This document shows, in pieces, positions 1 through 64,000 of a stretch of DNA of 64,000 nt. Position numbers and translations under genes: made by a program. Origin of the DNA: Flavobacterium gelatinilyticum (lineage in GTDB: Bacteria; Bacteroidota; Bacteroidia; Flavobacteriales; Flavobacteriaceae); contig NZ_CP114287.1 of NCBI RefSeq assembly GCF_027111295.1, positions 2,604,001-2,668,000 of the forward strand, read 5' to 3'. Position 1 is the stretch's first letter, and every line of letters begins with the position of its first letter. A model generated the notes under the pieces. The model was not told the origin of the DNA. It saw nothing but the letters and a program-made list of their open reading frames with translations, and did no database searches.

Positions 1-240
1 AACCTCATCGCCAGGTTTCAGGTCCAGTCCCATCATAGCAATCTGCAAAGCATCTGTTCCGTTTGCACAAGGAATAACGTGTTTTGCACCTAAATAATTT
101 TCAAGATTTTTTTGAAACTGATGAACTAAAGGTCCGTTAATGTAAGTATTGGTATCTAAAACTTCCTGAATTGAAGCATCTACAGTAGATTTTATTTTTT
201 CATATTGACTTTTTAAGTCAACCATTTGAATTTTTTTCAT
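1..240 (-). CDS. DegT/DnrJ/EryC1/StrS-type sugar aminotransferase, N-terminal part (partial)
   Basis: The gene reads leftward out of the window; only the first 80 codons (ATG at 240-238) are present. The visible N-terminus, with MVDLKSQYEKIK, then NTYINGPLV at about 31-39 and the motif CANGTDAL at 58-65, is typical of PLP-dependent DegT/DnrJ/EryC1/StrS aminotransferases, which aminate keto intermediates of nucleotide sugars used for LPS or other glycans. The catalytic lysine would lie outside the window. It is divergent from the Kdo transferase gene waaA, which fits an envelope-glycan role. Family call is firm; the exact sugar substrate cannot be read from this fragment. Confidence 0.85.
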   Translation of the reverse strand, partial: MKKIQMVDLKSQYEKIKSTVDASIQEVLDTNTYINGPLVHQFQKNLENYLGAKHVIPCANGTDALQIAMMGLDLKPGDEV

Positions 241-377
241 TTTTGAATGTATTTAAAATTAAAGACACTGTTTTTAACAACAGAAATCTCTAAAGGGAGG
301 AACAAAAATAGTTATTAATAGCTTCAAACCAATGAAAATAGTCGAAAGAAATGTAATTTAGCCACAAAAATTATTAG

Positions 378-1607
378 ATGCTTTTTTTATACAATTTAAC
401 CATATACGTCGCAGGATTTTTCTTAAAAATCATAGCACTGTTTAGTCCGAAAATTAAGCTTTTTGTTGAAGGCCGGAAAAACGTCTTTCAAACTTTAGCA
501 GAAAAAATAAAACCCAATGACAAAACCATCTGGTTTCATTCTGCTTCACTGGGCGAATACGAACAGGGACTTCCTGTTATTGAAAAAATCAAAGAAAAAT
601 ATCCCGAGCATAAAATCATTGTATCCTTTTTTTCACCATCTGGATACGAAGTGCGTAAAAATAACACAGTCGCAGATGCTACAATCTATTTACCACTTGA
701 CACAAAACGAAATGCAAAGAAATTTATTAAACTGGTTCACCCTGAATTTGCTTTCTTTATTAAATACGAATTCTGGCTTAATTATCTCAAAGAATTAGAG
801 AACAACCAAATTCCAACATATTTGGTTTCAGGAATTTTCAGAGACAAACAAATGTTTTTTAAATGGTACGGCGGTTTTTACAAAAAAGCGCTTAATGCCT
901 TTACTTACTTTTTTGTACAGAACCAAAGCTCCAAACAAAAAATTGAAAGCATTGGTTTTAAAAATGTCATTGTTTCCGGCGACACGCGTTTTGATCGTGT
1001 GAACGCTATTTTGGAAAGAGATAACAGCCTGGATTTTATTGAAAATTTCAAAAACAATCAAACTACAATCGTTATAGGAAGTTCATGGCCAAAAGACGAA
1101 GTTCTAATTTCCGAATATATCAATCAGGCTCCGGACAATGTGAAGTTTATTATTGCCCCGCACAACATTAAAGCTGATCAGATTTCCAACCTTAAATCGC
1201 AGATTTCTAAATCGGTCGTTTTATATTCTGAAAAAGAAAACAAAGATTTATCAAACTGCAATGTGTTTATAATAGACACAATAGGTCTTCTGACCAAAAT
1301 TTACAGTTATGGAACCATCGCTTATGTTGGAGGCGGATTTGGAAACCCGGGAATCCATAATATACTGGAACCAGCCGCATTTGGAATCCCGATTGTAATA
1401 GGCCCAAATTATTCTAATTTTGCAGAAGCTGTTTCGCTGACCGAACTTGGAGGCTGTATACCAATATCCAATACAAACGAATTGAAAGAAATTTTTGATC
1501 GGTTATTAACTGACGAAAACTTCTTAAAAGAGAAAAGCGAAATTTGCAAATCATTCATTCAGAACAACAAAGGAGCAACTGAGACCATTTTGAGAGTTGT
1601 TTCATAA
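378..1607 (+). CDS. waaA: 3-deoxy-D-manno-octulosonic acid (Kdo) transferase
   Basis: WaaA (KdtA) transfers Kdo from CMP-Kdo to lipid A precursor at the inner face of the inner membrane. At 409 residues the protein is close to the usual ~420. An N-terminal hydrophobic anchor (about 5-25) is followed by the family block HSASLGEYEQG, in which Glu60 is the expected general base, and by the second-domain motifs YVGGGFG and GIHNILEPAAFGIP around 315-335 for nucleotide-sugar binding. Start ATG at 378 lies 17 bases after a weak -7-like box (TAATTTAG, 354-361). It is divergent from the DegT-type aminotransferase gene, consistent with LPS biosynthesis. How many Kdo residues it adds cannot be told from sequence. 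Confidence 0.93.
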   Translation: MLFLYNLTIYVAGFFLKIIALFSPKIKLFVEGRKNVFQTLAEKIKPNDKTIWFHSASLGEYEQGLPVIEKIKEKYPEHKIIVSFFSPSGYEVRKNNTVADATIYLPLDTKRNAKKFIKLVHPEFAFFIKYEFWLNYLKELENNQIPTYLVSGIFRDKQMFFKWYGGFYKKALNAFTYFFVQNQSSKQKIESIGFKNVIVSGDTRFDRVNAILERDNSLDFIENFKNNQTTIVIGSSWPKDEVLISEYINQAPDNVKFIIAPHNIKADQISNLKSQISKSVVLYSEKENKDLSNCNVFIIDTIGLLTKIYSYGTIAYVGGGFGNPGIHNILEPAAFGIPIVIGPNYSNFAEAVSLTELGGCIPISNTNELKEIFDRLLTDENFLKEKSEICKSFIQNNKGATETILRVVS

Positions 1608-1816
1608 CAGATCTTGTATAAGATACAATTTTAAGATTTATTTGCGCTAAAAAAACCAAAGACTACTGTTTTATTCCTTTTTTAAAATGATGCAATACTC
1701 TTAAAAAACAAAATAAACTGCAAAGCTCTTAATTCAAACAGCCAATTGTTCTAACGAATATTCAACAAAAAATAATTTAAGCCAAACATTAAATAATTTA
1801 AGATAATTTTATAATT

Positions 1817-1832
1817 TTGGCATATTCTTTGA
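1817..1832 (+). promoter_or_regulatory. Candidate sigma54 (-24/-12) promoter
   Basis: The stretch TTGGCATATTCTTTGA has the layout TTGGCA-N6-TTGA, with GG (1819-1820) followed after exactly ten bases by GA (1831-1832). The sigma54 consensus is TGGCAC-N5-TTGC, so the -24 half is good and the -12 half has A in place of C. If used, the transcript would carry a leader of about 110 nt before the lipoprotein start. A TAATTTTG box overlaps it (1812-1819), so a housekeeping promoter is an alternative. Confidence 0.35.
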
Positions 1833-1907
1833 TAAATAAGATAAACGTGAGTAAGGAAAATATTTTAAAAAAAAAGTGAAAAAATATTTTACATATTAAA
1901 AAATTTA

Positions 1908-1915
1908 TATCTTTG
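1908..1915 (+). promoter_or_regulatory. TAnnTTTG -7 promoter box for the small lipoprotein gene
   Basis: TATCTTTG matches the Bacteroidota primary-sigma -7 consensus TAnnTTTG. The expected start of transcription is near 1920, about 32 bases before the ATG at 1953. No clear TTG -33 box is seen; the upstream region is an A-rich tract, which may act as an UP-like element. Confidence 0.65.
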
Positions 1916-1952
1916 CCACGAATTAATAATTAACCTTTTATAATAAAGTAAG

Positions 1953-2177
1953 ATGAAAAAAGTATTTTTAAGTTTAGCTGTTGTTGCTGTTTTAACTGTT
2001 GTATCTTGTAAAAAAGCTGACGCTGCAGCTACTGAAAACGTAGATTCTACTGCTGTTGCTGTTGATTCTGCTGCTGCTGTAGTTGATTCTGCTGCTACAA
2101 CTGTTGACTCTGCTGCTGCAAAAGTTGACTCTGCTGCTACTGAAGCTACTAAAGCTGCTGAAGAAGTAAAAAAATAA
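1953..2177 (+). CDS. Small heptad-repeat lipoprotein, resembling Braun's lipoprotein in layout
   Basis: This 74-residue protein has a signal peptide with a lipobox ending VVSC, so lipidation at Cys19 is expected and the mature protein would be 56 residues. From residue 30 it consists of seven-residue units starting VDS: VDSTAVA, VDSAAAV, VDSAATT, VDSAAAK, VDSAATE, then ATKAAEE and a VKK end. Val at position a and Ala at d suggest an Ala-rich helical coil. The size, lipid anchor, heptads and C-terminal lysine are reminiscent of Lpp of E. coli (58 mature residues), but there is no sequence homology I can claim. Codons are strongly biased (GCT for Ala, TCT for Ser), and strong promoter and terminator signals flank it, suggesting high expression. 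Function unknown; the Lpp comparison is inference. Confidence 0.85.
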   Translation: MKKVFLSLAVVAVLTVVSCKKADAAATENVDSTAVAVDSAAAVVDSAATTVDSAAAKVDSAATEATKAAEEVKK

Positions 2178-2202
2178 TTAGAACCTAAATTCTAAAGATT
2201 TT

Positions 2203-2231
2203 AAAACCATCGAAATCGATGGTTTTTTTTT
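2203..2231 (+). terminator. Intrinsic terminator of the small lipoprotein gene
   Basis: A perfect 10-bp stem (AAAACCATCG / CGATGGTTTT) with an AAAT loop is followed by a run of T. It lies 25 bases after the lipoprotein stop codon. Confidence 0.9.
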
Positions 2232-2261
2232 GACCAGACCTCAAAATCCGGTTAACCCATA

Positions 2262-2302
2262 AAAAAAAAAGCGTCCTGATTTCTCAGCACGCTTTTTTTT
2301 TA
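2262..2302 (-). terminator. Terminator of the DUF1508 gene (bidirectional shape)
   Basis: A hairpin made of AGCGT/ACGCT and an inner CTGA/TCAG stem, separated by a single C-C mismatch, is flanked by A8+ on one side and T8+ on the other, so it can work on both strands. It touches the stop codon of the leftward DUF1508 gene. Confidence 0.8.
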
Positions 2303-2680
2303 TTCTTCCGCTTCTTCTTCAACCAAAACCTCCTGATCTTCAAAAATCAAATCGTTTGACGAGAAATCCAGAATCTCAGATTTCGAAGCATAGGTAACAA
2401 TTTCCTTTATCCCTTTCTGAAGAAGCAATTCTGTTGTATATTTTCGACTTGTTGCAAAATGAACACCATCAAGCATCAGTTTAAAAAAATACTTCCCTCC
2501 CGAGCCTTTAAATTTCAAAAACTTAGCAAGCTCTATCGTCCTTTTAAACCTCTCTATATCTTCCTCACACTCAAATCGCAATTCATAACTCAGACTGGTA
2601 AAAATAACCTTCCCTTTTCTTGAAGTAAACACAAATTTATATTCATCATTAAACCGTCTGCTAATTACAAAAGCACCCAT
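2300..2680 (-). CDS. DUF1508 (YegP-like) protein
   Basis: A 126-residue protein with the opening MGAFVISRRFNDEYKFVF and a continuation KGKVIFTSLSYELRFECEED that matches the DUF1508 repeat known from E. coli YegP (beta-strand, KG/NGQVI-TS, then a helix starting C-x-x-x-I). A second, more divergent copy follows at about 62-110 (GGKYFFKLMLDGVHFATSRKY). It ends in an acidic tail (VEEEAEE). DUF1508 proteins are small, soluble and of unknown function. It stands alone between two terminators. Confidence 0.8.
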   Translation of the reverse strand: MGAFVISRRFNDEYKFVFTSRKGKVIFTSLSYELRFECEEDIERFKRTIELAKFLKFKGSGGKYFFKLMLDGVHFATSRKYTTELLLQKGIKEIVTYASKSEILDFSSNDLIFEDQEVLVEEEAEE

Positions 2681-2793
2681 TTAGAAATTTTAATTTTTAG
2701 ATTGTTGATTTTAGATTTAGAATCCCGTAGATTCTTAGACTTTCTAATAAATTTACTACGTAAATTTATCATTCACAAGTTTTGCAAATAAAA

Positions 2794-2819
2794 AAAGCCT
2801 CTTCAAAAGAAGAGGCTTT
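2794..2819 (-). terminator. Terminator after the tRNA pair
   Basis: A perfect 11-bp stem (AAAGCCTCTTC / GAAGAGGCTTT) with an AAAA/TTTT loop. Read leftward it is followed by a T run and sits 2 bases after the 3' end of tRNA-Leu. Confidence 0.9.
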
Positions 2820-2821
2820 AG

Positions 2822-2907
2822 TACTCAGAGCGGGACTTGAACCCGCACGAACATTGCTGTTCACTGGATTTTAAGTCCAGCGTGTCTACCAATTTCACCA
2901 TCCGAGC
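2822..2907 (-). tRNA. tRNA-Leu (anticodon UAA)
   Basis: The reverse complement folds as a class II tRNA of 86 nt. The anticodon stem CTGGA/TCCAG holds loop CTTAAAA, giving anticodon TAA, which reads UUA. There is a long variable arm (GAAC...GTTC) and a T arm GCGGG-TTCAAGT-CCCGC. The acceptor stem pairs GCTCGGA with TCTGAGT, including two G-U pairs, and the discriminator is A as expected for Leu. CCA is not encoded. It is 14 bases downstream of tRNA-Gly and probably cotranscribed. Confidence 0.97.
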
Positions 2908-2921
2908 ATTATATGGTTTTG

Positions 2922-2994
2922 AGCGAAAAACGGGGCTCGAACCCGCGACCTCGACCTTGGCAAGGTCGCGCTCTACCAACTGAGCTATTTTCGC
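2922..2994 (-). tRNA. tRNA-Gly (anticodon GCC)
   Basis: The reverse complement folds into a standard 73-nt cloverleaf: acceptor GCGAAAA/TTTTCGC, D arm with AGTTGGTAGAGC, anticodon stem CGACC/GGTCG with loop TTGCCAA (anticodon GCC), T arm with GTTCGAGC, discriminator T as expected for Gly. CCA is not encoded. First gene of the tRNA pair. Confidence 0.97.
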
Positions 2995-3044
2995 ATTCAA
3001 ATTTTAAAGAACCGCAACACTTGATTTGTTTCGTATTGCGAGTG

Positions 3045-3074
3045 CAAATTTAGGACATTTATTCAATTACACAA
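3045..3074 (-). promoter_or_regulatory. Promoter of the tRNA-Gly/tRNA-Leu operon
   Basis: Read leftward: a TTG -33 element (3074-3072), an 18-19 base spacer, then TAAATTTG (3052-3045), a full match to TAnnTTTG. It lies about 50 bases upstream of tRNA-Gly and after the mutS stop codon. Confidence 0.75.
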
Positions 3075-3153
3075 GCGTTTTTCGAAAAAAAAGTTCACTT
3101 ATTTTATAACATTCTGATAACCTAAACTTTAAACTTTGATTTTTTTTTTGGTT

Positions 3154-5760
3154 TTATTTCTTCACCAGCATTCTTTTAATCTCGTTCAGCTTCATTAAGG
3201 CTTCTACCGGTGTAATAGCATTTATATCGAGGCTCAGAATCTCTTCTTTTATCTCTTCCAGCAAAGGATCATCCAAATTAAAGAAACTCATCTGCATTTC
3301 ATCATTAGCCGCTTTTATTCCGTTTAAAGCATCGCTTGAATGATTCTTTTCTAATTTCTTTAAAAGTTTTTGTGCTTTTGAAATTACCAGCTGAGGCATC
3401 CCCGCCATTTTTGCTACATGGATTCCAAAACTGTGAGCACTTCCTCCTTTTTCGAGTTTTCTGATAAAAAGAACGGTGTCTTTTAACTCTTTTACCGCCA
3501 CATTAAAATTCTGGATTCTTGGCAGCGATTCTGTCATTTCATTTAACTCGTGATAATGCGTGGCAAACAAAGTCTTAGCTTTTGACGGATGCTCATGCAA
3601 AAACTCGGCAATTGCCCACGCAATTGAAATTCCGTCATATGTACTGGTTCCTCTTCCAATTTCATCCAGAAGAACCAGACTGCGATCTGAAATATTATTC
3701 AAAATCGAAGCCGTCTCATTCATCTCAACCATAAAAGTCGATTCTCCCATCGAGATGTTGTCAGATGCTCCTACCCTTGTGAATATCTTATCTACTATTC
3801 CCATTTTTACACTTTCTGCAGGAACAAAACTTCCCATCTGCGCCAAAAGTACAATCAAAGCCGTTTGCCTTAAAATAGCCGACTTACCCGACATGTTAGG
3901 CCCGGTAATCATGATAATCTGCTGCGTTTCCCTGTCCAAAAACACATCATTGGCAATGTACGGTGTCCCAACCGGCAACTGTTTTTCAATTACAGGGTGA
4001 CGGCCGTTTTTAATCTGCAGTTCGAAGGTTTCATCAATTTCCGGACACACGTACTGATTTTCGTTTGCCAGCTGCGTAAACGAACACAAACAATCTAATT
4101 GCGCTACTAAAAAAGCATTCATCTGAACCGGCTTGATGTAAGTTGCAATCCAGGCTACTAACTGCTCAAAAAGCTCTGATTCTATTTTGTGGATTTTTTC
4201 CTCCGCACCTAAAATCTTAGTTTCGTATTCTTTTAATTCTTCAGTAATATAACGCTCGGCGTTTACCAGAGTCTGCTTACGAATCCACTCTTCCGGCACT
4301 TTATCCTTATGTGTATTTCTAACTTCTATATAATATCCAAAAACATTATTGAAAGATATTTTCAAAGATGAAATTCCTGTACGTTCTGATTCTCTTCTTT
4401 CAATTCCTTCCAAAAATTCTTTTCCCGAAGTTGAAATCGCACGAAGTTCATCCAGTTCTTCATTTACACCTGTCGCAATGGCGTTTCCTTTTGCAATAGC
4501 AACAGGAGCATCCTGATTTAAAGTAACCTGAATTTTTTCTCTTAGTAAATCACAGGAATGCAGGCTGTCTCCAATTACTTTTACAGCTTCCTGCGGACTT
4601 TGAAGCGCAAGTGTTTTTATAGGAATAATAGCATCCAGAGATTCTTTTAAATAGACAATTTCACGAGGTGAAACTTTTCCGGCTGCGATTTTTGAAATCA
4701 AACGCTCTAAATCAGAGATTTGTTTGATCTGATATTGAATATCGTGTAATATTTCAGGATTTGATTTCAGGTACGAAACTACATCGTGGCGTCCTTTTAT
4801 CTTATTTTTATCTTTTAAAGGAAGAGCCAGCCAGCGTTTCAGCAGACGGCCGCCCATAGGCGAAAGCGTTCTGTCGATTACATCCAGAAGCGTTACGGCA
4901 TTTGGATTATAACTGTGGTACAATTCCAGGTTTCGAATCGTAAAACGATCCATCCACACATAGGCATCTTCTGCAATTCTCTGTATGGAAGTAATATGCT
5001 GGATTCGGTTATGCTGCGTTTCAGACAAATAATACAAAATGGCTCCCGCCGCAATAATTCCTTCTTTTAATTCTTCAACCCCAAAACCTTTTAAGGAATT
5101 GGTCTGAAAATGCTTAGTCAGCGTTTCCAGCGCATAATCTTCTTTGTAAATCCAGTCTTCCAGATAGAAACTATGGAAATCTTCTCCAAAAGCGTCTTTA
5201 AATTCACTTTTGCAGTTTTTCGGAACTAAAACTTCACTCGGATTAAAATTCTGCAATAACTTATCAATATATTCGGCATTTCCCTGAGCAGTTAAAAACT
5301 CACCTGTAGAAACATCCAGAAAAGCTATTCCAATATTTTTATTGGCAAAACAGAGCGAAGCTAAAAAGTTGTTTGATTTGGATTGCAGAACCTCATCATT
5401 TAAAGAAACTCCCGGAGTTACAAGTTCCGTTACTCCTCTTTTTACGATAGTTTTCGTCATTTTTGGATCTTCGAGCTGATCGCAGATAGCCACACGAAGT
5501 CCGGCCTTAACCAATTTTGGAAGATAAGTGTTTACGGAATGATGCGGAAAACCGGCAAGAGCTGTCTCGGTATCAGAACCTGCACCTCTTTTTGTTAATG
5601 TAATCCCCAGAATCTTAGAAGCCCTGATAGCATCTTCTCCAAAGGTTTCATAAAAATCCCCTACTCTGAAAAGCAGACAGGCATCAGGATATTTTCTCTT
5701 GATCTCATTGTACTGTTTCATTAAAGGTGTTTCCTTCACCACTTTTTCTTTAGCTGCCAA
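3154..5760 (-). CDS. mutS: DNA mismatch repair protein MutS
   Basis: MutS recognises mismatches and recruits MutL in an ATP-dependent manner. The 868-residue length is normal. The mismatch-binding Phe-x-Glu motif is present in GDFYETF (Phe36, Glu38). The ATPase domain has the P-loop GPNMSGKS at about 620-627, then the family blocks [21 protein letters not shown] and FATHYHEL. The C-terminal end retains the ~800-868 oligomerisation region. The start appears to be TTG at 5760: it gives the usual [16 protein letters not shown] N-terminus, no in-frame ATG precedes it, and the next ATG (codon 14) is also possible. A weak -7-like box TAAATTCG lies at 5801-5794. Monocistronic; the tRNA pair follows downstream with its own promoter. 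Confidence 0.97.
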
Positions 5761-5883
5761 AATTGATATGTTTTAAATGAAAAATTAAGACAGCGAATTT
5801 ATAATTTTTTTGAGGGAATATCTAAGGCTTCAAAAATTAAAATATTTTAAGATATTTTTAGGTCCTGATTTAAGAATTTTACA

Positions 5884-5891
5884 TAGCTTTG
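5884..5891 (+). promoter_or_regulatory. TAnnTTTG promoter box of the DUF1573 gene
   Basis: TAGCTTTG matches TAnnTTTG exactly and lies 28 bases before the ATG at 5919. A TTG inside this box opens the same reading frame, but it would be part of the promoter rather than a start codon, which supports the ATG at 5919. Confidence 0.7.
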
Positions 5892-5918
5892 TTCATCATT
5901 AAAAAAGACTGTAAAAAG

Positions 5919-6350
5919 ATGAAAAAAATAATTTTATTTGCTATGTTAGCTGTAGCTGGTATTACGGCTTCTAATGCACAAACAACTAAAAAAGCTAAAG
6001 CTGCTAAGGTTGCTAAAATCGAAGGTGCCGGAATGCTTTTCGAAACAGAAACTATCGACTACGGTACTATCGCTCACAATGCTGACGGTAAACGTGAATT
6101 TGTTTTTGTTAACAATGGTACAAAACCATTAATCATTACAAACACTCAGGGATCTTGCGGATGTACAGTTCCTACTACTCCAAAAGAACCAATCGCTCCG
6201 GGAGCTAAAGGTGTTATTGGTGTAAAATATGCTACTGACAGAGTTGGTGCTTTTACAAAAACGGTTACTGTAACTTCTAACGCTGAAGGACAACCAACAA
6301 AAGTACTTACAATTAAAGGTACTGTTTTACCAGATCCAGTAAAAAGCTAA
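5919..6350 (+). CDS. DUF1573 secreted protein
   Basis: A 143-residue protein with a signal peptide (MKKIILFAMLAVAGITASNAQ) and a Lys/Ala-rich stretch (TTKKAKAAKVAKIEG) before a single DUF1573 domain. The domain shows the typical sequence FETETIDYGTIAHNADGKR (residues about 41-59) and the signature GSCGCTVP, followed by GVKYATDRVGAFTKTVTV. DUF1573 folds as an Ig-like beta-sandwich (ASH/MSP relatives) and is abundant in Bacteroidota, probably periplasmic or secreted; its function is unknown. Codon bias (GCT, ACT, GTT) suggests high expression. Single gene between its own promoter and terminator. Confidence 0.88.
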   Translation: MKKIILFAMLAVAGITASNAQTTKKAKAAKVAKIEGAGMLFETETIDYGTIAHNADGKREFVFVNNGTKPLIITNTQGSCGCTVPTTPKEPIAPGAKGVIGVKYATDRVGAFTKTVTVTSNAEGQPTKVLTIKGTVLPDPVKS

Positions 6351-6374
6351 TCTGAAAAACAAGTAAATAATCGA

Positions 6375-6405
6375 AAAGCTTCCTTATCTTTGGAAGCTTT
6401 TTTTA
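6375..6405 (+). terminator. Terminator of the DUF1573 gene with a promoter box in its loop
   Basis: A perfect 9-bp stem AAAGCTTCC (6375-6383) / GGAAGCTTT (6392-6400) is followed by T5. The loop and first base of the right arm read TATCTTTG (6385-6392), a full TAnnTTTG match that would place a transcription start near 6398, about 26 bases before the RNA methyltransferase ATG. No TTG -33 element is seen. Confidence 0.75.
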
Positions 6406-6423
6406 TGACCTGAAATTACACCA

Positions 6424-6963
6424 ATGAGAAAACTTGAAAACAGCGAACTGGACAGAAAATCTATTGAAGACTTTAAAAAATCAGACAAGACTCCTTTGAT
6501 ATTGGTTTTGGATGATATTCGAAGCCTGCACAATATTGGTTCTGTGTTTAGAACAGCCGATGCTTTTTTAATTGAAAAAATAATCCTTTGCGGCATCACT
6601 GCCACACCTCCCAATAAAGAAATTCACAAAACTGCTCTTGGTGCGACTGAAACCGTGGCGTGGGAGCATCACGAAAATGTTTTGGAAGTTATTGAAAATC
6701 TAAAAAAAGAAAATGTTTTAACGCTTGCCATTGAACAGGTTGAAAGTGCCATTTTTCTTCAGGATTTTAAAACCGAAAAGAATCAGAAATACGCTTTGGT
6801 TTTTGGGAATGAAGTTTACGGCGTATCTCAGGAAGCAGTTGCGATCTGCGACGGCTGTATTGAGATTCCACAGCTAGGAACCAAACATTCTTTAAATATT
6901 TCTGTGAGTGCCGGAATTGTAGTGTGGGATTTATTTCAGAAATTAAACTGGCCAGGTAAATAG
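6424..6963 (+). CDS. TrmH/SpoU-family RNA 2'-O-methyltransferase
   Basis: A 179-residue SPOUT methyltransferase using S-adenosylmethionine to methylate a ribose 2'-OH in tRNA or rRNA. The three SpoU motifs are visible: motif 1 LDDIRSLHNIGSVFRTADAF (residues about 26-45, with the conserved N and R), motif 2 ALVFGNEVYGVS (about 123-134), and motif 3 IEIPQLGTKHSLNISVSAGI (about 144-163), which forms the knot and binds the cofactor. There is no N-terminal substrate-binding extension, so it is a minimal form. The exact target nucleotide cannot be predicted. Probably transcribed from the promoter inside the preceding terminator. Confidence 0.9.
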   Translation: MRKLENSELDRKSIEDFKKSDKTPLILVLDDIRSLHNIGSVFRTADAFLIEKIILCGITATPPNKEIHKTALGATETVAWEHHENVLEVIENLKKENVLTLAIEQVESAIFLQDFKTEKNQKYALVFGNEVYGVSQEAVAICDGCIEIPQLGTKHSLNISVSAGIVVWDLFQKLNWPGK

Positions 6964-7104
6964 TTCAAGTTCCAAAAAATCAAATTCCAAGTTCTAAATT
7001 TGGCTGTCTTTTTTGAAATTGTGATTTTTATATACTCTTAAAACTTTAATTGTTATAAAATCAGATATATTTTTTTGTTATTATAAAATTGATACTTTTA
7101 TGAA

Positions 7105-9288
7105 ATGAAAAAATGTATCTTATTAAAAATCTTCTTTTTAGTATTTGTTTTAAGTTCTACAGAAACTTATGCAAATACTAAAAATACAGTTACAATTAAG
7201 AATACAGTTTCCGCTTTTAACGACACCATTAAATCCGGCAGAAAAAAGAATCTAAAATCAAATGCTGATATTGTACCTCCTGTAATAAAAGCATCAGGCG
7301 ATCAGATTTACTGCCCGCAAAGCAGCATTAATATCGTAACCGACCTTACCATAACACATGATCCTGCCGAACCGGCAACACAAGCGGTTTACATTCAGAT
7401 TTCATCCGGTTATTCTGAAGGTTTTGACAAGCTCGAGCTTTCAAATCCAACACTTCATCCAGCTGTTACAACAAGCTGGGATATAACGACAGGAAAACTT
7501 CAGTTATCAAGTCCAACAGGGACTGACGTTTTGTATTCTGATTTTGTAAATGCTGTAAAAGATGTTGTTTTTATAAATTCTTCTGCCGCTGCTTCTGGAA
7601 CCCGAACATTTTCGATAACTATTGGACAGGCTAATTATCTGCCTTCGACGCAGCATTTTTATTTATTTGTACCCAATGTCGGGATTTCGTGGACAAATGC
7701 AAAAACCGCCGCCGAGACCAGTACGTATTATGGATTAAAAGGGTATTTGGCTACTATTTTATCTGCAGATGAAGCTAAACTTATTGGTGAGCAGGCCTCC
7801 GGCACAGGCTGGATTGGCGGAAGTGATGCAGAAACCGAAGGCATCTGGAAATGGGTAACCGGTCCTGAAGCCGGAACTGTTTTCTGGAACGGCAATGCAT
7901 CCGGCTCAACACCCAATTTTGCTTTTTGGAATACAGGCGAACCTAACCAGCAGGGAGACGAAGATTATGCTCATATTACCCAGCCGGGTATTGGAATTAA
8001 AGGTTCCTGGAACGATTTATCCAATACCGGAGACAGCGAAGGAAATTACCAGCCAAAAGGATATGTTGTAGAATATGGCGGTATGCCGGGCGAAGCACCC
8101 CTTGAAATTGCAGCCAGCACCAAAATTACAATTCCCGCCGCTGTTCCGCTTACGCCAAATGCGATCTGCGATTCCGGAAGTTTTACACTTACAGCGTCTA
8201 CAGAATCCAGTGCAGCTATACGCTGGTACGATGCTGCAACAGGAGGAAATTTAATAGCAACAGGAACTTCTTATACTACTCCGCTATTAAACAACACCAC
8301 TACATTTTATGTCGATGCAGGATGCGAAATAAACCGTAAATCTGTAATTGCCAGAATTAATAAAACTCCTGATACTCCCACAGCTGCTGAGCCCGTTGTT
8401 TCAAGATGCGGAACAGGCTCTGTAACAATGAACGCCAGTACTGACATTGGCACCATTAACTGGTTTACAGCTGCCACAGGCGGCAGCAGTATTCATTCAG
8501 GAAATGCTTTTACACTATCATCTGTCAGCGCGAACACTACTTATTATGCCGAAGCCTCAAATTCAGGCTGTAGTAATCCAGTCCGTACACCTGTTGATGT
8601 TGTAATTTATACCCCGCCGGCGGTTATTGATGAAACTGTGATTCTCTGCCAGTTTCAAACAGTTACATTAAACGCAGGAGTTTCAGGAATGGAATATTTA
8701 TGGTCAAACGGCGAAACCACACAAACTATAGAGGCCACAAAAGGCGGTGTTTATACCGTTGACGTGACGAGCCCTTCACCTGAAAGCTGTACGAGTCGAA
8801 AAACAATTACGGTTGACGAGCATAAACTGCCTCAAATAGATCGGATTGATGTAAACGGAACGCGTGCCGTAATTTATTTAAAACAGGAAGCAGCTTATTA
8901 CGAATATTCGGTTGACGGAATTAATTTTCAGGATTCCAATATTTTTTATGATATTCCGGGCGGACTCCAAACGGCTTATGTTCGGGAAAAGAACAGCTGC
9001 GGAGGTACGACCCAAAATTTTGTTGTACTGGTTTTTCCGGCTTTCTTTACTCCAAACAACGATACTTACAATGATTTATGGGAAGTAACCGGAATAGAAA
9101 ATTATCCGCAGGCACAAGTAACCATTTTTGACCGTTACGGAAAATTAATCACGCAGCTAAATGGATCTAAAATGAGCTGGGACGGCACTTTTGAAAAAAT
9201 GCCTCTTCCTGCGTCCGATTATTGGTACTCACTTAAAATAGACGATACAAAACCGATTTTAAGAGGGCATTTTTCGCTGAAAAGATAA
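7105..9288 (+). CDS. Secreted C-type-lectin/Ig-like protein with type IX secretion sorting domain
   Basis: A 727-residue surface protein. A signal peptide (about 1-23) precedes an N-terminal adhesin-like region, then a C-type-lectin-like domain at about 185-325. This contains GYLATILSADEA, GWIGGSD, the sugar/calcium-type motif GEPNQQGDEDYA (EPN is the mannose-type triplet) and GSWNDL. Ig-like or PKD-like modules with TASTESSAAIRWYDAATGG-type repeats fill about 335-560. The last ~80 residues (FFTPNNDTYNDLWEVTG, IFDRYGKLI, WDGTF, DYWYSLKI) are a type B gliding-motility/T9SS C-terminal sorting domain, so export by type IX secretion is expected. Likely a carbohydrate-binding adhesin; the ligand is unknown. 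Monocistronic. Confidence 0.85.
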   Translation: MKKCILLKIFFLVFVLSSTETYANTKNTVTIKNTVSAFNDTIKSGRKKNLKSNADIVPPVIKASGDQIYCPQSSINIVTDLTITHDPAEPATQAVYIQISSGYSEGFDKLELSNPTLHPAVTTSWDITTGKLQLSSPTGTDVLYSDFVNAVKDVVFINSSAAASGTRTFSITIGQANYLPSTQHFYLFVPNVGISWTNAKTAAETSTYYGLKGYLATILSADEAKLIGEQASGTGWIGGSDAETEGIWKWVTGPEAGTVFWNGNASGSTPNFAFWNTGEPNQQGDEDYAHITQPGIGIKGSWNDLSNTGDSEGNYQPKGYVVEYGGMPGEAPLEIAASTKITIPAAVPLTPNAICDSGSFTLTASTESSAAIRWYDAATGGNLIATGTSYTTPLLNNTTTFYVDAGCEINRKSVIARINKTPDTPTAAEPVVSRCGTGSVTMNASTDIGTINWFTAATGGSSIHSGNAFTLSSVSANTTYYAEASNSGCSNPVRTPVDVVIYTPPAVIDETVILCQFQTVTLNAGVSGMEYLWSNGETTQTIEATKGGVYTVDVTSPSPESCTSRKTITVDEHKLPQIDRIDVNGTRAVIYLKQEAAYYEYSVDGINFQDSNIFYDIPGGLQTAYVREKNSCGGTTQNFVVLVFPAFFTPNNDTYNDLWEVTGIENYPQAQVTIFDRYGKLITQLNGSKMSWDGTFEKMPLPASDYWYSLKIDDTKPILRGHFSLKR

Positions 9289-9310
9289 GTTTTGAATGAG
9301 TCAATGTGTC

Positions 9311-9399
9311 AATTAGATAATTTCTTAATGAGGGAATGTGTCAATTCAATAATTTAGTTATATCGTATATAAATTATCTAATTGCCAAATTATCTAATT
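9311..9399. repeat. Intergenic AATTATCTAATT inverted/direct repeats
   Basis: Between convergent genes, AATTAGATAATT (9311-9322) is the perfect reverse complement of AATTATCTAATT, which occurs at 9372-9383 and again at 9388-9399, overlapping a further ATCTAATTA. A related set lies at 39277-39375. It may serve as a loose terminator between the two genes; no GC-rich terminator is present here. Confidence 0.6.
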
Positions 9400-9405
9400 A
9401 TCTAA

Positions 9406-10539
9406 TTACCCCAACTTCTTCCTGATTTCGTTTAGAACAAAAACATAATCATCCTGATTTTTTACAAAATCGCGATCAGAAACGTCAATAATTAAAACAT
9501 TCAAGTCAAACTGGGATTTGATATATTCTAAATAACCGTAGTTAATTTTGTCCAGATATTCTGCCTCGATATTCTGTTCGTAATTCCGTCCTCGTTTTTT
9601 TATGTTTTGCAGAAGCCTGTCGGTATTTTGATACAGGTAGATGTACAAATCCGGTTTTGGCATTTTCTTGTAGATAATATTGAAGAGGTTTCGGTACAAA
9701 CGATATTCGTCTTCCTGCAGCGTGATTTTAGCAAAAATCAGCGATTTAAAAATATGATAATCGGCTACAATGAAATCTTTGAACAAATCAAACTGCGCCA
9801 GATCATCGGATAACTGCTGATAGCGATCTGCCAGAAAAGACATTTCGAGTGTAAAAGCATATCGGTTTTGGTCTTTATAAAACTTTGGTAAAAACGGATT
9901 GTCGGCAAAACGTTCAAAAACAGTTTTGGCATTAAAATCTTCGGCAATTTTATGAACCAAAGTCGTTTTTCCGGCTCCAATATTTCCTTCAAAAGCGATA
10001 TAATTAAACTTATCCAGCGAAATTTCGTTTAACGGACATTTTAAATCCTGTACAATGGTACAAACGCTGTCGTCCGGCGAAACGGCAATTAATTCGGGAA
10101 TCGTTTTATGAAAAACCGGATGTTTCCAGTCTAATTTTAAATCCTGTACCGGCAGTAAAACAAAATTTCGGTTCTGCATTATGGGATGCGGAATCTGTAA
10201 TTTTTCTGAATTGATAATTTCGTCATCAAAAGCAATCAGATCAATATCAATCGTACGGCTTTGATATCCTTCCTGAGCAGAACGGATTCTTCCAAGCTGC
10301 TTTTCAATTTTTAAAACCTGGCTTAGTATTTTTTGTGCCGATGAAGAAGTATGCAAAAGCAGGGCACAATTATAGAATGCATCGCTCTCAAATCCCCAGG
10401 CAGGCGTTTCATAAAGCTTCGAAACCCTGATTACAGTTCCTGCTTCCTGATGTATTAAACTGATACAAGTTTCTATATTTTCTAACCTGTTTCCCTGATT
10501 GCTGCCTATGGATAAAACGACTTGATGCTGTGACTTCAT
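9406..10539 (-). CDS. folK: Bifunctional FolK - deoxynucleoside kinase fusion
   Basis: A 377-residue two-domain protein. Residues 1 to about 160 are FolK, which pyrophosphorylates 6-hydroxymethyl-dihydropterin in folate synthesis: LSIGSNQGNR (9-18), ETPAWGFESDAFYNCA, SRTIDIDLIAFD (94-105) and IPHPIM (116-121). Residues about 178-377 are a deoxynucleoside-kinase-type P-loop kinase: FEGNIGAGKTTL (183-194), a DR-Y pattern (LADRYQQ) and PDLYIYLY. The join is in frame with no break, so this is a real fusion rather than a sequencing artefact. Salvage of deoxynucleosides and supply of folate both feed dTMP synthesis, which may explain the pairing (inference). A weak -7 box (TTAATTTG, 10553-10546) lies 7 bases upstream of the ATG. 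Confidence 0.92.
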   Translation of the reverse strand: MKSQHQVVLSIGSNQGNRLENIETCISLIHQEAGTVIRVSKLYETPAWGFESDAFYNCALLLHTSSSAQKILSQVLKIEKQLGRIRSAQEGYQSRTIDIDLIAFDDEIINSEKLQIPHPIMQNRNFVLLPVQDLKLDWKHPVFHKTIPELIAVSPDDSVCTIVQDLKCPLNEISLDKFNYIAFEGNIGAGKTTLVHKIAEDFNAKTVFERFADNPFLPKFYKDQNRYAFTLEMSFLADRYQQLSDDLAQFDLFKDFIVADYHIFKSLIFAKITLQEDEYRLYRNLFNIIYKKMPKPDLYIYLYQNTDRLLQNIKKRGRNYEQNIEAEYLDKINYGYLEYIKSQFDLNVLIIDVSDRDFVKNQDDYVFVLNEIRKKLG

Positions 10540-10580
10540 AATTAATGCAAATTAACTAAAACTATTTTAGAATTAACCAA

Positions 10581-10588
10581 TATATTTG
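10581..10588 (+). promoter_or_regulatory. TAnnTTTG promoter box of sppA
   Basis: TATATTTG matches the consensus fully. The transcript would start near 10595, leaving a leader of about 80 nt before the sppA ATG at 10677. No clear -33 TTG is visible. Confidence 0.6.
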
Positions 10589-10676
10589 TGAAACGACATG
10601 CGATCTATAATAAAATAATGTACGAAATTTGTAACATAACAGCCGTTCGCGCTACCTATATAAAAAAAATATACAT

Positions 10677-12434
10677 ATGAAATTTTTAGGAAATGTAATT
10701 GCCACAGTTATCGGTATTTTTGTATTTATAATGATTTTCTTTTTTGGGGTAATTCTTATTGGAGCCATTTTTGGCGGAGACGACAAGGTTTCAGTTAAAA
10801 GTGATTCGGTTATCGAATTAGACCTTAAACGAGTTAATAACGATTATGCCGGAAAATATAAAGATCCGTGGGTAACTGTTTTTTCAGATAAAAAAGGAGT
10901 CGGCTTATCCGATGTTATCACCGCAATTGAAGCGGCAAAAACAGATGACAAAATCAAAGGAATTTCTATCCTCAATGATGAGTCTTCTTTAGGACTTGCT
11001 CAATACAAAGATCTAAGAAATGCTTTGGAGAGCTTTAAAAAATCAGGAAAATTTGTCTGGGCTTATGCTAATACATTTTCACAGAAAGAATATTATTTAA
11101 ACTCTGTTGCCAATACCATTTATCTGAACCCGGCCGGAGATTTAGATTTTAAAGGACTTTCGTCTGAGGTGATGTTCTTTAAAGATTTTCAGGAGAAATC
11201 CGGTATTCACATGGAAGTAATCCGTCACGGAAAATACAAAAGCGCAGTTGAGCCTTTTTTAGAAAATAAAATGAGCGATGCCAACAGAGAACAGGTTACG
11301 GCTCTTTTAAATTCGATTTGGTCAACGGTTTGCAGTGATATTTCGAAAAGCAGAAATATTCCGGTTGAAAAATTAAACAAAATCGCAGACGGTTTACTGG
11401 CCAGAACACCAAAAATGGCCAAAGACCAGCGTTTGGTAGATATTGTAGCCTACGAAGATGCTTACCACAATGCCATCAAAAAAGCTTTAAAAGTAAAAGA
11501 TGACGAAGAGTATAACAAAATCTCTATTTTAGATTATACTCAGAACAATATGACGACGGCTTTGACCAATTTTGCCGATGATCAGATTGCTATTATTTAT
11601 GCTCAGGGAGAAATTGTAGGCGGCGAAGGCGATGTAAATGTAATTGGCGAGGGTTCAATGCGCCGTTCTTTGCAGGATGCCCGCAAAAATGACGATATTA
11701 AAGCAATCGTTCTAAGAATCGACAGCCCGGGAGGAAGTGCCTTAACTTCTGATTTAATCTGGAGAGAAATTGAAATTACAAAAAAAGTAAAGCCTGTTGT
11801 GGTTTCTATGGGGAATTATGCAGCTTCGGGCGGTTATTATATTGCCTGCAATGCCAATACCATTTTTGCAGAAAGTAATACCATTACAGGTTCGATAGGT
11901 GTTTTTGGCGTATTGCCAAACTTTACACCACTTGCCAATAAACTTGGAATTAATACAGAACAAGTAAAAACACATGAAAACGCAGCAAATTACAGTCCGT
12001 TTGTGCCTGTTGATGAAAAATTCAAAGCATTTACACTCGAAGGCGTTGAGCAGGTTTACAACACCTTTGTTTCGCATGTTGCCCAAGGCCGAAAAATGAC
12101 TTTTGCTCAGGTAGATGAAATTGCTCAGGGAAGAGTATGGTCTGGATCTGAGGCTTTAAAAATTGGTTTAGTAGATAAAATCGGTGGTTTGAATGATGCT
12201 GTTGCCGAAGCAGCCCGAATTGCTAAAATAAAAGAGTACGGAACCGTAAATTATCCTGAATACGAAAAAACAGTAAGCGACTTATTTGCCAACATGCCTT
12301 TTGCACGCTCTAAAGAAGCTTTCATTAAAGAAGAAATTGGTGAAGAGAATTATATGCTGATTGAGCAGGTAAAAAGAATGCAGAAACAAAAAGGTGTTCA
12401 GGCTATGATGCCATTTCAAATAGATATTAAATAA
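10677..12434 (+). CDS. sppA: Signal peptide peptidase SppA (long form)
   Basis: SppA degrades cleaved signal peptides at the membrane. At 585 residues this is the long, tandem-domain form (E. coli type, about 618). One N-terminal membrane segment (about 5-30) anchors it. The Lys of the Ser-Lys dyad is Lys188 in KYKSAVEPF, and the nucleophile is Ser354 in SPGGSALTSD, matching the E. coli spacing pattern. Further family blocks are VVSMGNYAASGGYYIA and ITGSIGVFG. The start ATG is followed directly by the membrane segment. A hydrolase gene begins 11 bases after the stop, likely cotranscribed. Confidence 0.95.
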   Translation: MKFLGNVIATVIGIFVFIMIFFFGVILIGAIFGGDDKVSVKSDSVIELDLKRVNNDYAGKYKDPWVTVFSDKKGVGLSDVITAIEAAKTDDKIKGISILNDESSLGLAQYKDLRNALESFKKSGKFVWAYANTFSQKEYYLNSVANTIYLNPAGDLDFKGLSSEVMFFKDFQEKSGIHMEVIRHGKYKSAVEPFLENKMSDANREQVTALLNSIWSTVCSDISKSRNIPVEKLNKIADGLLARTPKMAKDQRLVDIVAYEDAYHNAIKKALKVKDDEEYNKISILDYTQNNMTTALTNFADDQIAIIYAQGEIVGGEGDVNVIGEGSMRRSLQDARKNDDIKAIVLRIDSPGGSALTSDLIWREIEITKKVKPVVVSMGNYAASGGYYIACNANTIFAESNTITGSIGVFGVLPNFTPLANKLGINTEQVKTHENAANYSPFVPVDEKFKAFTLEGVEQVYNTFVSHVAQGRKMTFAQVDEIAQGRVWSGSEALKIGLVDKIGGLNDAVAEAARIAKIKEYGTVNYPEYEKTVSDLFANMPFARSKEAFIKEEIGEENYMLIEQVKRMQKQKGVQAMMPFQIDIK

Positions 12435-12445
12435 ATTTCTTAAAT

Positions 12446-13393
12446 ATGAAAAGGATATTTCTGTTCTGCAGTGTTTTGTTTTTGTCAGTTTTAAGTGCTC
12501 AAAATACCAAACAAGATAGTTTTAAAGAAACAAATGTAACTTTAAAAATCAATGTCGACCAGCTTTACGGCACACTTACCGTTCCGGATGAAGCAAAGAA
12601 ATGTCCGGTCGCTTTGATTATTGCAGGTTCCGGTCCAACAGACCGCGATGGAAATAATCCGATGATGAAAAATAATTCGCTGAAAATGCTGGCCGAAGTT
12701 TTGGCAAAAAACGGAATTGCTTCTCTTCGCTTTGACAAAAGAGGCATCGGCGAAAGCAAAGCGTCAGCTGTAACAGAATCGAGTCTGGTTTTTGAAAATT
12801 ATACCGAAGATGCCAAAAGCTGGATTAATTTCCTGAAGCAGGATAAACGTTTCACGCAATTAACGATTATTGGTCACAGTGAAGGATCGCTGATTGGCAT
12901 GATTGCCAGTGGAAAAGCAAACAAATTTGTTTCGATTGCAGGAGCAGGAGAATCTGCAGATAAACTGATAAAATCCCAGATTGGTTCAAAATCAATGAAA
13001 CAGCTTGAGGACATGACTTTTCCTATAATCGACAGTCTGAAAAACGGGCATACGGTTAAAAAAGTAGATCCAATGCTGAATTCACTTTTCAGGGCCAGTA
13101 TTCAGCCGTATTTAATTTCGTGGTTTAAATACGATCCGCAGACCGAAATTAAAAAACTTACGATTCCGGTTTTGATACTTCAGGGCAATAATGATTTGCA
13201 GGTTTCTGTTAAAGATGCCGAAAATTTAAAACAGGCCAATCCAAAAGCTGAGCTTGAAATTGTAGATAAAATGAACCATATCATGAAAATAATCGAGGGG
13301 GATCAAAAGGCCAATATGGAGAGCTATAATAACGAGAGCCTTCCCATTTCAGAATCTCTGACAAGTAAGATTGTCTCTTTTATTAAAAAATAA
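12446..13393 (+). CDS. Secreted alpha/beta hydrolase
   Basis: A 315-residue protein with a signal peptide (MKRIFLFCSVLFLSVLSAQ), so periplasmic or secreted. The fold is alpha/beta hydrolase: an oxyanion/opening region IIAGSGPTDRDGNN (about 53-66), LRFDKRGIGES, the nucleophile elbow GHSEGSLIG (Ser at about 145), and PVLILQGNNDLQVS near the acid residue, with HIM close to the C-terminus as the candidate catalytic His. It looks like a peptidase S9/dienelactone-hydrolase-type esterase, but the substrate is not evident. It follows sppA by 11 bases and ends at a terminator. Confidence 0.85.
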   Translation: MKRIFLFCSVLFLSVLSAQNTKQDSFKETNVTLKINVDQLYGTLTVPDEAKKCPVALIIAGSGPTDRDGNNPMMKNNSLKMLAEVLAKNGIASLRFDKRGIGESKASAVTESSLVFENYTEDAKSWINFLKQDKRFTQLTIIGHSEGSLIGMIASGKANKFVSIAGAGESADKLIKSQIGSKSMKQLEDMTFPIIDSLKNGHTVKKVDPMLNSLFRASIQPYLISWFKYDPQTEIKKLTIPVLILQGNNDLQVSVKDAENLKQANPKAELEIVDKMNHIMKIIEGDQKANMESYNNESLPISESLTSKIVSFIKK

Positions 13394-13408
13394 ACAACAT
13401 TAAAAAGT

Positions 13409-13444
13409 AAAATCCGTTTGAATACAATCAGACGGATTTTTTTT
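13409..13444 (+). terminator. Terminator of the sppA-hydrolase operon
   Basis: AAAATCCGT (13409-13417) pairs perfectly with ACGGATTTT (13432-13440), with an inner TGA/TCA extension, and is followed by a T run. It lies 15 bases after the hydrolase stop. Confidence 0.9.
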
Positions 13445-13511
13445 GATTTTAAATTAAATATTTTTCCTACATTTTAAGAAAAAATTATCTTCAAACTCAA
13501 TCAAAAAAAAC

Positions 13512-13519
13512 TATTTTTG
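13512..13519 (+). promoter_or_regulatory. TAnnTTTG promoter box of the AsmA-like gene
   Basis: TATTTTTG matches the consensus. The expected transcript starts near 13525, about 35 bases before the ATG at 13561. Confidence 0.6.
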
Positions 13520-13560
13520 CAACGAGTCAATTATCAAAATTAAACCTCAAACCTATAAAT

Positions 13561-16191
13561 ATGTTAAAGAAAATTTTAAAAGTAACGGCCATAGTCCTAG
13601 TGGTTTTTGTAGCCGCATTATTTGCCATTCCGTATTTCTTTAAAGACCAGATCAAAGCAAAAATTGCCGATGCAATCAACGAAAGTGTTGATGCCAAAGT
13701 AAGTTTTGCCGATGCTGATTTGAGTTTATTTAAAAATTTCCCGAATGCCGCTGTTGGAATTGAAAAACTGGTGATCATAAACAAAGCCCCTTTTGAAGGC
13801 GATACTTTGGTTTCGCTGGGACAATTAAACCTTAAAATGAGCATTAAAGAGCTTTTTAAAGGAAAAGATGAACCTTTGAGCATTGAAGGAATCAGTTCTC
13901 AAAATGGTTTAATCAATATTATCTTTAATAAAGATGGTGTAGGAAATTTTGATATTGCTTTAAAAGACAAAAAAGATGAGGAGAAAAAAGACGAAAAAAG
14001 CAGTCCGCTTTCTTTAAAAATCCAGAACTATAAAATCGAAAACTTTACTTTCAGATATATCGATCAGGGTTCCAAAATCAAGATGGTTATCGACAGTTTA
14101 AATCACGAAGGCACAGGAGATTTTACCAATTCCAAATTAGATTTGACTACAAAATCTACTGCAAACGTATCTTTGGATATGGATAAGATGAATTACATGA
14201 AAAATGTAAAACTTACTCTTGATGCCGTTTTAGGAATTGATTTAGACCAGAGTAAATATACTTTTAAAGAAAATAAAGCTTTAATTAATCAGCTTCCTCT
14301 TGAATTTGACGGATTTATTCAAATGACAGACAAAGCTCAGGTTTATGATTTAAAATTTAAAACGCCTACTTCATCCTTTACAAATTTCTTAGGATTAATT
14401 CCTGCCGCTTACGCTTCGAGTCTTGAAGGAGTAAAAACGACAGGAGATTTTACGGTAGTTGGTTTTGCAAAAGGTGAGTTAACAGATACTACGGTTCCTA
14501 AATTCAATATTGCTATCGCATCCAACAATTCTTCGTTCCAATATCCAAACTTGCCAAAATCGGTTCAGAATATTGTAATTGATACTAAAATTATAAATGA
14601 GACTGGGATTCTAAACGATACCTATGTAAATTTAGATAAGTTATCATTTAGAATTGATCAGGATATTTTCAGTGCTAAAGCGAATGTTAAAAACATTACC
14701 GTTAACCCAATTGTAGATGCCGCTTTAAAAGGAACCATTAACCTTGCTAATCTTTCTAAAGCATATCCAATTAAACTGGACAAACCTTTAGCTGGTATTT
14801 TAAAAGCCGATGTGACTACGAATTTTGATATGGCTTCTGTTGAAAAAAGTCAATATCAAAACATCAAAAATGCCGGAACAATGAGTTTATCAGGATTTAA
14901 ATATACTGATGAAAACAACAAATCAATGAATATCAGCACGGCTTTGGTTGAGTTTAATCCAAGCAGGATCAACTTAAAACAGTTTGATGCTACAACAGGA
15001 AAAAGCGACATCAGTATTAATGGTGTTTTAGAAAATTTCTACGGTTTTATGTTTAAGAAACAGGAATTGAAAGGAAACTTCAATATGAGTTCGAATCAAT
15101 TGGCTGTGGATGATTTTATGACTGCGGGCGAACCTGCAAAAACAACTGCTCCTGCCGGAGAAGGAAAAACAGAAACCAAAACCGCTGCGAAACCGGCTGA
15201 GGCAATGAAAATTCCGGCTTTCTTAAATTGTACATTAAATGCAAAAGCAACGACTGTTTTATATGACAATCTTAAACTGAAAGATGTTTCAGGGAAATTG
15301 ATTATAAAAGACGAAAAAGCGTTACTTGAAAACTTTAAAACGTCGATTTTTGGCGGTACAATTGGATTAACAGGTGCCGTTTCTACAAAAAATAAAGTTC
15401 CGACATTTGATATGAATTTAGGTTTTAATCAGGTAGATATTGCGCAGACGTTTACACAATTGGACATGATGAAAAAAATGGCACCGATTGCAGGAATCAT
15501 CAACGGAAAATTAAATTCGACTATTAAACTGAATGGAAATTTAGATGAAAAAGAATTAACTCCGGATTTAAAATCGATTTCAGGAGATTTATTAGGACAG
15601 CTGCTTTCTACAACTGTAAATGCGCAAAATTCTACGGTATTAAATTCGCTGACTTCAAATATTAAATTCCTTGATCCAAGTAAACTGAATTTGAATGACC
15701 TGAAAATGGCTTTGACTTTTGATGACGGAAAAGTGAATGTAAAACCATTCGACATTAAATATCAGGATATTAAAATTACAGTTGGAGGAACACACGGTTT
15801 CGACCAGACCATGAATTACAATTTAAAACTGGATGTTCCAGCTAAATATTTGGGAACGGAAGCAAATAACCTGATTGCGAAATTATCTCCTGCCGATGCA
15901 GCGAAATTAGAAAACATTCCAATCAATGCTCTATTGACAGGTAATTTCTCTAATCCGAAGATCAGCACTGATATGAAATCGGCTGTAACAAGTTTAACTA
16001 CCCAGTTAGTGAATCAGCAGAAAGAAAAACTGACTCAAAAAGGAACTTCTGCCCTTACTGATTTAATCAATAAGAATACAAAGGCTAAAGATACCACTCA
16101 GGCGGCCAAAACAGAAAAAGAACAAAAAACACAGGAAACTGCTAAAAAAGCGAGTGACCTGATTAACGGTCTTTTCAAAAAGAAAAACTAG
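13561..16191 (+). CDS. AsmA-family protein
   Basis: An 876-residue envelope protein with one N-terminal membrane segment (about 5-27, followed by FKDQIKAKIADAINES) and a long periplasmic part rich in beta-strand. The opening, including LFKNFPNAAVGIEKLVI and a later MSIKELFKGK, is typical of AsmA/DUF748-like proteins of Bacteroidota. A C-terminal AsmA_2-like region (LSGNLDEKELTPDLKSISG-type, about 620-790) is followed by a Lys/Thr/Gln-rich tail. AsmA-like proteins are now linked to bridging lipid transport between the inner and outer membranes; that role here is inference. Monocistronic, with its own promoter and a shared terminator. Confidence 0.88.
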   Translation: MLKKILKVTAIVLVVFVAALFAIPYFFKDQIKAKIADAINESVDAKVSFADADLSLFKNFPNAAVGIEKLVIINKAPFEGDTLVSLGQLNLKMSIKELFKGKDEPLSIEGISSQNGLINIIFNKDGVGNFDIALKDKKDEEKKDEKSSPLSLKIQNYKIENFTFRYIDQGSKIKMVIDSLNHEGTGDFTNSKLDLTTKSTANVSLDMDKMNYMKNVKLTLDAVLGIDLDQSKYTFKENKALINQLPLEFDGFIQMTDKAQVYDLKFKTPTSSFTNFLGLIPAAYASSLEGVKTTGDFTVVGFAKGELTDTTVPKFNIAIASNNSSFQYPNLPKSVQNIVIDTKIINETGILNDTYVNLDKLSFRIDQDIFSAKANVKNITVNPIVDAALKGTINLANLSKAYPIKLDKPLAGILKADVTTNFDMASVEKSQYQNIKNAGTMSLSGFKYTDENNKSMNISTALVEFNPSRINLKQFDATTGKSDISINGVLENFYGFMFKKQELKGNFNMSSNQLAVDDFMTAGEPAKTTAPAGEGKTETKTAAKPAEAMKIPAFLNCTLNAKATTVLYDNLKLKDVSGKLIIKDEKALLENFKTSIFGGTIGLTGAVSTKNKVPTFDMNLGFNQVDIAQTFTQLDMMKKMAPIAGIINGKLNSTIKLNGNLDEKELTPDLKSISGDLLGQLLSTTVNAQNSTVLNSLTSNIKFLDPSKLNLNDLKMALTFDDGKVNVKPFDIKYQDIKITVGGTHGFDQTMNYNLKLDVPAKYLGTEANNLIAKLSPADAAKLENIPINALLTGNFSNPKISTDMKSAVTSLTTQLVNQQKEKLTQKGTSALTDLINKNTKAKDTTQAAKTEKEQKTQETAKKASDLINGLFKKKN

Positions 16192-16201
16192 CAGCAAAAG
16201 C

Positions 16202-16229
16202 AAAGGCCAATCTCACGATTGGCCTTTTT
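16202..16229. terminator. Bidirectional terminator between AsmA-like and glycosyltransferase genes
   Basis: A perfect 11-bp stem AAAGGCCAATC / GATTGGCCTTT with a TCAC loop and T5 on the right. It ends 3 bases before the stop codon of the leftward glycosyltransferase gene. Confidence 0.9.
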
Positions 16230-16231
16230 GT

Positions 16232-17311
16232 TTATACTGCTTTTGAATATATTTTTAATTTTCTGTTTTCTAAGATTGAATTGATAATTTTGAAGTATTC
16301 ATCCTGCGGACATGCAGTAGTATCAATTCCAACACTGCTATTGTCGTAAGGCTCGTATTTCTTTATAACCGAAACAGAGAACAATCCAACTGTTGGTGTC
16401 TGAACTGAACTGGCAAGGTGCATAATACCGCTGTCTGCTCCGATAAAAACATCAACATGAGCCAGGAAAGATCCCATTTCTCGGATATCTTTACTATAAA
16501 AAGATGGGGCTTTAAATCCTATTTGAGAAACATTTTCGACAGGTAAGATTTCGATAATGTTATAATTGCTATATTCTGTTTGTAATCTGGAGTAGAAGCT
16601 TTCCCACCATTCTTCAGAAAAACATTTTGTGCCGGTGGCGTATGTAAAAATGCAAATAGTGCGTTTTGAAGAATCGATTAAATTGTCTAGAATTTTTCTT
16701 CCGTTTTCAAGTTCAGAAGAACTTAGTTTAAGATCCAAGGAAGGAACAATTTTATTTCTTTTTGGCAGTCCTAATTTCGTTACGTAGTTTCTGAAATTAT
16801 AAACCGGATATTTGGCAATGTGGTCGTAATCGCTTTTTGGTTCTTTTAGCTCTCCGTCTAAATCTCCGTAGAATTTATATTTGGCATTTGAAAACTTTAC
16901 GGCAAGACGGCCCGAAGAGGAATTTTGGTCAACATTTATCGCCATATCATAGGGTTCTTTCATAATCGACACCCAGACTTTCATGTATTCGACCAGACTT
17001 TTAAAAGGCTTTTTAGGCAGGTGTATGGATTTATTGTAAACCTGATAATTTTCGAAGATAATAGGCGCGAGAGTTCCTTTTACAAATAAATCAATTTTGC
17101 AGTTTGGAAATGTTTCTGAAACTTCCTGAACCAGCGGGGTAATCAATAATAGATTTCCAAGTCTGCCATTGGGTCTGCAGATTAAGACTCGTTTAATTTC
17201 GGTTTTATCAACCAAAACAATGCTGTAATCTGTTTTTTGTTTCCCAATATTTTTGGTCAGACCACGCATTACACCACGCCTAAACTGGTTTACTTTGCCT
17301 AAAACACTCAT
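16232..17311 (-). CDS. Glycosyltransferase family 9 (heptosyltransferase-like)
   Basis: A 359-residue GT-B enzyme related to ADP-heptose:LPS heptosyltransferases. The N-terminal domain has RPNGRLGNLLLITPLVQE (about 49-66), and the C-terminal domain has ADSGIMHLASSVQTPTVGLF (about 292-311), the family's nucleotide-sugar region. There is no signal peptide or membrane segment, so it acts at the cytoplasmic face of the inner membrane, probably in lipid A core or other surface glycan synthesis. The donor sugar is not evident; flavobacterial GT9 proteins may not use heptose. It stands alone rather than in an LPS cluster. Confidence 0.88.
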   Translation of the reverse strand: MSVLGKVNQFRRGVMRGLTKNIGKQKTDYSIVLVDKTEIKRVLICRPNGRLGNLLLITPLVQEVSETFPNCKIDLFVKGTLAPIIFENYQVYNKSIHLPKKPFKSLVEYMKVWVSIMKEPYDMAINVDQNSSSGRLAVKFSNAKYKFYGDLDGELKEPKSDYDHIAKYPVYNFRNYVTKLGLPKRNKIVPSLDLKLSSSELENGRKILDNLIDSSKRTICIFTYATGTKCFSEEWWESFYSRLQTEYSNYNIIEILPVENVSQIGFKAPSFYSKDIREMGSFLAHVDVFIGADSGIMHLASSVQTPTVGLFSVSVIKKYEPYDNSSVGIDTTACPQDEYFKIINSILENRKLKIYSKAV

Positions 17312-17360
17312 TATTCAATAAATTAAGGATTAAATTAATTTCAAATTAACTTTAAAAAAA

Positions 17361-17400
17361 AAGCCCTAGATGGAACAAACTTCAAATCTAGGCTCTTTTT
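17361..17400 (-). terminator. Terminator region downstream of the GT9/DUF2797 genes
   Basis: CCTAGAT (17365-17371) pairs with ATCTAGG (17386-17392), with a further G-C pair and short flanking A/T tracts on both sides after a one-base bulge. It lies between the DUF2797 stop and the start of the GT9 gene and would stop leftward transcription from DUF2797. Confidence 0.6.
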
Positions 17401-17567
17401 ATTTTTAAAATTAAATTCTTTGAATAAGTTATTATTACAAAATTGTAACCAAATTTATCAAAATTCACATCACCTATTCGCCTAAAGTCAAAAATACGAC
17501 TATAATCAGGCTTCTTAATCAATTACTAGACAAGCTCTTAATAAAAATAGACGAAAAGGGTAATACG

Positions 17568-18362
17568 CTAGACGTTTATAGTAACAACGTAACCTTCGGA
17601 ACCGCGGATATTAAAAACAGTACCGTTTTCAAAAATTAAATACTGCCCTTTTATGCCCGTTAATTTACCCTGAAAAGTTGGTGTTTTATCCAGATTTAAG
17701 CTCGCAACTTTTGCCGGATAATGTAAAACCGGATATTGCAGTTCGTAAACATCGTTTTTCTCACTGAAGAAATAATCCTTAACCTCAGCAGGAATTAAAT
17801 TTTCGACTTTTGATTTTTCAAGGATCAAATCGCATGAGTCGGCTGTGCATTGCAGCATTTTTCTCCAGTTGGTTTTATCAGCATAATGATCTTTTAGGGC
17901 AACCTCGGTAATTCCCGCCAGGTAACGGTTGGGCACCTCAACAATAGCAATGGCCTGTGTTGCGCCCTGATCGATCCATCTTGTCGGCACTTGTGTTTTA
18001 CGTGTTACTCCTACTTTTATTTCACTTGATAAAGCCAAATATACAATATGAGGCTGTAACTGTGCTTTTTGTTCGTATTCCAGATCGCGGTCTGCGATTC
18101 CTAAATGCGCGGTGCTTAATTCCGGTTTCATAATCCAGTCTCCTACTGCAGGACTCGAATAGAAACAATCGTAACAAAAGCCCTGTCTGAATATTTTTTT
18201 CTTTTTATTGCAGTTTAAACATTGAAACCCCGAAAAGGCGATTTCAATTTCTTTGTTTAATAATTGATTAACATTCAAAAAACTATCTTCAAAAACTAAA
18301 TAATATTGAATTGGATTTCCTAATTCAGTCTGCATTTTGGTGAGTACGCCTTGATAAGTCAT
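17568..18362 (-). CDS. DUF2797 protein with zinc-ribbon
   Basis: A 264-residue protein. Near the N-terminus are two Cys pairs, CLNC (48-51) and CYDC (63-66), a likely zinc ribbon. The middle (HIVYLALSSEIKVGVTRK, then PTRWIDQGATQAIAI at about 125-145) is characteristic of DUF2797 and resembles, in outline, the GIY-YIG nuclease core (YLA...KVGVT...R..QGA), but the usual catalytic residues cannot be assigned confidently. It continues with ALKDHYADKTNWRKMLQ. The function is unknown; a nucleic-acid role is inference from the zinc ribbon. It is divergent from the GH3 gene. Confidence 0.82.
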   Translation of the reverse strand: MTYQGVLTKMQTELGNPIQYYLVFEDSFLNVNQLLNKEIEIAFSGFQCLNCNKKKKIFRQGFCYDCFYSSPAVGDWIMKPELSTAHLGIADRDLEYEQKAQLQPHIVYLALSSEIKVGVTRKTQVPTRWIDQGATQAIAIVEVPNRYLAGITEVALKDHYADKTNWRKMLQCTADSCDLILEKSKVENLIPAEVKDYFFSEKNDVYELQYPVLHYPAKVASLNLDKTPTFQGKLTGIKGQYLIFENGTVFNIRGSEGYVVTINV

Positions 18363-18497
18363 GGGATATAAAATTGAAAGTTTTTGATGCTAAAGTGTTT
18401 TGTTTACTGCTAAAAGCAGAGAATTTAGCTTTTATTTTTTTATTATTTGAGTTAAAATCTTTAGTTCCAAGAGCGTGTTTTTTATTACAAAAAACAC

Positions 18498-18505
18498 TAT
18501 TTTTG
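18498..18505 (+). promoter_or_regulatory. TAnnTTTG promoter box upstream of the GH3 gene
   Basis: TATTTTTG matches the consensus and would give a transcript starting near 18512 with a leader of about 95 nt before the ATG at 18609. Confidence 0.5.
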
Positions 18506-18608
18506 ATATGACAGCAAAGTTAAGGTTTGTCTTTTGATATTCAAATTTTAAGTTTCTGGATTTTAACTAACACCGCAAACAACTAACTTCTAAAATCTGC
18601 CATTATTC

Positions 18609-20123
18609 ATGCCTTTATCAATAATTAATTCTTTTGCTTCGTGGGTCCTGAAACAAAGGATTCATCAGATTGAACTTTTTTTAAAATACCCAAATGAAGT
18701 TCAGGAGGAACTATTACATAATTTATTGACAGCGTCTGAGAATACGATTTTTGGAAAACAGTATGATTTTGCATCGATCAACTCTTATAAAACTTTTGCT
18801 GAGAGGGTTCCTATTGCCTCTTACGAAGAATTACAGCCTCTTATTGAGCGTACGCGTCAGGGCGAGCAGAATGTTTTTTGGGAATCTCCTATAAAATGGT
18901 TTGCCAAATCAAGCGGCACAACCAATGCCAAGAGCAAGTTTATTCCGGTAAGCAACGAAGCGCTTGAAGACTGTCATTATAAAGGAAGCAAAGATTTATT
19001 ATGTCTGTATTTGAATAATAATGAAGATTCTGAATTGTTTTTGGGAAAAAGTCTTCGTTTAGGTGGCAGTTCGCAGATTTATGAAAACAACAATACTTTC
19101 TTTGGTGATTTATCGGCAATTTTGATCGAAAATATGCCTATCTGGGCTGAGTTCAGCAGCACGCCAAGCAGTAAAACTTCGTTGATGACAGAATGGGAAA
19201 GTAAAATTGCTGCAATTATTAACGAAACCAAAAACGAAAATGTGACCAGTTTTGCCGGAGTTCCATCCTGGATGCTGGTTTTAATGAACAAGGTTCTGGA
19301 AAATACCGGCAAACAAAGTTTACTGGAATTGTGGCCGAATCTTGAAGTTTATTTTCACGGAGGTGTGAGTTTTTCTCCTTATAAAGACCAGTATAAAAAA
19401 TTACTGCCAAGCAAAGATTTTAGATATTACGAAATTTACAATGCTTCTGAAGGCTTTTTTGCTATTCAGGATTTAAATAATTCCAGCGATTTATTACTGA
19501 TGCTGGATTACGGAATTTTCTACGAATTTATTCCGATGGATACTTTTGGAAGTCAAAACCAAAAAGTAGTCCGTTTAGCCGATGTTGAGCTTAACAAAAA
19601 CTACGCAATCGTGATTACGACTAATTCCGGTTTATGGCGTTATTTAATTGGCGATACGGTTCGTTTTACTTCTTTGAATCCATATCGAATTAGAGTTACG
19701 GGAAGAACCAAGCATCATATTAATGTTTTTGGTGAGGAATTAATGGTAGAAAATACAGATCAGGCGATTGCTAAAGCTTGTCAGGTAACCCAAACCGAAG
19801 TGATCGATTATACGGTTGCTCCTATTTTTATGCAGGATAAAGAAAAAGGAGCACACGAATGGATGATCGAATTTAAAAAACATCCGGCAGATGTTGGTCT
19901 GTTCCAAAAAGTTCTCGACGAAACCCTGCAAACCCTGAATTCTGATTACGAAGCTAAACGCTACAACAATATGACGCTAAATCCTTTGGTGATTAATATA
20001 GCGCGTGAAAACTTGTTCTACGACTGGCTAAAAGAACGCGACAAACTGGGCGGGCAAAATAAGATTCCGAGACTTTCAAATGAAAGGGATTATCTGGAGC
20101 AGTTGAAGGAGATGTGTTATTAG
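18609..20123 (+). CDS. GH3-family acyl-adenylate ligase (auxin-responsive GH3-like)
   Basis: A 504-residue protein of the GH3 family, known in plants for ATP-dependent conjugation of amino acids to jasmonate or indole-acetate, and also found in bacteria with largely unknown substrates. The adenylation signature SSGTTNAKSKFIPVS (101-115) is intact, followed by YEIYNASEGFFAIQD, LMLDYGIFYEFIP and TGRTKHHINVFGEELM for the ATP/AMP sites and hinge. The N-terminus starts directly with the helical family region (LKQRIHQIELFLKYP), so the ATG at 18609 is sound. A small membrane-protein gene begins 43 bases downstream. Enzyme class is likely; substrate unknown. Confidence 0.9.
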   Translation: MPLSIINSFASWVLKQRIHQIELFLKYPNEVQEELLHNLLTASENTIFGKQYDFASINSYKTFAERVPIASYEELQPLIERTRQGEQNVFWESPIKWFAKSSGTTNAKSKFIPVSNEALEDCHYKGSKDLLCLYLNNNEDSELFLGKSLRLGGSSQIYENNNTFFGDLSAILIENMPIWAEFSSTPSSKTSLMTEWESKIAAIINETKNENVTSFAGVPSWMLVLMNKVLENTGKQSLLELWPNLEVYFHGGVSFSPYKDQYKKLLPSKDFRYYEIYNASEGFFAIQDLNNSSDLLLMLDYGIFYEFIPMDTFGSQNQKVVRLADVELNKNYAIVITTNSGLWRYLIGDTVRFTSLNPYRIRVTGRTKHHINVFGEELMVENTDQAIAKACQVTQTEVIDYTVAPIFMQDKEKGAHEWMIEFKKHPADVGLFQKVLDETLQTLNSDYEAKRYNNMTLNPLVINIARENLFYDWLKERDKLGGQNKIPRLSNERDYLEQLKEMCY

Positions 20124-20166
20124 ATTTTAATCAAACACACTCCTAATTAAACACCGAGAAGTAGAA

Positions 20167-20715
20167 ATGAAAGAAATTAAAATTGAACTTAGCAAGAAAA
20201 AAAGTTTTTCAGCTGTTCTGGGTTCAGTCATCTTTATTCTATTAGGAATTCAATTCATTCTTAATCCTGAACAGTATGTTTCGCGTATTTATAGAAACAT
20301 TGAATTAATAAAAATCGCAGGGTTTGCATCAGTTTCTTTTTTTGGACTATGTTTACTTTTTATTCTTTTTAAAATCTTGGACAAAAAGCCCGCTTTAATT
20401 ATTAATGAAAATGGAATTACTGATAATTCAAATTACAGCAGTGTCGGATTAATTGCCTGGTCGAAAATAAAAGGAATAAGAACCCAGCAAGTTATGTCGA
20501 CCAAGTTTTTGTTAATTGATGTCTCTGACCCAAAAGAATTTATTGATAAAGGCTCAAGATTAAAAGCATCGTTTATGAAAGCTAACCTAAAGATGCATGG
20601 AACTCCAGTTTTAATTACTTCTAATACTTTAAATTATAATTTCAGTGATCTTGAAAAATTATTGCATGAAGAATGGAATAAATATAATTACACTGATTCC
20701 ACTAAACCCGCATGA
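20167..20715 (+). CDS. STM3941-like small membrane protein
   Basis: A 182-residue protein with two membrane helices (about 18-37 and 51-73), a positively charged N-terminus and a C-terminal soluble domain of PH-like character (ALIINENGITDNSNYSS, then IAWSKIKGIRTQQV). It matches the family named after Salmonella STM3941, of unknown function. It probably shares a transcript with the GH3 gene 43 bases upstream. The stop codon overlaps the structured intergenic element that follows. Confidence 0.75.
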   Translation: MKEIKIELSKKKSFSAVLGSVIFILLGIQFILNPEQYVSRIYRNIELIKIAGFASVSFFGLCLLFILFKILDKKPALIINENGITDNSNYSSVGLIAWSKIKGIRTQQVMSTKFLLIDVSDPKEFIDKGSRLKASFMKANLKMHGTPVLITSNTLNYNFSDLEKLLHEEWNKYNYTDSTKPA

Positions 20716-20797
20716 GGGATAGGAATGAAAATCCTTTTGTGCCGGGGTTCGGCACAAAAGATTGAAATGGATAGCCCGACCCGCAGGGACATGCCCT
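20714..20797 (+). ncRNA. Structured intergenic element, copy A
   Basis: A GC-richer stretch overlapping the stop codon of the preceding gene. A central perfect 11-bp hairpin, CTTTTGTGCCG (20734-20744) / CGGCACAAAAG (20750-20760), sits inside a frame shared with copy B at 26270-26347: GAT, GAA and ATCCTTTT on the left, AAAAGAT, GGA, AGC and GAC on the right. GGG/CCC segments on the outside (20716-20718 and 20775-20777) could form an outer helix. It is not a classical terminator because no T run follows the hairpin. It may be a flavobacterial repeat or RNA element such as Rfam Flavo-1, which I recall but cannot check. Confidence 0.6.
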
Positions 20798-20803
20798 AAA
20801 TAA

Positions 20804-20838
20804 AAAAACCTCAGTATTATTGAAAGACCGAGGTTTTT
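20804..20838. terminator. Bidirectional terminator between STM3941-like gene and serB
   Basis: A perfect 9-bp stem AAAAACCTC (20804-20812) / GAGGTTTTT (20830-20838) with a 17-base loop, A-rich on the left and T-rich on the right. Confidence 0.75.
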
Positions 20839-20993
20839 ATATTTATATAAACGTTCTGTATGTCATACAAGCAGAATTTCGTCTGTAATTATCGAGTTTC
20901 TAGTGTGATTTCTCCTTCATCGAAATGACAAAAATGAGAATAACTTTGTCTAAAACCTCTGCGAATCCCTGCGTTATACACTTTATGCACTTA

Positions 20994-22223
20994 TTACATC
21001 ATATCAATGTATCTGTCGTGGTATCCTAATAAATATAAAACACCGTCAAGACCTAAACTTGAAATTGAAGTCGAAGCACTTTCTTTTACTTTTGGTTTAG
21101 CATGAAAAGCGATTCCCAGACCTGCTAAATTAAGCATTGGCAGATCGTTTGCACCGTCGCCGACTGCTATAGTCTGGTTGATGTGGATTCCTTCTTTCTC
21201 GGCGATTGCTTTTAGGTATTCGGCTTTCTTTTGACCGTCTACGATATCGCCTAAATATTTACCGGTTAATTTACCGTCTTTAATTTCTAATTGGTTGGCG
21301 TGAACATAATCGATTCCGAGCTCTTTTTGAAGATATTCTCCAAAATAAGTAAAACCTCCTGAAAGAATTGCAGTTTTATATCCGTAGTATTTTAGAGCTT
21401 TCATTAAACGATGTGCCCCTTGTGTTATTGGTAAATTGATGGCAACGTTTTGCAAAACTTCCTCGCTTAAACCTTCAAGCAGCGCCATACGTTTTTTGAA
21501 ACTTTCGTTAAAATCAATTTCGCCATTCATAGCCGACTCGGTAATAGCGCGAACCTGATCGCCTACTCCGTTTAATTCTGCCAGTTCGTCAATTACTTCG
21601 GTCTGGATTAAAGTAGAATCCATATCGAAACAAACTAAACGACGGTTTCTTCTGTATATATTATCTTCCTGAAACGAAATATCGACATTTAAGGTTCTCG
21701 AAATCTCCATAAAACTTGCTGTCATGACAATTTTATTTACAATTTCGCCGGTTACCGATAATTGGATGCAAGAACGCGGATATTCTTCTTTCTCAACAAT
21801 TGAAGTTCTTCCTGTTAATCGTATAATAGAATCAATATTCAGGTTTTGGTCTGACATTATTTTGGTTACTGCCGCTAATTGAGATGCGGCCAGTTTTTCG
21901 CCAAGAATATTGATAATATAACGCTGTTTCGACTGTGATTTTACCCATTTTTCGTAATCATCGATAGAAATCGGAATAAATTTTACTTTGATTTCGAGTT
22001 CATACGCTTTGAACAATAAATCTTTTAAAACGGGAGCAGAAGAAGAACCTGCTGCAATTTCGAACAAAATTCCTAAAGAAAGGGTATCGTGAATATCGGC
22101 CTGGCCAATATCTAAAATATTAGCATCATACGCCGCCAATACAGCTGTTAAGCCTGCTGTAACCCCTATTTTATCGTGTCCTGAAACTTTTAATAAAATT
22201 ATTTCCTTATCCTCTATTGCCAT
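20994..22223 (-). CDS. serB: Phosphoserine phosphatase SerB
   Basis: SerB performs the last step of serine synthesis, dephosphorylating phosphoserine. The 409-residue protein has two N-terminal ACT-type regulatory domains (about 1-80 and 90-170) and a C-terminal HAD phosphatase domain: motif I FDMDSTL (nucleophile is the first Asp), VIDELAELNGVGDQV and FNESFKKRMALLEG in the cap, motif II LSGGFTYF, and motif IV GDGANDLPML. The start at ATG 22223 is chosen over an upstream TTG because it gives the usual MAIEDKEIILLKVSG N-terminus. Two ACT domains suggest serine feedback or ligand binding, by analogy with mycobacterial SerB2. Monocistronic. Confidence 0.95.
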   Translation of the reverse strand: MAIEDKEIILLKVSGHDKIGVTAGLTAVLAAYDANILDIGQADIHDTLSLGILFEIAAGSSSAPVLKDLLFKAYELEIKVKFIPISIDDYEKWVKSQSKQRYIINILGEKLAASQLAAVTKIMSDQNLNIDSIIRLTGRTSIVEKEEYPRSCIQLSVTGEIVNKIVMTASFMEISRTLNVDISFQEDNIYRRNRRLVCFDMDSTLIQTEVIDELAELNGVGDQVRAITESAMNGEIDFNESFKKRMALLEGLSEEVLQNVAINLPITQGAHRLMKALKYYGYKTAILSGGFTYFGEYLQKELGIDYVHANQLEIKDGKLTGKYLGDIVDGQKKAEYLKAIAEKEGIHINQTIAVGDGANDLPMLNLAGLGIAFHAKPKVKESASTSISSLGLDGVLYLLGYHDRYIDMM

Positions 22224-22302
22224 TTTACCTAATTGATTTTGAAGCGACAAAAATCGGTAATCTCCAGTTGATAAAAAAGAATAATCTTTGTTTTTTTGAA
22301 AA

Positions 22303-22330
22303 GAAAAAGCGCATCTATATGCGCTTTTTC
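22303..22330 (-). terminator. Terminator at the end of the VOC/SRPBCC cluster
   Basis: A perfect 12-bp stem GAAAAAGCGCAT / ATGCGCTTTTTC with a CTAT loop; read leftward it ends in T5 followed by C and further T. It lies 50 bases after the PhnB-like gene and upstream of serB. Confidence 0.88.
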
Positions 22331-22379
22331 GAGTAATTTAACAATTCTGTTTTATTATTAAAATAACGTAACTTTTTGG

Positions 22380-22814
22380 TTATTGATTTGCTTCATTTTC
22401 ATCAAAATTTACCATCCAGTTGATTCCGAATTTATCCTTAAACATTCCGAAATAAGCTCCCCAGAACGTTTTTTGCAGAGGCATTTCTACTTTCCCTCCT
22501 GCCGAAAGTCCGTTGAAGATTCGATCTGCTTCTTCTGTACTTTCTGTATTGATTGAAATAGAGAAATTATCCCCAAAACCAACATCGCCGTATCTTGGAT
22601 GTGAGTCACTTCCCATTAAAATGGTATTGCCAATTTTAAGTGACACGTGCATAACACGGTTTAAAGCTTCTTCAGAAAGTACTTCTCCTTCTTCTGCCGG
22701 GGCATCTTTATATTTTCCGATATACGGAAAGTCTCCGCCAAAAACTGATTTATAAAACAGGAACGCTTCTTCGCATGTTCCGTTGAACATTAAGTATGGA
22801 TTTACTGCTGCCAT
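22380..22814 (-). CDS. PhnB-like VOC-fold protein
   Basis: A 144-residue single-domain protein with the PhnB-type opening NPYLMFNGTCEEAFLFYKSVFGG (residues about 5-27; this quotes the region, key residues being N11, C14 and F19) and the later MHVSLKIGNTILMGSD and FWGAYFGMFKDKFGINWMV. Such vicinal-oxygen-chelate proteins dimerise to make a metal or small-molecule pocket and include enzymes and binding proteins; no substrate can be assigned. It is the last gene of the leftward cluster, 58 bases after the SRPBCC gene, and is followed by a strong terminator. Confidence 0.8.
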   Translation of the reverse strand: MAAVNPYLMFNGTCEEAFLFYKSVFGGDFPYIGKYKDAPAEEGEVLSEEALNRVMHVSLKIGNTILMGSDSHPRYGDVGFGDNFSISINTESTEEADRIFNGLSAGGKVEMPLQKTFWGAYFGMFKDKFGINWMVNFDENEANQ

Positions 22815-22872
22815 GATATTTTTTTAAAATTGTTAATTGTAAATTATGAATTGTGAATGTCTTTTTTTTGCT

Positions 22873-23316
22873 CTATTTACTTTCTTCAGATAATTCTTTA
22901 ACGATTTCCAGACCTTTAGGAAAAACATCTTTAAAATAATCTACAAATTTTTCTCCCGAATCGACCTGAGCAATTAAATCTGTGAATTCATCATCAGGAA
23001 TTAACCGATACGTTTCCATTGCCCCGCTCCATTTTTTTGTTTCTTCATCCAGAGGAAGTTCCTTAAAATCTTTCATTTCGCCTATATGCTTAAAAGCCAT
23101 ATATTCGTTTGGCGTTTTGGTTTCAATTATGCTGTACATTCCTTCTCCGTTAGGTGCCATAAAATATATTTTATCTCCTTCGTTCCAGCCACTTTCGGTG
23201 TAAGAACCTTCGCAGAAAGCACTTGTCCATTTTTTATACGATTCTTCGTCCCATAAAGCCTTCCAGACCTTGTCCGGATGAGCTTTAATTCTTATTGTAA
23301 ATTCTAATGTTTCCAT
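22873..23316 (-). CDS. SRPBCC (AHSA1-like) domain protein
   Basis: A 147-residue protein of the START/SRPBCC fold, a deep hydrophobic pocket used for lipids or small molecules. The opening ETLEFTIRIKAHPDKVWKAL and the following WTSAFCEG, GDKIYFMAPNGEGMYS are typical of the AHSA1-like group. It starts 2 bases after the stop codon of the VOC gene at 23319, so translational coupling is likely. It is more distant from the two SRPBCC paralogues at 23869 and 24297. Confidence 0.82.
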   Translation of the reverse strand: METLEFTIRIKAHPDKVWKALWDEESYKKWTSAFCEGSYTESGWNEGDKIYFMAPNGEGMYSIIETKTPNEYMAFKHIGEMKDFKELPLDEETKKWSGAMETYRLIPDDEFTDLIAQVDSGEKFVDYFKDVFPKGLEIVKELSEESK

Positions 23317-23318
23317 AA

Positions 23319-23726
23319 TTAAGAAAGTTTACTAAAATCCATGAATAAAACATTCCAACGATGACCGTCTAAATCGGCAAAACCAAATCCGTACATCCAG
23401 CCCTGGCTTTCTGCAGGTTCAGAAAAAACCGTACCGCCGGCTTCCTTGACTTTTCTGGCCAGTTCATCTACTTCTTCCCTGCTTTCGGCATCAATGGAAA
23501 TCAATATTTCAGAACTTGATTTTGTATCTGTAACTGCATTTTGAGAGAAGCCTGAAAAAAGAATTTCCTCAAAGAGCATCACCACAAAATGATTTTCTCC
23601 CACAACCATACAGGTCGAACTTGGTGTGTCGTGCTGTTCGTTGAATGAGAAACCTATTTTCCAGAAAAAATCTTTTGCTTTTGCCACACTTTTCACGGGC
23701 AGATTTAACCAAATTTGTTTTGTCAT
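23319..23726 (-). CDS. VOC-fold (glyoxalase/bleomycin-resistance-like) protein
   Basis: A 135-residue protein with the VOC beta-alpha-beta-beta-beta unit: IWLNLPVKSVAKAKDFF, then MVVGENHFVVMLF, a middle SSSEILISIDAESREEVDEL and a closing FADLDGHRWNVLFMD. The closing motif DLDGHRW is the usual place of a metal ligand. It is clearly paralogous to the gene at 24712 (same LNLPVK opening and DGH closing). It begins after a 142-base gap from the upstream gene and may open a second transcription unit. Confidence 0.82.
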   Translation of the reverse strand: MTKQIWLNLPVKSVAKAKDFFWKIGFSFNEQHDTPSSTCMVVGENHFVVMLFEEILFSGFSQNAVTDTKSSSEILISIDAESREEVDELARKVKEAGGTVFSEPAESQGWMYGFGFADLDGHRWNVLFMDFSKLS

Positions 23727-23868
23727 TGTTTGATGTTTTTTTGTTACACAATTATTTTTTTTGATTTTAAACCATATAAGTTAATTTAAGTTTTGCTTTA
23801 AACTTTGAGGCTTTAAATCATACAAGTGATCTAATCCTCCTTAATTTTTTTTCTCTGTCAATTTGAAC

Positions 23869-24273
23869 CTAATTCGACTCAACATAACTTTTAAAATTAT
23901 CCAGAATTGCCTGCCAGCCTCCACGCTGCATTTCTTCAGGATTTTCTTTTTCCGGATCAAAGCTTTCTGTAATTTCTACTCCGCCTGCTGTTTCTTTAAA
24001 ATGAATAATCGCCTTTCTTCCATCGCCCATTGTATACTCTATGGCTTCATTTTCTTTTACGAGAGTGTAATTTCCCCAGAAATCAAAACTCATGCTGCCG
24101 TCTTTGGCTGCCATAGTCGATGTGAATTTACCGCCTTCTCTTAAATCTACTTCTGCATTAGGAGTGTGCCAGTCAGGAGAAGCAAAACTCCATTTTGTAA
24201 TATGTTCGGGTGTACTCCAGAAATTCCACACTTTTTCTATCGATGCCTTTACTGTAGTTTGTATTGTTATCAT
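23869..24273 (-). CDS. SRPBCC domain protein (paralogue 1)
   Basis: A 134-residue SRPBCC/AHSA1-like protein, same length as its neighbour at 24297 and obviously duplicated from it: both have the opening I..T..ASIEKVW, WHTP.AE.DL, MAAKD, and GF/IE closing region. Shows HITKWSFASPDWHTP and ESFDPEKENPEEMQ. A hydrophobic ligand pocket is expected; ligand unknown. It lies 23 bases after its paralogue, so cotranscription is likely. Confidence 0.85.
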   Translation of the reverse strand: MITIQTTVKASIEKVWNFWSTPEHITKWSFASPDWHTPNAEVDLREGGKFTSTMAAKDGSMSFDFWGNYTLVKENEAIEYTMGDGRKAIIHFKETAGGVEITESFDPEKENPEEMQRGGWQAILDNFKSYVESN

Positions 24274-24296
24274 GCGTTTTTTAGGTTTTTATTGTT

Positions 24297-24701
24297 TTAA
24301 ATACTTTCAGCATATTTCTTAAAGTTATCAATTACATTTTGACACCATTGTTTCTGCATGCTCTCAGAATCTTCTTTTGTGGGTTCAAATACTTCTGTGA
24401 GTTTGACTTTACTGCCAAGATCTTCAAAATATACAATTCCGGTTCTGTTATCCAGAAGCTTATATTCTATTAATTGGAATTTCTCTACTTTAGTATATAT
24501 CCCTTCAAAATCAAACCCTTCGCTTTTATCTTTTGCAGCCATTTGATATTTAAATTTACCATTTACCTGCAGATCATTTTCGGCATGAGGGGTATGCCAT
24601 TCTTCAAAAGCAAAATTCCAATTTTGAATATGTTTAGGAGAAGTCCACAAATGCCAGACTTTCTCTATCGATGCTTCAATCGTATTTTGTACTCTGATCA
24701 T
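24297..24701 (-). CDS. SRPBCC domain protein (paralogue 2)
   Basis: A 134-residue SRPBCC/AHSA1-like protein, tandem paralogue of the gene at 23869. Shared features are ASIEKVW (residues 10-16), WHTPHAENDL (35-44), MAAKDKSEGFDF and the closing NFKKYAES. It starts 10 bases after the stop of the VOC gene at 24712. Divergence from its sister is substantial, so the duplication is not recent. Confidence 0.85.
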   Translation of the reverse strand: MIRVQNTIEASIEKVWHLWTSPKHIQNWNFAFEEWHTPHAENDLQVNGKFKYQMAAKDKSEGFDFEGIYTKVEKFQLIEYKLLDNRTGIVYFEDLGSKVKLTEVFEPTKEDSESMQKQWCQNVIDNFKKYAESI

Positions 24702-24711
24702 CTACCTTACA

Positions 24712-25122
24712 TTACATTTGATCCGGGAACTGGCTTTCATCCATAAAGAAAATTTCCCAGTGATGTCCGTCCGGATCCAGGAAAGTTCTTTGATACATCC
24801 ATTCGAAATCCTGTTTTCTTCTATAATCGGTTCCGCCGGCTTTAACCGCTTTTTCCATCATTTCATCTACCTGCGTGCGTGTGTCCAGAGAAATAGAAAT
24901 CAGCACTTCGCTCGCTTTAGAAGAATCACAAATCTGTTTGTCGGTAAAAGTTTGATAGAACTCTTCTACCAAAAGCATGACATGGATATTTGATCCGATC
25001 ACGATACAGGCGCCCTTTTCATTTGAAAATTTTGGATTGGTTGAAAAACCCAGTTTATTAAAAAAGGATATTGCGCGATTTAAATCTTTTACAGGAAGAT
25101 TTAAGAAAATTTTTGTTTCCAT
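24712..25122 (-). CDS. VOC-fold (glyoxalase-like) protein
   Basis: A 136-residue VOC-fold protein that opens with METKIFLNLPVKDLNRAISF and closes with FLDPDGHHWEIFFMD, paralogous to the protein at 23319. It is the first gene of the leftward cluster and begins 28 bases downstream of a TAnnTTTG box. It faces the GlxA-type regulator gene across a 141-base control region, the usual arrangement for a regulator and its target. Confidence 0.84.
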   Translation of the reverse strand: METKIFLNLPVKDLNRAISFFNKLGFSTNPKFSNEKGACIVIGSNIHVMLLVEEFYQTFTDKQICDSSKASEVLISISLDTRTQVDEMMEKAVKAGGTDYRRKQDFEWMYQRTFLDPDGHHWEIFFMDESQFPDQM

Positions 25123-25149
25123 ATTTATAAAATTACAAATTATTTATAG

Positions 25150-25247
25150 CAAATTTAAAAAATTAAGAATAGTCTGACGCACCAATAAAAGTCAACTTTA
25201 GGGGCATTTAAGACAAAATGTCTATTTTTGTAATTGAAGTTAACTTC
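25150..25247. promoter_or_regulatory. Divergent control region between VOC/SRPBCC cluster and GlxA-type regulator
   Basis: Two TAnnTTTG boxes face outward: TAAATTTG on the minus strand (25157-25150) and TATTTTTG on the plus strand (25223-25230). Two matching palindromes lie nearby: AAGTCAACTT (25189-25198), between the two promoters, and AAGTTAACTT (25237-25246, extended to the perfect 12-bp GAAGTTAACTTC at 25236-25247), over the predicted plus-strand transcription start. They are good operator candidates for the neighbouring regulator. Confidence 0.6.
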
Positions 25248-25263
25248 CACTAAACCAAAAAAT

Positions 25264-26229
25264 ATGAGCAAAAAGTTAGCATTAATCATCCCTCACGACT
25301 ATAAATTACTAAGCGTTGCCGCTATTTTAGAAGTGTTTGAAACAGCCAATAAACTTACTTCTAAAACCGGAAAAGCATTTGACATTATGCTTTTCCAGTC
25401 TGCAGAACAAGTTACGCCTCAACTTTTGTCTGGTTATAAAACCAACGCAATTGAAGATTGCGATATTGCATTGGACCTTATTTTGATTCCTGCTTTTACC
25501 ACAGACAATATGAGTGAGATGATCGCCAAGAATAAAAAATTTATTCCGTGGCTGCAGAAACAGCATAAGACGGGAGCTGAACTGGCAAGTTTTTGTACGG
25601 GCGCTTTTTTGTTTGCAGCTTCGGGATTGTTAAACGAAAAACTGGCCACAACACATGTCGATGCGTGCAGTGCTTTTACAAAGGCTTTTCCAATGGTGAA
25701 ATTAAAACCGGAAGAAACCTTAACTGCTGATGGCAGTTTGTACACCAGCGGCGGTTCGACCTCAACTTTTCATTTATTGATTCTGCTGGTTCAGAAATAT
25801 TGCGGTAACGAAATTGCCGTGCAGATTGCCAAGATTTTTTCTATCGATTTAAATCGTTACAAACAAAGTTATTTCAGCACTTTCAGACCGAATCATTTGC
25901 ACAATGATGCTTTGGTCGCACAGTTGCAGCAAAAAATTGAAAGTCAGTATCATTCGATAGAAAAACTGGAAGAAATCACGAAAGATATTCCAACCAGCGC
26001 CCGAAACATGACACGCCGTTTCAAACAGGTTACAGGAATTCCTCCAATCGAATATCTGCAGAATATCAGGGTCGAAAGCTCGAAGAGATATTTGGAACAA
26101 ACCCAGCTTTCGATTTCAGAAATTATCGAAAAAACGGGTTATAATGATCCAAAGGCTTTTAGAAAAGTATTTTATAAAATGGTGGGGATGAAACCAATTG
26201 AATACAGAGAAAAGTTTAGGGTTCAATAA
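25264..26229 (+). CDS. GlxA-type transcriptional regulator (DJ-1/PfpI + AraC HTH)
   Basis: A 321-residue regulator. The N-terminal two thirds are a DJ-1/PfpI-like class I glutamine-amidotransferase-fold domain with ELASFCTGAFLFAASG, Cys111 in the nucleophile-elbow position. The C-terminal ~100 residues are an AraC/XylS double helix-turn-helix: SARNMTRRFKQVTGIPPIEY and ISEIIEKTGYNDPKAFRKVF. The start at ATG 25264 is chosen over an upstream TTG at 25234, which lies too close to the -7 box 25223-25230 to be inside the transcript. It is divergent from the VOC/SRPBCC cluster, probably regulating it and itself. Inducer unknown. Confidence 0.9.
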   Translation: MSKKLALIIPHDYKLLSVAAILEVFETANKLTSKTGKAFDIMLFQSAEQVTPQLLSGYKTNAIEDCDIALDLILIPAFTTDNMSEMIAKNKKFIPWLQKQHKTGAELASFCTGAFLFAASGLLNEKLATTHVDACSAFTKAFPMVKLKPEETLTADGSLYTSGGSTSTFHLLILLVQKYCGNEIAVQIAKIFSIDLNRYKQSYFSTFRPNHLHNDALVAQLQQKIESQYHSIEKLEEITKDIPTSARNMTRRFKQVTGIPPIEYLQNIRVESSKRYLEQTQLSISEIIEKTGYNDPKAFRKVFYKMVGMKPIEYREKFRVQ

Positions 26230-26269
26230 TTTTCAGGAGCAGATAATTTCCTTTCTATATAAACCTTCT

Positions 26270-26347
26270 GTCCTGCTCTCCTCTGTATCTTTTGCGGTCT
26301 CGTTAGAAAAAAACGAGACCGCAAAAGGATGCCGTTTCGATCAGGGC
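26270..26347 (-). ncRNA. Structured intergenic element, copy B
   Basis: Read on the minus strand, it carries the same frame as copy A (20714): GAT, GAA and ATCCTTTT on the left, AAAAGAT, GGA, AGC and GAC on the right. Its central hairpin is a perfect 15-bp stem (26290-26304 with 26312-26326) with a 7-base loop. The stem sequence differs from that of copy A while pairing is kept, and the outer segments CCT/AGG pair where A has GG/CC. It lies between the GlxA-type regulator and the L,D-transpeptidase-like gene, whose stop is 35 bases away. Confidence 0.6.
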
Positions 26348-26381
26348 TAAACAAGACCTTCGGTTTTCAAAACACCAAAAA

Positions 26382-27035
26382 TCAGGACTTGATAATCCAC
26401 ATTAAAACCTTTTTATTGGTTTTTAAAAGTGCATCTATTTCTTTCATGCTTTCGTTTGAAACTGCCGGACAACCCCAGCCTTCGGGTGTTCCGTATGGAT
26501 AAACCTCATCATCCGGAACGGCTTCCCAGGAATGTAAAACAATGGCGCGGCTTCGGGCATTTGAATTTGTTTTTTCTTTTCCCTGCAAAACATAATTCAC
26601 TTTGATTCCCCACTGACTTACACCACGATCCAGAATCACATATTTACCCAATGACGAACAATGCGAATCAAACTCGTTACTAATCTGCGGTTTGTCTTTT
26701 GATGCTGTTTTCCCCCACTGATTATCACCGCAGCCGTGACTTACCATATAGGATTTCGAAATTTCATTCTTTTTAAAATCGTAAACAAAAAATCTTTTTA
26801 AACCGGAATGAAGTCCCAGATCTATCAGAATGAATTTTTCCTGATTGAGATTGTTTTTTTTACAATAGAATTTTGCTTCTTTATAGTAGTCGGTGTAATT
26901 AATTTCAATTCGGGATTTTACTGAAGCTATTTCGCTTTTATGTTTATTTTCAGAAATAGTCGTTTTGTTTTCTTTATTGCAGGAAAATCCAAAAAGACAA
27001 AACAAAATTAAACAGTTCTTAATTACCATGTTCAT
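26382..27035 (-). CDS. L,D-transpeptidase-like lipoprotein (murein L,D-transpeptidase catalytic domain)
   Basis: A 217-residue protein with a short N-terminal hydrophobic segment ending GFSC (Cys19), a probable though non-standard lipobox. The catalytic domain resembles the murein L,D-transpeptidase catalytic-domain family (YkuD-related): DLGLHSGLKRFFVYDF, SHGCGDNQWG, ALVLHSWE-like AIVLHSWEAV, and the Cys-bearing GTPEGWGCPAVS, where the Cys after WG is the expected nucleophile and the His in LHSW the partner. Such enzymes act on peptidoglycan side chains in the periplasm; the precise reaction (crosslinking, hydrolysis or protein attachment) is not evident. Monocistronic. Confidence 0.82.
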   Translation of the reverse strand: MNMVIKNCLILFCLFGFSCNKENKTTISENKHKSEIASVKSRIEINYTDYYKEAKFYCKKNNLNQEKFILIDLGLHSGLKRFFVYDFKKNEISKSYMVSHGCGDNQWGKTASKDKPQISNEFDSHCSSLGKYVILDRGVSQWGIKVNYVLQGKEKTNSNARSRAIVLHSWEAVPDDEVYPYGTPEGWGCPAVSNESMKEIDALLKTNKKVLMWIIKS

Positions 27036-27172
27036 CTCTATGAATTATTTGATTATTAATATAAGTATGCTAATTTTTTTAAAACTTCGGTTATCATGTT
27101 TTTAAATTAATCTTCAAATATATCCTTTAAAAAGAACGAAAGAAAAGTATTACCTAAAAATTTGATATAAAA

Positions 27173-27200
27173 AAACCTGCTCAAATAAATGAACAGGTTT
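27173..27200 (-). terminator. Terminator of clpX
   Basis: AAACCTG (27173-27179) pairs with CAGGTTT (27194-27200), with inner TC/GA pairs, and is followed leftward by a T run. It lies about 50 bases after the clpX stop. Confidence 0.75.
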
Positions 27201-27250
27201 CTAGAAATTTAAACTTCGACTAAGCTCCACTTTGTCAAAGTTATTTAGGT

Positions 27251-28483
27251 TTAAGAAGCAATTTCCATGCGTTTCAATAAGTTTTTACTCAAAGTATGTT
27301 GTGCATAATCTTTGTCGATTGACAGTACTTTATCATCTGAACTTGGCAGTTCATACATTGCATCTGTCAGGATAGCTTCGCAAAGCGAACGTAATCCACG
27401 AGCTCCTAATTTGTATTCTAAGGCTTTGTCTACAATAAAATCCAAAGCTTCATCGGTAATAGTAAATTCAACTTCATCCATTAAGAATAATTTCTGATAT
27501 TGTTTTACCAATGCATTTTTTGGCTGTGTCAGAATCGCACGAAGCGTTTCTTTATCCAAAGGATCCATGTGGGTTAAAACCGGAAGACGACCAATAATTT
27601 CCGGAATCAAACCAAAGTCTTTAATATCTTTTGGAATAATATATTGCAACAAATTGTCTTTGTCGATATTGTCTGCATTTTTAGAAGTCGAATAACCAAC
27701 TGCCTGACGGTTTAAACGTTTTGAAATAATTCGTTCTACGCCATCAAAAGCTCCTCCGGCAATAAACAGGATGTTTTGGGTATTTACCTCAACAAATTTC
27801 TGGTCCGGGTGTTTACGTCCTCCTTTTGGCGGTACGTTTACAACGGTTCCTTCTAGTAATTTAAGTAAGGCCTGCTGTACCCCTTCACCAGATACGTCAC
27901 GTGTTATAGACGGATTGTCGCTCTTACGGGCAATTTTATCAATCTCATCTATAAATACGATTCCTCTTTCGGCTTTGGTTACATCATAATCTGCAGCTTG
28001 TAAAAGACGTGTTAAAATACTTTCAACATCCTCTCCTACATAACCTGCTTCTGTAAGTACGGTTGCATCTACGATAGCCAAAGGAACGTCTAACATTTTT
28101 GCAATAGTTTTAGCTACTAATGTTTTTCCTGTTCCGGTTTGTCCCACCATGATAATGTTGCTTTTTTCAATCTCTACTTCGTCGTCTAATTGCTGCTGCA
28201 TTAAACGTTTGTAGTGATTGTAAACGGCAACCGACATTACTTTTTTGGTCTGATCCTGACCAATAACATATTGATCCAGAAAAGCTCTGATTTCTTTTGG
28301 TTTCTTTAAAATTAAGTCACCTACCAGTTTTGCGCTTCCGCTGGATTTTAATTCTTCTAATACAATTCCGTGTGCCTGCTCAATACACTTATCACAGATA
28401 TGTGCATTAATACCGGCAATTAATAAATTAGTTTCTGGCTTTTTTCTTCCACAAAACGAACATTCTAATACTACTTTTGCCAT
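27251..28483 (-). CDS. clpX: ATP-dependent Clp protease ATPase subunit ClpX
   Basis: ClpX unfolds substrates and feeds them to ClpP. The 410-residue protein has the N-terminal C4 zinc domain (Cys8, 11, 30, 33), Walker A GQTGTGKT (114-121), Walker B IVFIDE (175-180), the RKH loop region and the ClpP-docking loop IGF equivalent. Arginine-finger and sensor 2 motifs (GARGLRS near 365) are present. It lies downstream of clpP but has its own TAnnTTTG box (28513-28506) and is separated from clpP by a large hairpin, so the two may be transcribed separately. Confidence 0.97.
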
Positions 28484-28505
28484 TCTATATTTAGTTACTA
28501 AGCTG

Positions 28506-28513
28506 CAAAGATA
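28506..28513 (-). promoter_or_regulatory. TAnnTTTG promoter box of clpX
   Basis: Read leftward, TATCTTTG lies 22 bases upstream of the clpX ATG (28483). It is embedded in a CTAAG-rich stretch that also occurs, without a good box, in the gap upstream of clpP (29440-29475). Confidence 0.6.
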
Positions 28514-28592
28514 CTAAGTTTCTAAGCTTTTTTAAATTAAAACTTTAAAACTTAACTCCTTACAGCTTAATATTTTTTATTTTTTGTTTATA

Positions 28593-28649
28593 GTTTCATG
28601 TTCCATGTTTCAAGTTAACCGCAGCAACTTGAAACATGGAACATGAAAC
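28593..28649. repeat. Perfect 24-bp inverted repeat between clpP and clpX
   Basis: The left arm 28593-28616 and right arm 28626-28649 are perfect reverse complements with a 9-base loop (AACCGCAGC). The arms are built from repeated words (TTTCATG, TTCCATG, TTTCAAG). It lies 20 bases after the clpP stop codon and probably stops most transcription before clpX; there is no T run, so termination efficiency is unclear. Confidence 0.8.
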
Positions 28650-28669
28650 AAACTTTAACTTTAAGAAAA

Positions 28670-29344
28670 TTATCCTCTTCTTAATACTTCGTCGATCATT
28701 CCGTATTCTTTCGCTTCATCGGCTTTCATCCAGTAATCGCGCTCACTGTCTTTATGAACTCTTTCGAAAGGCTGGCCGGAATGCTGCGAAATGATGTTGT
28801 ATAATTCATCTTTTAGTTTCAACATTTCGCGTAAGTTGATTTCCATATCTGTAGCAACACCTTGTGCTCCTCCTGAAGGCTGGTGAATCATTACTCTTGA
28901 ATGAGGCAGTGCTGAACGTTTTCCTGCTGCTCCTGCACATAATAAAACGGCTCCCATAGAAGCGGCCATTCCTGTACAAATTGTAGCTACATCCGGTTTA
29001 ATGTACTGCATGGTATCGTAAATTCCAAGACCTGCATAAACGCTTCCTCCTGGAGAGTTTAAATAGATCTGAATGTCTTTTGATGCATCGGCACTTTCTA
29101 AGAACAATAGCTGTGCCTGAACAACATTGGCAATCTGATCATCGATTCCTGTTCCTAAAAAGATGATTCTGTCCATCATTAATCTTGAAAAAACGTCCAG
29201 AATAGAAACATTTAACTGACGTTCTTCGATGATGTTTGGAGTTAAATTCGTCGGTGTCATAGCACTGATGATTTTGTCATAGTACATGGCATTTACTCCG
29301 TGGTGCTTTGTAGCAAAATTTTTGAATTCTTTACCGTAGTTCAT
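28670..29344 (-). CDS. clpP: ATP-dependent Clp protease proteolytic subunit ClpP
   Basis: ClpP forms the 14-subunit serine peptidase of ClpXP. Of 224 residues, the first ~30 are probably a propeptide. The catalytic triad is visible: Ser129 in GMAASMG, His154 in VMIHQPSGG, and Asp203 in SERDYWM. The family signatures YLNSPGGSVYAGLGIYDT (94-111) and FLGTGIDDQIAN (62-73) are intact. Located between tig (upstream) and clpX (downstream), the common tig-clpP-clpX order. A weak -7-like box GACCTTTG lies at 29400-29393. Confidence 0.97.
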   Translation of the reverse strand: MNYGKEFKNFATKHHGVNAMYYDKIISAMTPTNLTPNIIEERQLNVSILDVFSRLMMDRIIFLGTGIDDQIANVVQAQLLFLESADASKDIQIYLNSPGGSVYAGLGIYDTMQYIKPDVATICTGMAASMGAVLLCAGAAGKRSALPHSRVMIHQPSGGAQGVATDMEINLREMLKLKDELYNIISQHSGQPFERVHKDSERDYWMKADEAKEYGMIDEVLRRG

Positions 29345-29528
29345 ATGTATTTGTTTTACGTTTTATTGGTGTATATTTTTCTTTATCCCCGCAAAGGTCA
29401 TACCTTTTTATAAAGGATGTCAATATGTCTTATTTTTTAGCTGCAAAGGTTCTAAGATTCTAAGCTGCTAAGTTTTCTATTTGATGCCGTTAATATAGAT
29501 AACTAAATCCTACATTTTAAACAAAAAA

Positions 29529-29554
29529 AGCGCCGGCAGAAAACTGCCGACGCT
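29529..29554 (-). terminator. Terminator of tig
   Basis: The stem AGCG plus CGGCAG pairs with CTGCCG plus CGCT around one C/A mismatch, with an AAAA/TTTT loop, and is followed leftward by T7. It lies 23 bases after the tig stop codon. Confidence 0.92.
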
Positions 29555-29577
29555 CAAATATAATTATTTTTCAGAAA

Positions 29578-30900
29578 TTATTCTCCGTAAGAAGCGGCAA
29601 TAAATTCGTCGTAAGTAACCTCTTTTGTTGTTGGGTTTGCTTTTTCTTTAAAGATGTCTAACATCTTTGCTGCTACAACCTGCTCAGAAAGTCTTTTTAC
29701 TTCATCCTGATTAGATAAAACTCTTGCTACGATTCCTTGTACTTCTTCGTCAGTTGGATTTGTTTGTCCAAATTGAGCCATTTGCTGTCTGATTGCGTTT
29801 GAAGTAAATTCTTTTAAGTCTTCAAAAGTAATCTGGATGTTGCTTTGAGCTAATGCTTTTCCTTCGATTAACTGGAAACGTAAACCTTTTTCAGATCTTG
29901 CATATTCAACTTCTGCTTCTTCAGGAGAAAGTTTTTTCTCTCCAACAGTTTGTAACCATCTTTTTAAGAATTCAGCCGGTAAATCGAATTTTGTGTTTTC
30001 GATTAAAAATTCCTGAACATCTAATAATAATTTTTGGTCAGCCTGCTGTGCAAATTGAGACTCAGCATCTTCTTTAATTTTTGCTTTTAACTCATCTAAA
30101 GAAGCTACTTTTCCTTCACCAAAAAGTTTATCAAATAATTCCTGGTTTAATTCAGCCGGCTCAGAACCGTTGATTGCTTCGATTGTAAAGTTTACTTCAA
30201 CATCTAAACCGTGAACACCTTCGTGACCAACTTTTAAGTAATCCATTAATTGGTGGTCGTCATCAAATAAACCTTTTGTGCTTACTGTAACAACATCTCC
30301 AACTTTTTTACCAATGAATTGTTTTCCTGCTTTTTTGCTGAATGCTTCAACTGCAATTGTAGTAGTATTGTTGATTCCGTCTGCTTCACTTGAGAAAGTT
30401 CCGGTTAAGTCAGATTTTGCATCAGATACTTCCTGAGGAATTGCTTTTCCAAATTGTTTCTGAATACGTTCTACCTGTCCGTCGATTAATTTATCATCAG
30501 CAGTAACGATGTATTTTACGATATCATTTTTAGCTTCTAAATCAAGTTCGAAGTTTGGCACTAAACCAATTTCGTATTCAAAAGTAAGTTCTTCGGCATC
30601 CCAGTTAAAATCTTCGCTTATTTTTGGAAGTGGAGTTCCTAAAAGATTTAGTCTTTCAGACTGAATATAACGCTCTAAAGCCAAATCAACTACTTTTTTG
30701 ATCTCTTCCTGCTTGATAGATTTTCCGTATTGTTTTTCAACAAGGTCTTTAGGCACTTGTCCTTTTCTGAATCCTTTTACCTGTGCCAAAGGCATTTTTT
30801 CGTTAATTCTTTTTGCAACCTGACCTTTATAATCCATATGAACAACGTTCATAACAATGGTCTCGTTTACAGCGTCTATTGCTACTCTTTTAATATCCAT
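29578..30900 (-). CDS. tig: Trigger factor (ribosome-bound chaperone)
   Basis: Trigger factor binds the ribosome exit tunnel and folds nascent chains. The 440-residue length is normal. The N-terminal ribosome-binding domain shows MPLAQVKGFRKGQVPKDLV (about 36-54), where GFRKG corresponds to the ribosome-binding GFRxGxxP loop. The middle region is a degenerate FKBP-like PPIase domain (about 145-245, less conserved than in proteobacteria) and the C-terminal part is the helical chaperone arm. It is first in the tig-clpP-clpX set. A promoter box (TAATTTTG) lies inside a 12-bp inverted repeat upstream. Confidence 0.95.
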   Translation of the reverse strand: MDIKRVAIDAVNETIVMNVVHMDYKGQVAKRINEKMPLAQVKGFRKGQVPKDLVEKQYGKSIKQEEIKKVVDLALERYIQSERLNLLGTPLPKISEDFNWDAEELTFEYEIGLVPNFELDLEAKNDIVKYIVTADDKLIDGQVERIQKQFGKAIPQEVSDAKSDLTGTFSSEADGINNTTTIAVEAFSKKAGKQFIGKKVGDVVTVSTKGLFDDDHQLMDYLKVGHEGVHGLDVEVNFTIEAINGSEPAELNQELFDKLFGEGKVASLDELKAKIKEDAESQFAQQADQKLLLDVQEFLIENTKFDLPAEFLKRWLQTVGEKKLSPEEAEVEYARSEKGLRFQLIEGKALAQSNIQITFEDLKEFTSNAIRQQMAQFGQTNPTDEEVQGIVARVLSNQDEVKRLSEQVVAAKMLDIFKEKANPTTKEVTYDEFIAASYGE

Positions 30901-30927
30901 CTTCTTCTTTAATTTACATAATAAAAT

Positions 30928-30960
30928 TGGGTTGCAAAATTATAAAATTTTTGCAACCCA
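30928..30960 (-). promoter_or_regulatory. tig promoter inside a 12-bp inverted repeat
   Basis: TGGGTTGCAAAA (30928-30939) and TTTTGCAACCCA (30949-30960) are perfect reverse complements with a 9-base loop. Read leftward the hairpin is followed by AATTTTATT and could terminate the upstream membrane-protein gene. The same bases also contain TAATTTTG (30942-30935), a full TAnnTTTG box for tig, with TTG (CTTGG) about 20 bases upstream as the -33 element. It is either a terminator-promoter composite or an operator over the promoter. Confidence 0.65.
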
Positions 30961-31011
30961 GCCAAGTTTTTAATCTATTGTATTTGAAGCAGTTTTAATG
31001 TGCTTTCAATT

Positions 31012-31359
31012 TTAATTTTTATCGTCTCCTAATATCTTATATGTGATAGACTGCAGTATAGACAATATTACGCTGAATATTAATGCCGTCCAGAATGAAT
31101 CGACCGCAAAACCGCCCACAATGTTCGTACATAATAAAATAATTACAGCATTTATTACCAATAAAAATAAACCGAGTGTTATAACCGTTACAGGCAGTGT
31201 AAGCACTACCAGAATAGGTTTTATAAACACATTGAGCAGACCTAAAACTACTGCAACAATTACAGCTGTTCCAAAACTGGCAACATGAACCCCGGTTAAA
31301 AGATTAGACAATAACAAAACCAAGGCCGCAGTTACAAGGAGTCTAAGTAATAATTTCAT
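31012..31359 (-). CDS. Small membrane protein of the phage-holin-like superfamily IV
   Basis: A 115-residue highly hydrophobic protein with four predicted membrane segments (about 5-22, 30-50, 58-80 and 88-108), short loops and a charged end DDKN. The pattern LLSNLLTGVHV...GLLNVFIKPILVVLTLPVTVITLGLF matches the DUF/pfam group named Phage_holin_4_2, widespread in bacterial chromosomes and not linked to phage lysis here. Function unknown. There is no phage context in the window. Confidence 0.8.
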   Translation of the reverse strand: MKLLLRLLVTAALVLLLSNLLTGVHVASFGTAVIVAVVLGLLNVFIKPILVVLTLPVTVITLGLFLLVINAVIILLCTNIVGGFAVDSFWTALIFSVILSILQSITYKILGDDKN

Positions 31360-31423
31360 CGTTTTTCTGGTTTTAAATTTTATTTAAAAGTACTAAAATT
31401 TTAATCGTAAATCGAATAACATT

Positions 31424-31966
31424 TTAAATATGCTGCCTAACCACCACCACTTCACATTTTAGTCTATCCTGAAATTCTTCAATAAAACCGGTTTTAAACA
31501 TAGGCCAGTTCCAAAATTTGAATCCTAAATCGCTAAAACCCCATTGCGGTTTCATTTTTAGTTCATGAATATCAAACATAACATTGCATAAAGGACAAAC
31601 CGATTTATCTCCAGCCCCCATAAACCATTCGTCAATAAAAGTCCATTCTTCGTGAGCTATATTTTCATTGCAATTAGAACAAATACATTCCTCCATTCCT
31701 GATTCTCCAGCATGAAAAACTTCTTTGCCGGTAATAATTTCAAGTCCGTTTGATAACAAATCGAAAGGCAGATAATCAGGAAAATTTACAATTTGTTTTG
31801 CTCCGTCAGAAACTGCATACCCTTTTTCAAAAGACAAAATACAATCTGATAATTCTGGCTTTACAATGTCTTTCGAAATCAGCCATTCTAATATTTCTTC
31901 AGCCTTTGTTTCGTTGTTATCATAAACCGATTTTTTCGGAACTATTGCTATACTATGATCACTCAT
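31424..31966 (-). CDS. Unknown cytoplasmic protein with zinc-ribbon-like Cys pairs
   Basis: A 180-residue soluble protein that I do not recognise. It has no signal peptide. Two Cys pairs, CSNC (96-99) and CPLC (124-127), 24 residues apart, suggest a small zinc ribbon. The N-terminal half is acidic and has ETKAEEILEWLISKDIV; the C-terminal half has aromatic-rich WGFSDLGFKFWNWPMF. It could be an immunity-like or metal-binding accessory protein, but nothing nearby supports a toxin partner. Base composition is the same as its neighbours. It starts 15 bases after the esterase stop and may be cotranscribed. Confidence 0.7.
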   Translation of the reverse strand: MSDHSIAIVPKKSVYDNNETKAEEILEWLISKDIVKPELSDCILSFEKGYAVSDGAKQIVNFPDYLPFDLLSNGLEIITGKEVFHAGESGMEECICSNCNENIAHEEWTFIDEWFMGAGDKSVCPLCNVMFDIHELKMKPQWGFSDLGFKFWNWPMFKTGFIEEFQDRLKCEVVVVRQHI

Positions 31967-31981
31967 TTATTACAATTCAAA

Positions 31982-32746
31982 TTATTCTTTTAAAAACACG
32001 GTTGTGAGTTCAAAAAACATTTTTGGGTTTTCGGCATGAAGCCAGTGTCCCACATCCGGAATGGTTTCTAATTTTAAATTTGGAAACTGACGACGGATTG
32101 CCTCAACATCAACATCCTGAATATAACCTGAATTTCCTCCACGGATAAACAATGTCGGTTTTTCAAAAACCAAATCATCTGCCAGCGGTTTTCCTATTGC
32201 ATCGAGGTTGTTATTAAAAACTTCGAGGTTGAACCTGAAAGCCAATTGTCCCGGCTCTTTCCAATATAGATTTTTCAGCAAAAACTGGCGTGTTCCAAAA
32301 TCAGGAACGTATTGAGACAAAATTGCTTCCACATCATTTCGCCCCGGTTTTATAGAAAAATCGACCGCATTTAAACCTGCCAAAATATCCTGATGGTGCT
32401 GTTTGTAAAATCTCGGACCAATATCGGCTACAATTAATTTATCTACAATTTCGGGGTGTAATGCAGCGAAAAGCATGGCTACTTTTCCCCCCATCGAATG
32501 CCCGAGAAGATCAATTCGGGTTAAGTTATTAGACTTACAGTATTCTAAAACATCCTGAGCCATTGCTTCGTAGCTCCACTCGTCTGAGTGAAAACTGCGT
32601 CCGTGATTTCGTAAATCCAAAAGGTGCACCTGAAACCCTGCTTCTACATATTGTCCGGCTAGTGTTTTCCAGTTATCAGACATTCCAAGAAATCCGTGCA
32701 TGATGACAAAAGGTTTTCCTTCGCCCTCTATTTTTGAGTATAACAT
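31982..32746 (-). CDS. Alpha/beta hydrolase (YbfF-like esterase)
   Basis: A 254-residue cytoplasmic esterase-type hydrolase. The oxyanion-hole region is VIMHGFLGMSDNWKTLA (about 14-30), the nucleophile elbow is LLGHSMGGKVAM (Ser about 94), and the catalytic His is in VGHWLHAENP near the C-terminus; the family feature LDLRNHGRS is present. This is the pattern of E. coli YbfF and other acyl-CoA/methyl-ester esterases. Substrate not predicted. A TACATTTG promoter box (32784-32777) lies 30 bases upstream. Confidence 0.88.
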   Translation of the reverse strand: MLYSKIEGEGKPFVIMHGFLGMSDNWKTLAGQYVEAGFQVHLLDLRNHGRSFHSDEWSYEAMAQDVLEYCKSNNLTRIDLLGHSMGGKVAMLFAALHPEIVDKLIVADIGPRFYKQHHQDILAGLNAVDFSIKPGRNDVEAILSQYVPDFGTRQFLLKNLYWKEPGQLAFRFNLEVFNNNLDAIGKPLADDLVFEKPTLFIRGGNSGYIQDVDVEAIRRQFPNLKLETIPDVGHWLHAENPKMFFELTTVFLKE

Positions 32747-32776
32747 CCTATTTTTTAGTTTATCAATTCTATATTA

Positions 32777-32784
32777 CAAATGTA
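32777..32784 (-). promoter_or_regulatory. TAnnTTTG promoter box of the esterase gene
   Basis: Read leftward, TACATTTG matches the consensus; the start codon follows 30 bases later. It may also drive the unknown gene at 31424. Confidence 0.6.
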
Positions 32785-32970
32785 AAAAACTTATCTATTA
32801 ATCGCTAAAAGTTAGTATTATGCAAAAAAAACCTTTGATTTATTTTTATTAAAGAAAAGTGTACTTTTTACGTCTTTCCGTAATCAAAAAAATTTTAAAG
32901 ATCGTACCTTGCGGCGTCAAAAAAATCAAAATCAAATTTGATTAATAAAACTAATTTAAATACCACATCT

Positions 32971-34371
32971 ATGATTAAAAAATTCCTTTTATTATCATTA
33001 GTTGTTTCTCAGTTAACAATCTCTTGTTCAAGTGATGATGACAACAACACAGAAGATCCTACAACACCGGACAAAGAACTGACTTTAGAAGAAGAAATTG
33101 CCAACATCATTAAACAGCCTTATTCAAGCCTTCCTCCTGAACAGCAAAAAATAAAGCTTGAAGCTGAAGCTAATGATATGCTTGTGCAGCTAGATAAAAC
33201 TAAAAGTTCAAGTGCTATTGAAGCAATCGAAAATTTATTAAGCTTATTAAGCGAAAATGCTATTGACATTTTTGACGGAAAAAATGATAATGAAATAGAA
33301 GACATCCTTAATATGGCTGATGTTTACGGGGTATACACCTGGAATAATACAAATAAAAGCTGGGCCAAAACTGCTTCAACTACAGAATTAAAATTTGTTT
33401 TCCCTGCAAAATCTTCTCAATCAGCAAACAATGCTATATTTACTGCAAAAAGTGTTGCTTCTAACATTAAAGTAAAAATTACGGATTCAAACGGAAACTG
33501 GCAGTATAACGAAGAAACAAATGAATGGGTATTAGGAGGCTATGTAAATGATTATATGTTCTTACCAACTTCATCTGATGCAACATTAACAATCGACAAT
33601 ACACAAGTTGCTACATTTGCTCAGACTGCAAGTTACAATGGTAACGAGGCTCCCGTTGACTTTACATACAAAATGACCTTAAATGATGGTTATAGCTGGG
33701 ATATTAGCGGTAAAAAAGCAGCACAAAACAATACAGCAAAAGCGGTTTTTACGTACAACGGAAAAAATCTGGTTAGTTTTACTGCAGGAAGTACTACTGA
33801 TATTGATGCTTTATTAACCGATGACGAATTAACTCAATACAGAGGAAAAGGAAACGGATTGGTTCAAATCCTTGATAATTTTGTTATTATTGCTGATATA
33901 GATCTTGCTGCTGAAGCAATTGATGATGCAGCATTAGAAAATATTCCATATCCAGCATATCCGGATTATTCAAGTCCTAACGCAGATTTCAAAGGATTTT
34001 TTACAGCCAGAAATGCATACGAGAAAAAATATTCTGAAGGAAGCGCAGCTAACTTCAATAAAAACATCAAATTAACTTTAATATCAAGAAAAGACGGAAG
34101 TAAAATTGCTGATATCGTGCAGGTTGCAGAAAAAGACGGCGGTTACTATGACAGCATACCTGTCTGGGTACCTAGTGAATGGTATGAGAATGGCGGTTAC
34201 TGGTCAAACAACCAGGATAGTGAGCAGTTTTTCAGAGAGTATTACACAGAGAATTACTATTTAAATTTCAAAGACAATACACAAGTAGCTATGAGTGTTT
34301 ATTTCTCTGAAGGATTTGATGATTTACTAGACAAATTTGATGATTTCATCAATCGTTTTGAAAAAAAATAA
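32971..34371 (+). CDS. Unknown large lipoprotein
   Basis: A 466-residue protein starting at ATG 32971; an upstream TTG in frame gives a poor N-terminus. The signal peptide ends with the lipobox TISC (Cys19), followed by the acidic SSDDDNNTEDPTT linker common in exported Bacteroidota lipoproteins, which suggests surface exposure. The rest has a helical segment (about 35-110) and then a mostly beta region rich in W, Y and D (WNNTNKSWAKTA, WQYNEETNEWVLGG, WVPSEWYENGGYW). I recognise no known family. It stands alone, with its terminator shared with the DUF4249 gene. Confidence 0.75.
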   Translation: MIKKFLLLSLVVSQLTISCSSDDDNNTEDPTTPDKELTLEEEIANIIKQPYSSLPPEQQKIKLEAEANDMLVQLDKTKSSSAIEAIENLLSLLSENAIDIFDGKNDNEIEDILNMADVYGVYTWNNTNKSWAKTASTTELKFVFPAKSSQSANNAIFTAKSVASNIKVKITDSNGNWQYNEETNEWVLGGYVNDYMFLPTSSDATLTIDNTQVATFAQTASYNGNEAPVDFTYKMTLNDGYSWDISGKKAAQNNTAKAVFTYNGKNLVSFTAGSTTDIDALLTDDELTQYRGKGNGLVQILDNFVIIADIDLAAEAIDDAALENIPYPAYPDYSSPNADFKGFFTARNAYEKKYSEGSAANFNKNIKLTLISRKDGSKIADIVQVAEKDGGYYDSIPVWVPSEWYENGGYWSNNQDSEQFFREYYTENYYLNFKDNTQVAMSVYFSEGFDDLLDKFDDFINRFEKK

Positions 34372-34392
34372 TCGTTTTTTCTAAAACATAAT

Positions 34393-34422
34393 AAAGCCGG
34401 TTTGAATTATCAAACCGGCTTT
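34393..34422. terminator. Bidirectional terminator between the unknown lipoprotein and DUF4249 genes
   Basis: A perfect 12-bp stem AAAGCCGGTTTG / CAAACCGGCTTT with an AATTAT loop and T run. Its right arm overlaps the last codons of the leftward DUF4249 gene, including the stop. Confidence 0.92.
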
Positions 34423-35276
34423 TCTTTTTTAGGCGGCGTTTTTACAATTAAAGTACTATGTCCGTAACCTGCCCAAATACCTATTCCTCCTTTTATATTC
34501 GATTTCAAACTCGTGTTCGAGGGGTATATTGGGTTTTTACTGTTTACAATTTCGTTCTGCCAGCTGTTCCAGAAATCAAGTGATTCTTTTGTCTGCGTTC
34601 GTAGTTTTACATGAATTAAATCTCCGTCAATAAAATAAGGCTGGAATTTTGTTTTAGGGAAAAGCAGCACTCCCCTGTTTATCTGAATCGCAACAGACGA
34701 TGATGTGAAATTTTTATCATCCAGATTTCCATAAAACGAAGGCACAAAAATAGGTTCTTCGACATCAATTTTCGTGGCAAGCTGATAGTAGTTTTTTTCA
34801 TCAGCAGGATCATCAAATTTTACAAAAACATAACCAGTTGTATCTGTTGGGTTCTTTTTAATATATTCTGCACTTTTAAGCTGTACTGATTTTGGAATTG
34901 TCGTTACAGCCTGCACTACTCTGCTTAAATATTCCACTTTAATCGAATATTCTTTTCCGGCTTCTCCTTTTAAGGTATTTCCAAAATAAATAAACGGCGG
35001 CACACGGTTCTTATCATTTTTGACTTTTAAAACTTCCGAATTCACACCATCCGAAACGGTAATTTTTGCCGATCGAATTACGTGGTTCAAAACATTCGTA
35101 GAATCCACTATACCAGCAACCGGAATACTGCTCGACAACAGAACATTGGCATAATCTCCTTCTTCGATCCAGCCCTCTACGACTATTCTGGATTCAATAC
35201 TTTTTTCATCAGTATAATTATCCGAAGAACAGCTTGTTATAACTAAACCAAAAAGAAACAGCAGATACTTTTTCAT
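34410..35276 (-). CDS. DUF4249 lipoprotein
   Basis: A 288-residue lipoprotein (lipobox ending ITSC, Cys16) with the DUF4249 pattern ESRIVVEGWIEEGDYANVLLSSS (about 25-47) and SLDFWNSWQNE near the C-terminus. DUF4249 proteins are nearly always encoded next to a TonB-dependent receptor, and here the receptor gene ends 4 bases upstream, so the two form an operon. By analogy with SusD-like and NPL partners, it probably sits on the outer membrane and takes part in uptake; the substrate is unknown. The stop codon lies within the shared terminator. Confidence 0.88.
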   Translation of the reverse strand: MKKYLLFLFGLVITSCSSDNYTDEKSIESRIVVEGWIEEGDYANVLLSSSIPVAGIVDSTNVLNHVIRSAKITVSDGVNSEVLKVKNDKNRVPPFIYFGNTLKGEAGKEYSIKVEYLSRVVQAVTTIPKSVQLKSAEYIKKNPTDTTGYVFVKFDDPADEKNYYQLATKIDVEEPIFVPSFYGNLDDKNFTSSSVAIQINRGVLLFPKTKFQPYFIDGDLIHVKLRTQTKESLDFWNSWQNEIVNSKNPIYPSNTSLKSNIKGGIGIWAGYGHSTLIVKTPPKKEKPV

Positions 35277-35280
35277 ATTC

Positions 35281-37551
35281 TTAAAATTTAAATCTCCAGC
35301 TTACAGAAGGAAGAATTCTATACAAGATCTTTTGATCCTGCCAAACGACTACTTTGTCTTTATTTTCGCCCACTCTCACATTCAAAACCACATAAATTGG
35401 GTTTGGAACATTAAATGTGTTGTATACCGAAAAATTCAATGCACTTTCTTTTTTTGCTGTTTTTACAAAAAAATAACTTGCCGAAATATCTGTACGAACA
35501 TAATTGGGCATATGCGCATTATTGTATTGCGAATATTCTTTAACAGGATTGTTGTTTATAAAATACCAGGAAGTAGGCATTGTGAAACGGTTTCCGGAAC
35601 TGAATATCTGCGTGAGGCTTAAATTCCATTTTGAGCTTAAATCATAAATTCCAACCAAAGAAAGATTATGACGTCTGTCGTATTTTGCAAAATACGTTTG
35701 TCCTTTATTGAGTTCGTCAAAATTTCGATCAGACCAGCTTAAGGTATAACTCAGCCAGCCGTTAAATCTTCCGTTGCTTTTTTTCAGCATCATTTCAAGT
35801 CCGTACGCTTTTCCTTTACCTACATATAAATCATTTTTAAAAGTCGTAATTTCATTAAACTGCGTTATACCGTACGGATATTCCAGCAGGTTTTTCATCG
35901 AACGGTAAAATCCTCCAAAAGAAGAACTCCAGTTTCGTGATAAATTCTGATTTGATCCAACAGAAAATTCGTCAGATGACTGTGGTTTTATTCCGTCGGA
36001 ACTGGCAATCCAGAAATCAGTAGGAATTCCAACACTTGAAGTTGTTATCAAACTTAAATACTGATATTGTTTGTTGTAAGATGCGTAAAAAGAATATTTA
36101 GGATTTGCGGCATAATGCAGCATAACACGCGGCTGAAAATGCAGATAAGAATCAGCTCCCGAAGCATAATAATTAAGTCTAAGCCCCAAATCAGCTGTCA
36201 GGTTTTCGAATAATCTTGGTTTTGCCGTGGTAAAAACTGCTGTTTCATAGGCATTCATATCTCCCTGAGATTTGTTATCGATTGTAGTCAGATTTTCTAC
36301 CTCTACCCTTTGCGGACGTAAATTATGATATACATACTGCAATCCTGATTCAAAAGGAACATTCTTAACCGAATACCGGACTGAATTGGCAAATCCAAAA
36401 TCTTTTACATCTGACTTAACATCAAACTCGATGGTAGCCTGACTCATTCTTAATTCATTCGAATACCGGCTGAAGTAAACCGAATTTGTCATACTTACTT
36501 TTGGTGAAACAGTAGTAATCAGCGAAGGCGAGACTGTTAAGTTACTCCATTTAAAATGGGTTTTCAGTTCGAGGTTTCCATCAATAATTCTTAAATTATC
36601 ACCGCTTGCAAAAGCATCCACAACTAGCAGATTATTTTTTGAGACCTGCGACAAAAAAGTAAAATTACCATCAGAAAAGCCATATTTCATATCCTTGACA
36701 TCGTTGTCATCTGATCCTGAATTTAATATTAGCCCTAAAACTTCATCGATGTAGGTTTTTCTTCCCGAAATATAAAAACCGGTTTTATCGCTAACAGGAA
36801 CTGCCAATGTCAACTGCGATGCCAGAAGTCCTACATTTCCCTGCACACTAAATTCTGAAGGAAGTTTTTTGTTTGAGTTTAACATTGTAGTCGAACTTAA
36901 ACGTCCTCCATATTTTGAATTCGAACTTGACTTATCAAATTCGACATCTTTAATATGATCGGCATTGTAAAAAGGAAAAATCCCCAATAAATGCGACATT
37001 CCGTAAACCGGAGTTCCATTGTACAAAATGGCATTATGTCCGGGATCGCCGCCACGCACATACAAATATCCGTTTGCATCACCTGAATTCTGAACTCCCG
37101 GAGTCAACTGCAACAGCCTGATAATATCTGTAGTACCTGAGATAGTCGGCACAGCGCTTAATTCTTTCATATTAAAAGTAAGCTTACCTCCAGATGTGTT
37201 TGAAATGGCACTTTTTTTTGTATTGGCGATTACTATTTCATCCAAAATTTTAGGATCTCTTTCTAAAACAAGCGACAGGATTGTATCTTTTTTAAGATTC
37301 AAATCGATCTTTTTTTCAACATATCCAAGCTGATAAACATACATATGAAGAATTCCAGAATCGAATCGGGCTGAGAAATTCCCAACCGAATCTGTAACAG
37401 CATGTGATTTATGATTATTAGAAAGAAAGGTAATATTAGAACCGGCTAAAGCGCCGTTTTCATTCGATTTTATATTTCCGGAAAGTGTAATTTTAGATTG
37501 AGAAAATGCACTGGAAAAACAGAAAAACAGAAAAAAAATAATTGCCCTCAA
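35281..37551 (-). CDS. TonB-dependent outer-membrane receptor
   Basis: A 756-residue receptor. A signal peptide (about 1-17, ends AFSQ) precedes a carboxypeptidase-regulatory-like domain (about 18-100, KITLSGNIKSNENGALAGSNITF), the plug domain (about 120-215; LTPGVQNSGDANGYLYVRGG and YGMSHLLGIFPFYNADHIKDVEF) and a beta-barrel that ends in aromatic VSWRFKF. The start is TTG at 37551; no in-frame ATG lies close upstream and the signal peptide begins here. Lack of iron- or glycan-specific motifs prevents substrate assignment. Operon with the DUF4249 gene downstream. Confidence 0.93.
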   Translation of the reverse strand: MRAIIFFLFFCFSSAFSQSKITLSGNIKSNENGALAGSNITFLSNNHKSHAVTDSVGNFSARFDSGILHMYVYQLGYVEKKIDLNLKKDTILSLVLERDPKILDEIVIANTKKSAISNTSGGKLTFNMKELSAVPTISGTTDIIRLLQLTPGVQNSGDANGYLYVRGGDPGHNAILYNGTPVYGMSHLLGIFPFYNADHIKDVEFDKSSSNSKYGGRLSSTTMLNSNKKLPSEFSVQGNVGLLASQLTLAVPVSDKTGFYISGRKTYIDEVLGLILNSGSDDNDVKDMKYGFSDGNFTFLSQVSKNNLLVVDAFASGDNLRIIDGNLELKTHFKWSNLTVSPSLITTVSPKVSMTNSVYFSRYSNELRMSQATIEFDVKSDVKDFGFANSVRYSVKNVPFESGLQYVYHNLRPQRVEVENLTTIDNKSQGDMNAYETAVFTTAKPRLFENLTADLGLRLNYYASGADSYLHFQPRVMLHYAANPKYSFYASYNKQYQYLSLITTSSVGIPTDFWIASSDGIKPQSSDEFSVGSNQNLSRNWSSSFGGFYRSMKNLLEYPYGITQFNEITTFKNDLYVGKGKAYGLEMMLKKSNGRFNGWLSYTLSWSDRNFDELNKGQTYFAKYDRRHNLSLVGIYDLSSKWNLSLTQIFSSGNRFTMPTSWYFINNNPVKEYSQYNNAHMPNYVRTDISASYFFVKTAKKESALNFSVYNTFNVPNPIYVVLNVRVGENKDKVVVWQDQKILYRILPSVSWRFKF

Positions 37552-37730
37552 TACTTTAAAATTTTTATCAGAAAGAGCGCTAAAGTAATGAATTATAAAT
37601 CATTTAAAAGAAGAAATAAGGATTTAATCTGCACTATTTTTCAGTTTAGAAACCATATTAAAAAACTAGTAATCTTTCGTCAAAAAAATAGCCTGACCCA
37701 CATTTTCATTGGACCAGACTATAATATCAA

Positions 37731-37785
37731 TCTTAATTCTTAATAATTCTTAATAATTCTTAATAATTCTTAATTCTTAATTCTT
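37731..37785 (+). repeat. Tandem TAATAATTCT repeats downstream of pdxJ
   Basis: Three copies of the 10-mer TAATAATTCT (37741-37770) are preceded by TCTTAATTCT and followed by TAATTCT copies, directly next to the pdxJ stop codon. It is a simple-sequence tract that may vary in length between strains; there is no hairpin terminator in this gap. Confidence 0.75.
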
Positions 37786-37786
37786 T

Positions 37787-38500
37787 TTACTTCAATTTAT
37801 TCAGATACATGTTCACCACATTATCCAGACCCAGATAAAGCGCTTCTGAAATTAAAGCGTGACCAATAGAAACTTCTAATAATCCCGGAATATTTTGTTT
37901 AAAAAACTGAACATTATCCAAGCTCAAATCGTGTCCGGCATTAATGCCCAAACCTAATTCAATTGCCAGTTCCGCTGCTTTTGTATACGGTTCGATTCCT
38001 TTTTCGTTTCCTAAACCATATTGATGTGCAAAAGACTCGGTATACAATTCAATTCTGTCTGTTCCTGTTTTTTTGGCACCTTCTATAATTTCCAAAACCG
38101 GATCAACAAAAATCGAAGTTCTAATTCCGTTTCTTTGAAATTCCTGAATAACCTCAGTTAAATATGCCTGATTATTTATAGTATCCCAGCCGGCAGATGA
38201 TGTAATAGCACCTATGGCATCCGGAACCAGTGTTACCTGATCCGGTTTGCATTCTAAAACCAGATCAATAAAATTATGCTGCGGATTTCCTTCAATATTA
38301 TATTCTGTTGTTACTACGGCTTTTAAATCGCGTGCATCCTGATATCGAATATGACGCTCATCCGGACGCGGATGAATCGTAATTCCCTGCGAACCAAAAC
38401 GCTGAATATCGGCTGCCACTTTTAATAAATCAGGTACATTTCCGCCTCTGGCATTACGCAGCGTTGCAATTTTATTGATATTAACACTTAACTTTGTCAT
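37787..38500 (-). CDS. pdxJ: Pyridoxine 5'-phosphate synthase PdxJ
   Basis: PdxJ condenses 3-amino-2-oxopropyl phosphate with deoxyxylulose phosphate to make pyridoxine 5'-phosphate, the last ring-forming step of the DXP-dependent vitamin B6 pathway. The 237-residue length is normal. TIM-barrel signatures are clear: LSVNINKIATLRNARGG (4-20), ITIHPRPDERHI, the conserved LVLECKPDQVTLVPD, FVDPV and the phosphate-site GINAGHDL and EVSIGHALISEAL near the C-terminus. It has its own promoter (38550-38543), interlocked with the opposite one. Confidence 0.96.
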   Translation of the reverse strand: MTKLSVNINKIATLRNARGGNVPDLLKVAADIQRFGSQGITIHPRPDERHIRYQDARDLKAVVTTEYNIEGNPQHNFIDLVLECKPDQVTLVPDAIGAITSSAGWDTINNQAYLTEVIQEFQRNGIRTSIFVDPVLEIIEGAKKTGTDRIELYTESFAHQYGLGNEKGIEPYTKAAELAIELGLGINAGHDLSLDNVQFFKQNIPGLLEVSIGHALISEALYLGLDNVVNMYLNKLK

Positions 38501-38528
38501 ATAAATAGATAATTAATTCAAGTAATAC

Positions 38529-38550
38529 TATATTTGTTACCGCAAAAATA
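38529..38550. promoter_or_regulatory. Interlocked divergent -7 boxes of pdxJ and the CBS gene
   Basis: Plus-strand TATATTTG (38529-38536) and minus-strand TATTTTTG (38550-38543) face each other and are separated by only 6 bases, so the two transcription starts lie inside each other's promoter and polymerases would exclude each other. A second candidate for the CBS gene, TTATTTTG (near 38582), is closer to its ATG. Confidence 0.55.
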
Positions 38551-38615
38551 CAAAGTAAAACGCAGCTGTTTTGGTATTTTTTGATTATTTTGCATGAAAT
38601 ATCTTCAATTGATTT

Positions 38616-39275
38616 ATGACAGAAATTACAAACTATATCACTAATGATTTCAAAGCGATTGATAGTCAGGAAACGATAGCCTCGATTCAGGACTTTTTTA
38701 TCGATGTGAATTATTCTCATTTTCCTGTTTTAGAGGATGGAATTTTCATTGGAAGCATTTCTTCTGATGACATTGAAACTTTTGATGCAGACAAAAAAGC
38801 GATTGATTACAAATATACTTTAGAACGTTTTTTTGCCAGAAAATCGATGATCTGGCTTGATGTTTTAGAAATTTTCGCAAAAAACCATACCAATGTTATT
38901 CCAATTCTAGACGAGAACAATATCTATATAGGGTATTACGAAATGGAAGATATTATGAATTTCTTTCAGGAAACACCGTTTTTAAAAGAACAGGGAGGCA
39001 TTATTATCGTTCAGAAAGGTCTTTTAGATTATTCGATGAGTGAAATCACGCAAATTGTAGAAAGCAATAACGGTAAGGTTTTGGGCTGTTTTGTGTCTGA
39101 AGCTGATTTAGAAAATGTTCAGATTACCGTAAAAATAGGTTTGGGAGCCATTAATGAAATCATCCAGACTTTTAGAAGATATGGATATGAGATCATTTCA
39201 GAACATCAGGAAGACACGTATATCAATAGTTTAAAAGAAAGATCCGATTATTTAGACAAGTACCTTAATATTTAA
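38616..39275 (+). CDS. CBS-domain protein
   Basis: A 219-residue cytoplasmic protein with two CBS motifs: FKAIDSQETIASIQDFFIDVNYSHFPVLED (about 12-41) and EIFAKNHTNVIPILDENNIYIGYYEME (about 89-115). The rest (VQKGLLDYSMSEITQIVESNNGKVLG) resembles an ACT-like C-terminal region. CBS pairs bind adenosine nucleotides and regulate partner domains; here no catalytic partner is attached, so it is probably a stand-alone regulator. nadK lies 104 bases downstream, the common flavobacterial CBS-nadK order. Confidence 0.85.
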   Translation: MTEITNYITNDFKAIDSQETIASIQDFFIDVNYSHFPVLEDGIFIGSISSDDIETFDADKKAIDYKYTLERFFARKSMIWLDVLEIFAKNHTNVIPILDENNIYIGYYEMEDIMNFFQETPFLKEQGGIIIVQKGLLDYSMSEITQIVESNNGKVLGCFVSEADLENVQITVKIGLGAINEIIQTFRRYGYEIISEHQEDTYINSLKERSDYLDKYLNI

Positions 39276-39276
39276 T

Positions 39277-39375
39277 TAGAAAAATTAGACAATCAATTAG
39301 ACAATTTCTGCGCCGGCAGCATTATCTAAGTTTCAAATTGCCTCATTATCTAATTACCTTATTATCTAATTTAAA
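39277..39375. repeat. ATTATCTAATT/AATTAGA repeat set before nadK
   Basis: Copies of AATTAGACAAT at the left and ATTATCTAATT at 39345-39355 and 39363-39372 at the right, with a GCGCCGGC core between them. It resembles the set at 9311-9399. It lies just upstream of nadK and may carry weak transcription signals. Confidence 0.55.
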
Positions 39376-39379
39376 AAGA

Positions 39380-40264
39380 ATGAAAGTAGCCATTTACGGA
39401 CAATATTATCAAAATAGTACGGAGCCCATCATAAAAGATATTTTCTTGTTTTTCAATGCCAATAACGTTGAAATGGTTATTGAAGAAAATTTCCTGAAAA
39501 TGCTTTACGAAAAACAGCTTGTAAAAAAAGAATACAAAACGTTTTCGCCCAGTACGACTTTAGATAACAGTTTCGAAATGCTTGTAAGTATTGGAGGAGA
39601 CGGAACGATTTTAAGAGCTGCCGCTTTTGTTCGTAATTCAGGTGTGCCCCTTTTGGGCATCAATGCCGGAAGGTTAGGTTTTTTAGCGAAAGTACAGAAA
39701 GAGAATATCGACAACCTGCTTCAATATGTTATTGACCAAAATTACACTACGTCTGAAAGAACTTTACTGGGTTTAACCTGCAACCCAAAAAATGATGCCA
39801 TCGAAGAACTTAATTTTGCGATGAACGAAGTTACGGTGAGCAGAAAAGACACAACTTCGATGATTACAGTCGAAACCTACTTAAACGATGAATATTTAAA
39901 TTCATACTGGGCAGATGGTCTTATCATTTCTACACCAACAGGTTCAACAGGATATTCTCTAAGCTGCGGCGGCCCAATATTAACTCCAGACGTTAAAAGT
40001 TTAGTAATAACTCCTATTGCACCACACAATTTAACTGCCAGACCTCTTGTAATTCCGGATGATACCGAGATTACACTTCGCGTAACAGGAAGAGAAGACC
40101 AATATTTGGTTTCTCTGGATTCCAGAACTTCTTCTGTAAAGAATGAATCAATTTTAAAAATTAAAAAAACCGATTATAAAATCAAAATGGTTGAAATTCC
40201 GGGCGAAACATTCTTAAAAACATTAAGAAACAAACTGCTTTGGGGAGAAGACAAGAGAAATTAA
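39380..40264 (+). CDS. nadK: NAD kinase
   Basis: NadK phosphorylates NAD to NADP. The start at ATG 39380 gives 294 residues and the usual MKVAIYGQYYQ N-terminus; an earlier TTG in frame runs through the repeat tract and is rejected. The catalytic GGDGT motif is present (SIGGDGTILRAA, about 67-78), followed by LLGINAGRLGFLA and NEVTVSRKDTTSMI, then the nucleotide-binding SYWADGLIISTPTGSTGYSLS (wording abbreviated in meaning, key residues D, T, T and G). Follows the CBS gene, probably in the same transcript. Confidence 0.96.
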   Translation: MKVAIYGQYYQNSTEPIIKDIFLFFNANNVEMVIEENFLKMLYEKQLVKKEYKTFSPSTTLDNSFEMLVSIGGDGTILRAAAFVRNSGVPLLGINAGRLGFLAKVQKENIDNLLQYVIDQNYTTSERTLLGLTCNPKNDAIEELNFAMNEVTVSRKDTTSMITVETYLNDEYLNSYWADGLIISTPTGSTGYSLSCGGPILTPDVKSLVITPIAPHNLTARPLVIPDDTEITLRVTGREDQYLVSLDSRTSSVKNESILKIKKTDYKIKMVEIPGETFLKTLRNKLLWGEDKRN

Positions 40265-40390
40265 TCTCTTTTCTTATTTATAACTATACGATAACGCCGC
40301 ATTTTCTCGTTCTGCATGTAGTGAATCATCATTAAATGTCTCTAAATCATAAGGTAAATTGAAAAAAAAGCACATTTAATCAAAGGAACG

Positions 40391-40419
40391 TTGATTCGTA
40401 TTGATAATTATTATATTTG
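40391..40419 (+). promoter_or_regulatory. Promoter of the DUF6089-uppS-bamA-ompH operon
   Basis: TTG (40391-40393), an 18-base spacer and TATATTTG (40412-40419) form a complete -33/-7 pair. The transcript would start near 40425, about 13 bases before the first ATG. Confidence 0.8.
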
Positions 40420-40437
40420 CACGCAATTTTGAATTAA

Positions 40438-41127
40438 ATGAAGAAAATTTTTAATTTATTGTTATGTTTTTTCCCTTTTATCGCACTAAATGCTCAAATC
40501 AATGAGCTTGGTGTGTTTATTGGCGGAAGCAACTTTGTTGGAGATGTAGGAAACACAGCCTACATCAACCCTGAAAAACTGGCTTTTGGCGTTCTGTACA
40601 AGTGGAACAAAAGCCCGAGACATTCGTATCGTTTTTCGTATACCCAGTCACAAATTACAGCAAATGACATACACTCTGAGGAAACAGGAAGAAACAGAAG
40701 AGGATATCGTTTTGACAATGATGTAAAAGAGTTTTCTGCCGGTTTAGAATTTAATTTTTTTGATTTTAATCTTCATGATTATCATACAAAAGTTACACCT
40801 TATATATATTCGGGTCTGAGCTTTTTTCTTTATGATGGTTTATACCGTTATACAACCAGTCCAAATGTTACTTATAAAGTAAATTCTAATTCATTTGCAA
40901 TACCAATGACACTGGGCGTTAAATCAAATATTTTCCCAAATTTTGTTGTGGGAGCCGAAATAGGTGCACGATATACTTTTACAGATAATATTGACGGGAG
41001 TAATCCTAAAACTAGTAATATAAACATTAAAAAATTTGGGAATTTAAACAATAATGACTGGTATGTCTTTTCTGGTATTACCTTAACGTATACCTTTGGG
41101 CAAAAACCGTGTTATTGCGCAGAATAA
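40438..41127 (+). CDS. DUF6089 / PorG-like outer-membrane beta-barrel protein
   Basis: A 229-residue protein with a signal peptide (about 1-19, ends LNAQ) and an outer-membrane barrel pattern: INELGVFIGGSNFVGDVGNT at the N-terminus and FSGITLTYTFGQKPCYCAE at the C-terminus. The opening with GG.NF.GD is typical of DUF6089 and PorG relatives in Bacteroidota, a part of or near the type IX secretion system. It leads the operon with uppS, bamA and two OmpH genes, so a role in outer-membrane assembly is plausible. The next gene starts 4 bases after the stop. Confidence 0.82.
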   Translation: MKKIFNLLLCFFPFIALNAQINELGVFIGGSNFVGDVGNTAYINPEKLAFGVLYKWNKSPRHSYRFSYTQSQITANDIHSEETGRNRRGYRFDNDVKEFSAGLEFNFFDFNLHDYHTKVTPYIYSGLSFFLYDGLYRYTTSPNVTYKVNSNSFAIPMTLGVKSNIFPNFVVGAEIGARYTFTDNIDGSNPKTSNINIKKFGNLNNNDWYVFSGITLTYTFGQKPCYCAE

Positions 41128-41131
41128 TAAA

Positions 41132-41872
41132 ATGAATTTAATAGACTCTATAGATCACTCAAACTTACCTAAACATCTGGCCATTATCATGGACGGTAAT
41201 GGACGATGGGCTAAGCAACAAGGCTTTTTAAGAGCTTTTGGACATGAAAACGGAACAAAATCTGTAAAAAAAACGATTACAACCTGTGCTAAACTAGGCA
41301 TTGAGTATTTAACGCTGTATGCTTTTTCGACAGAAAACTGGAACCGCCCAAAACTGGAAGTTGAGGCTTTAATGAAAATACTGATCAATTCTTTAAAAAA
41401 AGAGCTGGTTACTTTGCAGGAAAACAATATCAGGCTTAATGCAATAGGCAATCTTGAAAAGTTACCAAAAAATGCTCAAAAAGAGCTTTTAGAGGTTATT
41501 GAAAAAACCAAAAACAACACTCGTCTTACGTTAACACTAGCCTTAAGCTACGGATCCAGAGAGGAATTAGTAAGTGCTGTAAAGGCAATTAGTGATAAAG
41601 TTAAAAATAATATAATTTCAATAGACACTATTGACGATTTAATTATAAATGAGCATCTTTACACGCAAAATTTACCAGACGTAGATTTATTAATACGAAC
41701 AAGTGGAGAACATAGAATAAGTAATTTCTTGCTGTGGCAGATTGCCTATGCAGAATTGTATTTTACTAATGTCTTGTGGCCAGACTTTAAAGACCAGGAT
41801 TTATATGAGGCTATTATTAGTTATCAAAAAAGAGAACGCAGATTTGGAAAAACCAGTGAACAAATTAAATAA
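41132..41872 (+). CDS. uppS: Undecaprenyl diphosphate synthase (cis-prenyltransferase)
   Basis: UppS makes the C55 carrier lipid for peptidoglycan and O-antigen. The start at ATG 41132 gives 246 residues and the normal N-terminus; a longer form would overlap the upstream gene. Motifs are HLAIIMDGNGRWAK (15-28; Asp21 is the catalytic Asp), FGHENG, LTLYAFSTENWNRP and the C-terminal VDLLIRTSGEHRISNFLLW. It is cytoplasmic and membrane-associated. The bamA start follows closely, so translational coupling is likely. Confidence 0.96.
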   Translation: MNLIDSIDHSNLPKHLAIIMDGNGRWAKQQGFLRAFGHENGTKSVKKTITTCAKLGIEYLTLYAFSTENWNRPKLEVEALMKILINSLKKELVTLQENNIRLNAIGNLEKLPKNAQKELLEVIEKTKNNTRLTLTLALSYGSREELVSAVKAISDKVKNNIISIDTIDDLIINEHLYTQNLPDVDLLIRTSGEHRISNFLLWQIAYAELYFTNVLWPDFKDQDLYEAIISYQKRERRFGKTSEQIK

Positions 41873-41879
41873 TTTTTTA

Positions 41880-44549
41880 GTGCAAAAAAGAATACAAATA
41901 GTCTTTACCCTTTTACTTCTGGGTAGTTTTTCACAAATTAAAGCTCAAGAAAGAGTTCCTTTTGATCAGGGAAAAAAATATATTCTGGCTAAAGTTTCTG
42001 TTGTTGGTAAAATAAGCTTTAACGAACAAACCGTTGTTACCTTCTCAGGCCTTCAAAAGGGTCAGGAAATTACCGTACCCGGTGAAGAAATCAGCGGTGC
42101 CATTAAAAAATTAGGAAAGCTTGGTCTTTTCGACGAAATTGCCTTCTATATTAATAAGGTAGAAAACGATAGTATTTATCTGGATTTGGATATTGTCGAA
42201 CTTCCTAAATTAAACGATGTTAAAATAGTCGGCGTTAAGAAAAGTAAGGTCGAGGGTTTAATTAAGGATAACAATTTAACCAAAAATAAAATTGTAAACG
42301 AAAACTTAATTACAACAACCAAGAATTACATAGAAAACAAATACAAAAAAGACGGTTTCTACAACACAAAAGTAGTAATCACAACTACTCCTGACAGTAC
42401 TTCCGGAAATCAGGTAAATATGCTTGTACGGGTAGATAAAGGTGATAAAGTAAAAATCAGCAAAATCGACTTTACAGGAAACAAACAGCTTACAGATTCG
42501 AAGCTGAGAGCTGCTATGAAAGATACGAAGCAGAAAAATGTCCTGCGTATTTTTAAAGCCTCTAAATTCATACCTGAAAAATACAAAACCGACTTAGAAA
42601 AAGTTATTGCAGCATACAAAGAAAAAGGATATCGTGATGCACGTATTATCTATGATTCTGTGACTTACGACAAGAAGAAAAACATGCTTGCTATTAAAAT
42701 TGATGTAGAAGAAGGAAACAAATACTACTTTGGAAACATTAAATTCTTAGGAAATACTGTTTACTCAGATCAGCAGCTAAACCGTTATTTAGGTATCAAA
42801 AAAGGAGAAACATACAACGGTGTTTTACTTGAAAAAAGAATCGCAGATAACACTAAACCTGACGGAGAAGACATCACAAACTTATATCAGAACAACGGTT
42901 ATTTATTCTCTAAAATTAATGCTGTAGAGGTAAAAACAGTAAACGATACAATCGATTTTGAGATTAGAATTACCGAAGGTCCTATCGCCTACTTCAACAA
43001 AATTTATGTTACAGGAAACGACAAAACAAATGACCACGTAATCTATCGTGAGTTAAGAACGAAACCTGGAAACAAATACAGTAAAGAAGAATTGGTAAGA
43101 ACCATTCGTGAAATTGGACAATTAGGTTTCTTCGATCCTGAGGCAATTAAACCTGAGTTTAGAAACGTTGACCCTGGTGCAGGAACAGTTGATATCGAAT
43201 ACCAGTTAGTAGAAAAAGGATCAAGCCAGGTAGAGCTTCAAGGTGGTTATGGAGGCGGTGGTTTCATTGGAACCCTAGGTCTGTCATTTAACAACTTCTC
43301 GGCCAGAAAACTGTTTGATAAAGATGCTTACAAACCGCTTCCTATGGGAGACGGTCAAAAAGTAGCATTGCGTTTACAAGGAAGTACATACTTTCAAACG
43401 TATAGTGTTTCATTCTCTGAACCATGGTTTGGAGGTAAAAAACCGGTACAGTTCAGTTCTTCTATTTCATACAGTAAACAGTTCAACAACAATTATATAA
43501 CAAGAACTGTTGACAGAAGCCAAAGTTTTAATATTTTTACAGTACAAGTTGGTTTAGCAAAACGTTTAACAGTACCTGATGATTATTTCGTACTTTCGCA
43601 ATCTGTTAGTTACCAACACTATGATTTGAATAATTATTACACAGGATTGTTTACTTTTGGTAACGGAGCGTCGAGAAACCTTGCTTACACAATTGGAATT
43701 TCAAGAAGTAATAAAGGGGTTAACCCAATATTCCCAACTTATGGTTCTGAATTTAGTATCTCTGCAAAAGTAACGCCTCCTTATTCTTTGTTTAATGGAG
43801 TTGATTATTCTGATTTAAAAAATCAGAAAGAATATAAATTGCAATATACAGGAGATGCAAAAGATGGTCCTGACGGAACACCAATCAGACCTGGCGATTA
43901 TCTAAAAGCACAAAACGTTAACGGAACCAGTCAATATGTGAGTGTGGGATCTGATTACGAAAGTGCAGACACTGATGTTGCAAAAGTAGACCAGAAAAAA
44001 TTCAACTGGTTAGAATATTATAAAGTTAAATTCAAAGCCGACTGGTATACCAAAGTATATGGTAAATTAGTTTTAAGAACCTTAACTGAATTTGGTTTCT
44101 TAGGAGCTTACGATCAGTCAAGAGGTGTTGTACCGTTTGAGCGTTTTTATTTAGGAGGAGATGGTATGGCTAACTACTCAATGGATGGTAGAGAAAATGT
44201 CCAGTTAAGAGGTTATCCAAACAACTCATTAACACCTATAAACTCTGTAGGACAGCAAATCGGGGCAACAATTTATAACAAGTTCTCTATGGAACTTCGT
44301 TATCCAATTACATTAAAATCATCTGCTTCAATATACGCCTTAACATTCTTAGAAGCCGGTTCTGCTTATGATGGATTTAAAAACTATAACCCATTCGACT
44401 TAAATCGTTCGGCGGGTGCTGGTTTACGTGTGTTCATGCCTGCATTTGGATTATTAGGTATCGACTTTGGTTATGGTTTCGACGCATTGCCGGGTACTAA
44501 CAAACCAAATGGATGGGAAACACATTTCATCATTGGACAACAATTTTAA
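41880..44549 (+). CDS. bamA: Outer-membrane protein assembly factor BamA
   Basis: BamA inserts beta-barrel proteins into the outer membrane. The 889-residue form begins at GTG 41880, giving the signal peptide MQKRIQIVFTLLLLGSFS (ends IKAQ) and 7 bases between uppS and bamA. Other in-frame starts (GTG 41856, TTG 41844) overlap uppS and cannot be excluded. POTRA-type domains fill about 30-420 (repeats with GN..T...L and EG), and the Omp85 barrel follows with QGGYGGGGFIGTLGLSF and ends FIIGQQF, an aromatic C-terminus. It is larger than the ~800 of E. coli because of long loops. Confidence 0.95.
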   Translation: MQKRIQIVFTLLLLGSFSQIKAQERVPFDQGKKYILAKVSVVGKISFNEQTVVTFSGLQKGQEITVPGEEISGAIKKLGKLGLFDEIAFYINKVENDSIYLDLDIVELPKLNDVKIVGVKKSKVEGLIKDNNLTKNKIVNENLITTTKNYIENKYKKDGFYNTKVVITTTPDSTSGNQVNMLVRVDKGDKVKISKIDFTGNKQLTDSKLRAAMKDTKQKNVLRIFKASKFIPEKYKTDLEKVIAAYKEKGYRDARIIYDSVTYDKKKNMLAIKIDVEEGNKYYFGNIKFLGNTVYSDQQLNRYLGIKKGETYNGVLLEKRIADNTKPDGEDITNLYQNNGYLFSKINAVEVKTVNDTIDFEIRITEGPIAYFNKIYVTGNDKTNDHVIYRELRTKPGNKYSKEELVRTIREIGQLGFFDPEAIKPEFRNVDPGAGTVDIEYQLVEKGSSQVELQGGYGGGGFIGTLGLSFNNFSARKLFDKDAYKPLPMGDGQKVALRLQGSTYFQTYSVSFSEPWFGGKKPVQFSSSISYSKQFNNNYITRTVDRSQSFNIFTVQVGLAKRLTVPDDYFVLSQSVSYQHYDLNNYYTGLFTFGNGASRNLAYTIGISRSNKGVNPIFPTYGSEFSISAKVTPPYSLFNGVDYSDLKNQKEYKLQYTGDAKDGPDGTPIRPGDYLKAQNVNGTSQYVSVGSDYESADTDVAKVDQKKFNWLEYYKVKFKADWYTKVYGKLVLRTLTEFGFLGAYDQSRGVVPFERFYLGGDGMANYSMDGRENVQLRGYPNNSLTPINSVGQQIGATIYNKFSMELRYPITLKSSASIYALTFLEAGSAYDGFKNYNPFDLNRSAGAGLRVFMPAFGLLGIDFGYGFDALPGTNKPNGWETHFIIGQQF

Positions 44550-44591
44550 AGAAACAGCGTTTGGTTAAAAATCATCAAATAAAGTAATGTT

Positions 44592-45632
44592 ATGAGAAAA
44601 CAATTTTTATTTATATTTTTAGCCTTGATTGTAGCAAATACAAGTCAGGCACAAGGTAAAACGACTAGGATTGGTTACATTGATATGGAATACATCCTGG
44701 AAAATGTTTCTGATTATAAAGAAGCCACATCTCAATTAGAGTTAAAGGCCCAAAAATGGAAACAGGAAATCGAAGCCAAAAAATTAAATATAAATTCGTT
44801 AAAAGAGAATTTAAAAACTGAAAAAGCATTACTGACTAAAGAATTAATTGAAGAACGCGAAACTGAGATAAAATTTCTTGAAACCGAAATGCTGGATTAC
44901 CAGCAAAAACAATTTGGAGCCGACGGAAATTTAATAAGACAAAAAAGCGCCTTGGCAAAGCCAATCCAGGATCAGGTTTTTACAGCTGTTCAGGATATTG
45001 CCGAAGCAAAAAATTATGATTTTATTTTTGATAAATCATCCGATCTGACGATGCTTTTCAGCAATAAAAGATTTGACATAAGCGATCAGGTAATACGTAT
45101 TCTTAACAGAACGGAAAAACGCGAGCAGCTGACCAAAAAGCAGCTGAAAGAACAAGAAGCTAAGGAAAGACAGGAAAATGCGATCGATGAAAATCCGGAT
45201 CTTGCTGACCGCCAAAAAGCATTAGATGCAAAGAGAGCCGCAAGGGAAAAGCTTATAGAAGACAGAAGACTGGAGCAGGAAGCGAAGAAGAAAGAGTATG
45301 ACGACAGAAGAAAAGCACTTCAGGCTGAAAGAGAGGCCAAAAAAAATGGCACGGTTTCTGAAACTGTAAAACCAGCTGAAACTGCAAAAACGACTGAAAC
45401 AGCAAAACCGGCAGAAACTGCAAAAACAAGCACAAGCGAAACTGCGAAACCTGCTGCGACAACAACAACACAGACAGAAACTGCAGCAAGTAAAGCCGAG
45501 GAAAGACAAAAGCTTTATGAACAGCGCAAAAAAGAATTAGAAGAAAGAAGAAAAAAAATACTCGAAGAACGAGAAGCGGCTAAAAAAGCAAAAGAAGCCG
45601 ATACACAAAAAACAAATACGACCAATAATTAA
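44592..45632 (+). CDS. OmpH/Skp-family periplasmic chaperone with C-terminal extension
   Basis: A 346-residue protein with a signal peptide (about 1-19). Residues about 20-170 match the OmpH/Skp chaperone, with IGYIDMEYILENVSDYKEA, long coiled-coil arms and YDFIFDKSSDL at the end of the first domain. Unlike the usual ~165 residues, it then continues with a charged coiled coil, a linker of repeated TAKPAE/TAKTTE units (about 255-300) and a second charged helix ending in DTQKTNTTNN. It follows bamA by 42 bases, so it probably escorts nascent outer-membrane proteins to it; the extra tail has no assigned role. Confidence 0.88.
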   Translation: MRKQFLFIFLALIVANTSQAQGKTTRIGYIDMEYILENVSDYKEATSQLELKAQKWKQEIEAKKLNINSLKENLKTEKALLTKELIEERETEIKFLETEMLDYQQKQFGADGNLIRQKSALAKPIQDQVFTAVQDIAEAKNYDFIFDKSSDLTMLFSNKRFDISDQVIRILNRTEKREQLTKKQLKEQEAKERQENAIDENPDLADRQKALDAKRAAREKLIEDRRLEQEAKKKEYDDRRKALQAEREAKKNGTVSETVKPAETAKTTETAKPAETAKTSTSETAKPAATTTTQTETAASKAEERQKLYEQRKKELEERRKKILEEREAAKKAKEADTQKTNTTNN

Positions 45633-45647
45633 TTAATATTTTTAAAA

Positions 45648-46151
45648 ATGATGAAACAAATCAAAAATTTACTAATTGCTGCAATTCTAGTTTTAGGAGC
45701 GAGTAACACAATGAACGCACAGGCGAAGGTTGCCCATGTTGATGTTAGCGAGATTATGTCGAAAATGCCTGCTATGCTTGATGCTCAAAATCAACTGCAA
45801 AAATTAAGTGGTACATATGATGCTGAATACAAAAAGATGGTTGACGAATATCAAACTAAAATCAAAAAGTACGAAGCTGAAGCTGCAACTGTAAGTGAAG
45901 CTGTAAACGGAGATCGTTCTAAAGAAGTTCAGGATATGCAAAAGAGAATTGTTGACTACAGAGACAATGCTCAAAAAGAATTACAACAAAAAGAAACTGA
46001 CATCGTAAAACCATTAATGGAAAAAGTAAGAGCTTCTATCCAAAAAATTGGAAAAGCTAAAGGTTTCCAATACATCTTAGATGGTTCTACTCTTTTATTA
46101 GCTGATGGTCCAAACATTACTGCTGATGTTAAAAAAGACTTAGGATTCTAA
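45648..46151 (+). CDS. OmpH/Skp-family periplasmic chaperone
   Basis: A 167-residue protein of normal Skp size. Signal peptide (about 1-25, ends MNAQ); then KVAHVDVSEIMSKMPAM (about 26-42), a coiled-coil arm with KKMVDEYQTKIKKYEAE and the closing KAKGFQYILDGSTLLLADG (about 132-150). Skp trimers hold unfolded outer-membrane proteins in the periplasm. It follows the extended paralogue by 15 bases and is the last gene of the operon, with a strong terminator after it. Codons are strongly biased, which suggests higher expression than its neighbour. Confidence 0.92.
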   Translation: MMKQIKNLLIAAILVLGASNTMNAQAKVAHVDVSEIMSKMPAMLDAQNQLQKLSGTYDAEYKKMVDEYQTKIKKYEAEAATVSEAVNGDRSKEVQDMQKRIVDYRDNAQKELQQKETDIVKPLMEKVRASIQKIGKAKGFQYILDGSTLLLADGPNITADVKKDLGF

Positions 46152-46170
46152 TAAACGAATTCCTTTTATC

Positions 46171-46210
46171 AAAACTGCTTAAATTTTAGAATTTAAGCAG
46201 TTTTTTTTTA
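46171..46210 (+). terminator. Terminator of the bamA operon
   Basis: A perfect 15-bp stem (46171-46185 with 46190-46204, AAAACTGCTTAAATT) with a TTAG loop and a T9 tract overlapping the right arm. One of the strongest in the window. Confidence 0.95.
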
Positions 46211-46287
46211 CTTTTATTTAAAATTAAAAAGACATTAAAACGGCAGATTTCTATTAAATTCAAATATCTTTTTGATTTAAAAAATAC

Positions 46288-46295
46288 TAATTTTG
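46288..46295 (+). promoter_or_regulatory. TAnnTTTG promoter box of murI
   Basis: TAATTTTG ends only 4 bases before the murI ATG (46300). With the usual spacing, transcription would start at or next to the A of the ATG. Confidence 0.6.
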
Positions 46296-46299
46296 CACT

Positions 46300-47076
46300 A
46301 TGACAAACAATAATCCTATAGGCGTTTTTGACTCTGGAATTGGAGGGACTTCAATCTGGAGCGCTATCCACACATTACTTCCAAACGAAAAAACAATATA
46401 TCTGGCCGACAGTAAAAATGCTCCGTATGGTCAGAAAAGCAAAGAGGAAATTGTTGCGTTGAGCAAAAAAAATGTCGAATTTTTATTGGAGAACAATTGC
46501 AAATTAATTGTTGTTGCCTGCAACACTGCAACAACAAATGCAATTTTTGAACTTCGCCGTGATTACAACATTCCTTTTATAGGAATTGAACCGGCCATAA
46601 AACCGGCCGCAAATAATTCGAAAACACAGGTTATTGGAATTCTTGCTACAAAAGGAACATTAAACAGTGAGTTGTTTAACAAAACAGCCGAAATGTTCCA
46701 GCATACTACAATTATAGAACAAGTCGGCTATGGATTGGTGCAGCTTATCGAGGACGGAAACTTGTATTCTCCCGAAATGACACAGCTTTTAGAATCGTAT
46801 TTACAGCCAATGATTGACGCCAACATAGATTATCTTGTATTGGGCTGCAGTCATTATCCGTATTTAATTCCGCAAATAAAAAAGATACTTCCTGAGCATA
46901 TTCAGATTATTGATTCAGGAGAAGCTGTTGCCAGGCAGACACAAAATGTACTGCGCGAAAAAGCAGGTTTTAATGAAAGCCCGGACAACGATCCTGTTTT
47001 TTATGTAAACTCTGATTCAACGGTTTTAAAATCAATTTTGGAGAATAAATATCCTGTTATCGAAAAAGACTTTTAA
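46300..47076 (+). CDS. murI: Glutamate racemase
   Basis: MurI makes D-glutamate for peptidoglycan. At 258 residues it is of normal size. The active-site cysteines are Cys74 in VVACNTATTN and Cys183 in LGCSHYP; the opening PIGVFDSGIGGTSIW (6-20) holds the catalytic Asp11 and confirms the start. The promoter box is almost at the start codon, so the transcript may be leaderless. The convergent barrel-protein gene ends 3 bases after the stop, with no room for a terminator. Confidence 0.96.
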   Translation: MTNNNPIGVFDSGIGGTSIWSAIHTLLPNEKTIYLADSKNAPYGQKSKEEIVALSKKNVEFLLENNCKLIVVACNTATTNAIFELRRDYNIPFIGIEPAIKPAANNSKTQVIGILATKGTLNSELFNKTAEMFQHTTIIEQVGYGLVQLIEDGNLYSPEMTQLLESYLQPMIDANIDYLVLGCSHYPYLIPQIKKILPEHIQIIDSGEAVARQTQNVLREKAGFNESPDNDPVFYVNSDSTVLKSILENKYPVIEKDF

Positions 47077-47079
47077 GCT

Positions 47080-48315
47080 CTACTCAATTTTTCGTTTCAC
47101 AAACCAGATTCCGTCTAAAGATAAATTGACAGAAACTTTATGATAGTTTTCCTTAATCAGATTATTAGAAACAGTTCCTTTCTGTCCATATGAATAGGAT
47201 ATATTGAGTGCCGAAAATGTATTCTCAATAGGCAGACTGATACCAACAGAAATCGAAGCATTGTTAACTCTTTTACCGTCAATCTCCAGATAACCGGTAT
47301 CAAAATTAGCTCCCGCTGAATATTGTATTCGATCCCAATATTTTCGCATATTTCTATTGGCATCAAAATAAGTAAAGCCAAGGGCAAACCGGTCCTGATT
47401 TACAAAAGTGCCGTATGAATCCGATTGATTTGTGTCTTTCCACAAACTTTTCTCATAGTCAAGCGTCATATTCAAAACATTTTTAAATCGTTTGCTAATC
47501 CCCACTCCTATTTCTAAAGGCATGTAGTAATCATCGACATCCGAACTTACGTTCGATTCAACTGTAGTCGAAACTTCATCGGCAATTGTACTTACAGATT
47601 GTACTTTTGATCCTTTTATTTGTGCCGGTAATTTAAATGTCGCGGCAATTGTAAAAGTAGAATCAATTTTATACTGAGATCCTATAGTTGCTCTAAGTCC
47701 GTTGTAATCTGTTTTTTTCTCTATGGTTGTAATCGAATTTGAAACCACTAAATACCGCTGATCCTCTATATTCCCAAACAACAAAGCGGCCGAAGCACCA
47801 ACGGTCAGTTTATCACCGAATCTATATCCGTACGAAAAATCAAAATTATTTAATCCTCCGGAACCCGCAGCTGTCAGACTATACGATTCCATGCTGTCAG
47901 AAATGGGCAGCACAAGATTTGAAATCTTATACGACGCACTGGAGTAAGGCCGTAATGCAACGCTGAAACCCGAATTTTTAGTAACCGGAAAAGCAAAAGC
48001 AATATGAGAAAACTGAAAATTATTACGCTTTTCAGTCTTTTTAGATCCTTCGTAGGTTGTTCCTATCGCCTTTCCTCCTACATCGAGCATAAAATGGTTT
48101 AAAGGCATAAAACCTAATGATGCCGGGTTCAGGTTGTTAATAAAACTCGTTGACGGCAAAGCCATTCCCGATGAACCAATTGAGGAAATAGATCCAAAAT
48201 CAGCATCATACAAACTCCCAACACCATATAACGAATAAGGAGAACTGGAAATGCTTTGCGAAAATGACGTCAACGAAACCAAAACAAAGGTTAAAAGAAA
48301 TACTGTATTTTTCAT
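47080..48315 (-). CDS. Outer-membrane beta-barrel protein (FadL/PorV-like in character)
   Basis: A 411-residue protein with a signal peptide (about 1-19, ends SFSQ) and long amphipathic beta-strand pattern: SPYSLYGVGSLYDADFGSI near the N-terminus, FDFSYGYRFGDKLTVGASAALLFG in the middle and VNLSLDGIWFVKRK at the end. The N-terminal ISSSPYSLYGVG is typical of flavobacterial outer-membrane transport-like proteins. Immediately follows the DUF4270 gene (its ATG starts one base after the preceding stop), and the pair is a recurring one in Bacteroidota. Function unknown. Confidence 0.8.
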   Translation of the reverse strand: MKNTVFLLTFVLVSLTSFSQSISSSPYSLYGVGSLYDADFGSISSIGSSGMALPSTSFINNLNPASLGFMPLNHFMLDVGGKAIGTTYEGSKKTEKRNNFQFSHIAFAFPVTKNSGFSVALRPYSSASYKISNLVLPISDSMESYSLTAAGSGGLNNFDFSYGYRFGDKLTVGASAALLFGNIEDQRYLVVSNSITTIEKKTDYNGLRATIGSQYKIDSTFTIAATFKLPAQIKGSKVQSVSTIADEVSTTVESNVSSDVDDYYMPLEIGVGISKRFKNVLNMTLDYEKSLWKDTNQSDSYGTFVNQDRFALGFTYFDANRNMRKYWDRIQYSAGANFDTGYLEIDGKRVNNASISVGISLPIENTFSALNISYSYGQKGTVSNNLIKENYHKVSVNLSLDGIWFVKRKIE

Positions 48316-49638
48316 TTAATAGGAGATGTAATAAATTTTAAGTTGAATTTTATTGTCGACATGCTTCTGATCTCCCAAAACAATCCTGTTTACTGTTTTA
48401 TAAATACCCGGTAAAGTAAGGATCAATCCCAGTTTTGAATCAGATGTTTTGAGCATTTCCTTCTGAAGAAAAGCGCCTATTGGTATTGTATAACCAACAT
48501 TTTCATTGAACTCATCACTTTTTTTATTCAAAATCCCATATACTGTTGTTCCTGCCGAGTTTAATAAAGAACTGCTGATTCTGTTTAAATTATCGCCTAC
48601 ATAAACCTGAAGGGAATCTGCCAAAGGATATTTTTCGGAATAGGAATTATTTACAGGTTTTAAGATTAACTGTGCATCGACAATAGCACCATTATCGGCA
48701 ATATATTTAAGCTGCCGTATATTTGGAAAATCTACCCGGCAGGCCACTCCTGTACCTGATTGTACAAAACCCTGCTTATTGGTTAGTGTACTGGAAAGTT
48801 TACTGCTGGAAACGGGGAGATTCTCGAGCATGGTGCCGCTTTTATCTAGCGAAATAGAATTAAACTGTTTAGAACCATCATTAATTGTAAAATCAAGATA
48901 ACTGGAATCATCATCTAATTGATATTTAGAATAATACAATCGAACTTTACTTGTTGAAACATCAAAACCAATTGCACTTGCTGAATTATCTGAAGAAGGT
49001 ACCAGAACAAGTCCTTTTAAATATTCGGTAAAACTGTCAAAATCAGTAATGTCTCTGTTTTTAATTCTTTGAAAAAGAGCCGCACCAAATACCGCACTCA
49101 TCTTTATATTAATAGAATCTTTTCCAACCGGACGGGGTTTATACGATATTGTTCCAAGGCTTTCCCCATCATAGCTCAAAGTCGAATTATTGTAAAAGCT
49201 GTCATCATCTGTATTTGGCTTTACTTTCTGCGTCAGGCGATGAATATCAAATTTCTGAACCTGTGTAGTATCACCATAATAGTAATTGTCATATTTTAGA
49301 ATCATCGAAATAGAATCAAAAACATAGTTAACGGCTTCAGTATCTGATCCCGAACTGGGTAAGGCATAAGAAGTTCCCGAAACCTGAAAATAACTGCTGG
49401 ATTTTACTTTGCCAAAAACAGGGTCATCATAATTTCCTATCAGAATACGGCTTTGGCTCGAAGTTACCAATGAATCAAAATTAATGGTAGACATTTCGAC
49501 TGTAACTGTGTCGATCATCACAATATTATTATTTAGAGCTAAATAATCAGATCCAACAACAAACTCACCGGCATCTGTATCTGTACCGCATGAAAATAGT
49601 GTAAAAGCCAAAAATGACATTAATACATATTTATACAT
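48316..49638 (-). CDS. DUF4270 lipoprotein
   Basis: A 440-residue lipoprotein (lipobox ending LFSC, Cys17). The DUF4270 pattern includes TVTVEMSTINFDSLVTSSQSR and LIGNYDDPVFGKVKSSSY (about 70-87), found in many secreted or surface lipoproteins of Bacteroidota of unknown role. It shares a transcript with the beta-barrel gene directly downstream (adjacent, no gap). A TATATTTG box (49662-49655) lies 17 bases upstream of the ATG. Confidence 0.85.
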   Translation of the reverse strand: MYKYVLMSFLAFTLFSCGTDTDAGEFVVGSDYLALNNNIVMIDTVTVEMSTINFDSLVTSSQSRILIGNYDDPVFGKVKSSSYFQVSGTSYALPSSGSDTEAVNYVFDSISMILKYDNYYYGDTTQVQKFDIHRLTQKVKPNTDDDSFYNNSTLSYDGESLGTISYKPRPVGKDSINIKMSAVFGAALFQRIKNRDITDFDSFTEYLKGLVLVPSSDNSASAIGFDVSTSKVRLYYSKYQLDDDSSYLDFTINDGSKQFNSISLDKSGTMLENLPVSSSKLSSTLTNKQGFVQSGTGVACRVDFPNIRQLKYIADNGAIVDAQLILKPVNNSYSEKYPLADSLQVYVGDNLNRISSSLLNSAGTTVYGILNKKSDEFNENVGYTIPIGAFLQKEMLKTSDSKLGLILTLPGIYKTVNRIVLGDQKHVDNKIQLKIYYISY

Positions 49639-49654
49639 AATTTCTATTTTTCAG

Positions 49655-49662
49655 CAAATATA
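49655..49662 (-). promoter_or_regulatory. TAnnTTTG promoter box of the DUF4270-barrel operon
   Basis: Read leftward, TATATTTG matches the consensus and lies 17 bases upstream of the ATG at 49638. Confidence 0.6.
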
Positions 49663-49845
49663 AATTGGACGCTTTGGCGGTGCATCATAACATATACAGT
49701 CACGCTTTTTTACACTACAAAAGCCTCAATATTATCTACAATACGTTTACCCTGGTTACGATCTGATTCAGCCTTAAAAAGGGCTGATTTATCTATCAAA
49801 AAGAGCCATATATATATATTCTTTTTTTTACAGCTTTTGCCAGAC

Positions 49846-49853
49846 TACTTTTG
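49846..49853 (+). promoter_or_regulatory. TAnnTTTG promoter box of the barrel-kelch-sensor operon
   Basis: TACTTTTG, within the word ACTACTTTTGA that also occurs at 53945-53955 before the response-regulator gene. The ATG of the first gene lies 16 bases downstream. A short TA repeat (49810-49819) precedes it. Confidence 0.65.
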
Positions 49854-49869
49854 AGCCAATAAATAAAGA

Positions 49870-50709
49870 ATGAAAATAAGGTTAACTATTAGTTTGTTTT
49901 TTTTAGTGTTGTTTCAGATAAATGCTCAGGAAAATGCAGCGGTAAAAGTGAATTTAAAAAACGAGTCGGCAGACAAAATTGATTTCACTGAAACGAATAT
50001 CGGACTGACATTTAAAAAAGAATTGAGTCCTAAAACCGGTCTGAAAAACACATTGGAATATTCGAACCTGAATGTGAATTATGATTCAAAAAATTACGGA
50101 GCATTTCAAATTCCGGATCGTTTGCAGCAGTTACAAAACAAACTTGAAATTTCGCAGAAAATCACGAATACAACGAAACTGAATTTTGAGGTTATACCAA
50201 CAGTAAATTTTGAGCGTAATTTAAATTCTGATGATTTTACACTTTTAGGAAGTTTTGAAATACAACAGCAGTTGAATGAAAAAACAACTTTTAGTGCAGG
50301 TGCAGCACGATCAGCCGCTTTTGGAAACCCGAAATTCCTGCCTGTTGCGGCGTTTCAGTATAAAATAAATGATAAAACAAAATTGGTGCTTGGTTTTCCT
50401 GATTCGGAAATTTCATACTCGAACAATGACCGGAACAAGTTTAGCCTTGATAACCGTTTTAACGGAAATTTTTACAATTTGAATGTTTCAAATTATGCAG
50501 ATGCAGCCGGAACAAAAGCTGTTACATCGCAAATGACAACTTCATTTAATTATGAAAGAAATGTAGACAAAAACTGGTTTTTGAATTTTAAAGCCGGATA
50601 CGATTTTGACAAAAAGTACATACTGACAGATAACCAAAATCATACCCTGCATGACTTTAATATCGGGAACAGTTATGTTTTAGGAATTGGGATCAAATAC
50701 AAACAATAA
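49870..50709 (+). CDS. Outer-membrane beta-barrel protein (DUF6268-like)
   Basis: A 279-residue protein with a signal peptide (about 1-19, ends INAQ) and alternating beta-strand pattern over the whole mature part: IGLTFKKELSPKTGLKNTLEYS, FSAGAARSAAFGNPKF and a terminal SYVLGIGIKYKQ. I believe this is a DUF6268-type barrel, but I am not certain. It starts an operon with a kelch lipoprotein, DUF4907, a histidine kinase and a dioxygenase. Gap to the kelch gene 16 bases. Confidence 0.7.
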   Translation: MKIRLTISLFFLVLFQINAQENAAVKVNLKNESADKIDFTETNIGLTFKKELSPKTGLKNTLEYSNLNVNYDSKNYGAFQIPDRLQQLQNKLEISQKITNTTKLNFEVIPTVNFERNLNSDDFTLLGSFEIQQQLNEKTTFSAGAARSAAFGNPKFLPVAAFQYKINDKTKLVLGFPDSEISYSNNDRNKFSLDNRFNGNFYNLNVSNYADAAGTKAVTSQMTTSFNYERNVDKNWFLNFKAGYDFDKKYILTDNQNHTLHDFNIGNSYVLGIGIKYKQ

Positions 50710-50725
50710 AATAAATTAATACACT

Positions 50726-51733
50726 ATGAATAATCTAAAAAAAGGAATATTATTCGCAACATTACTTTCGGGACTCTTTTTTATAAGCTGCAGCAATGAT
50801 GACGAGGATGAAGAATTGGTAGGAAACTGGGTTAGAAAATCGGCTTTTGACGGGCCTGCAAGATCAAGTTCTACAAGTTTTGTTATCGGAGACTATGCTT
50901 ACGTGGCAACAGGTTATACTGGCGATGTTTATTTAAAAGATTTATGGGCTTACAACTCAGGAGGAGATTACTGGGAACAAAAAGCAGATTTTACCGGAGC
51001 CGGAAGAAGTTCTGCTTCCAGCTTTGCCTTAAACGATAAAGGCTATGTAGGTCTTGGTTATGATGGAACCAACAAATTAAAAGATTTCTATCAATACGAT
51101 CCTGCAGCCAACAGCTGGACACAAAAAACTGATTTTGGAGGAACAGGACGTTATGGAGCCGTTGGTTTTCAGGCTGGCGGAAAAGCCTATTTTGGAACGG
51201 GTTATGACGGAAACTATCTTAAAGATTTTTACCAGTACAATGATACAGCCAATACCTGGACGCTTGTAAACGGTTTCAGTGGTAATAAAAGACGTAATGC
51301 TACTGTATTTGTAGTTTCAGACAAAGCTTATCTGGTTACCGGTATCAATAATGGTACGTATCAGGAAGATTTTTGGGAATTTGATCCGTCAACAGATGTC
51401 TGGACAAGAAAAAGAGATATCGACAAAGATACAGATGATGATTACTCATACAATGATGAATATTCTATCATCAGAGCGAATGCTTCAAGCTTTTCTATGA
51501 ATGGACTTGGATATGTTGTTGGAGGTGAAAACCTGAAAACAATCTGGGAATACAATCCGTCAACAGATCTTTGGGTAGAAAGAACAGCAATGGAAGGAGC
51601 AGCAAGAACTGATGCTGTAGCATTTGCAATTAACAATCGTGGTTTTTACATGCTGGGCAGAACAGGTTCTACGTATTTTGATGATGCATGGGAATTTAAA
51701 CCTTTGGAGGAACAGAATGACGATGATAACTAA
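50726..51733 (+). CDS. Kelch-repeat lipoprotein
   Basis: A 335-residue lipoprotein (lipobox ending FISC, Cys22) followed by an acidic SNDDEDEEL linker, which favours surface export. It contains about six kelch-type units of ~47 residues, marked by RSSSTSFVIGDYAYVATGY, SSASSFALNDKGYVGLGYDG, RYGAVGFQAGGKAYFGTGYDG, and WEFDPSTDVWTRK, with a last unit near 285-325. It should form a beta-propeller, suited to binding a ligand or a partner protein. The stop codon overlaps the DUF4907 start, so the two are coupled. Confidence 0.88.
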   Translation: MNNLKKGILFATLLSGLFFISCSNDDEDEELVGNWVRKSAFDGPARSSSTSFVIGDYAYVATGYTGDVYLKDLWAYNSGGDYWEQKADFTGAGRSSASSFALNDKGYVGLGYDGTNKLKDFYQYDPAANSWTQKTDFGGTGRYGAVGFQAGGKAYFGTGYDGNYLKDFYQYNDTANTWTLVNGFSGNKRRNATVFVVSDKAYLVTGINNGTYQEDFWEFDPSTDVWTRKRDIDKDTDDDYSYNDEYSIIRANASSFSMNGLGYVVGGENLKTIWEYNPSTDLWVERTAMEGAARTDAVAFAINNRGFYMLGRTGSTYFDDAWEFKPLEEQNDDDN

Positions 51734-52052
51734 AAATAAATCATTCTTCCGGGCCCAAATCCGGAAGAATGTATTGCTTTTGTTTCTTGTTTTATTAACC
51801 ATATCCTGTACTAAAAAAGAGGTTTTGAAAACAGAAACTTTTAAAACAGACTCAGGATGGGGATATACGATTGCTTATAAAAATAAAATCATTATAAAAC
51901 AATCTATTATTCCGGTTATAAATGACAATAAAAGTTTTTCGACAGAAGAAGATGCCTTAAAAACAGCTCATTTGGTAATAGAAAAACTCAAAAAAAACGT
52001 GTCGCCGACAGTAAGTAAAAATGAATTAATTTTATTGAAAATAAAATTATAA
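51717..52052 (+). CDS. DUF4907 lipoprotein
   Basis: A 111-residue lipoprotein (lipobox TISC, Cys31). Start ATG 51717 is chosen because the sequence GGAGG at 51706-51710 is placed 6 bases upstream, a rare good Shine-Dalgarno match here, and it overlaps the kelch stop by 17 bases. The DUF4907 pattern is TDSGWGYTIAYKNKIIIKQSII (about 42-63; key residues G, W, G, Y, Q) followed by SFSTEEDALKTAHLVIEKL. DUF4907 genes recur beside kelch genes and LytS-type kinases in Bacteroidota. The stop codon shares a base with the start of the kinase gene. Confidence 0.85.
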   Translation: MTMITKNKSFFRAQIRKNVLLLFLVLLTISCTKKEVLKTETFKTDSGWGYTIAYKNKIIIKQSIIPVINDNKSFSTEEDALKTAHLVIEKLKKNVSPTVSKNELILLKIKL

Positions 52053-53161
52053 TGAAAATAGACGCCATTAAAAATACCAATTCAAATAAAATTTTGTTCC
52101 ATTGCATCATTTGGATTTTCTTTATTCTGACTTCCCTGATTCAGTTTTATGAAAGTCCATTTAGGATCAACAACGATTTTTACGTACAGTGGGCAACAGG
52201 AATTGTCCTGTTTTATCTGAACTATTTTTATTTGGTTCCGGCTTTGCTTCTGCAAAAAAAATACTGGAAATATTTTCTTTTTGTTTTCATAATTATTGCC
52301 GTTTTTATGATCATCAGGATTAATTATTTTATTCCTGAATTCAGACATTTAAGACCTCACAATATTGTTCCGGCCAGAATGATTCCGCCGGATCCAAATT
52401 TTATTCCGAGAGGAAAACATTTCAAAATAGAAATGAGACAACCGCTTTTTTTTAAAATCGGTCCTTCTTTCTTTTATATACTGATTATAACAATAAGTGC
52501 GATTATCCGAACTTTAACCGAGTTCTACAATAATCAGCAGAATAAATTAATTGCCGAGACACACCGAACAAATACTGAATTGATCTATCTGCGTAAGCAG
52601 ACCAATCCGCATTTTTTATTCAATTCCCTAAACAGTATTTATTCTCTGGCTCATAAGAAATCTGATTTGGTTCCTGATGCCATCGTGACCTTATCTGAGC
52701 TCATGCGCTATATGCTGTATGAAACAGATAACAAAACGGTGGCTCTAGAAAAAGAAGTCAATTATATTCAGAATTATATTGAATTACAAAAACTAAGGCT
52801 CAACAACATCGAAGATATTATTATAAACGTTCACGGCGATACCCGAAACAAATTTATTGAACCTTTACTCCTGATTTCTTTTGTTGAAAATGCTTTTAAA
52901 TACGGCACCGATTATAAGGGTGCAGCACATGTAAAGATTAAAATTTTTATTTCTGAAAATAATCTTGATTTCTGGATCGAAAACACGATTGAAAATTATG
53001 CAAAAGACCCTGATAATTCAGGCATCGGGCTTGTAAATATTCAAAACAGGCTTGATTTATTATATCCTAATGCCCACGAACTAACTATTAACCAGGATAA
53101 TCAATATTACCGAGTTCATTTAAATCTAAAATTAGACGAAATTAAAACCACAGTAAACTAA
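52052..53161 (+). CDS. LytS-type sensor histidine kinase
   Basis: A 369-residue kinase of the LytS/YpdA class. Four membrane segments (about 13-32, 49-67, 75-92 and 140-158) leave no large periplasmic domain. The His-kinase domain begins with RKQTNPHFLFNSLNSIYSL (181-199), His187 being the expected phospho-acceptor; the N box is FVENAFKYG and the G box is SGIGLVNIQNRLDLLYPN. Its partner is probably the LytTR response regulator at 53992. It overlaps DUF4907 by one base. The signal it senses may come from the kelch/DUF4907/barrel proteins; inference. Confidence 0.9.
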   Translation: MKIDAIKNTNSNKILFHCIIWIFFILTSLIQFYESPFRINNDFYVQWATGIVLFYLNYFYLVPALLLQKKYWKYFLFVFIIIAVFMIIRINYFIPEFRHLRPHNIVPARMIPPDPNFIPRGKHFKIEMRQPLFFKIGPSFFYILIITISAIIRTLTEFYNNQQNKLIAETHRTNTELIYLRKQTNPHFLFNSLNSIYSLAHKKSDLVPDAIVTLSELMRYMLYETDNKTVALEKEVNYIQNYIELQKLRLNNIEDIIINVHGDTRNKFIEPLLLISFVENAFKYGTDYKGAAHVKIKIFISENNLDFWIENTIENYAKDPDNSGIGLVNIQNRLDLLYPNAHELTINQDNQYYRVHLNLKLDEIKTTVN

Positions 53162-53173
53162 AATTTTGCAATC

Positions 53174-53887
53174 ATGGACAGAAAAAAATTCATTCGAAAT
53201 GGGCTTTTAGGAATTACGGCTTTTACAGGAGCCGCTGCTTTTTTAGAATCATGTTCCAAAAGCGACAATGATGATAATTTGGACACCGGTTCTTCTGATG
53301 ATGGAAGCTGTACCGTTTCGCCATCTGAAACAAAAGGTCCGTTTCCTATCAAAACGCCAAGTCAGCTTGTACTGGAAAACATCAAATCTGACCGTGTGGG
53401 GATTGCACTTCTTATTAATTTAAAAATCGAAAACAAAAACAACGACTGTCTGCCTTTATCAAATGTTTTGGTTGATGTCTGGCATTGCGACAAAGACGGA
53501 AATTATTCTGAATACGGCGGTACACAAATGCAGTCTGCAGATTATACTTCGGTTCATTTTTTAAGAGGGAGACAAACCACAAATTCAAACGGTGAAGTTT
53601 CGTTTATATCCATTTATCCGGGCTGGTACCAGGGGCGTGCTCCTCATGTTCATGTCGAAGTTTTAACCAGCAGCGGTACTTCTTTATTAGTTACTCAGAT
53701 TGCTTTTCCGGAAAACATATCCAGCACCGTTTATTCGAGTGCCAATTATGCCGCACACGGACAGGCAGATACTGCAAATGCAAACGACAATGTGTTCTCT
53801 GACAGTCTTTCTCAGGAACTTGCAACAATGACAGGAAATCTAACCGATGGATATACGCTGACTAAAACCATTACTGTCAGGGCATAA
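53174..53887 (+). CDS. Intradiol-dioxygenase-like lipoprotein
   Basis: A 237-residue protein with an N-terminal signal segment ending ESC (Cys27), so probably anchored by a lipid, followed by an acidic linker. The intradiol ring-cleavage dioxygenase fold (beta-sandwich) is clear: SETKGPFPI, DVWHCDKDGNYSEYGG (101-116), SIYPGWYQGRAPHVHVEV (146-163). The four non-haem iron ligands expected are Tyr111, Tyr152, His158 and His160, all present. Classical members open catechols, and extracytoplasmic forms act on aromatics or lignin-derived molecules. It lies 12 bases after the histidine kinase gene and breaks the kinase-regulator pair. Confidence 0.88.
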   Translation: MDRKKFIRNGLLGITAFTGAAAFLESCSKSDNDDNLDTGSSDDGSCTVSPSETKGPFPIKTPSQLVLENIKSDRVGIALLINLKIENKNNDCLPLSNVLVDVWHCDKDGNYSEYGGTQMQSADYTSVHFLRGRQTTNSNGEVSFISIYPGWYQGRAPHVHVEVLTSSGTSLLVTQIAFPENISSTVYSSANYAAHGQADTANANDNVFSDSLSQELATMTGNLTDGYTLTKTITVRA

Positions 53888-53896
53888 TTATAAATT

Positions 53897-53954
53897 AAAC
53901 CAGTATTTTTATGATAATTTTAAAACTTAATTTACTGGTTTAAAACTACTTTTG
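53897..53954 (+). promoter_or_regulatory. Inverted repeat and TAnnTTTG promoter before the LytTR gene
   Basis: AAACCAGTA (53897-53905) pairs with TACTGGTTT (53933-53941) across a 27-base loop; directly after it lies TACTTTTG (53947-53954), giving a transcription start near 53960 and a leader of about 30 bases. The repeat could be a terminator for the dioxygenase gene or an operator. No T run follows. Confidence 0.55.
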
Positions 53955-53991
53955 AATGCTTAAATAATTAAAAAAATAAACTCCCCGACAA

Positions 53992-54705
53992 ATGAAATGT
54001 GTAATTATAGATGATGAACCATTAGCAGTTGAACTGTTAGAAGATTTTGTCAAAAAAGTAGACTCACTTGAATTAATCAAGACTTTTAACAACGCTATTG
54101 ATGCCATTTCATTTATCAACCAAAACAATATTGATTTGATATTTCTGGACATTCAGATGCCTCATTTTTCGGGAATAGATTTTTTAAATACCATCGAAAA
54201 AAAACCGCTTGTAATATTCACAACCGCTTATTCTGATTATGCAGTTGAAGGTTTTAATCTTGGCGCTGTAGATTATTTGGTAAAACCCATTCCGTTTCAT
54301 CGTTTTTTAAAATCCGTTGTCAGAGCACAGCAGACCACTAATCCGGCAGCAATTCAGTCAGTTTCAGAAACGGTTCCTGTTCCCGAAGCCGAGCAGGATT
54401 TTATGTTTGTAAGAGCGGAATATGAAAACGTGAAAATGAATTTTGCCGATATTTTATTTATCGAAGGTTTAAAAGATTATGTAAAAATCTACACGACAGA
54501 TAATAAATACACGCTGACCTTAATCAGCTTAATAAAGCTTGAAAACCTGCTTTCAAGCAAAGGTTTTTCAAGAATTCACAGATCGTATATCATCAATATC
54601 AAACACGTAAAATCTATTCAGAAAAATAAAGTTCTGATTAGTGATAAACGAATTCCGATAAGCGAAAGTTACAAGAATGCTTTCTTTGAAAAGATAAATC
54701 TTTAG
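53992..54705 (+). CDS. LytTR-type response regulator
   Basis: A 237-residue regulator. The receiver domain has IIDDEPLA (5-12), the phospho-acceptor Asp53 in LIFLDIQMP, the Thr in FTTAYSDYA and the Lys in VKPI. The C-terminal LytTR DNA-binding domain begins at about 140 with MFVRAEYENVKM and continues IEGLKDYVKIYTTDNKY and FSRIHRSYIINIKHV. It is the expected partner of the LytS-type kinase two genes upstream and may control the operon at 49846 and its own promoter. Terminator follows. Confidence 0.93.
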   Translation: MKCVIIDDEPLAVELLEDFVKKVDSLELIKTFNNAIDAISFINQNNIDLIFLDIQMPHFSGIDFLNTIEKKPLVIFTTAYSDYAVEGFNLGAVDYLVKPIPFHRFLKSVVRAQQTTNPAAIQSVSETVPVPEAEQDFMFVRAEYENVKMNFADILFIEGLKDYVKIYTTDNKYTLTLISLIKLENLLSSKGFSRIHRSYIINIKHVKSIQKNKVLISDKRIPISESYKNAFFEKINL

Positions 54706-54726
54706 ATAACTCCAAAAAAAAAATCC

Positions 54727-54768
54727 AAATTCCAAATGAGTCACTCACTCTTGAAATTTGGAATTTTT
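54727..54768. terminator. Bidirectional terminator between LytTR and carbonic anhydrase genes
   Basis: A perfect 11-bp stem AAATTCCAAAT (54727-54737) / ATTTGGAATTT (54756-54766), with an inner GAGT/ACTC pair in the loop and A- and T-rich flanks. Confidence 0.75.
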
Positions 54769-54816
54769 ATTTGAGATTCCGGTTAAAATTGGAATTTTCA
54801 ATATTCTATTTAAACT

Positions 54817-55335
54817 TTATTCTTCGTTTTTAAACCAGCTGGAATAAAGTACGTAATTATTCGAAATACGCCCTATCTCTCCTGCAAAATCAGACTGGTC
54901 AATATCTTTTACTTTTTTGGCTGGAACACCAGCAAAAATAGTTCCGGAAGGAACAACCGTATTTTGGGTTAAAACCGCTCCGGCTGCAATAATCGAATTG
55001 CTTTCGACTACACAATTATCCATTACAATAGCCCCCATTCCTATTAATACATTGTCGTGAATCGTACAACCGTGTACAATGGCGTTATGACCTATAGAAA
55101 CATTATTTCCTATAATCGTAGGGTGTTTTTGGTAGGTACAGTGAATCACGGCGCCGTCCTGAATATTGACTTTATTTCCTATTTTAATATAATGAACATC
55201 CCCGCGGATAACAGCATTAAACCACACACTGCAGTTTTCTCCAAAAGACACATCGCCAACAATTGTCGCATTTTCAGCAACATAACAATCTTCTGGAATA
55301 GAAGGTGATTTTCCGTTTACAGATTTAATAAGCAT
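54817..55335 (-). CDS. Gamma-class carbonic anhydrase-like protein
   Basis: A 172-residue left-handed beta-helix protein made of hexapeptide repeats (from ENATIVGDVSFG to ESNSIIAAGAVLTQNTV). The three zinc-ligand histidines of gamma carbonic anhydrases are present: His65 in GAVIHCT, His83 in SIGHNA and His88 in AIVHG. Gln/Glu residues vary, so it could also be an acyltransferase-like member (PaaY/YrdA group). Cytoplasmic. It lies 12 bases downstream of the PorP/SprF-like gene and is probably cotranscribed. Confidence 0.9.
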   Translation of the reverse strand: MLIKSVNGKSPSIPEDCYVAENATIVGDVSFGENCSVWFNAVIRGDVHYIKIGNKVNIQDGAVIHCTYQKHPTIIGNNVSIGHNAIVHGCTIHDNVLIGMGAIVMDNCVVESNSIIAAGAVLTQNTVVPSGTIFAGVPAKKVKDIDQSDFAGEIGRISNNYVLYSSWFKNEE

Positions 55336-55347
55336 AATAAAAGGATT

Positions 55348-56337
55348 TTAGTTAACAGCCGGACAAAAACAATCGTAACGTTCTTTTTTACAAAATAAAT
55401 TAATTCCCAGCGTGATTTGGTGAAAACCACCAGTATCAAATTTCACATCGCCCGTAACCTGCGAATAGGTATAAGCAAACATAAAGTTCTTGTAATTTAT
55501 ACCCACAATTGGGGTAAAGTATTGTAATTTTTGAGACGAAACACCGCCGCCAGAACTATACTGCGCACCGTCAAAACTTCTTCTATACGAAAGTGCTGCC
55601 CATAAACTTCCAAAGTCCATATTTTTGTAAGCTTTCATATTCAGGTCAATCGATTTTTCTTTTGTCTGGTCAAACATCTGAAACAAGATAGAAGGTTCCC
55701 AGGTAATTTTATCTCTTTTACCAAATACGTAACCTGCACTTAAAAGATATTTTCTAAGATTATCACTTTCGTAATCTGTATATAATTGTCTGCGGGATTC
55801 CAAAAGTCCCTGGATAGTCGCGTGAGCATAAAAATTCAGGAAATTATAGGAAGCTCCGATATCCATATTAAAATAAGAATCCTTTTGTATAGAACCAAAA
55901 ACAATTGGATCAAAAGTATTTCCAAAATTAGTTTCATCTAACTGATTCTGAATTAATCCGCCGCTAATACCAAAAGAAAGCTGATTTAAATCGATCTCAT
56001 CTCTGGAAAACATAATATGGTGCGCATAGGTAAGTTTAACACCTTTTTGAGAATGATAGCCGTTTTTATCATTAAAAACGATTACTCCGGCCCCGGAACG
56101 TTCTCCTACTCTGCCGTTAAAACTTAAAGTCTGCAAAGATGGTGCGTCTTCCTGACCGAACCATTGTTTCCTTGCCGTAAGCCTGATTTTAGCACAATTT
56201 GCCGCGCCGGCCATCGAAGGATGGATTAAATAATAATTATCCGACAAATAATCGGAGTACACCGGTATTCCTTCTTGTGAATATGAATAGAAAGAACAAA
56301 TTAAAAAAATATATAAAACCTTGATATTAAATCTCAT
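55348..56337 (-). CDS. PorP/SprF-family type IX secretion membrane protein
   Basis: A 329-residue outer-membrane protein with signal peptide (ends SYSQ, about 21) and the PorP/SprF pattern: GIPVYSDYLSDNYYLIHPSMAGA (about 23-45), TARKQWFGQEDAPSLQTLSFN, and an aromatic/Cys-rich end FCKKERYDCFCPAVN. PorP/SprF proteins cooperate with type IX secretion for adhesins with type B sorting domains. Here it is solitary, with no adhesin gene next to it; the carbonic-anhydrase gene follows. A type B cargo does occur elsewhere in the window (7105-9288). Confidence 0.9.
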   Translation of the reverse strand: MRFNIKVLYIFLICSFYSYSQEGIPVYSDYLSDNYYLIHPSMAGAANCAKIRLTARKQWFGQEDAPSLQTLSFNGRVGERSGAGVIVFNDKNGYHSQKGVKLTYAHHIMFSRDEIDLNQLSFGISGGLIQNQLDETNFGNTFDPIVFGSIQKDSYFNMDIGASYNFLNFYAHATIQGLLESRRQLYTDYESDNLRKYLLSAGYVFGKRDKITWEPSILFQMFDQTKEKSIDLNMKAYKNMDFGSLWAALSYRRSFDGAQYSSGGGVSSQKLQYFTPIVGINYKNFMFAYTYSQVTGDVKFDTGGFHQITLGINLFCKKERYDCFCPAVN

Positions 56338-56456
56338 AAAGGCAATTTTATTTTAAAATAATTACGGCTCTAATAATTTAGTACGAATTACTTGTAAAGA
56401 GTCTTAATTATTTCATTAAAAAATCAAATATAGCCATTAGTAGAAAATAACTTTAT

Positions 56457-56464
56457 TAAATTTG
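56457..56464 (+). promoter_or_regulatory. TAnnTTTG promoter box of the Nfu gene
   Basis: TAAATTTG matches the consensus and lies 15 bases before the ATG at 56480; an in-frame TTG at 56462 is part of the box and is not the start. Confidence 0.65.
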
Positions 56465-56479
56465 CAAAAAATTACTGCC

Positions 56480-57379
56480 ATGACAAAAATCACTATAAAA
56501 GAGACTCAAAATCCAACTATACTAAAGTTCGAATTTGAAGATTTTATTACCCAGAATCAAAACTTTGAATTCAAAAATATTGATGAAGCACAGGCTTCTC
56601 CGCTTGCACAGCAATTGTTTTATCTGCCTTTTGTAAAGACGGTTTACATTTCAGGAAACTTTATTGCTGTTGAAAGATACAGCATTGTAGACTGGGACGA
56701 CGTTAAAGATGCCGTAGCCGATCAAATTGCCGCATTTGTAGACAAAGGCGGTGTTATTATTAAAGCAGATGAAAACAAACCCAAAAAACAGCCTATTACA
56801 GTTTACGGAGAAACAACTCCAAATCCGGCTGCACTGAAATTTGTTGTAAGCAGAATGTTAACACGTAATGCCGTTGAATACAAAAATATTGACCAGACGG
56901 CTTCTTCACCGCTGGCACAGGAATTATTTAAATTCCCTTATGTAAAAGAAATATTTATTGATGAAAATTATATTTCGGTTACAAAATATGAAATCAACGA
57001 CTGGCAGGAAATCACATTAGAATTAAGAACTTTCATTAAACAGTTTATCGAAAATGGCGGTACTGTTTTAGACGAAAGTTTAATCCAGAAAACAGCTAAA
57101 AATGACGCTGCAAAAGACGAAGCTTTCGACAAACTGGATGTAACTTCTCAGCAGATTATTAACATTCTGGAAGAATACGTAAAACCTGCTGTTGCCGCCG
57201 ATGGAGGAAATATTGCTTTTGATTCTTATAATGAAGAAGACAAAACAGTAAAAGTGGTTTTACAAGGTGCCTGCAGCGGTTGTCCGTCATCGACTTTTAC
57301 TTTAAAAAGCGGTATCGAAAATATGCTGAAAAGTATGTTAAACGACGAATCGATAAAAGTTGAGGCTTTAAACGGTTAA
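56480..57379 (+). CDS. Nfu-type iron-sulfur scaffold protein with duplicated N-terminal domain
   Basis: A 299-residue protein. Two tandem Nfu_N domains (about 1-90 and 105-200) share the pattern NP..LKF, SPLAQ.LF, and FV/YVK..YI..N.I.V..Y. A C-terminal NifU domain at about 215-295 has the cluster-binding CxxC in GACSGCPSS. It carries or transfers iron-sulfur clusters. The start at ATG 56480 is chosen because an upstream TTG is inside the promoter. Strong terminator follows. Codon bias suggests good expression. Confidence 0.92.
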   Translation: MTKITIKETQNPTILKFEFEDFITQNQNFEFKNIDEAQASPLAQQLFYLPFVKTVYISGNFIAVERYSIVDWDDVKDAVADQIAAFVDKGGVIIKADENKPKKQPITVYGETTPNPAALKFVVSRMLTRNAVEYKNIDQTASSPLAQELFKFPYVKEIFIDENYISVTKYEINDWQEITLELRTFIKQFIENGGTVLDESLIQKTAKNDAAKDEAFDKLDVTSQQIINILEEYVKPAVAADGGNIAFDSYNEEDKTVKVVLQGACSGCPSSTFTLKSGIENMLKSMLNDESIKVEALNG

Positions 57380-57400
57380 AACATTTAATAGAAACATACA

Positions 57401-57430
57401 AAGCGTCTCAAATCTGAGGCGCTTTTTTTA
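57401..57430 (+). terminator. Terminator of the Nfu gene
   Basis: Stem AAGCGTCTCA / TGAGGCGCTT (10 bp with one G-U) and loop AATC, followed by T6. It lies 21 bases after the stop. Confidence 0.92.
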
Positions 57431-57519
57431 TGGCTGCTGTTCATTAAAAATTTTGAAATTTAAATTGTTTTTCTCTAAAAACAATTAATATTGTAATCTC
57501 AACTAATCAACACAAAACC

Positions 57520-57846
57520 ATGGGATTATCATCATTTTTCAAGAATTTATTCGGCCCGGCGAAAGAAACCGCAGAAGATTTTGCAGATAAAGCCGAAACG
57601 ATCGCAGAAGGAGCGATTACAAAAATCCAGGAAGTCTCCGAACCTATTCTCCAAACTGCCGCCGACTTTGCAAATGAGGCAAAAAATGCCTTAACTGAAT
57701 ATGCAGATAAAGCATCGGACACTTTACATGATATTATTGATTCGATTACCGAAAGTACTGACGAAAACCATCGTGTAATTACAGAAACTGTTTTTGATGT
57801 AAGCGAAGATTCGGTAAGCGAAATAAGTGAAGAATCTGACAAGTAA
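57520..57846 (+). CDS. Small amphipathic helical protein, unknown function
   Basis: A 108-residue acidic protein without a signal peptide; nearly all of it is predicted helix built of AE/DKA-rich segments: AKETAEDFADKAETIAEGA, EVSEPILQTAADFANEAKNA, LTEYADKASDTLHDIID. Regular 11- to 14-residue spacing of Ala and Phe resembles LEA-like or YtxH-type stress proteins, with an acidic tail. I know no named family. Start ATG 57520, no strong promoter; TAATATTG (about 57489-57496) is near-consensus. It is followed by the mscS gene. Confidence 0.7.
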   Translation: MGLSSFFKNLFGPAKETAEDFADKAETIAEGAITKIQEVSEPILQTAADFANEAKNALTEYADKASDTLHDIIDSITESTDENHRVITETVFDVSEDSVSEISEESDK

Positions 57847-57881
57847 AAAAACAGAGATACACAAAGGAATTAAAATATTTT

Positions 57882-57927
57882 TATATTTGCAGCGCTAATA
57901 TACCTTCTCTTTTGAGAAGGTTTTTTT
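57882..57927 (+). promoter_or_regulatory. mscS promoter box followed by an intrinsic terminator in its leader
   Basis: TATATTTG (57882-57889) would start a transcript near 57896. An 8-bp perfect stem ACCTTCTC / GAGAAGGT (57902-57909 with 57914-57921) with a TTTT loop and T7 tract follows immediately, ending 12 bases before the mscS ATG (57940). Either it is the terminator for the upstream small gene or an attenuator for mscS. No TTG -33 is visible. Confidence 0.7.
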
Positions 57928-57939
57928 ATTCAAAATAAC

Positions 57940-58752
57940 ATGGACATGGATACGGGGCAGTTAAGTAATTATGCTGCAAAATTTATCAACATTTTAATCG
58001 ATTATTCTCCAAAATTAATCTCGGCATTTCTAATTTTATTTGTTGGATTATATGCTATTCGATTAATCAACAGAGTCATTCGAAAAATAATGGTTAAGAG
58101 AAATCTTGACCCAACCTTAACAAAATTTCTTGCTGATATTTTGCTATGGGCGCTTCGAATTTTATTATTTGTAACTTTTATTTCAAAACTCGGAATCGAG
58201 ACTTCTTCGTTTGTTGCCATTTTAGGTGCAATGGGACTTGCTGTTGGTTTATCACTGCAAGGTTCTCTTTCTAACTTTGCAGGAGGAATGCTTATTATCG
58301 TTTTTAAACCCTTTAAAGTTGGCGATACGATCGAAGCTCAGGGTGTAATTGCAACGGTTCTGGAAATTCAGATTTTTGTAACTAAGATGCTTACGGGAAA
58401 TAATCAAACCGTTTTTGTTCCAAATGGTGCTTTATCCAACGGAACGATTATTAATTATTCGATGCAGGGCGAAAGAAGAGCTGATCTGACTTTTTCAATT
58501 TCGTACGATTCTGATATTAAAAAAGCAAAGGATATTCTTTTAAGTGTTTTAACAAACAATCCGAAAGTGCTGCAACAGCCGGCACCGGAAGTTTTCGTTA
58601 AAAATTTATCAGCAAGTTCTGTTGATTTTGCAGTTCGTCCGTGGGCTAAAAATGCCAATTACGGAGCTGTTTTTTCTGAAACGCTGGAAAATTGCAAAGC
58701 CGCTTTGGACGAAGCAGGAATTTCTGTTCAGCCGTTTACACTTCAAAAATAA
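57940..58752 (+). CDS. Small-conductance mechanosensitive channel (MscS family)
   Basis: A 270-residue channel protein of minimal MscS type, releasing solutes under hypo-osmotic shock from the inner membrane. Three membrane segments (about 20-45, 68-88, and the pore helix at 92-125: FVAILGAMGLAVGLSLQGSLS, with conserved G and A). The cytosolic vestibule follows with FKPFKVGDTIEAQG, VPNGALSNGTIINYS. ATG 57940 starts with MDMDTGQL; the second ATG at 57946 is possible. A terminator-like hairpin sits in its leader. Converges with tsaB with 7 bases between the stop codons. Confidence 0.94.
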   Translation: MDMDTGQLSNYAAKFINILIDYSPKLISAFLILFVGLYAIRLINRVIRKIMVKRNLDPTLTKFLADILLWALRILLFVTFISKLGIETSSFVAILGAMGLAVGLSLQGSLSNFAGGMLIIVFKPFKVGDTIEAQGVIATVLEIQIFVTKMLTGNNQTVFVPNGALSNGTIINYSMQGERRADLTFSISYDSDIKKAKDILLSVLTNNPKVLQQPAPEVFVKNLSASSVDFAVRPWAKNANYGAVFSETLENCKAALDEAGISVQPFTLQK

Positions 58753-58759
58753 ATTCTAA

Positions 58760-59434
58760 TTATTGTTTTTTTGACGGCGGTGCTATCATAAAATCTTTTA
58801 AATAATACGGTTCAAAATAAGCGACATCAACAGTGTCGCTTTTTTGGTATTTATCATAACTGATTTTACTCATTTCGTTTGCCGAAGGGTATTTGATATC
58901 TTCCAGAAATACAAAATTTTCTTTTGTCAAAACAGGTTTGCATTTCTCTGCACAATCACCAACAAAGTAGATTTTTTCTGTGAATTCTGAAAACGAATCT
59001 TCGGTGATAATTTCAGCCTGAATTTCTCTTTCGGCTTTTAAATCATGATTAAAAATTTCACTGTATACTTCCATTCTGCGGGCATCCAGCATGGGAATAA
59101 TTTTTCCTTCTGAAACCGAAGCTTTTGAAGCCAGAGTCTGTAAAGTATCAACTGCAATTAATGGAATATTCAAAGCAAAACACAAACCTTTTGCTGCCGA
59201 AACCCCAATTCGTAAACCGGTATAAGAACCCGGGCCCTGACTCACGGCAACTGCCGCTAAATCCTGAACAGAAATTCCCGACTCTGCTATCACTTCTTCT
59301 ATAAAAACATGTAGTTTTTCGGCATGTGAATATCCTTCTTCAGCGATTTCCCTGCATAAAACGGATTCTCCGTTTTTAGCAACTGATACTGAACAATTTT
59401 TGGTAGCGGTTTCGATATTGAGAATAAAAGACAA
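58760..59434 (-). CDS. tsaB: tRNA threonylcarbamoyladenosine biosynthesis protein TsaB
   Basis: TsaB partners with TsaD and TsaE in the t6A modification of tRNAs that read ANN codons. The 224-residue protein has the ASKHA fold: LNIETATKNCSVS (about 5-17), AVSQGPGSYTGLRIGVSAAKGLCFAL (key block GPGSYTGLR at 67-75) and LDARRMEVY. The start is TTG at 59434; no ATG is near in frame upstream. It is 22 bases downstream of an adaptor gene on the same strand, so it may be read through from the export operon. Confidence 0.95.
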   Translation of the reverse strand: MSFILNIETATKNCSVSVAKNGESVLCREIAEEGYSHAEKLHVFIEEVIAESGISVQDLAAVAVSQGPGSYTGLRIGVSAAKGLCFALNIPLIAVDTLQTLASKASVSEGKIIPMLDARRMEVYSEIFNHDLKAEREIQAEIITEDSFSEFTEKIYFVGDCAEKCKPVLTKENFVFLEDIKYPSANEMSKISYDKYQKSDTVDVAYFEPYYLKDFMIAPPSKKQ

Positions 59435-59456
59435 AATATTTTTTTTTAATTATTGT

Positions 59457-60743
59457 TTATTTCTTCGGAGTTTCTGCTTTTTTAAGCTTTACTTTATCTC
59501 CTGAATTTAATTCTTTAGAAACGGTTGTGTAAGGTCCTGTAATCACCACATCACCCGGTTTTAATCCAGACATTACTTCGATATTGGTATCGTCCTGAAT
59601 TCCGGTTTTAATAATTCTGATTTTAGCTTTGTCACCGGCTTTTACAAAAACGCATTCGAATTTTTTATCGCTTTTTGGTGCTGTTTTTTTCTCATTTGGA
59701 TCTTCAACTGTAAAATCTTTCACAGCAGCTGTATCTGATTTTACTACTACAGCACTAATAGGCACTGCCAAAACATTGTTTTTTGTGGTGGTAATAATAT
59801 CAACTGTAGCTGTCATTCCGGGTCTGAAAGGAGAATAAGCCGCTGGTTTTCCTTCTAATAAATCCTGATACGATTCTTTTATAATACGGACTTTAACTTT
59901 AAAATTCGTAACCTGATCCGAAGTCAGTGTAGTACTTGCCGAGTTAGAAATACTGGTCACGACACCTTTGAATTTTTTCTTCAAATAGGCATCTACTTCA
60001 ACATTTGCTTCGTCCCCAATTTTAATTTTTACAATATCATTTTCGTTTACATCAACTTCAACTTCCATATTGTTCAGGTTGGCCACTCTTAAAAGTTCTG
60101 TTCCGGCCATTTGCTGCGTTCCTAAAACACGCTCTCCCAATTCAACATTCAGCACTGATATAGTACCGTCTGCCGGAGAATAAATAGTGGTACGTCCTAA
60201 ATTGTCTCTTGCTTCTGTAACCGATGCTGCCGCGCTCTCTACATTATAATATGCACTTTGTTTGGTTGCTTTGGCTACTTCGTAAGTAGAAACGGCTTTA
60301 TCCCAGTCTGATCTTGAGATTACGCCTTTGTCGTATAATGTTTTATTACGATCGTAATTGGCTTTTGCTTCTTTAAAACTGGCGTCAGATTGTGTTAAAC
60401 CAGCTTTTGTACCTGCCAGATTCGCTACAGATCTTTCTAATCCGGAGGTATATAAATCCGGATTTATTTTTACAAGTAAATCTCCTTTTTTAACAACCTG
60501 TCCTTCTTTTACATTTAAGGCGATAATTTCGCCCGAAACCATTGAAGAAAGTTTAACCTCAATTTCCGGCTGAATTTTACCTGTTGCCGAAACGGTTTCA
60601 ACAATAGTTGAAGCTGTTACTTTTGAGGTTTCGACCTCTTTTCCTTCGTCTTTATTTCCTATTACTCCGGATTTAGACAGAACGACTAAAACAACTATAA
60701 GAAGTACGGCTCCGGCCAAGAAGTAAATTACTTTTTTTGACAT
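59457..60743 (-). CDS. Efflux periplasmic adaptor subunit (MacA/RND-type), second adaptor
   Basis: A 428-residue periplasmic adaptor (membrane-fusion protein) with an N-terminal anchor (about 5-25). The lipoyl/barrel-sandwich domain is ATGKIQPEIEVKLSSMVSGEI (about 51-71), the coiled-coil hairpin runs about 105-195, and GRTTIYSPADGTISVLNVELGE (about 197-218) returns to the second lipoyl half. A beta-barrel and MP domain follow, and the end is a Lys-rich tail. It differs from the first adaptor (62214). Located 6 bases after the TolC-family gene, last of the export operon. Confidence 0.9.
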   Translation of the reverse strand: MSKKVIYFLAGAVLLIVVLVVLSKSGVIGNKDEGKEVETSKVTASTIVETVSATGKIQPEIEVKLSSMVSGEIIALNVKEGQVVKKGDLLVKINPDLYTSGLERSVANLAGTKAGLTQSDASFKEAKANYDRNKTLYDKGVISRSDWDKAVSTYEVAKATKQSAYYNVESAAASVTEARDNLGRTTIYSPADGTISVLNVELGERVLGTQQMAGTELLRVANLNNMEVEVDVNENDIVKIKIGDEANVEVDAYLKKKFKGVVTSISNSASTTLTSDQVTNFKVKVRIIKESYQDLLEGKPAAYSPFRPGMTATVDIITTTKNNVLAVPISAVVVKSDTAAVKDFTVEDPNEKKTAPKSDKKFECVFVKAGDKAKIRIIKTGIQDDTNIEVMSGLKPGDVVITGPYTTVSKELNSGDKVKLKKAETPKK

Positions 60744-60749
60744 AATTTA

Positions 60750-62135
60750 TTATTTTGTAATAATTGGCACAATTGGAATGCCAAAATAGAATTCAAGTAT
60801 TTTAATTTTGAACATGTAATCGTATTTCGTTCTGATAACTTCAGACTGTGCGTTTGTCAGCAAAGTTTGCGCCTGGGTAAAATCAAATGAATTCATCAAC
60901 CCCACATCATACTTTTCTTTAGCATAATTATAAGCCTGCTGCCTTGCTTCTAAAGTAACAGTAGACGCTTCATAGGTATTTAAAGACGCTTTTGCATCTG
61001 TAAATGCCGTGTATACGTTACGTTGCAAATCTAAACTTTTTTGCTCTAAATCTATTTTAGATTTCTCTAAACTTACTTTATTTCTTTCAACATTGTTTTT
61101 GGTAGAAAAGCCATTAAAAATAGGAACACTTAACTGAAATCCAAAATTATGTCCTTTATTATCACTAAACTGAGTCATAACCGGATCTGGAGATACATAA
61201 ACAGGCAGTCCTGTAATAGGATCACTTGTTAGTCTGTCACTGTAACTTGCACTGGTACTGAATTGATAAAATCCTCTCAAAGTTGGCTGATAAGCACCTC
61301 TCGCAATTGAAACATTTTTCTCTGCAATTTCAAGATTTGTCTGAGCCAGTTTCAATTCGGTTCTTGTCTCTTTGGCTTTATTATAAATATCAACCGGTGT
61401 TTGAGCCATGATATTGTTTTCATCTTTCGCATTGATATCATCTACTACGTCAAAATCTGCGAATTCTTTTAATTGCAAAAGCTGCGCAAGGCTCAATTTT
61501 GAAATCAATAAATTATTCTCAGAAACAGCAATATTCTGCTTATCTGTAGCTACTGTTGCCTTCAAATCAAACAAATCACCGCGAGGAATCGTTCCCGCAT
61601 TTACCATTTCTTCAGAACGGGTATATCGCTTTTCATCAATAATCAGCTGTTCTTTTTTAACTTTCAAATCTTCTTTATTTGATAAAATCTGAAGAAAAGC
61701 ATTTGCCACATTCAGGGAAATATCTTCCTGCATTTTTAACAACTGATATTTTGAAGCTACAATACCAAGCTGTGTTCGTCTATATGTATTCTGATTTTGC
61801 AGACCTTTATAAATGTCAACATTTGCATTTACAGCTACAGAAGAGTATTGTGTGGTTTGTGTAGTTGCGATATTGGTAACTGGGTTAACGTTCAAACCAA
61901 TATTCCATGAATGTGAAGCATTACCATTAACTGTTGGCAGATAACTTCCTAAAGCACCTTTTTTTTCAATAACTGCACTTTTCACATCCAGTTCTGTCAA
62001 CTTTATTGTGATATTATTTTCTAGTGCATATCTCACACATTCTTCTAATGTCCATTGTTTTGTTTGTGCATGTCCGGCTAATCCAAAACCGAACAGCATA
62101 GCAAAAACAAGACCGTTATATTTATTTATTTTCAT
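60750..62135 (-). CDS. TolC-family outer-membrane channel
   Basis: A 461-residue outer-membrane factor. The start at ATG 62135 is chosen because it gives a classic signal peptide (MKINKYNGLVFAMLFGFG, ends GHAQ); an in-frame ATG 45 bases upstream gives a much poorer N-terminus. Then KQWTLEECVRYALENNITIKL (about 26-46; W, T, L, E and A are family-conserved). Two repeated coiled-coil/barrel units follow, with SWNIGLNVNPVTN and LSVPIFNGFSTKNNVE. It forms the tunnel for efflux or export with the neighbouring adaptors and permease. Overlap of signals suggests one transcript. Confidence 0.93.
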   Translation of the reverse strand: MKINKYNGLVFAMLFGFGLAGHAQTKQWTLEECVRYALENNITIKLTELDVKSAVIEKKGALGSYLPTVNGNASHSWNIGLNVNPVTNIATTQTTQYSSVAVNANVDIYKGLQNQNTYRRTQLGIVASKYQLLKMQEDISLNVANAFLQILSNKEDLKVKKEQLIIDEKRYTRSEEMVNAGTIPRGDLFDLKATVATDKQNIAVSENNLLISKLSLAQLLQLKEFADFDVVDDINAKDENNIMAQTPVDIYNKAKETRTELKLAQTNLEIAEKNVSIARGAYQPTLRGFYQFSTSASYSDRLTSDPITGLPVYVSPDPVMTQFSDNKGHNFGFQLSVPIFNGFSTKNNVERNKVSLEKSKIDLEQKSLDLQRNVYTAFTDAKASLNTYEASTVTLEARQQAYNYAKEKYDVGLMNSFDFTQAQTLLTNAQSEVIRTKYDYMFKIKILEFYFGIPIVPIITK

Positions 62136-62213
62136 ATATTTTGAATGAAGCGCAGTAAACAAACTACGCAAATTTAACATTTTTAAAACCGAAAACCCCT
62201 TTAGAATTTCAAA

Positions 62214-63329
62214 TTACTTTTTCTCTTTTTCATCTATTAAACCCTGATTCCAGATTTTAATTTTGTCTGTGTTTTTAAGACCGCTTTTAACCTGTACATA
62301 GATTCCGTCGCTGACACCTAAAACCAGATCTCTTCTTTGAAATTTCTGTGGAGCGTTTTCAACTTCTACATAAGGTTTTTGGGTCTTTTTATCAAACTGA
62401 ACCAGCGATTCTTTTATTGCCATCACTTTTTCGGCTTTTTCAAGTATAATAGAAGCATTGGCACTTAAACCGGCTCTGATAAATGTTTCATCTCTATTTT
62501 GAAGTGAAGCTTTAATTTCAAACTGAATCGCTCCGTTTTCTGTTACTCCTTTTGGTGCAATATCCGTTAAAACAGCCTCGAATTTTTTATTTTCGATAGC
62601 TCCAACTGTAATTTCAATTGGCATTTTTTCTTTGATTTTACCTACTTCAGATTCATCAATTTTTCCAATAAAGATCATTCTTCCCACATCTGCAACACTT
62701 GCAATTGTAGTTCCTTCGTTAAAATTATTACTTTCAATAACCTGATTTCCTACTTTTACAGGAACAGCCAGGACCATTCCGTTAACAGTCGAACGAATAA
62801 GGGTGTTGGCATAATTTCCTAACGAAGATGTTGTTCCGGTTTTTACAATGTCCAGACTTTGTCTGGCTGCCTGATAAGTTTGTTTGGCTTGTTTGTAAGC
62901 TACCTGCGCAGCATCAAAATCATTTGCAGAGATAACATCTTTTTCAAAAAGTGTTTTTTGTCTCTGATAAATTTTCTCCTGATTATCAAGAGCGATTTTA
63001 GCAGTCTGCACCTGATTTTCGGTACTGCTTACATTCGAAACGTTTGCTACAACTCGAATTTTGGCAATCATATCTCCGGCTTTGATTTTTTCTCCGGCTT
63101 TAATGTATACCTGCTCAATAATTCCTGAAATGTTTGGTTTGATTAAGACCTCTTCATCTGGCTGAATATTTCCTGTAGCAATTGTGTTTTTTACGATGGT
63201 TTTAATTTCTGTTTTTTCTGTTTTAAAAACAACCGGCGATTCCTGATTCTTTGCATACAAATAGTAAAGTGCGCCAAAAAAAACTACAGCAATTAAAATT
63301 AAAATGGTTACGGTAACTCCTTTTTTCAT
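62214..63329 (-). CDS. Efflux periplasmic adaptor subunit (MacA-like), first adaptor
   Basis: A 371-residue adaptor with an N-terminal anchor (about 4-24), a first lipoyl half (ATGNIQPDEEVLIKPNISGIIEQVYI, about 51-76), a coiled-coil hairpin at about 100-160, a second lipoyl half (LIRSTVNGMVLAVPVKVG), and a beta-barrel region near IGKIDESEVGKI. It bridges an inner-membrane ABC permease and the TolC channel. It lies 32 bases downstream of the MacB-like permease gene and 78 bases before the TolC gene. Confidence 0.92.
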   Translation of the reverse strand: MKKGVTVTILILIAVVFFGALYYLYAKNQESPVVFKTEKTEIKTIVKNTIATGNIQPDEEVLIKPNISGIIEQVYIKAGEKIKAGDMIAKIRVVANVSNVSSTENQVQTAKIALDNQEKIYQRQKTLFEKDVISANDFDAAQVAYKQAKQTYQAARQSLDIVKTGTTSSLGNYANTLIRSTVNGMVLAVPVKVGNQVIESNNFNEGTTIASVADVGRMIFIGKIDESEVGKIKEKMPIEITVGAIENKKFEAVLTDIAPKGVTENGAIQFEIKASLQNRDETFIRAGLSANASIILEKAEKVMAIKESLVQFDKKTQKPYVEVENAPQKFQRRDLVLGVSDGIYVQVKSGLKNTDKIKIWNQGLIDEKEKK

Positions 63330-63361
63330 TTTGTTTTGGTTTATTTTTTTGATTGATAATT

Positions 63362-64000
63362 TTATTCTGTTCGCAAAGCATCTACAGGCTTCACGTTTAT
63401 TGCAGTTTGTGCCGGAATAAATCCTGCCAGCAAACCGGATCCTACTAATATTATTAAGGCCACAAATACAACTCCTAAATCGACGCTTGGATTGGCAAAC
63501 ATCGTGTCATTTCCCGGCGGCATCGAATCGAGAGCCATATTCAAAAGCGCAATAATTCCGGTTGCGACGGCAATACCCAGCATTCCTGAAACGATAGTTA
63601 AAAATATTGATTCAGTTAAAATTTGTCCGCGAATAGCTGCCGGCGTTGCTCCAAGAGCTCTCCTGATTCCTATTTCCTTGGTACGTTCTTTAACTACAAT
63701 GAGCATAATATTTGAAATACCTATTACTCCCGAAATCAAAACTAATGTTCCTACGAAGTAAGCAATAACTTTCAAAATATTAAACAAACTCTGCACTTTA
63801 TTGAACTGTTCATACAAATCAAAATTCCCTACCGCTCTTTCGTCATTAGGATGAACCGAATGAAGTGCTCTTATTATTTCCAGAATTTTCGGTTTTAATT
63901 CGGTGATCGATTTATCATCTTTTGCCGTGATAGCCATCCAGCCTACTTTATCACCATAATTGAATGCCTGCTGAAAAGTCGTAAAAGGAATAAATATATT
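63362..64000 (-). CDS. MacB-like ABC transporter permease, C-terminal part (partial)
   Basis: The gene enters from the right edge; 212 C-terminal residues are visible, starting NIFIPFTTFQQAFNYGDKVG, which continues in frame into the known part, so the apparent internal ATG at 63937 is not the start. The last periplasmic domain region is followed by three membrane segments with the FtsX/MacB signature ISNIMLIVVKERTKEIGIRRALGA, IRGQILTESIF and VKPVDALRTE at the end. It belongs to the MacAB-type mechanotransmission family, exporting substrates with the adaptors and TolC next door. Substrate unknown. Confidence 0.92.
   Translation of the reverse strand, partial: NIFIPFTTFQQAFNYGDKVGWMAITAKDDKSITELKPKILEIIRALHSVHPNDERAVGNFDLYEQFNKVQSLFNILKVIAYFVGTLVLISGVIGISNIMLIVVKERTKEIGIRRALGATPAAIRGQILTESIFLTIVSGMLGIAVATGIIALLNMALDSMPPGNDTMFANPSVDLGVVFVALIILVGSGLLAGFIPAQTAINVKPVDALRTE

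Follow-up and report, generated by a model that had tools for sequence, protein, structure and literature searches.

A PG1828-family mini lipoprotein of Flavobacterium combines an almost invariant leader with conserved candidate O-glycosylation sequons

In a 64,000-nucleotide stretch of the Flavobacterium gelatinilyticum genome, referred to below as the window, the initial annotation described a tiny heptad-repeat lipoprotein as an unrecognised analogue of Braun's lipoprotein (Lpp), that is, an envelope tether linked to peptidoglycan through its C-terminal lysine by L,D-transpeptidases. The locus raises the question of whether the gene specifies such a tether or whether its conserved features point to another role. 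The features of the locus are the following.

1908..1915, plus strand: -7 promoter element TATCTTTG, of the Bacteroidota TANNTTTG type, from comparison of the sequence with the published consensus
1919..1952, plus strand: near-invariant leader, a predicted 5' UTR of about 33 nt with the core CGAATTAATAATTAACC, from conservation across 81 loci
1953..2177, plus strand: PG1828-family lipoprotein ORF, 74 aa, from translation, NF050142 match, and homologue search
1953..2006, plus strand: lipoprotein signal peptide, residues 1-18, the lipobox Cys19 being next, read from the translation
2040..2144, plus strand: five VDS-led seven-residue units, residues 30-64, with one D-S-[T/A] sequon each, from translation
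2145..2174, plus strand: variable C-terminal tail, residues 65-74, ending with VKK, from the tails of 131 leader-defined orthologues
2203..2231, plus strand: intrinsic terminator, with a stem at 2203-2226 and then a T run

Translation confirmed that the ORF at 1953-2177 (plus strand) encodes 74 aa ending with EEVKK. The lipobox, VVSC, leads to Cys19 and leaves a mature lipoprotein of 56 residues. The five VDS-led units that had been described start at residues 30, 37, 44, 51, and 58; the alanine assigned to their d position is present in only four of them, the first unit harboring Thr33. The proposed strong terminator was also found, as a hairpin (2203-2226) with Ts directly after it. Another inverted repeat, also associated with a T run, is located at about 2262-2300, between two convergent genes, and is probably the terminator of the opposite-strand gene.

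The family had already been named, contrary to the initial claim. The NCBIfam model NF050142, designated 'PG1828 family lipoprotein', matched the protein with 59.6 bits (cut-off 50), and a search of the genome (5.83 Mb, one contig) revealed one match over the cut-off, at 58.5 bits. A Pfam search of the ORF returned no family over cut-off. In Flavobacterium, NF050142 reached E ≤ 1e-7 in 125 of 150 genomes. Across Flavobacteriaceae, matches at E ≤ 0.001 were obtained in 177 of 199 genomes; two of the 199, both Flavobacterium, were over the cut-off, and the matches listed outside the genus mostly involved the signal-peptide part of the model. In a sample of the phylum, matches at E ≤ 1e-10 were obtained in 22 of 296 genomes, and those in 13 genomes exceeded the cut-off. 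Members outside Flavobacterium also harbor D-S/T repeats, a finding that is partly circular since the model is short, composition-driven, and rewards such repeats. Common ancestry of the Flavobacterium lipoprotein with the Bacteroidales PG1828 members is likely from these matches, distant homology being uncertain because of the same properties of the model. In the available portions of the sources, PG1828 of P. gingivalis is reported to be triacylated (PMC11225709, PMC10126205) and to activate inflammation (PMC6706054). It has in common with the protein studied here, which scores over the NF050142 cut-off, that both are small Bacteroidota lipoproteins. The Flavobacterium proteins differ from the family in that only 48 of 150 genomes of the genus are over the cut-off although the leader described below is present in 141. 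Limited term searches of the literature found no description of a small F. johnsoniae lipoprotein of this kind.

Assignment to the Lpp/OprI family was considered and rejected, since the corresponding model (NF040598) gave 18.1 bits (cut-off 43; E 0.0029) and since neither the terminal lysine nor the heptad is conserved, as detailed below.

A lipoprotein of the MKKV type is encoded at most 4.8 kb downstream of waaA in 112 of 130 waaA-containing loci, some of which were selected because they bear the lipoprotein. When waaA alone was used for selection, a strict motif detected the lipoprotein in 64 of the 80 named loci, and the lipoprotein leader is present in four of the 16 motif-negative loci (L178, L183, L184, and L190). 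A DUF1508-matching gene and mutS follow on the opposite strand in many loci; in the window, two tRNA genes (2822-2994, minus strand) lie between them. The first set of orthologues (n = 81) was defined by a protein motif and missed sequon-poor orthologues. Because a choice based on a protein motif favors repeat-rich orthologues, we used a set defined by the leader, which comprises 122 distinct proteins, or 131 with those from leader-only loci. L178, with a frame of 18 residues, and L303, with a 201-aa frame and a leader match containing two mismatches, were left out of this set.

The C-terminal residue of the 131 orthologues is K in 100, E in 13, H in 12, Q in 4, and N in 2, and 72 of them end with KK. 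Terminal lysine is found in 20% of 379 background ORFs and in 25% of 44 lipobox ORFs, and terminal KK in 6% of the 379. Any lysine past position C+2 is lacking in 16 of the 131 orthologues, and proline occurs past position +12 in 81. Strict seven-residue spacing was observed in 57 orthologues, all belonging to the 106 with at least three sequons (see below), and others display 5- or 8-residue spacing. On a waaA tree (a quick tree of 80 rows, L113 being dropped), the minimum number of changes was five for the lysine end, four for the presence of at least three sequons, and nine for the strict seven-residue register. Conservation of the C-terminal lysine and of the heptad phase, on which the proposed analogy depended, did not hold among orthologues: the lysine is enriched (100/131) yet absent in 31 of 131, with at least five changes on the tree, and the heptad is strict in only 57 of 131, with at least nine. 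Among these orthologues, the terminal lysine is thus enriched yet not required, and of the three traits the heptad changes most readily. This comparison does not support a covalent Lpp-like link as a conserved property of the gene, although such a link may still occur in species in which the protein ends with KK. What stands of the proposed envelope tether is a small, lipidated, probably abundant protein with a predicted helix; what does not is a conserved covalent link through lysine.

The L,D-transpeptidase-like lipoprotein that had been noticed in the window (26382-27035, minus strand) is genuine (PF13645 YkuD_2, 115 bits). Because the genome contains eleven such matches (six YkuD_2 and five YkuD, all over cut-offs), this gene provides weak and unspecific support for a tether. 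Four of five loci contain readable PF03734 frames of 521-537 aa. The E. coli enzymes that link Lpp are roughly 300 aa in length.

O-glycosylation in Bacteroidota occurs at a motif consisting of Asp, Ser or Thr, then mostly L, I, V, T, A, or S, and the function of the system is described as largely unknown in the available portion of PMC12871550. The F. johnsoniae glycoproteome is reported to comprise 325 sites in 226 proteins (PMC10897501). With a strict sequon defined as D-[ST]-[AILVMT], the window lipoprotein contains five sites, each VDS unit providing one D-S-[A/T]. It shares with Bacteroidota O-glycosylation substrates that it is predicted to be exported, owing to its lipobox signal peptide, and that it carries D-S/T-hydrophobic/Thr motifs. 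It differs from the 44 sampled lipobox ORFs, which have a mean of 0.35 sequons per 100 aa, by the presence of five motifs in 56 mature residues. In the sample of 379 ORFs, which covers 400 kb plus the window, its sequon density (6.76 per 100 aa) ranked first, the next value being 2.78. With this rank and 735 homologues at E ≤ 0.01, the repeat and the lipobox exceed chance. The second rank in sequon density is held by a 108-aa Ala/Glu-rich ORF with no evident lipobox (window 57520-57846, plus strand).

At least one strict sequon was found in 130 of the 131 orthologues, for 55.4 expected from composition shuffles, in a set whose members share history and in which repeats inflate sequon counts. 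The excess persists among the 25 orthologues with at most two sequons, 24 of which have at least one (5.2 expected); a single orthologue has none. Sequon-poor orthologues contain VEE-type units instead, and their existence indicates that many sites are not essential. Ser or Thr follows Asp at 503 of 630 positions and Glu at 117 of 677 in the 131 orthologues. Sequons are kept as spacing shifts, the distances of 7, 5, and 8 residues accounting for 275, 45, and 26 spacings, respectively. In the set of 81, of 665 residue pairs located seven positions from a D-[ST], 457 are also D-[ST], 32 consist of Glu plus another residue, and none is E-[ST]; the number of sequons did not exceed the 1% level of shuffles in six of the 81 proteins. 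In the proteins compared, the best-kept feature is thus the D-[ST]-hydrophobic/Thr sequon. From these motifs, we infer that glycans may be attached to the mini lipoprotein, and its conserved features are more suggestive of putative O-glycan sites than of a covalent link through lysine.

The strong codon bias that had been noted was borne out. The codon adaptation index (CAI) of the lipoprotein ORF is 0.916, compared to 0.70-0.77 for the eight ribosomal genes that constitute the whole reference set, and was reached by none of 359 background ORFs. Simulated recoding of the protein led to a CAI of 0.450 (sd 0.056) with genome-average codons and of 0.695 (sd 0.049) with ribosomal codon frequencies. 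The bias spans the entire ORF. Codon adaptation, which is distinct from a measured protein level, suggests that the mini lipoprotein is probably very abundant.

A promoter signal was also recognised. The -7 element TATCTTTG (1908-1915) fits TANNTTTG, the Bacteroidota -7 consensus published in PMC6847099, a promoter type outside the coverage of the sigma-70 promoter scan. Across 81 loci, columns -45 to -38, relative to the start codon, match the base of the window at a frequency of at least 0.99. Placing the transcript start from this element predicts a 5' UTR of the same length as the mean F. johnsoniae leader, which is given as about 33 nt (PMC6847099). In the 81 loci, 35 of the 45 positions from -45 to -1 are conserved at 0.97 or more (mean 0.96). 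Upstream regions of other genes were less conserved: no position out of 45 for groES (mean 0.65; 29 genomes, 29 of 30 loci being parsed and L263 dropped), five for waaA (mean 0.76; 74 loci, six of the 80 named loci being dropped), and five for the DUF1508-matching gene (mean 0.75; 41 loci). A narrower waaA set of 36 loci, caught by a motif fitting close relatives and mostly composed of them, gave 17 of 45 (mean 0.87), the 74-locus set being the fuller one. In the named loci containing both genes, 30 of 45 positions reached this level for the lipoprotein (23 distinct stretches) versus four of 45 for waaA (60 distinct stretches). Thus, the leader of the lipoprotein is more conserved than the upstream regions of groES and waaA.

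Conservation extends into the coding sequence. Codons 1 to 6, 12, 19, and 20 are identical in 76 of 76 orthologues, and pairwise agreement at the four-fold sites of codons 4-19 is 94%, versus 39% in waaA, the latter being a low estimate because waaA codons were paired without gaps. The first 27 coding bases of groES show 0.94 identity, which makes early coding identity alone less special. In the window, the almost invariant region (1908-1979) comprises the -7 element, the leader, and the first nine codons, and it is found genus-wide. With up to three mismatches, the leader has a single match in its own genome. With up to two, it was detected in 141 of 150 Flavobacterium genomes, three of which have a second match, and the reversed leader used as a control matched in one of the 150. 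Beyond the genus, where 197 genomes were searched, matches were at chance level: the leader was found in four, each time with two mismatches, and the reversed control in three. Folding of the leader was no better than that of shuffles (z +0.99), and an Rfam scan of window positions 1-6500 revealed only two tRNAs reaching the gathering score. The genus-specific, nearly invariant promoter, leader, and start region would drive expression of the lipoprotein and may constitute a particularly strong signal for expression.

AlphaFold2 predicted a helix for residues 30-73 of the window protein (mean pLDDT 66.3) and up to residue 57 of the orthologue P0114, followed by a low-confidence tail (mean pLDDT 66.8). 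The expected helix formation is thus predicted with modest confidence, and the pLDDT values are too low for an argument on coiled coils to be drawn from the models. A search of solved structures with the lipoprotein gave no match at E ≤ 1. The residues following the cysteine, KKADA, do not match the surface-export signals described in the available portion of PMC5080379, K-(D/E)2 in C. canimorsus and SDDFE in F. johnsoniae. A periplasm-facing position in the outer membrane is therefore the default, and the lipoprotein probably faces the periplasm from that membrane. Like Lpp/OprI, the protein is small, N-terminally lipidated, predicted to be helical, endowed with a heptad-like repeat, often terminated by lysine, and probably very abundant; it differs from Lpp/OprI in scoring under the model cut-off and in having orthologues that need neither the terminal lysine nor the heptad. 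The resemblance is probably a broad one, as a very abundant small envelope spacer.

The reading that we favor, with a probability of about 0.5, is that the gene encodes a very abundant lipoprotein that is anchored in the outer membrane on the periplasmic side and serves as a glycosylated stalk or spacer. Extreme expression would provide a lipid-anchored mini-protein whose mature part, a low-complexity helix or a flexible stalk, would carry a run of sequons serving the general O-glycosylation system of Bacteroidota. The resulting short glycosylated stalk, or brush, would fill and space the periplasm beside the outer membrane by its bulk and copy number rather than by conserved covalent attachment via a C-terminal lysine. 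The retention of a terminal lysine in 100 of 131 orthologues, a trait that changes about as rarely as the presence of at least three sequons, is left unexplained by a glycosylated stalk. In P. gingivalis, abundant outer-membrane proteins are reportedly spared by the O-glycosylation system (available portion of PMC8729774), which also counts against this reading. A bolder version is possible at best: the mini lipoprotein would be mucin-like and among the most abundant envelope proteins of the genus, with a glycan on each repeat forming a periplasmic sugar brush that sets envelope spacing. Its expression would be fixed by the genus-specific and nearly unchanging promoter and leader, the protein sequence being free to drift as long as sequons are kept. 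If the favored reading is correct, the protein would bear on outer-membrane spacing in Flavobacterium. With 56 mature residues, five sequons, one over-cut-off copy in the genome, and codon usage suggestive of extreme expression, it would offer a simple substrate for addressing the function of O-glycosylation.

The same properties could belong to a helical protein, acidic, rich in alanine, and devoid of glycans, that acts as a spacer or osmotic filler of the periplasm; its D-[ST] motifs would then simply reflect composition and the history of the repeats. The helix of both AlphaFold2 models, the sequon-poor, Glu-rich orthologues found behind the same leader, a composition conserved in kind while the sequence is not, and the reported escape of abundant P. 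gingivalis outer-membrane proteins from glycosylation (PMC8729774) are consistent with this proposal. We consider it somewhat unlikely, since the number of sequons exceeds that of composition shuffles even in sequon-poor orthologues, Ser or Thr follows Glu far less often than Asp (117/677 versus 503/630), and, of the 665 pairs lying seven residues from a D-[ST], 457 are D-[ST] and none is E-[ST]. A genuine Braun-lipoprotein analogue, forming a coiled coil linked to peptidoglycan by an L,D-transpeptidase through its C-terminal lysine, with loss of the link in some lineages, appears improbable. It would account for the lysine and KK ends (100 and 72 of 131, against 20% and 6% of the 379 background ORFs), the predicted helix, the mature length of 56, the eleven L,D-transpeptidase-fold matches, and the weak match of the Lpp/OprI model (E 0.0029). 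It is at odds with the 31 orthologues lacking the terminal lysine, 16 of the 131 having none past C+2, and the at least five changes on the tree, with strict seven-residue spacing in only 57 of 131 and proline in many tails, with the Lpp/OprI score (18.1 bits versus a cut-off of 43), and with the lack of a relative among solved structures. The 521-537 aa of the PF03734 frames in four of five loci, versus roughly 300 aa for the Lpp-linking enzymes of E. coli, point in the same direction. Finally, the conserved object might be the RNA, the leader and start region being regulatory, stabilising, or the source of a small RNA, and the peptide being secondary. In favor of this view, conservation of the leader, with 35 of 45 positions reaching 0.97, greatly exceeds that of the mature protein, and the leader was detected in 141 of the 150 Flavobacterium genomes, with matches at chance level outside the genus. 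This proposal is nevertheless very unlikely in view of folding no better than shuffles (z +0.99), of the Rfam scan of positions 1-6500, in which only two tRNAs were over the gathering score, and of the retention of the signal peptide, lipobox, and sequons, together with a codon bias extending over the whole ORF.

In L178, the leader is intact (near position 5535) and the frame behind it comprises 18 residues only, neighboring species having intact copies; a base-count error or a broken gene is the likely explanation. Small lipoproteins of the kind studied here occur in tandem in L225 and L230, with three ORFs each, and two neighboring lipoprotein matches were found in five genomes of the genus (G338, G208, G247, G284, and G317). 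A second type of small lipoprotein (MKK..SCKE..), helix-rich, Lys/Glu-rich, and mostly ending with K, is encoded near waaA in some species, namely in L180 (512-772), L187 (690-941), L202 (1346-1606), and L190 (63-296); its composition is more Lpp-like than that of the gene studied here.
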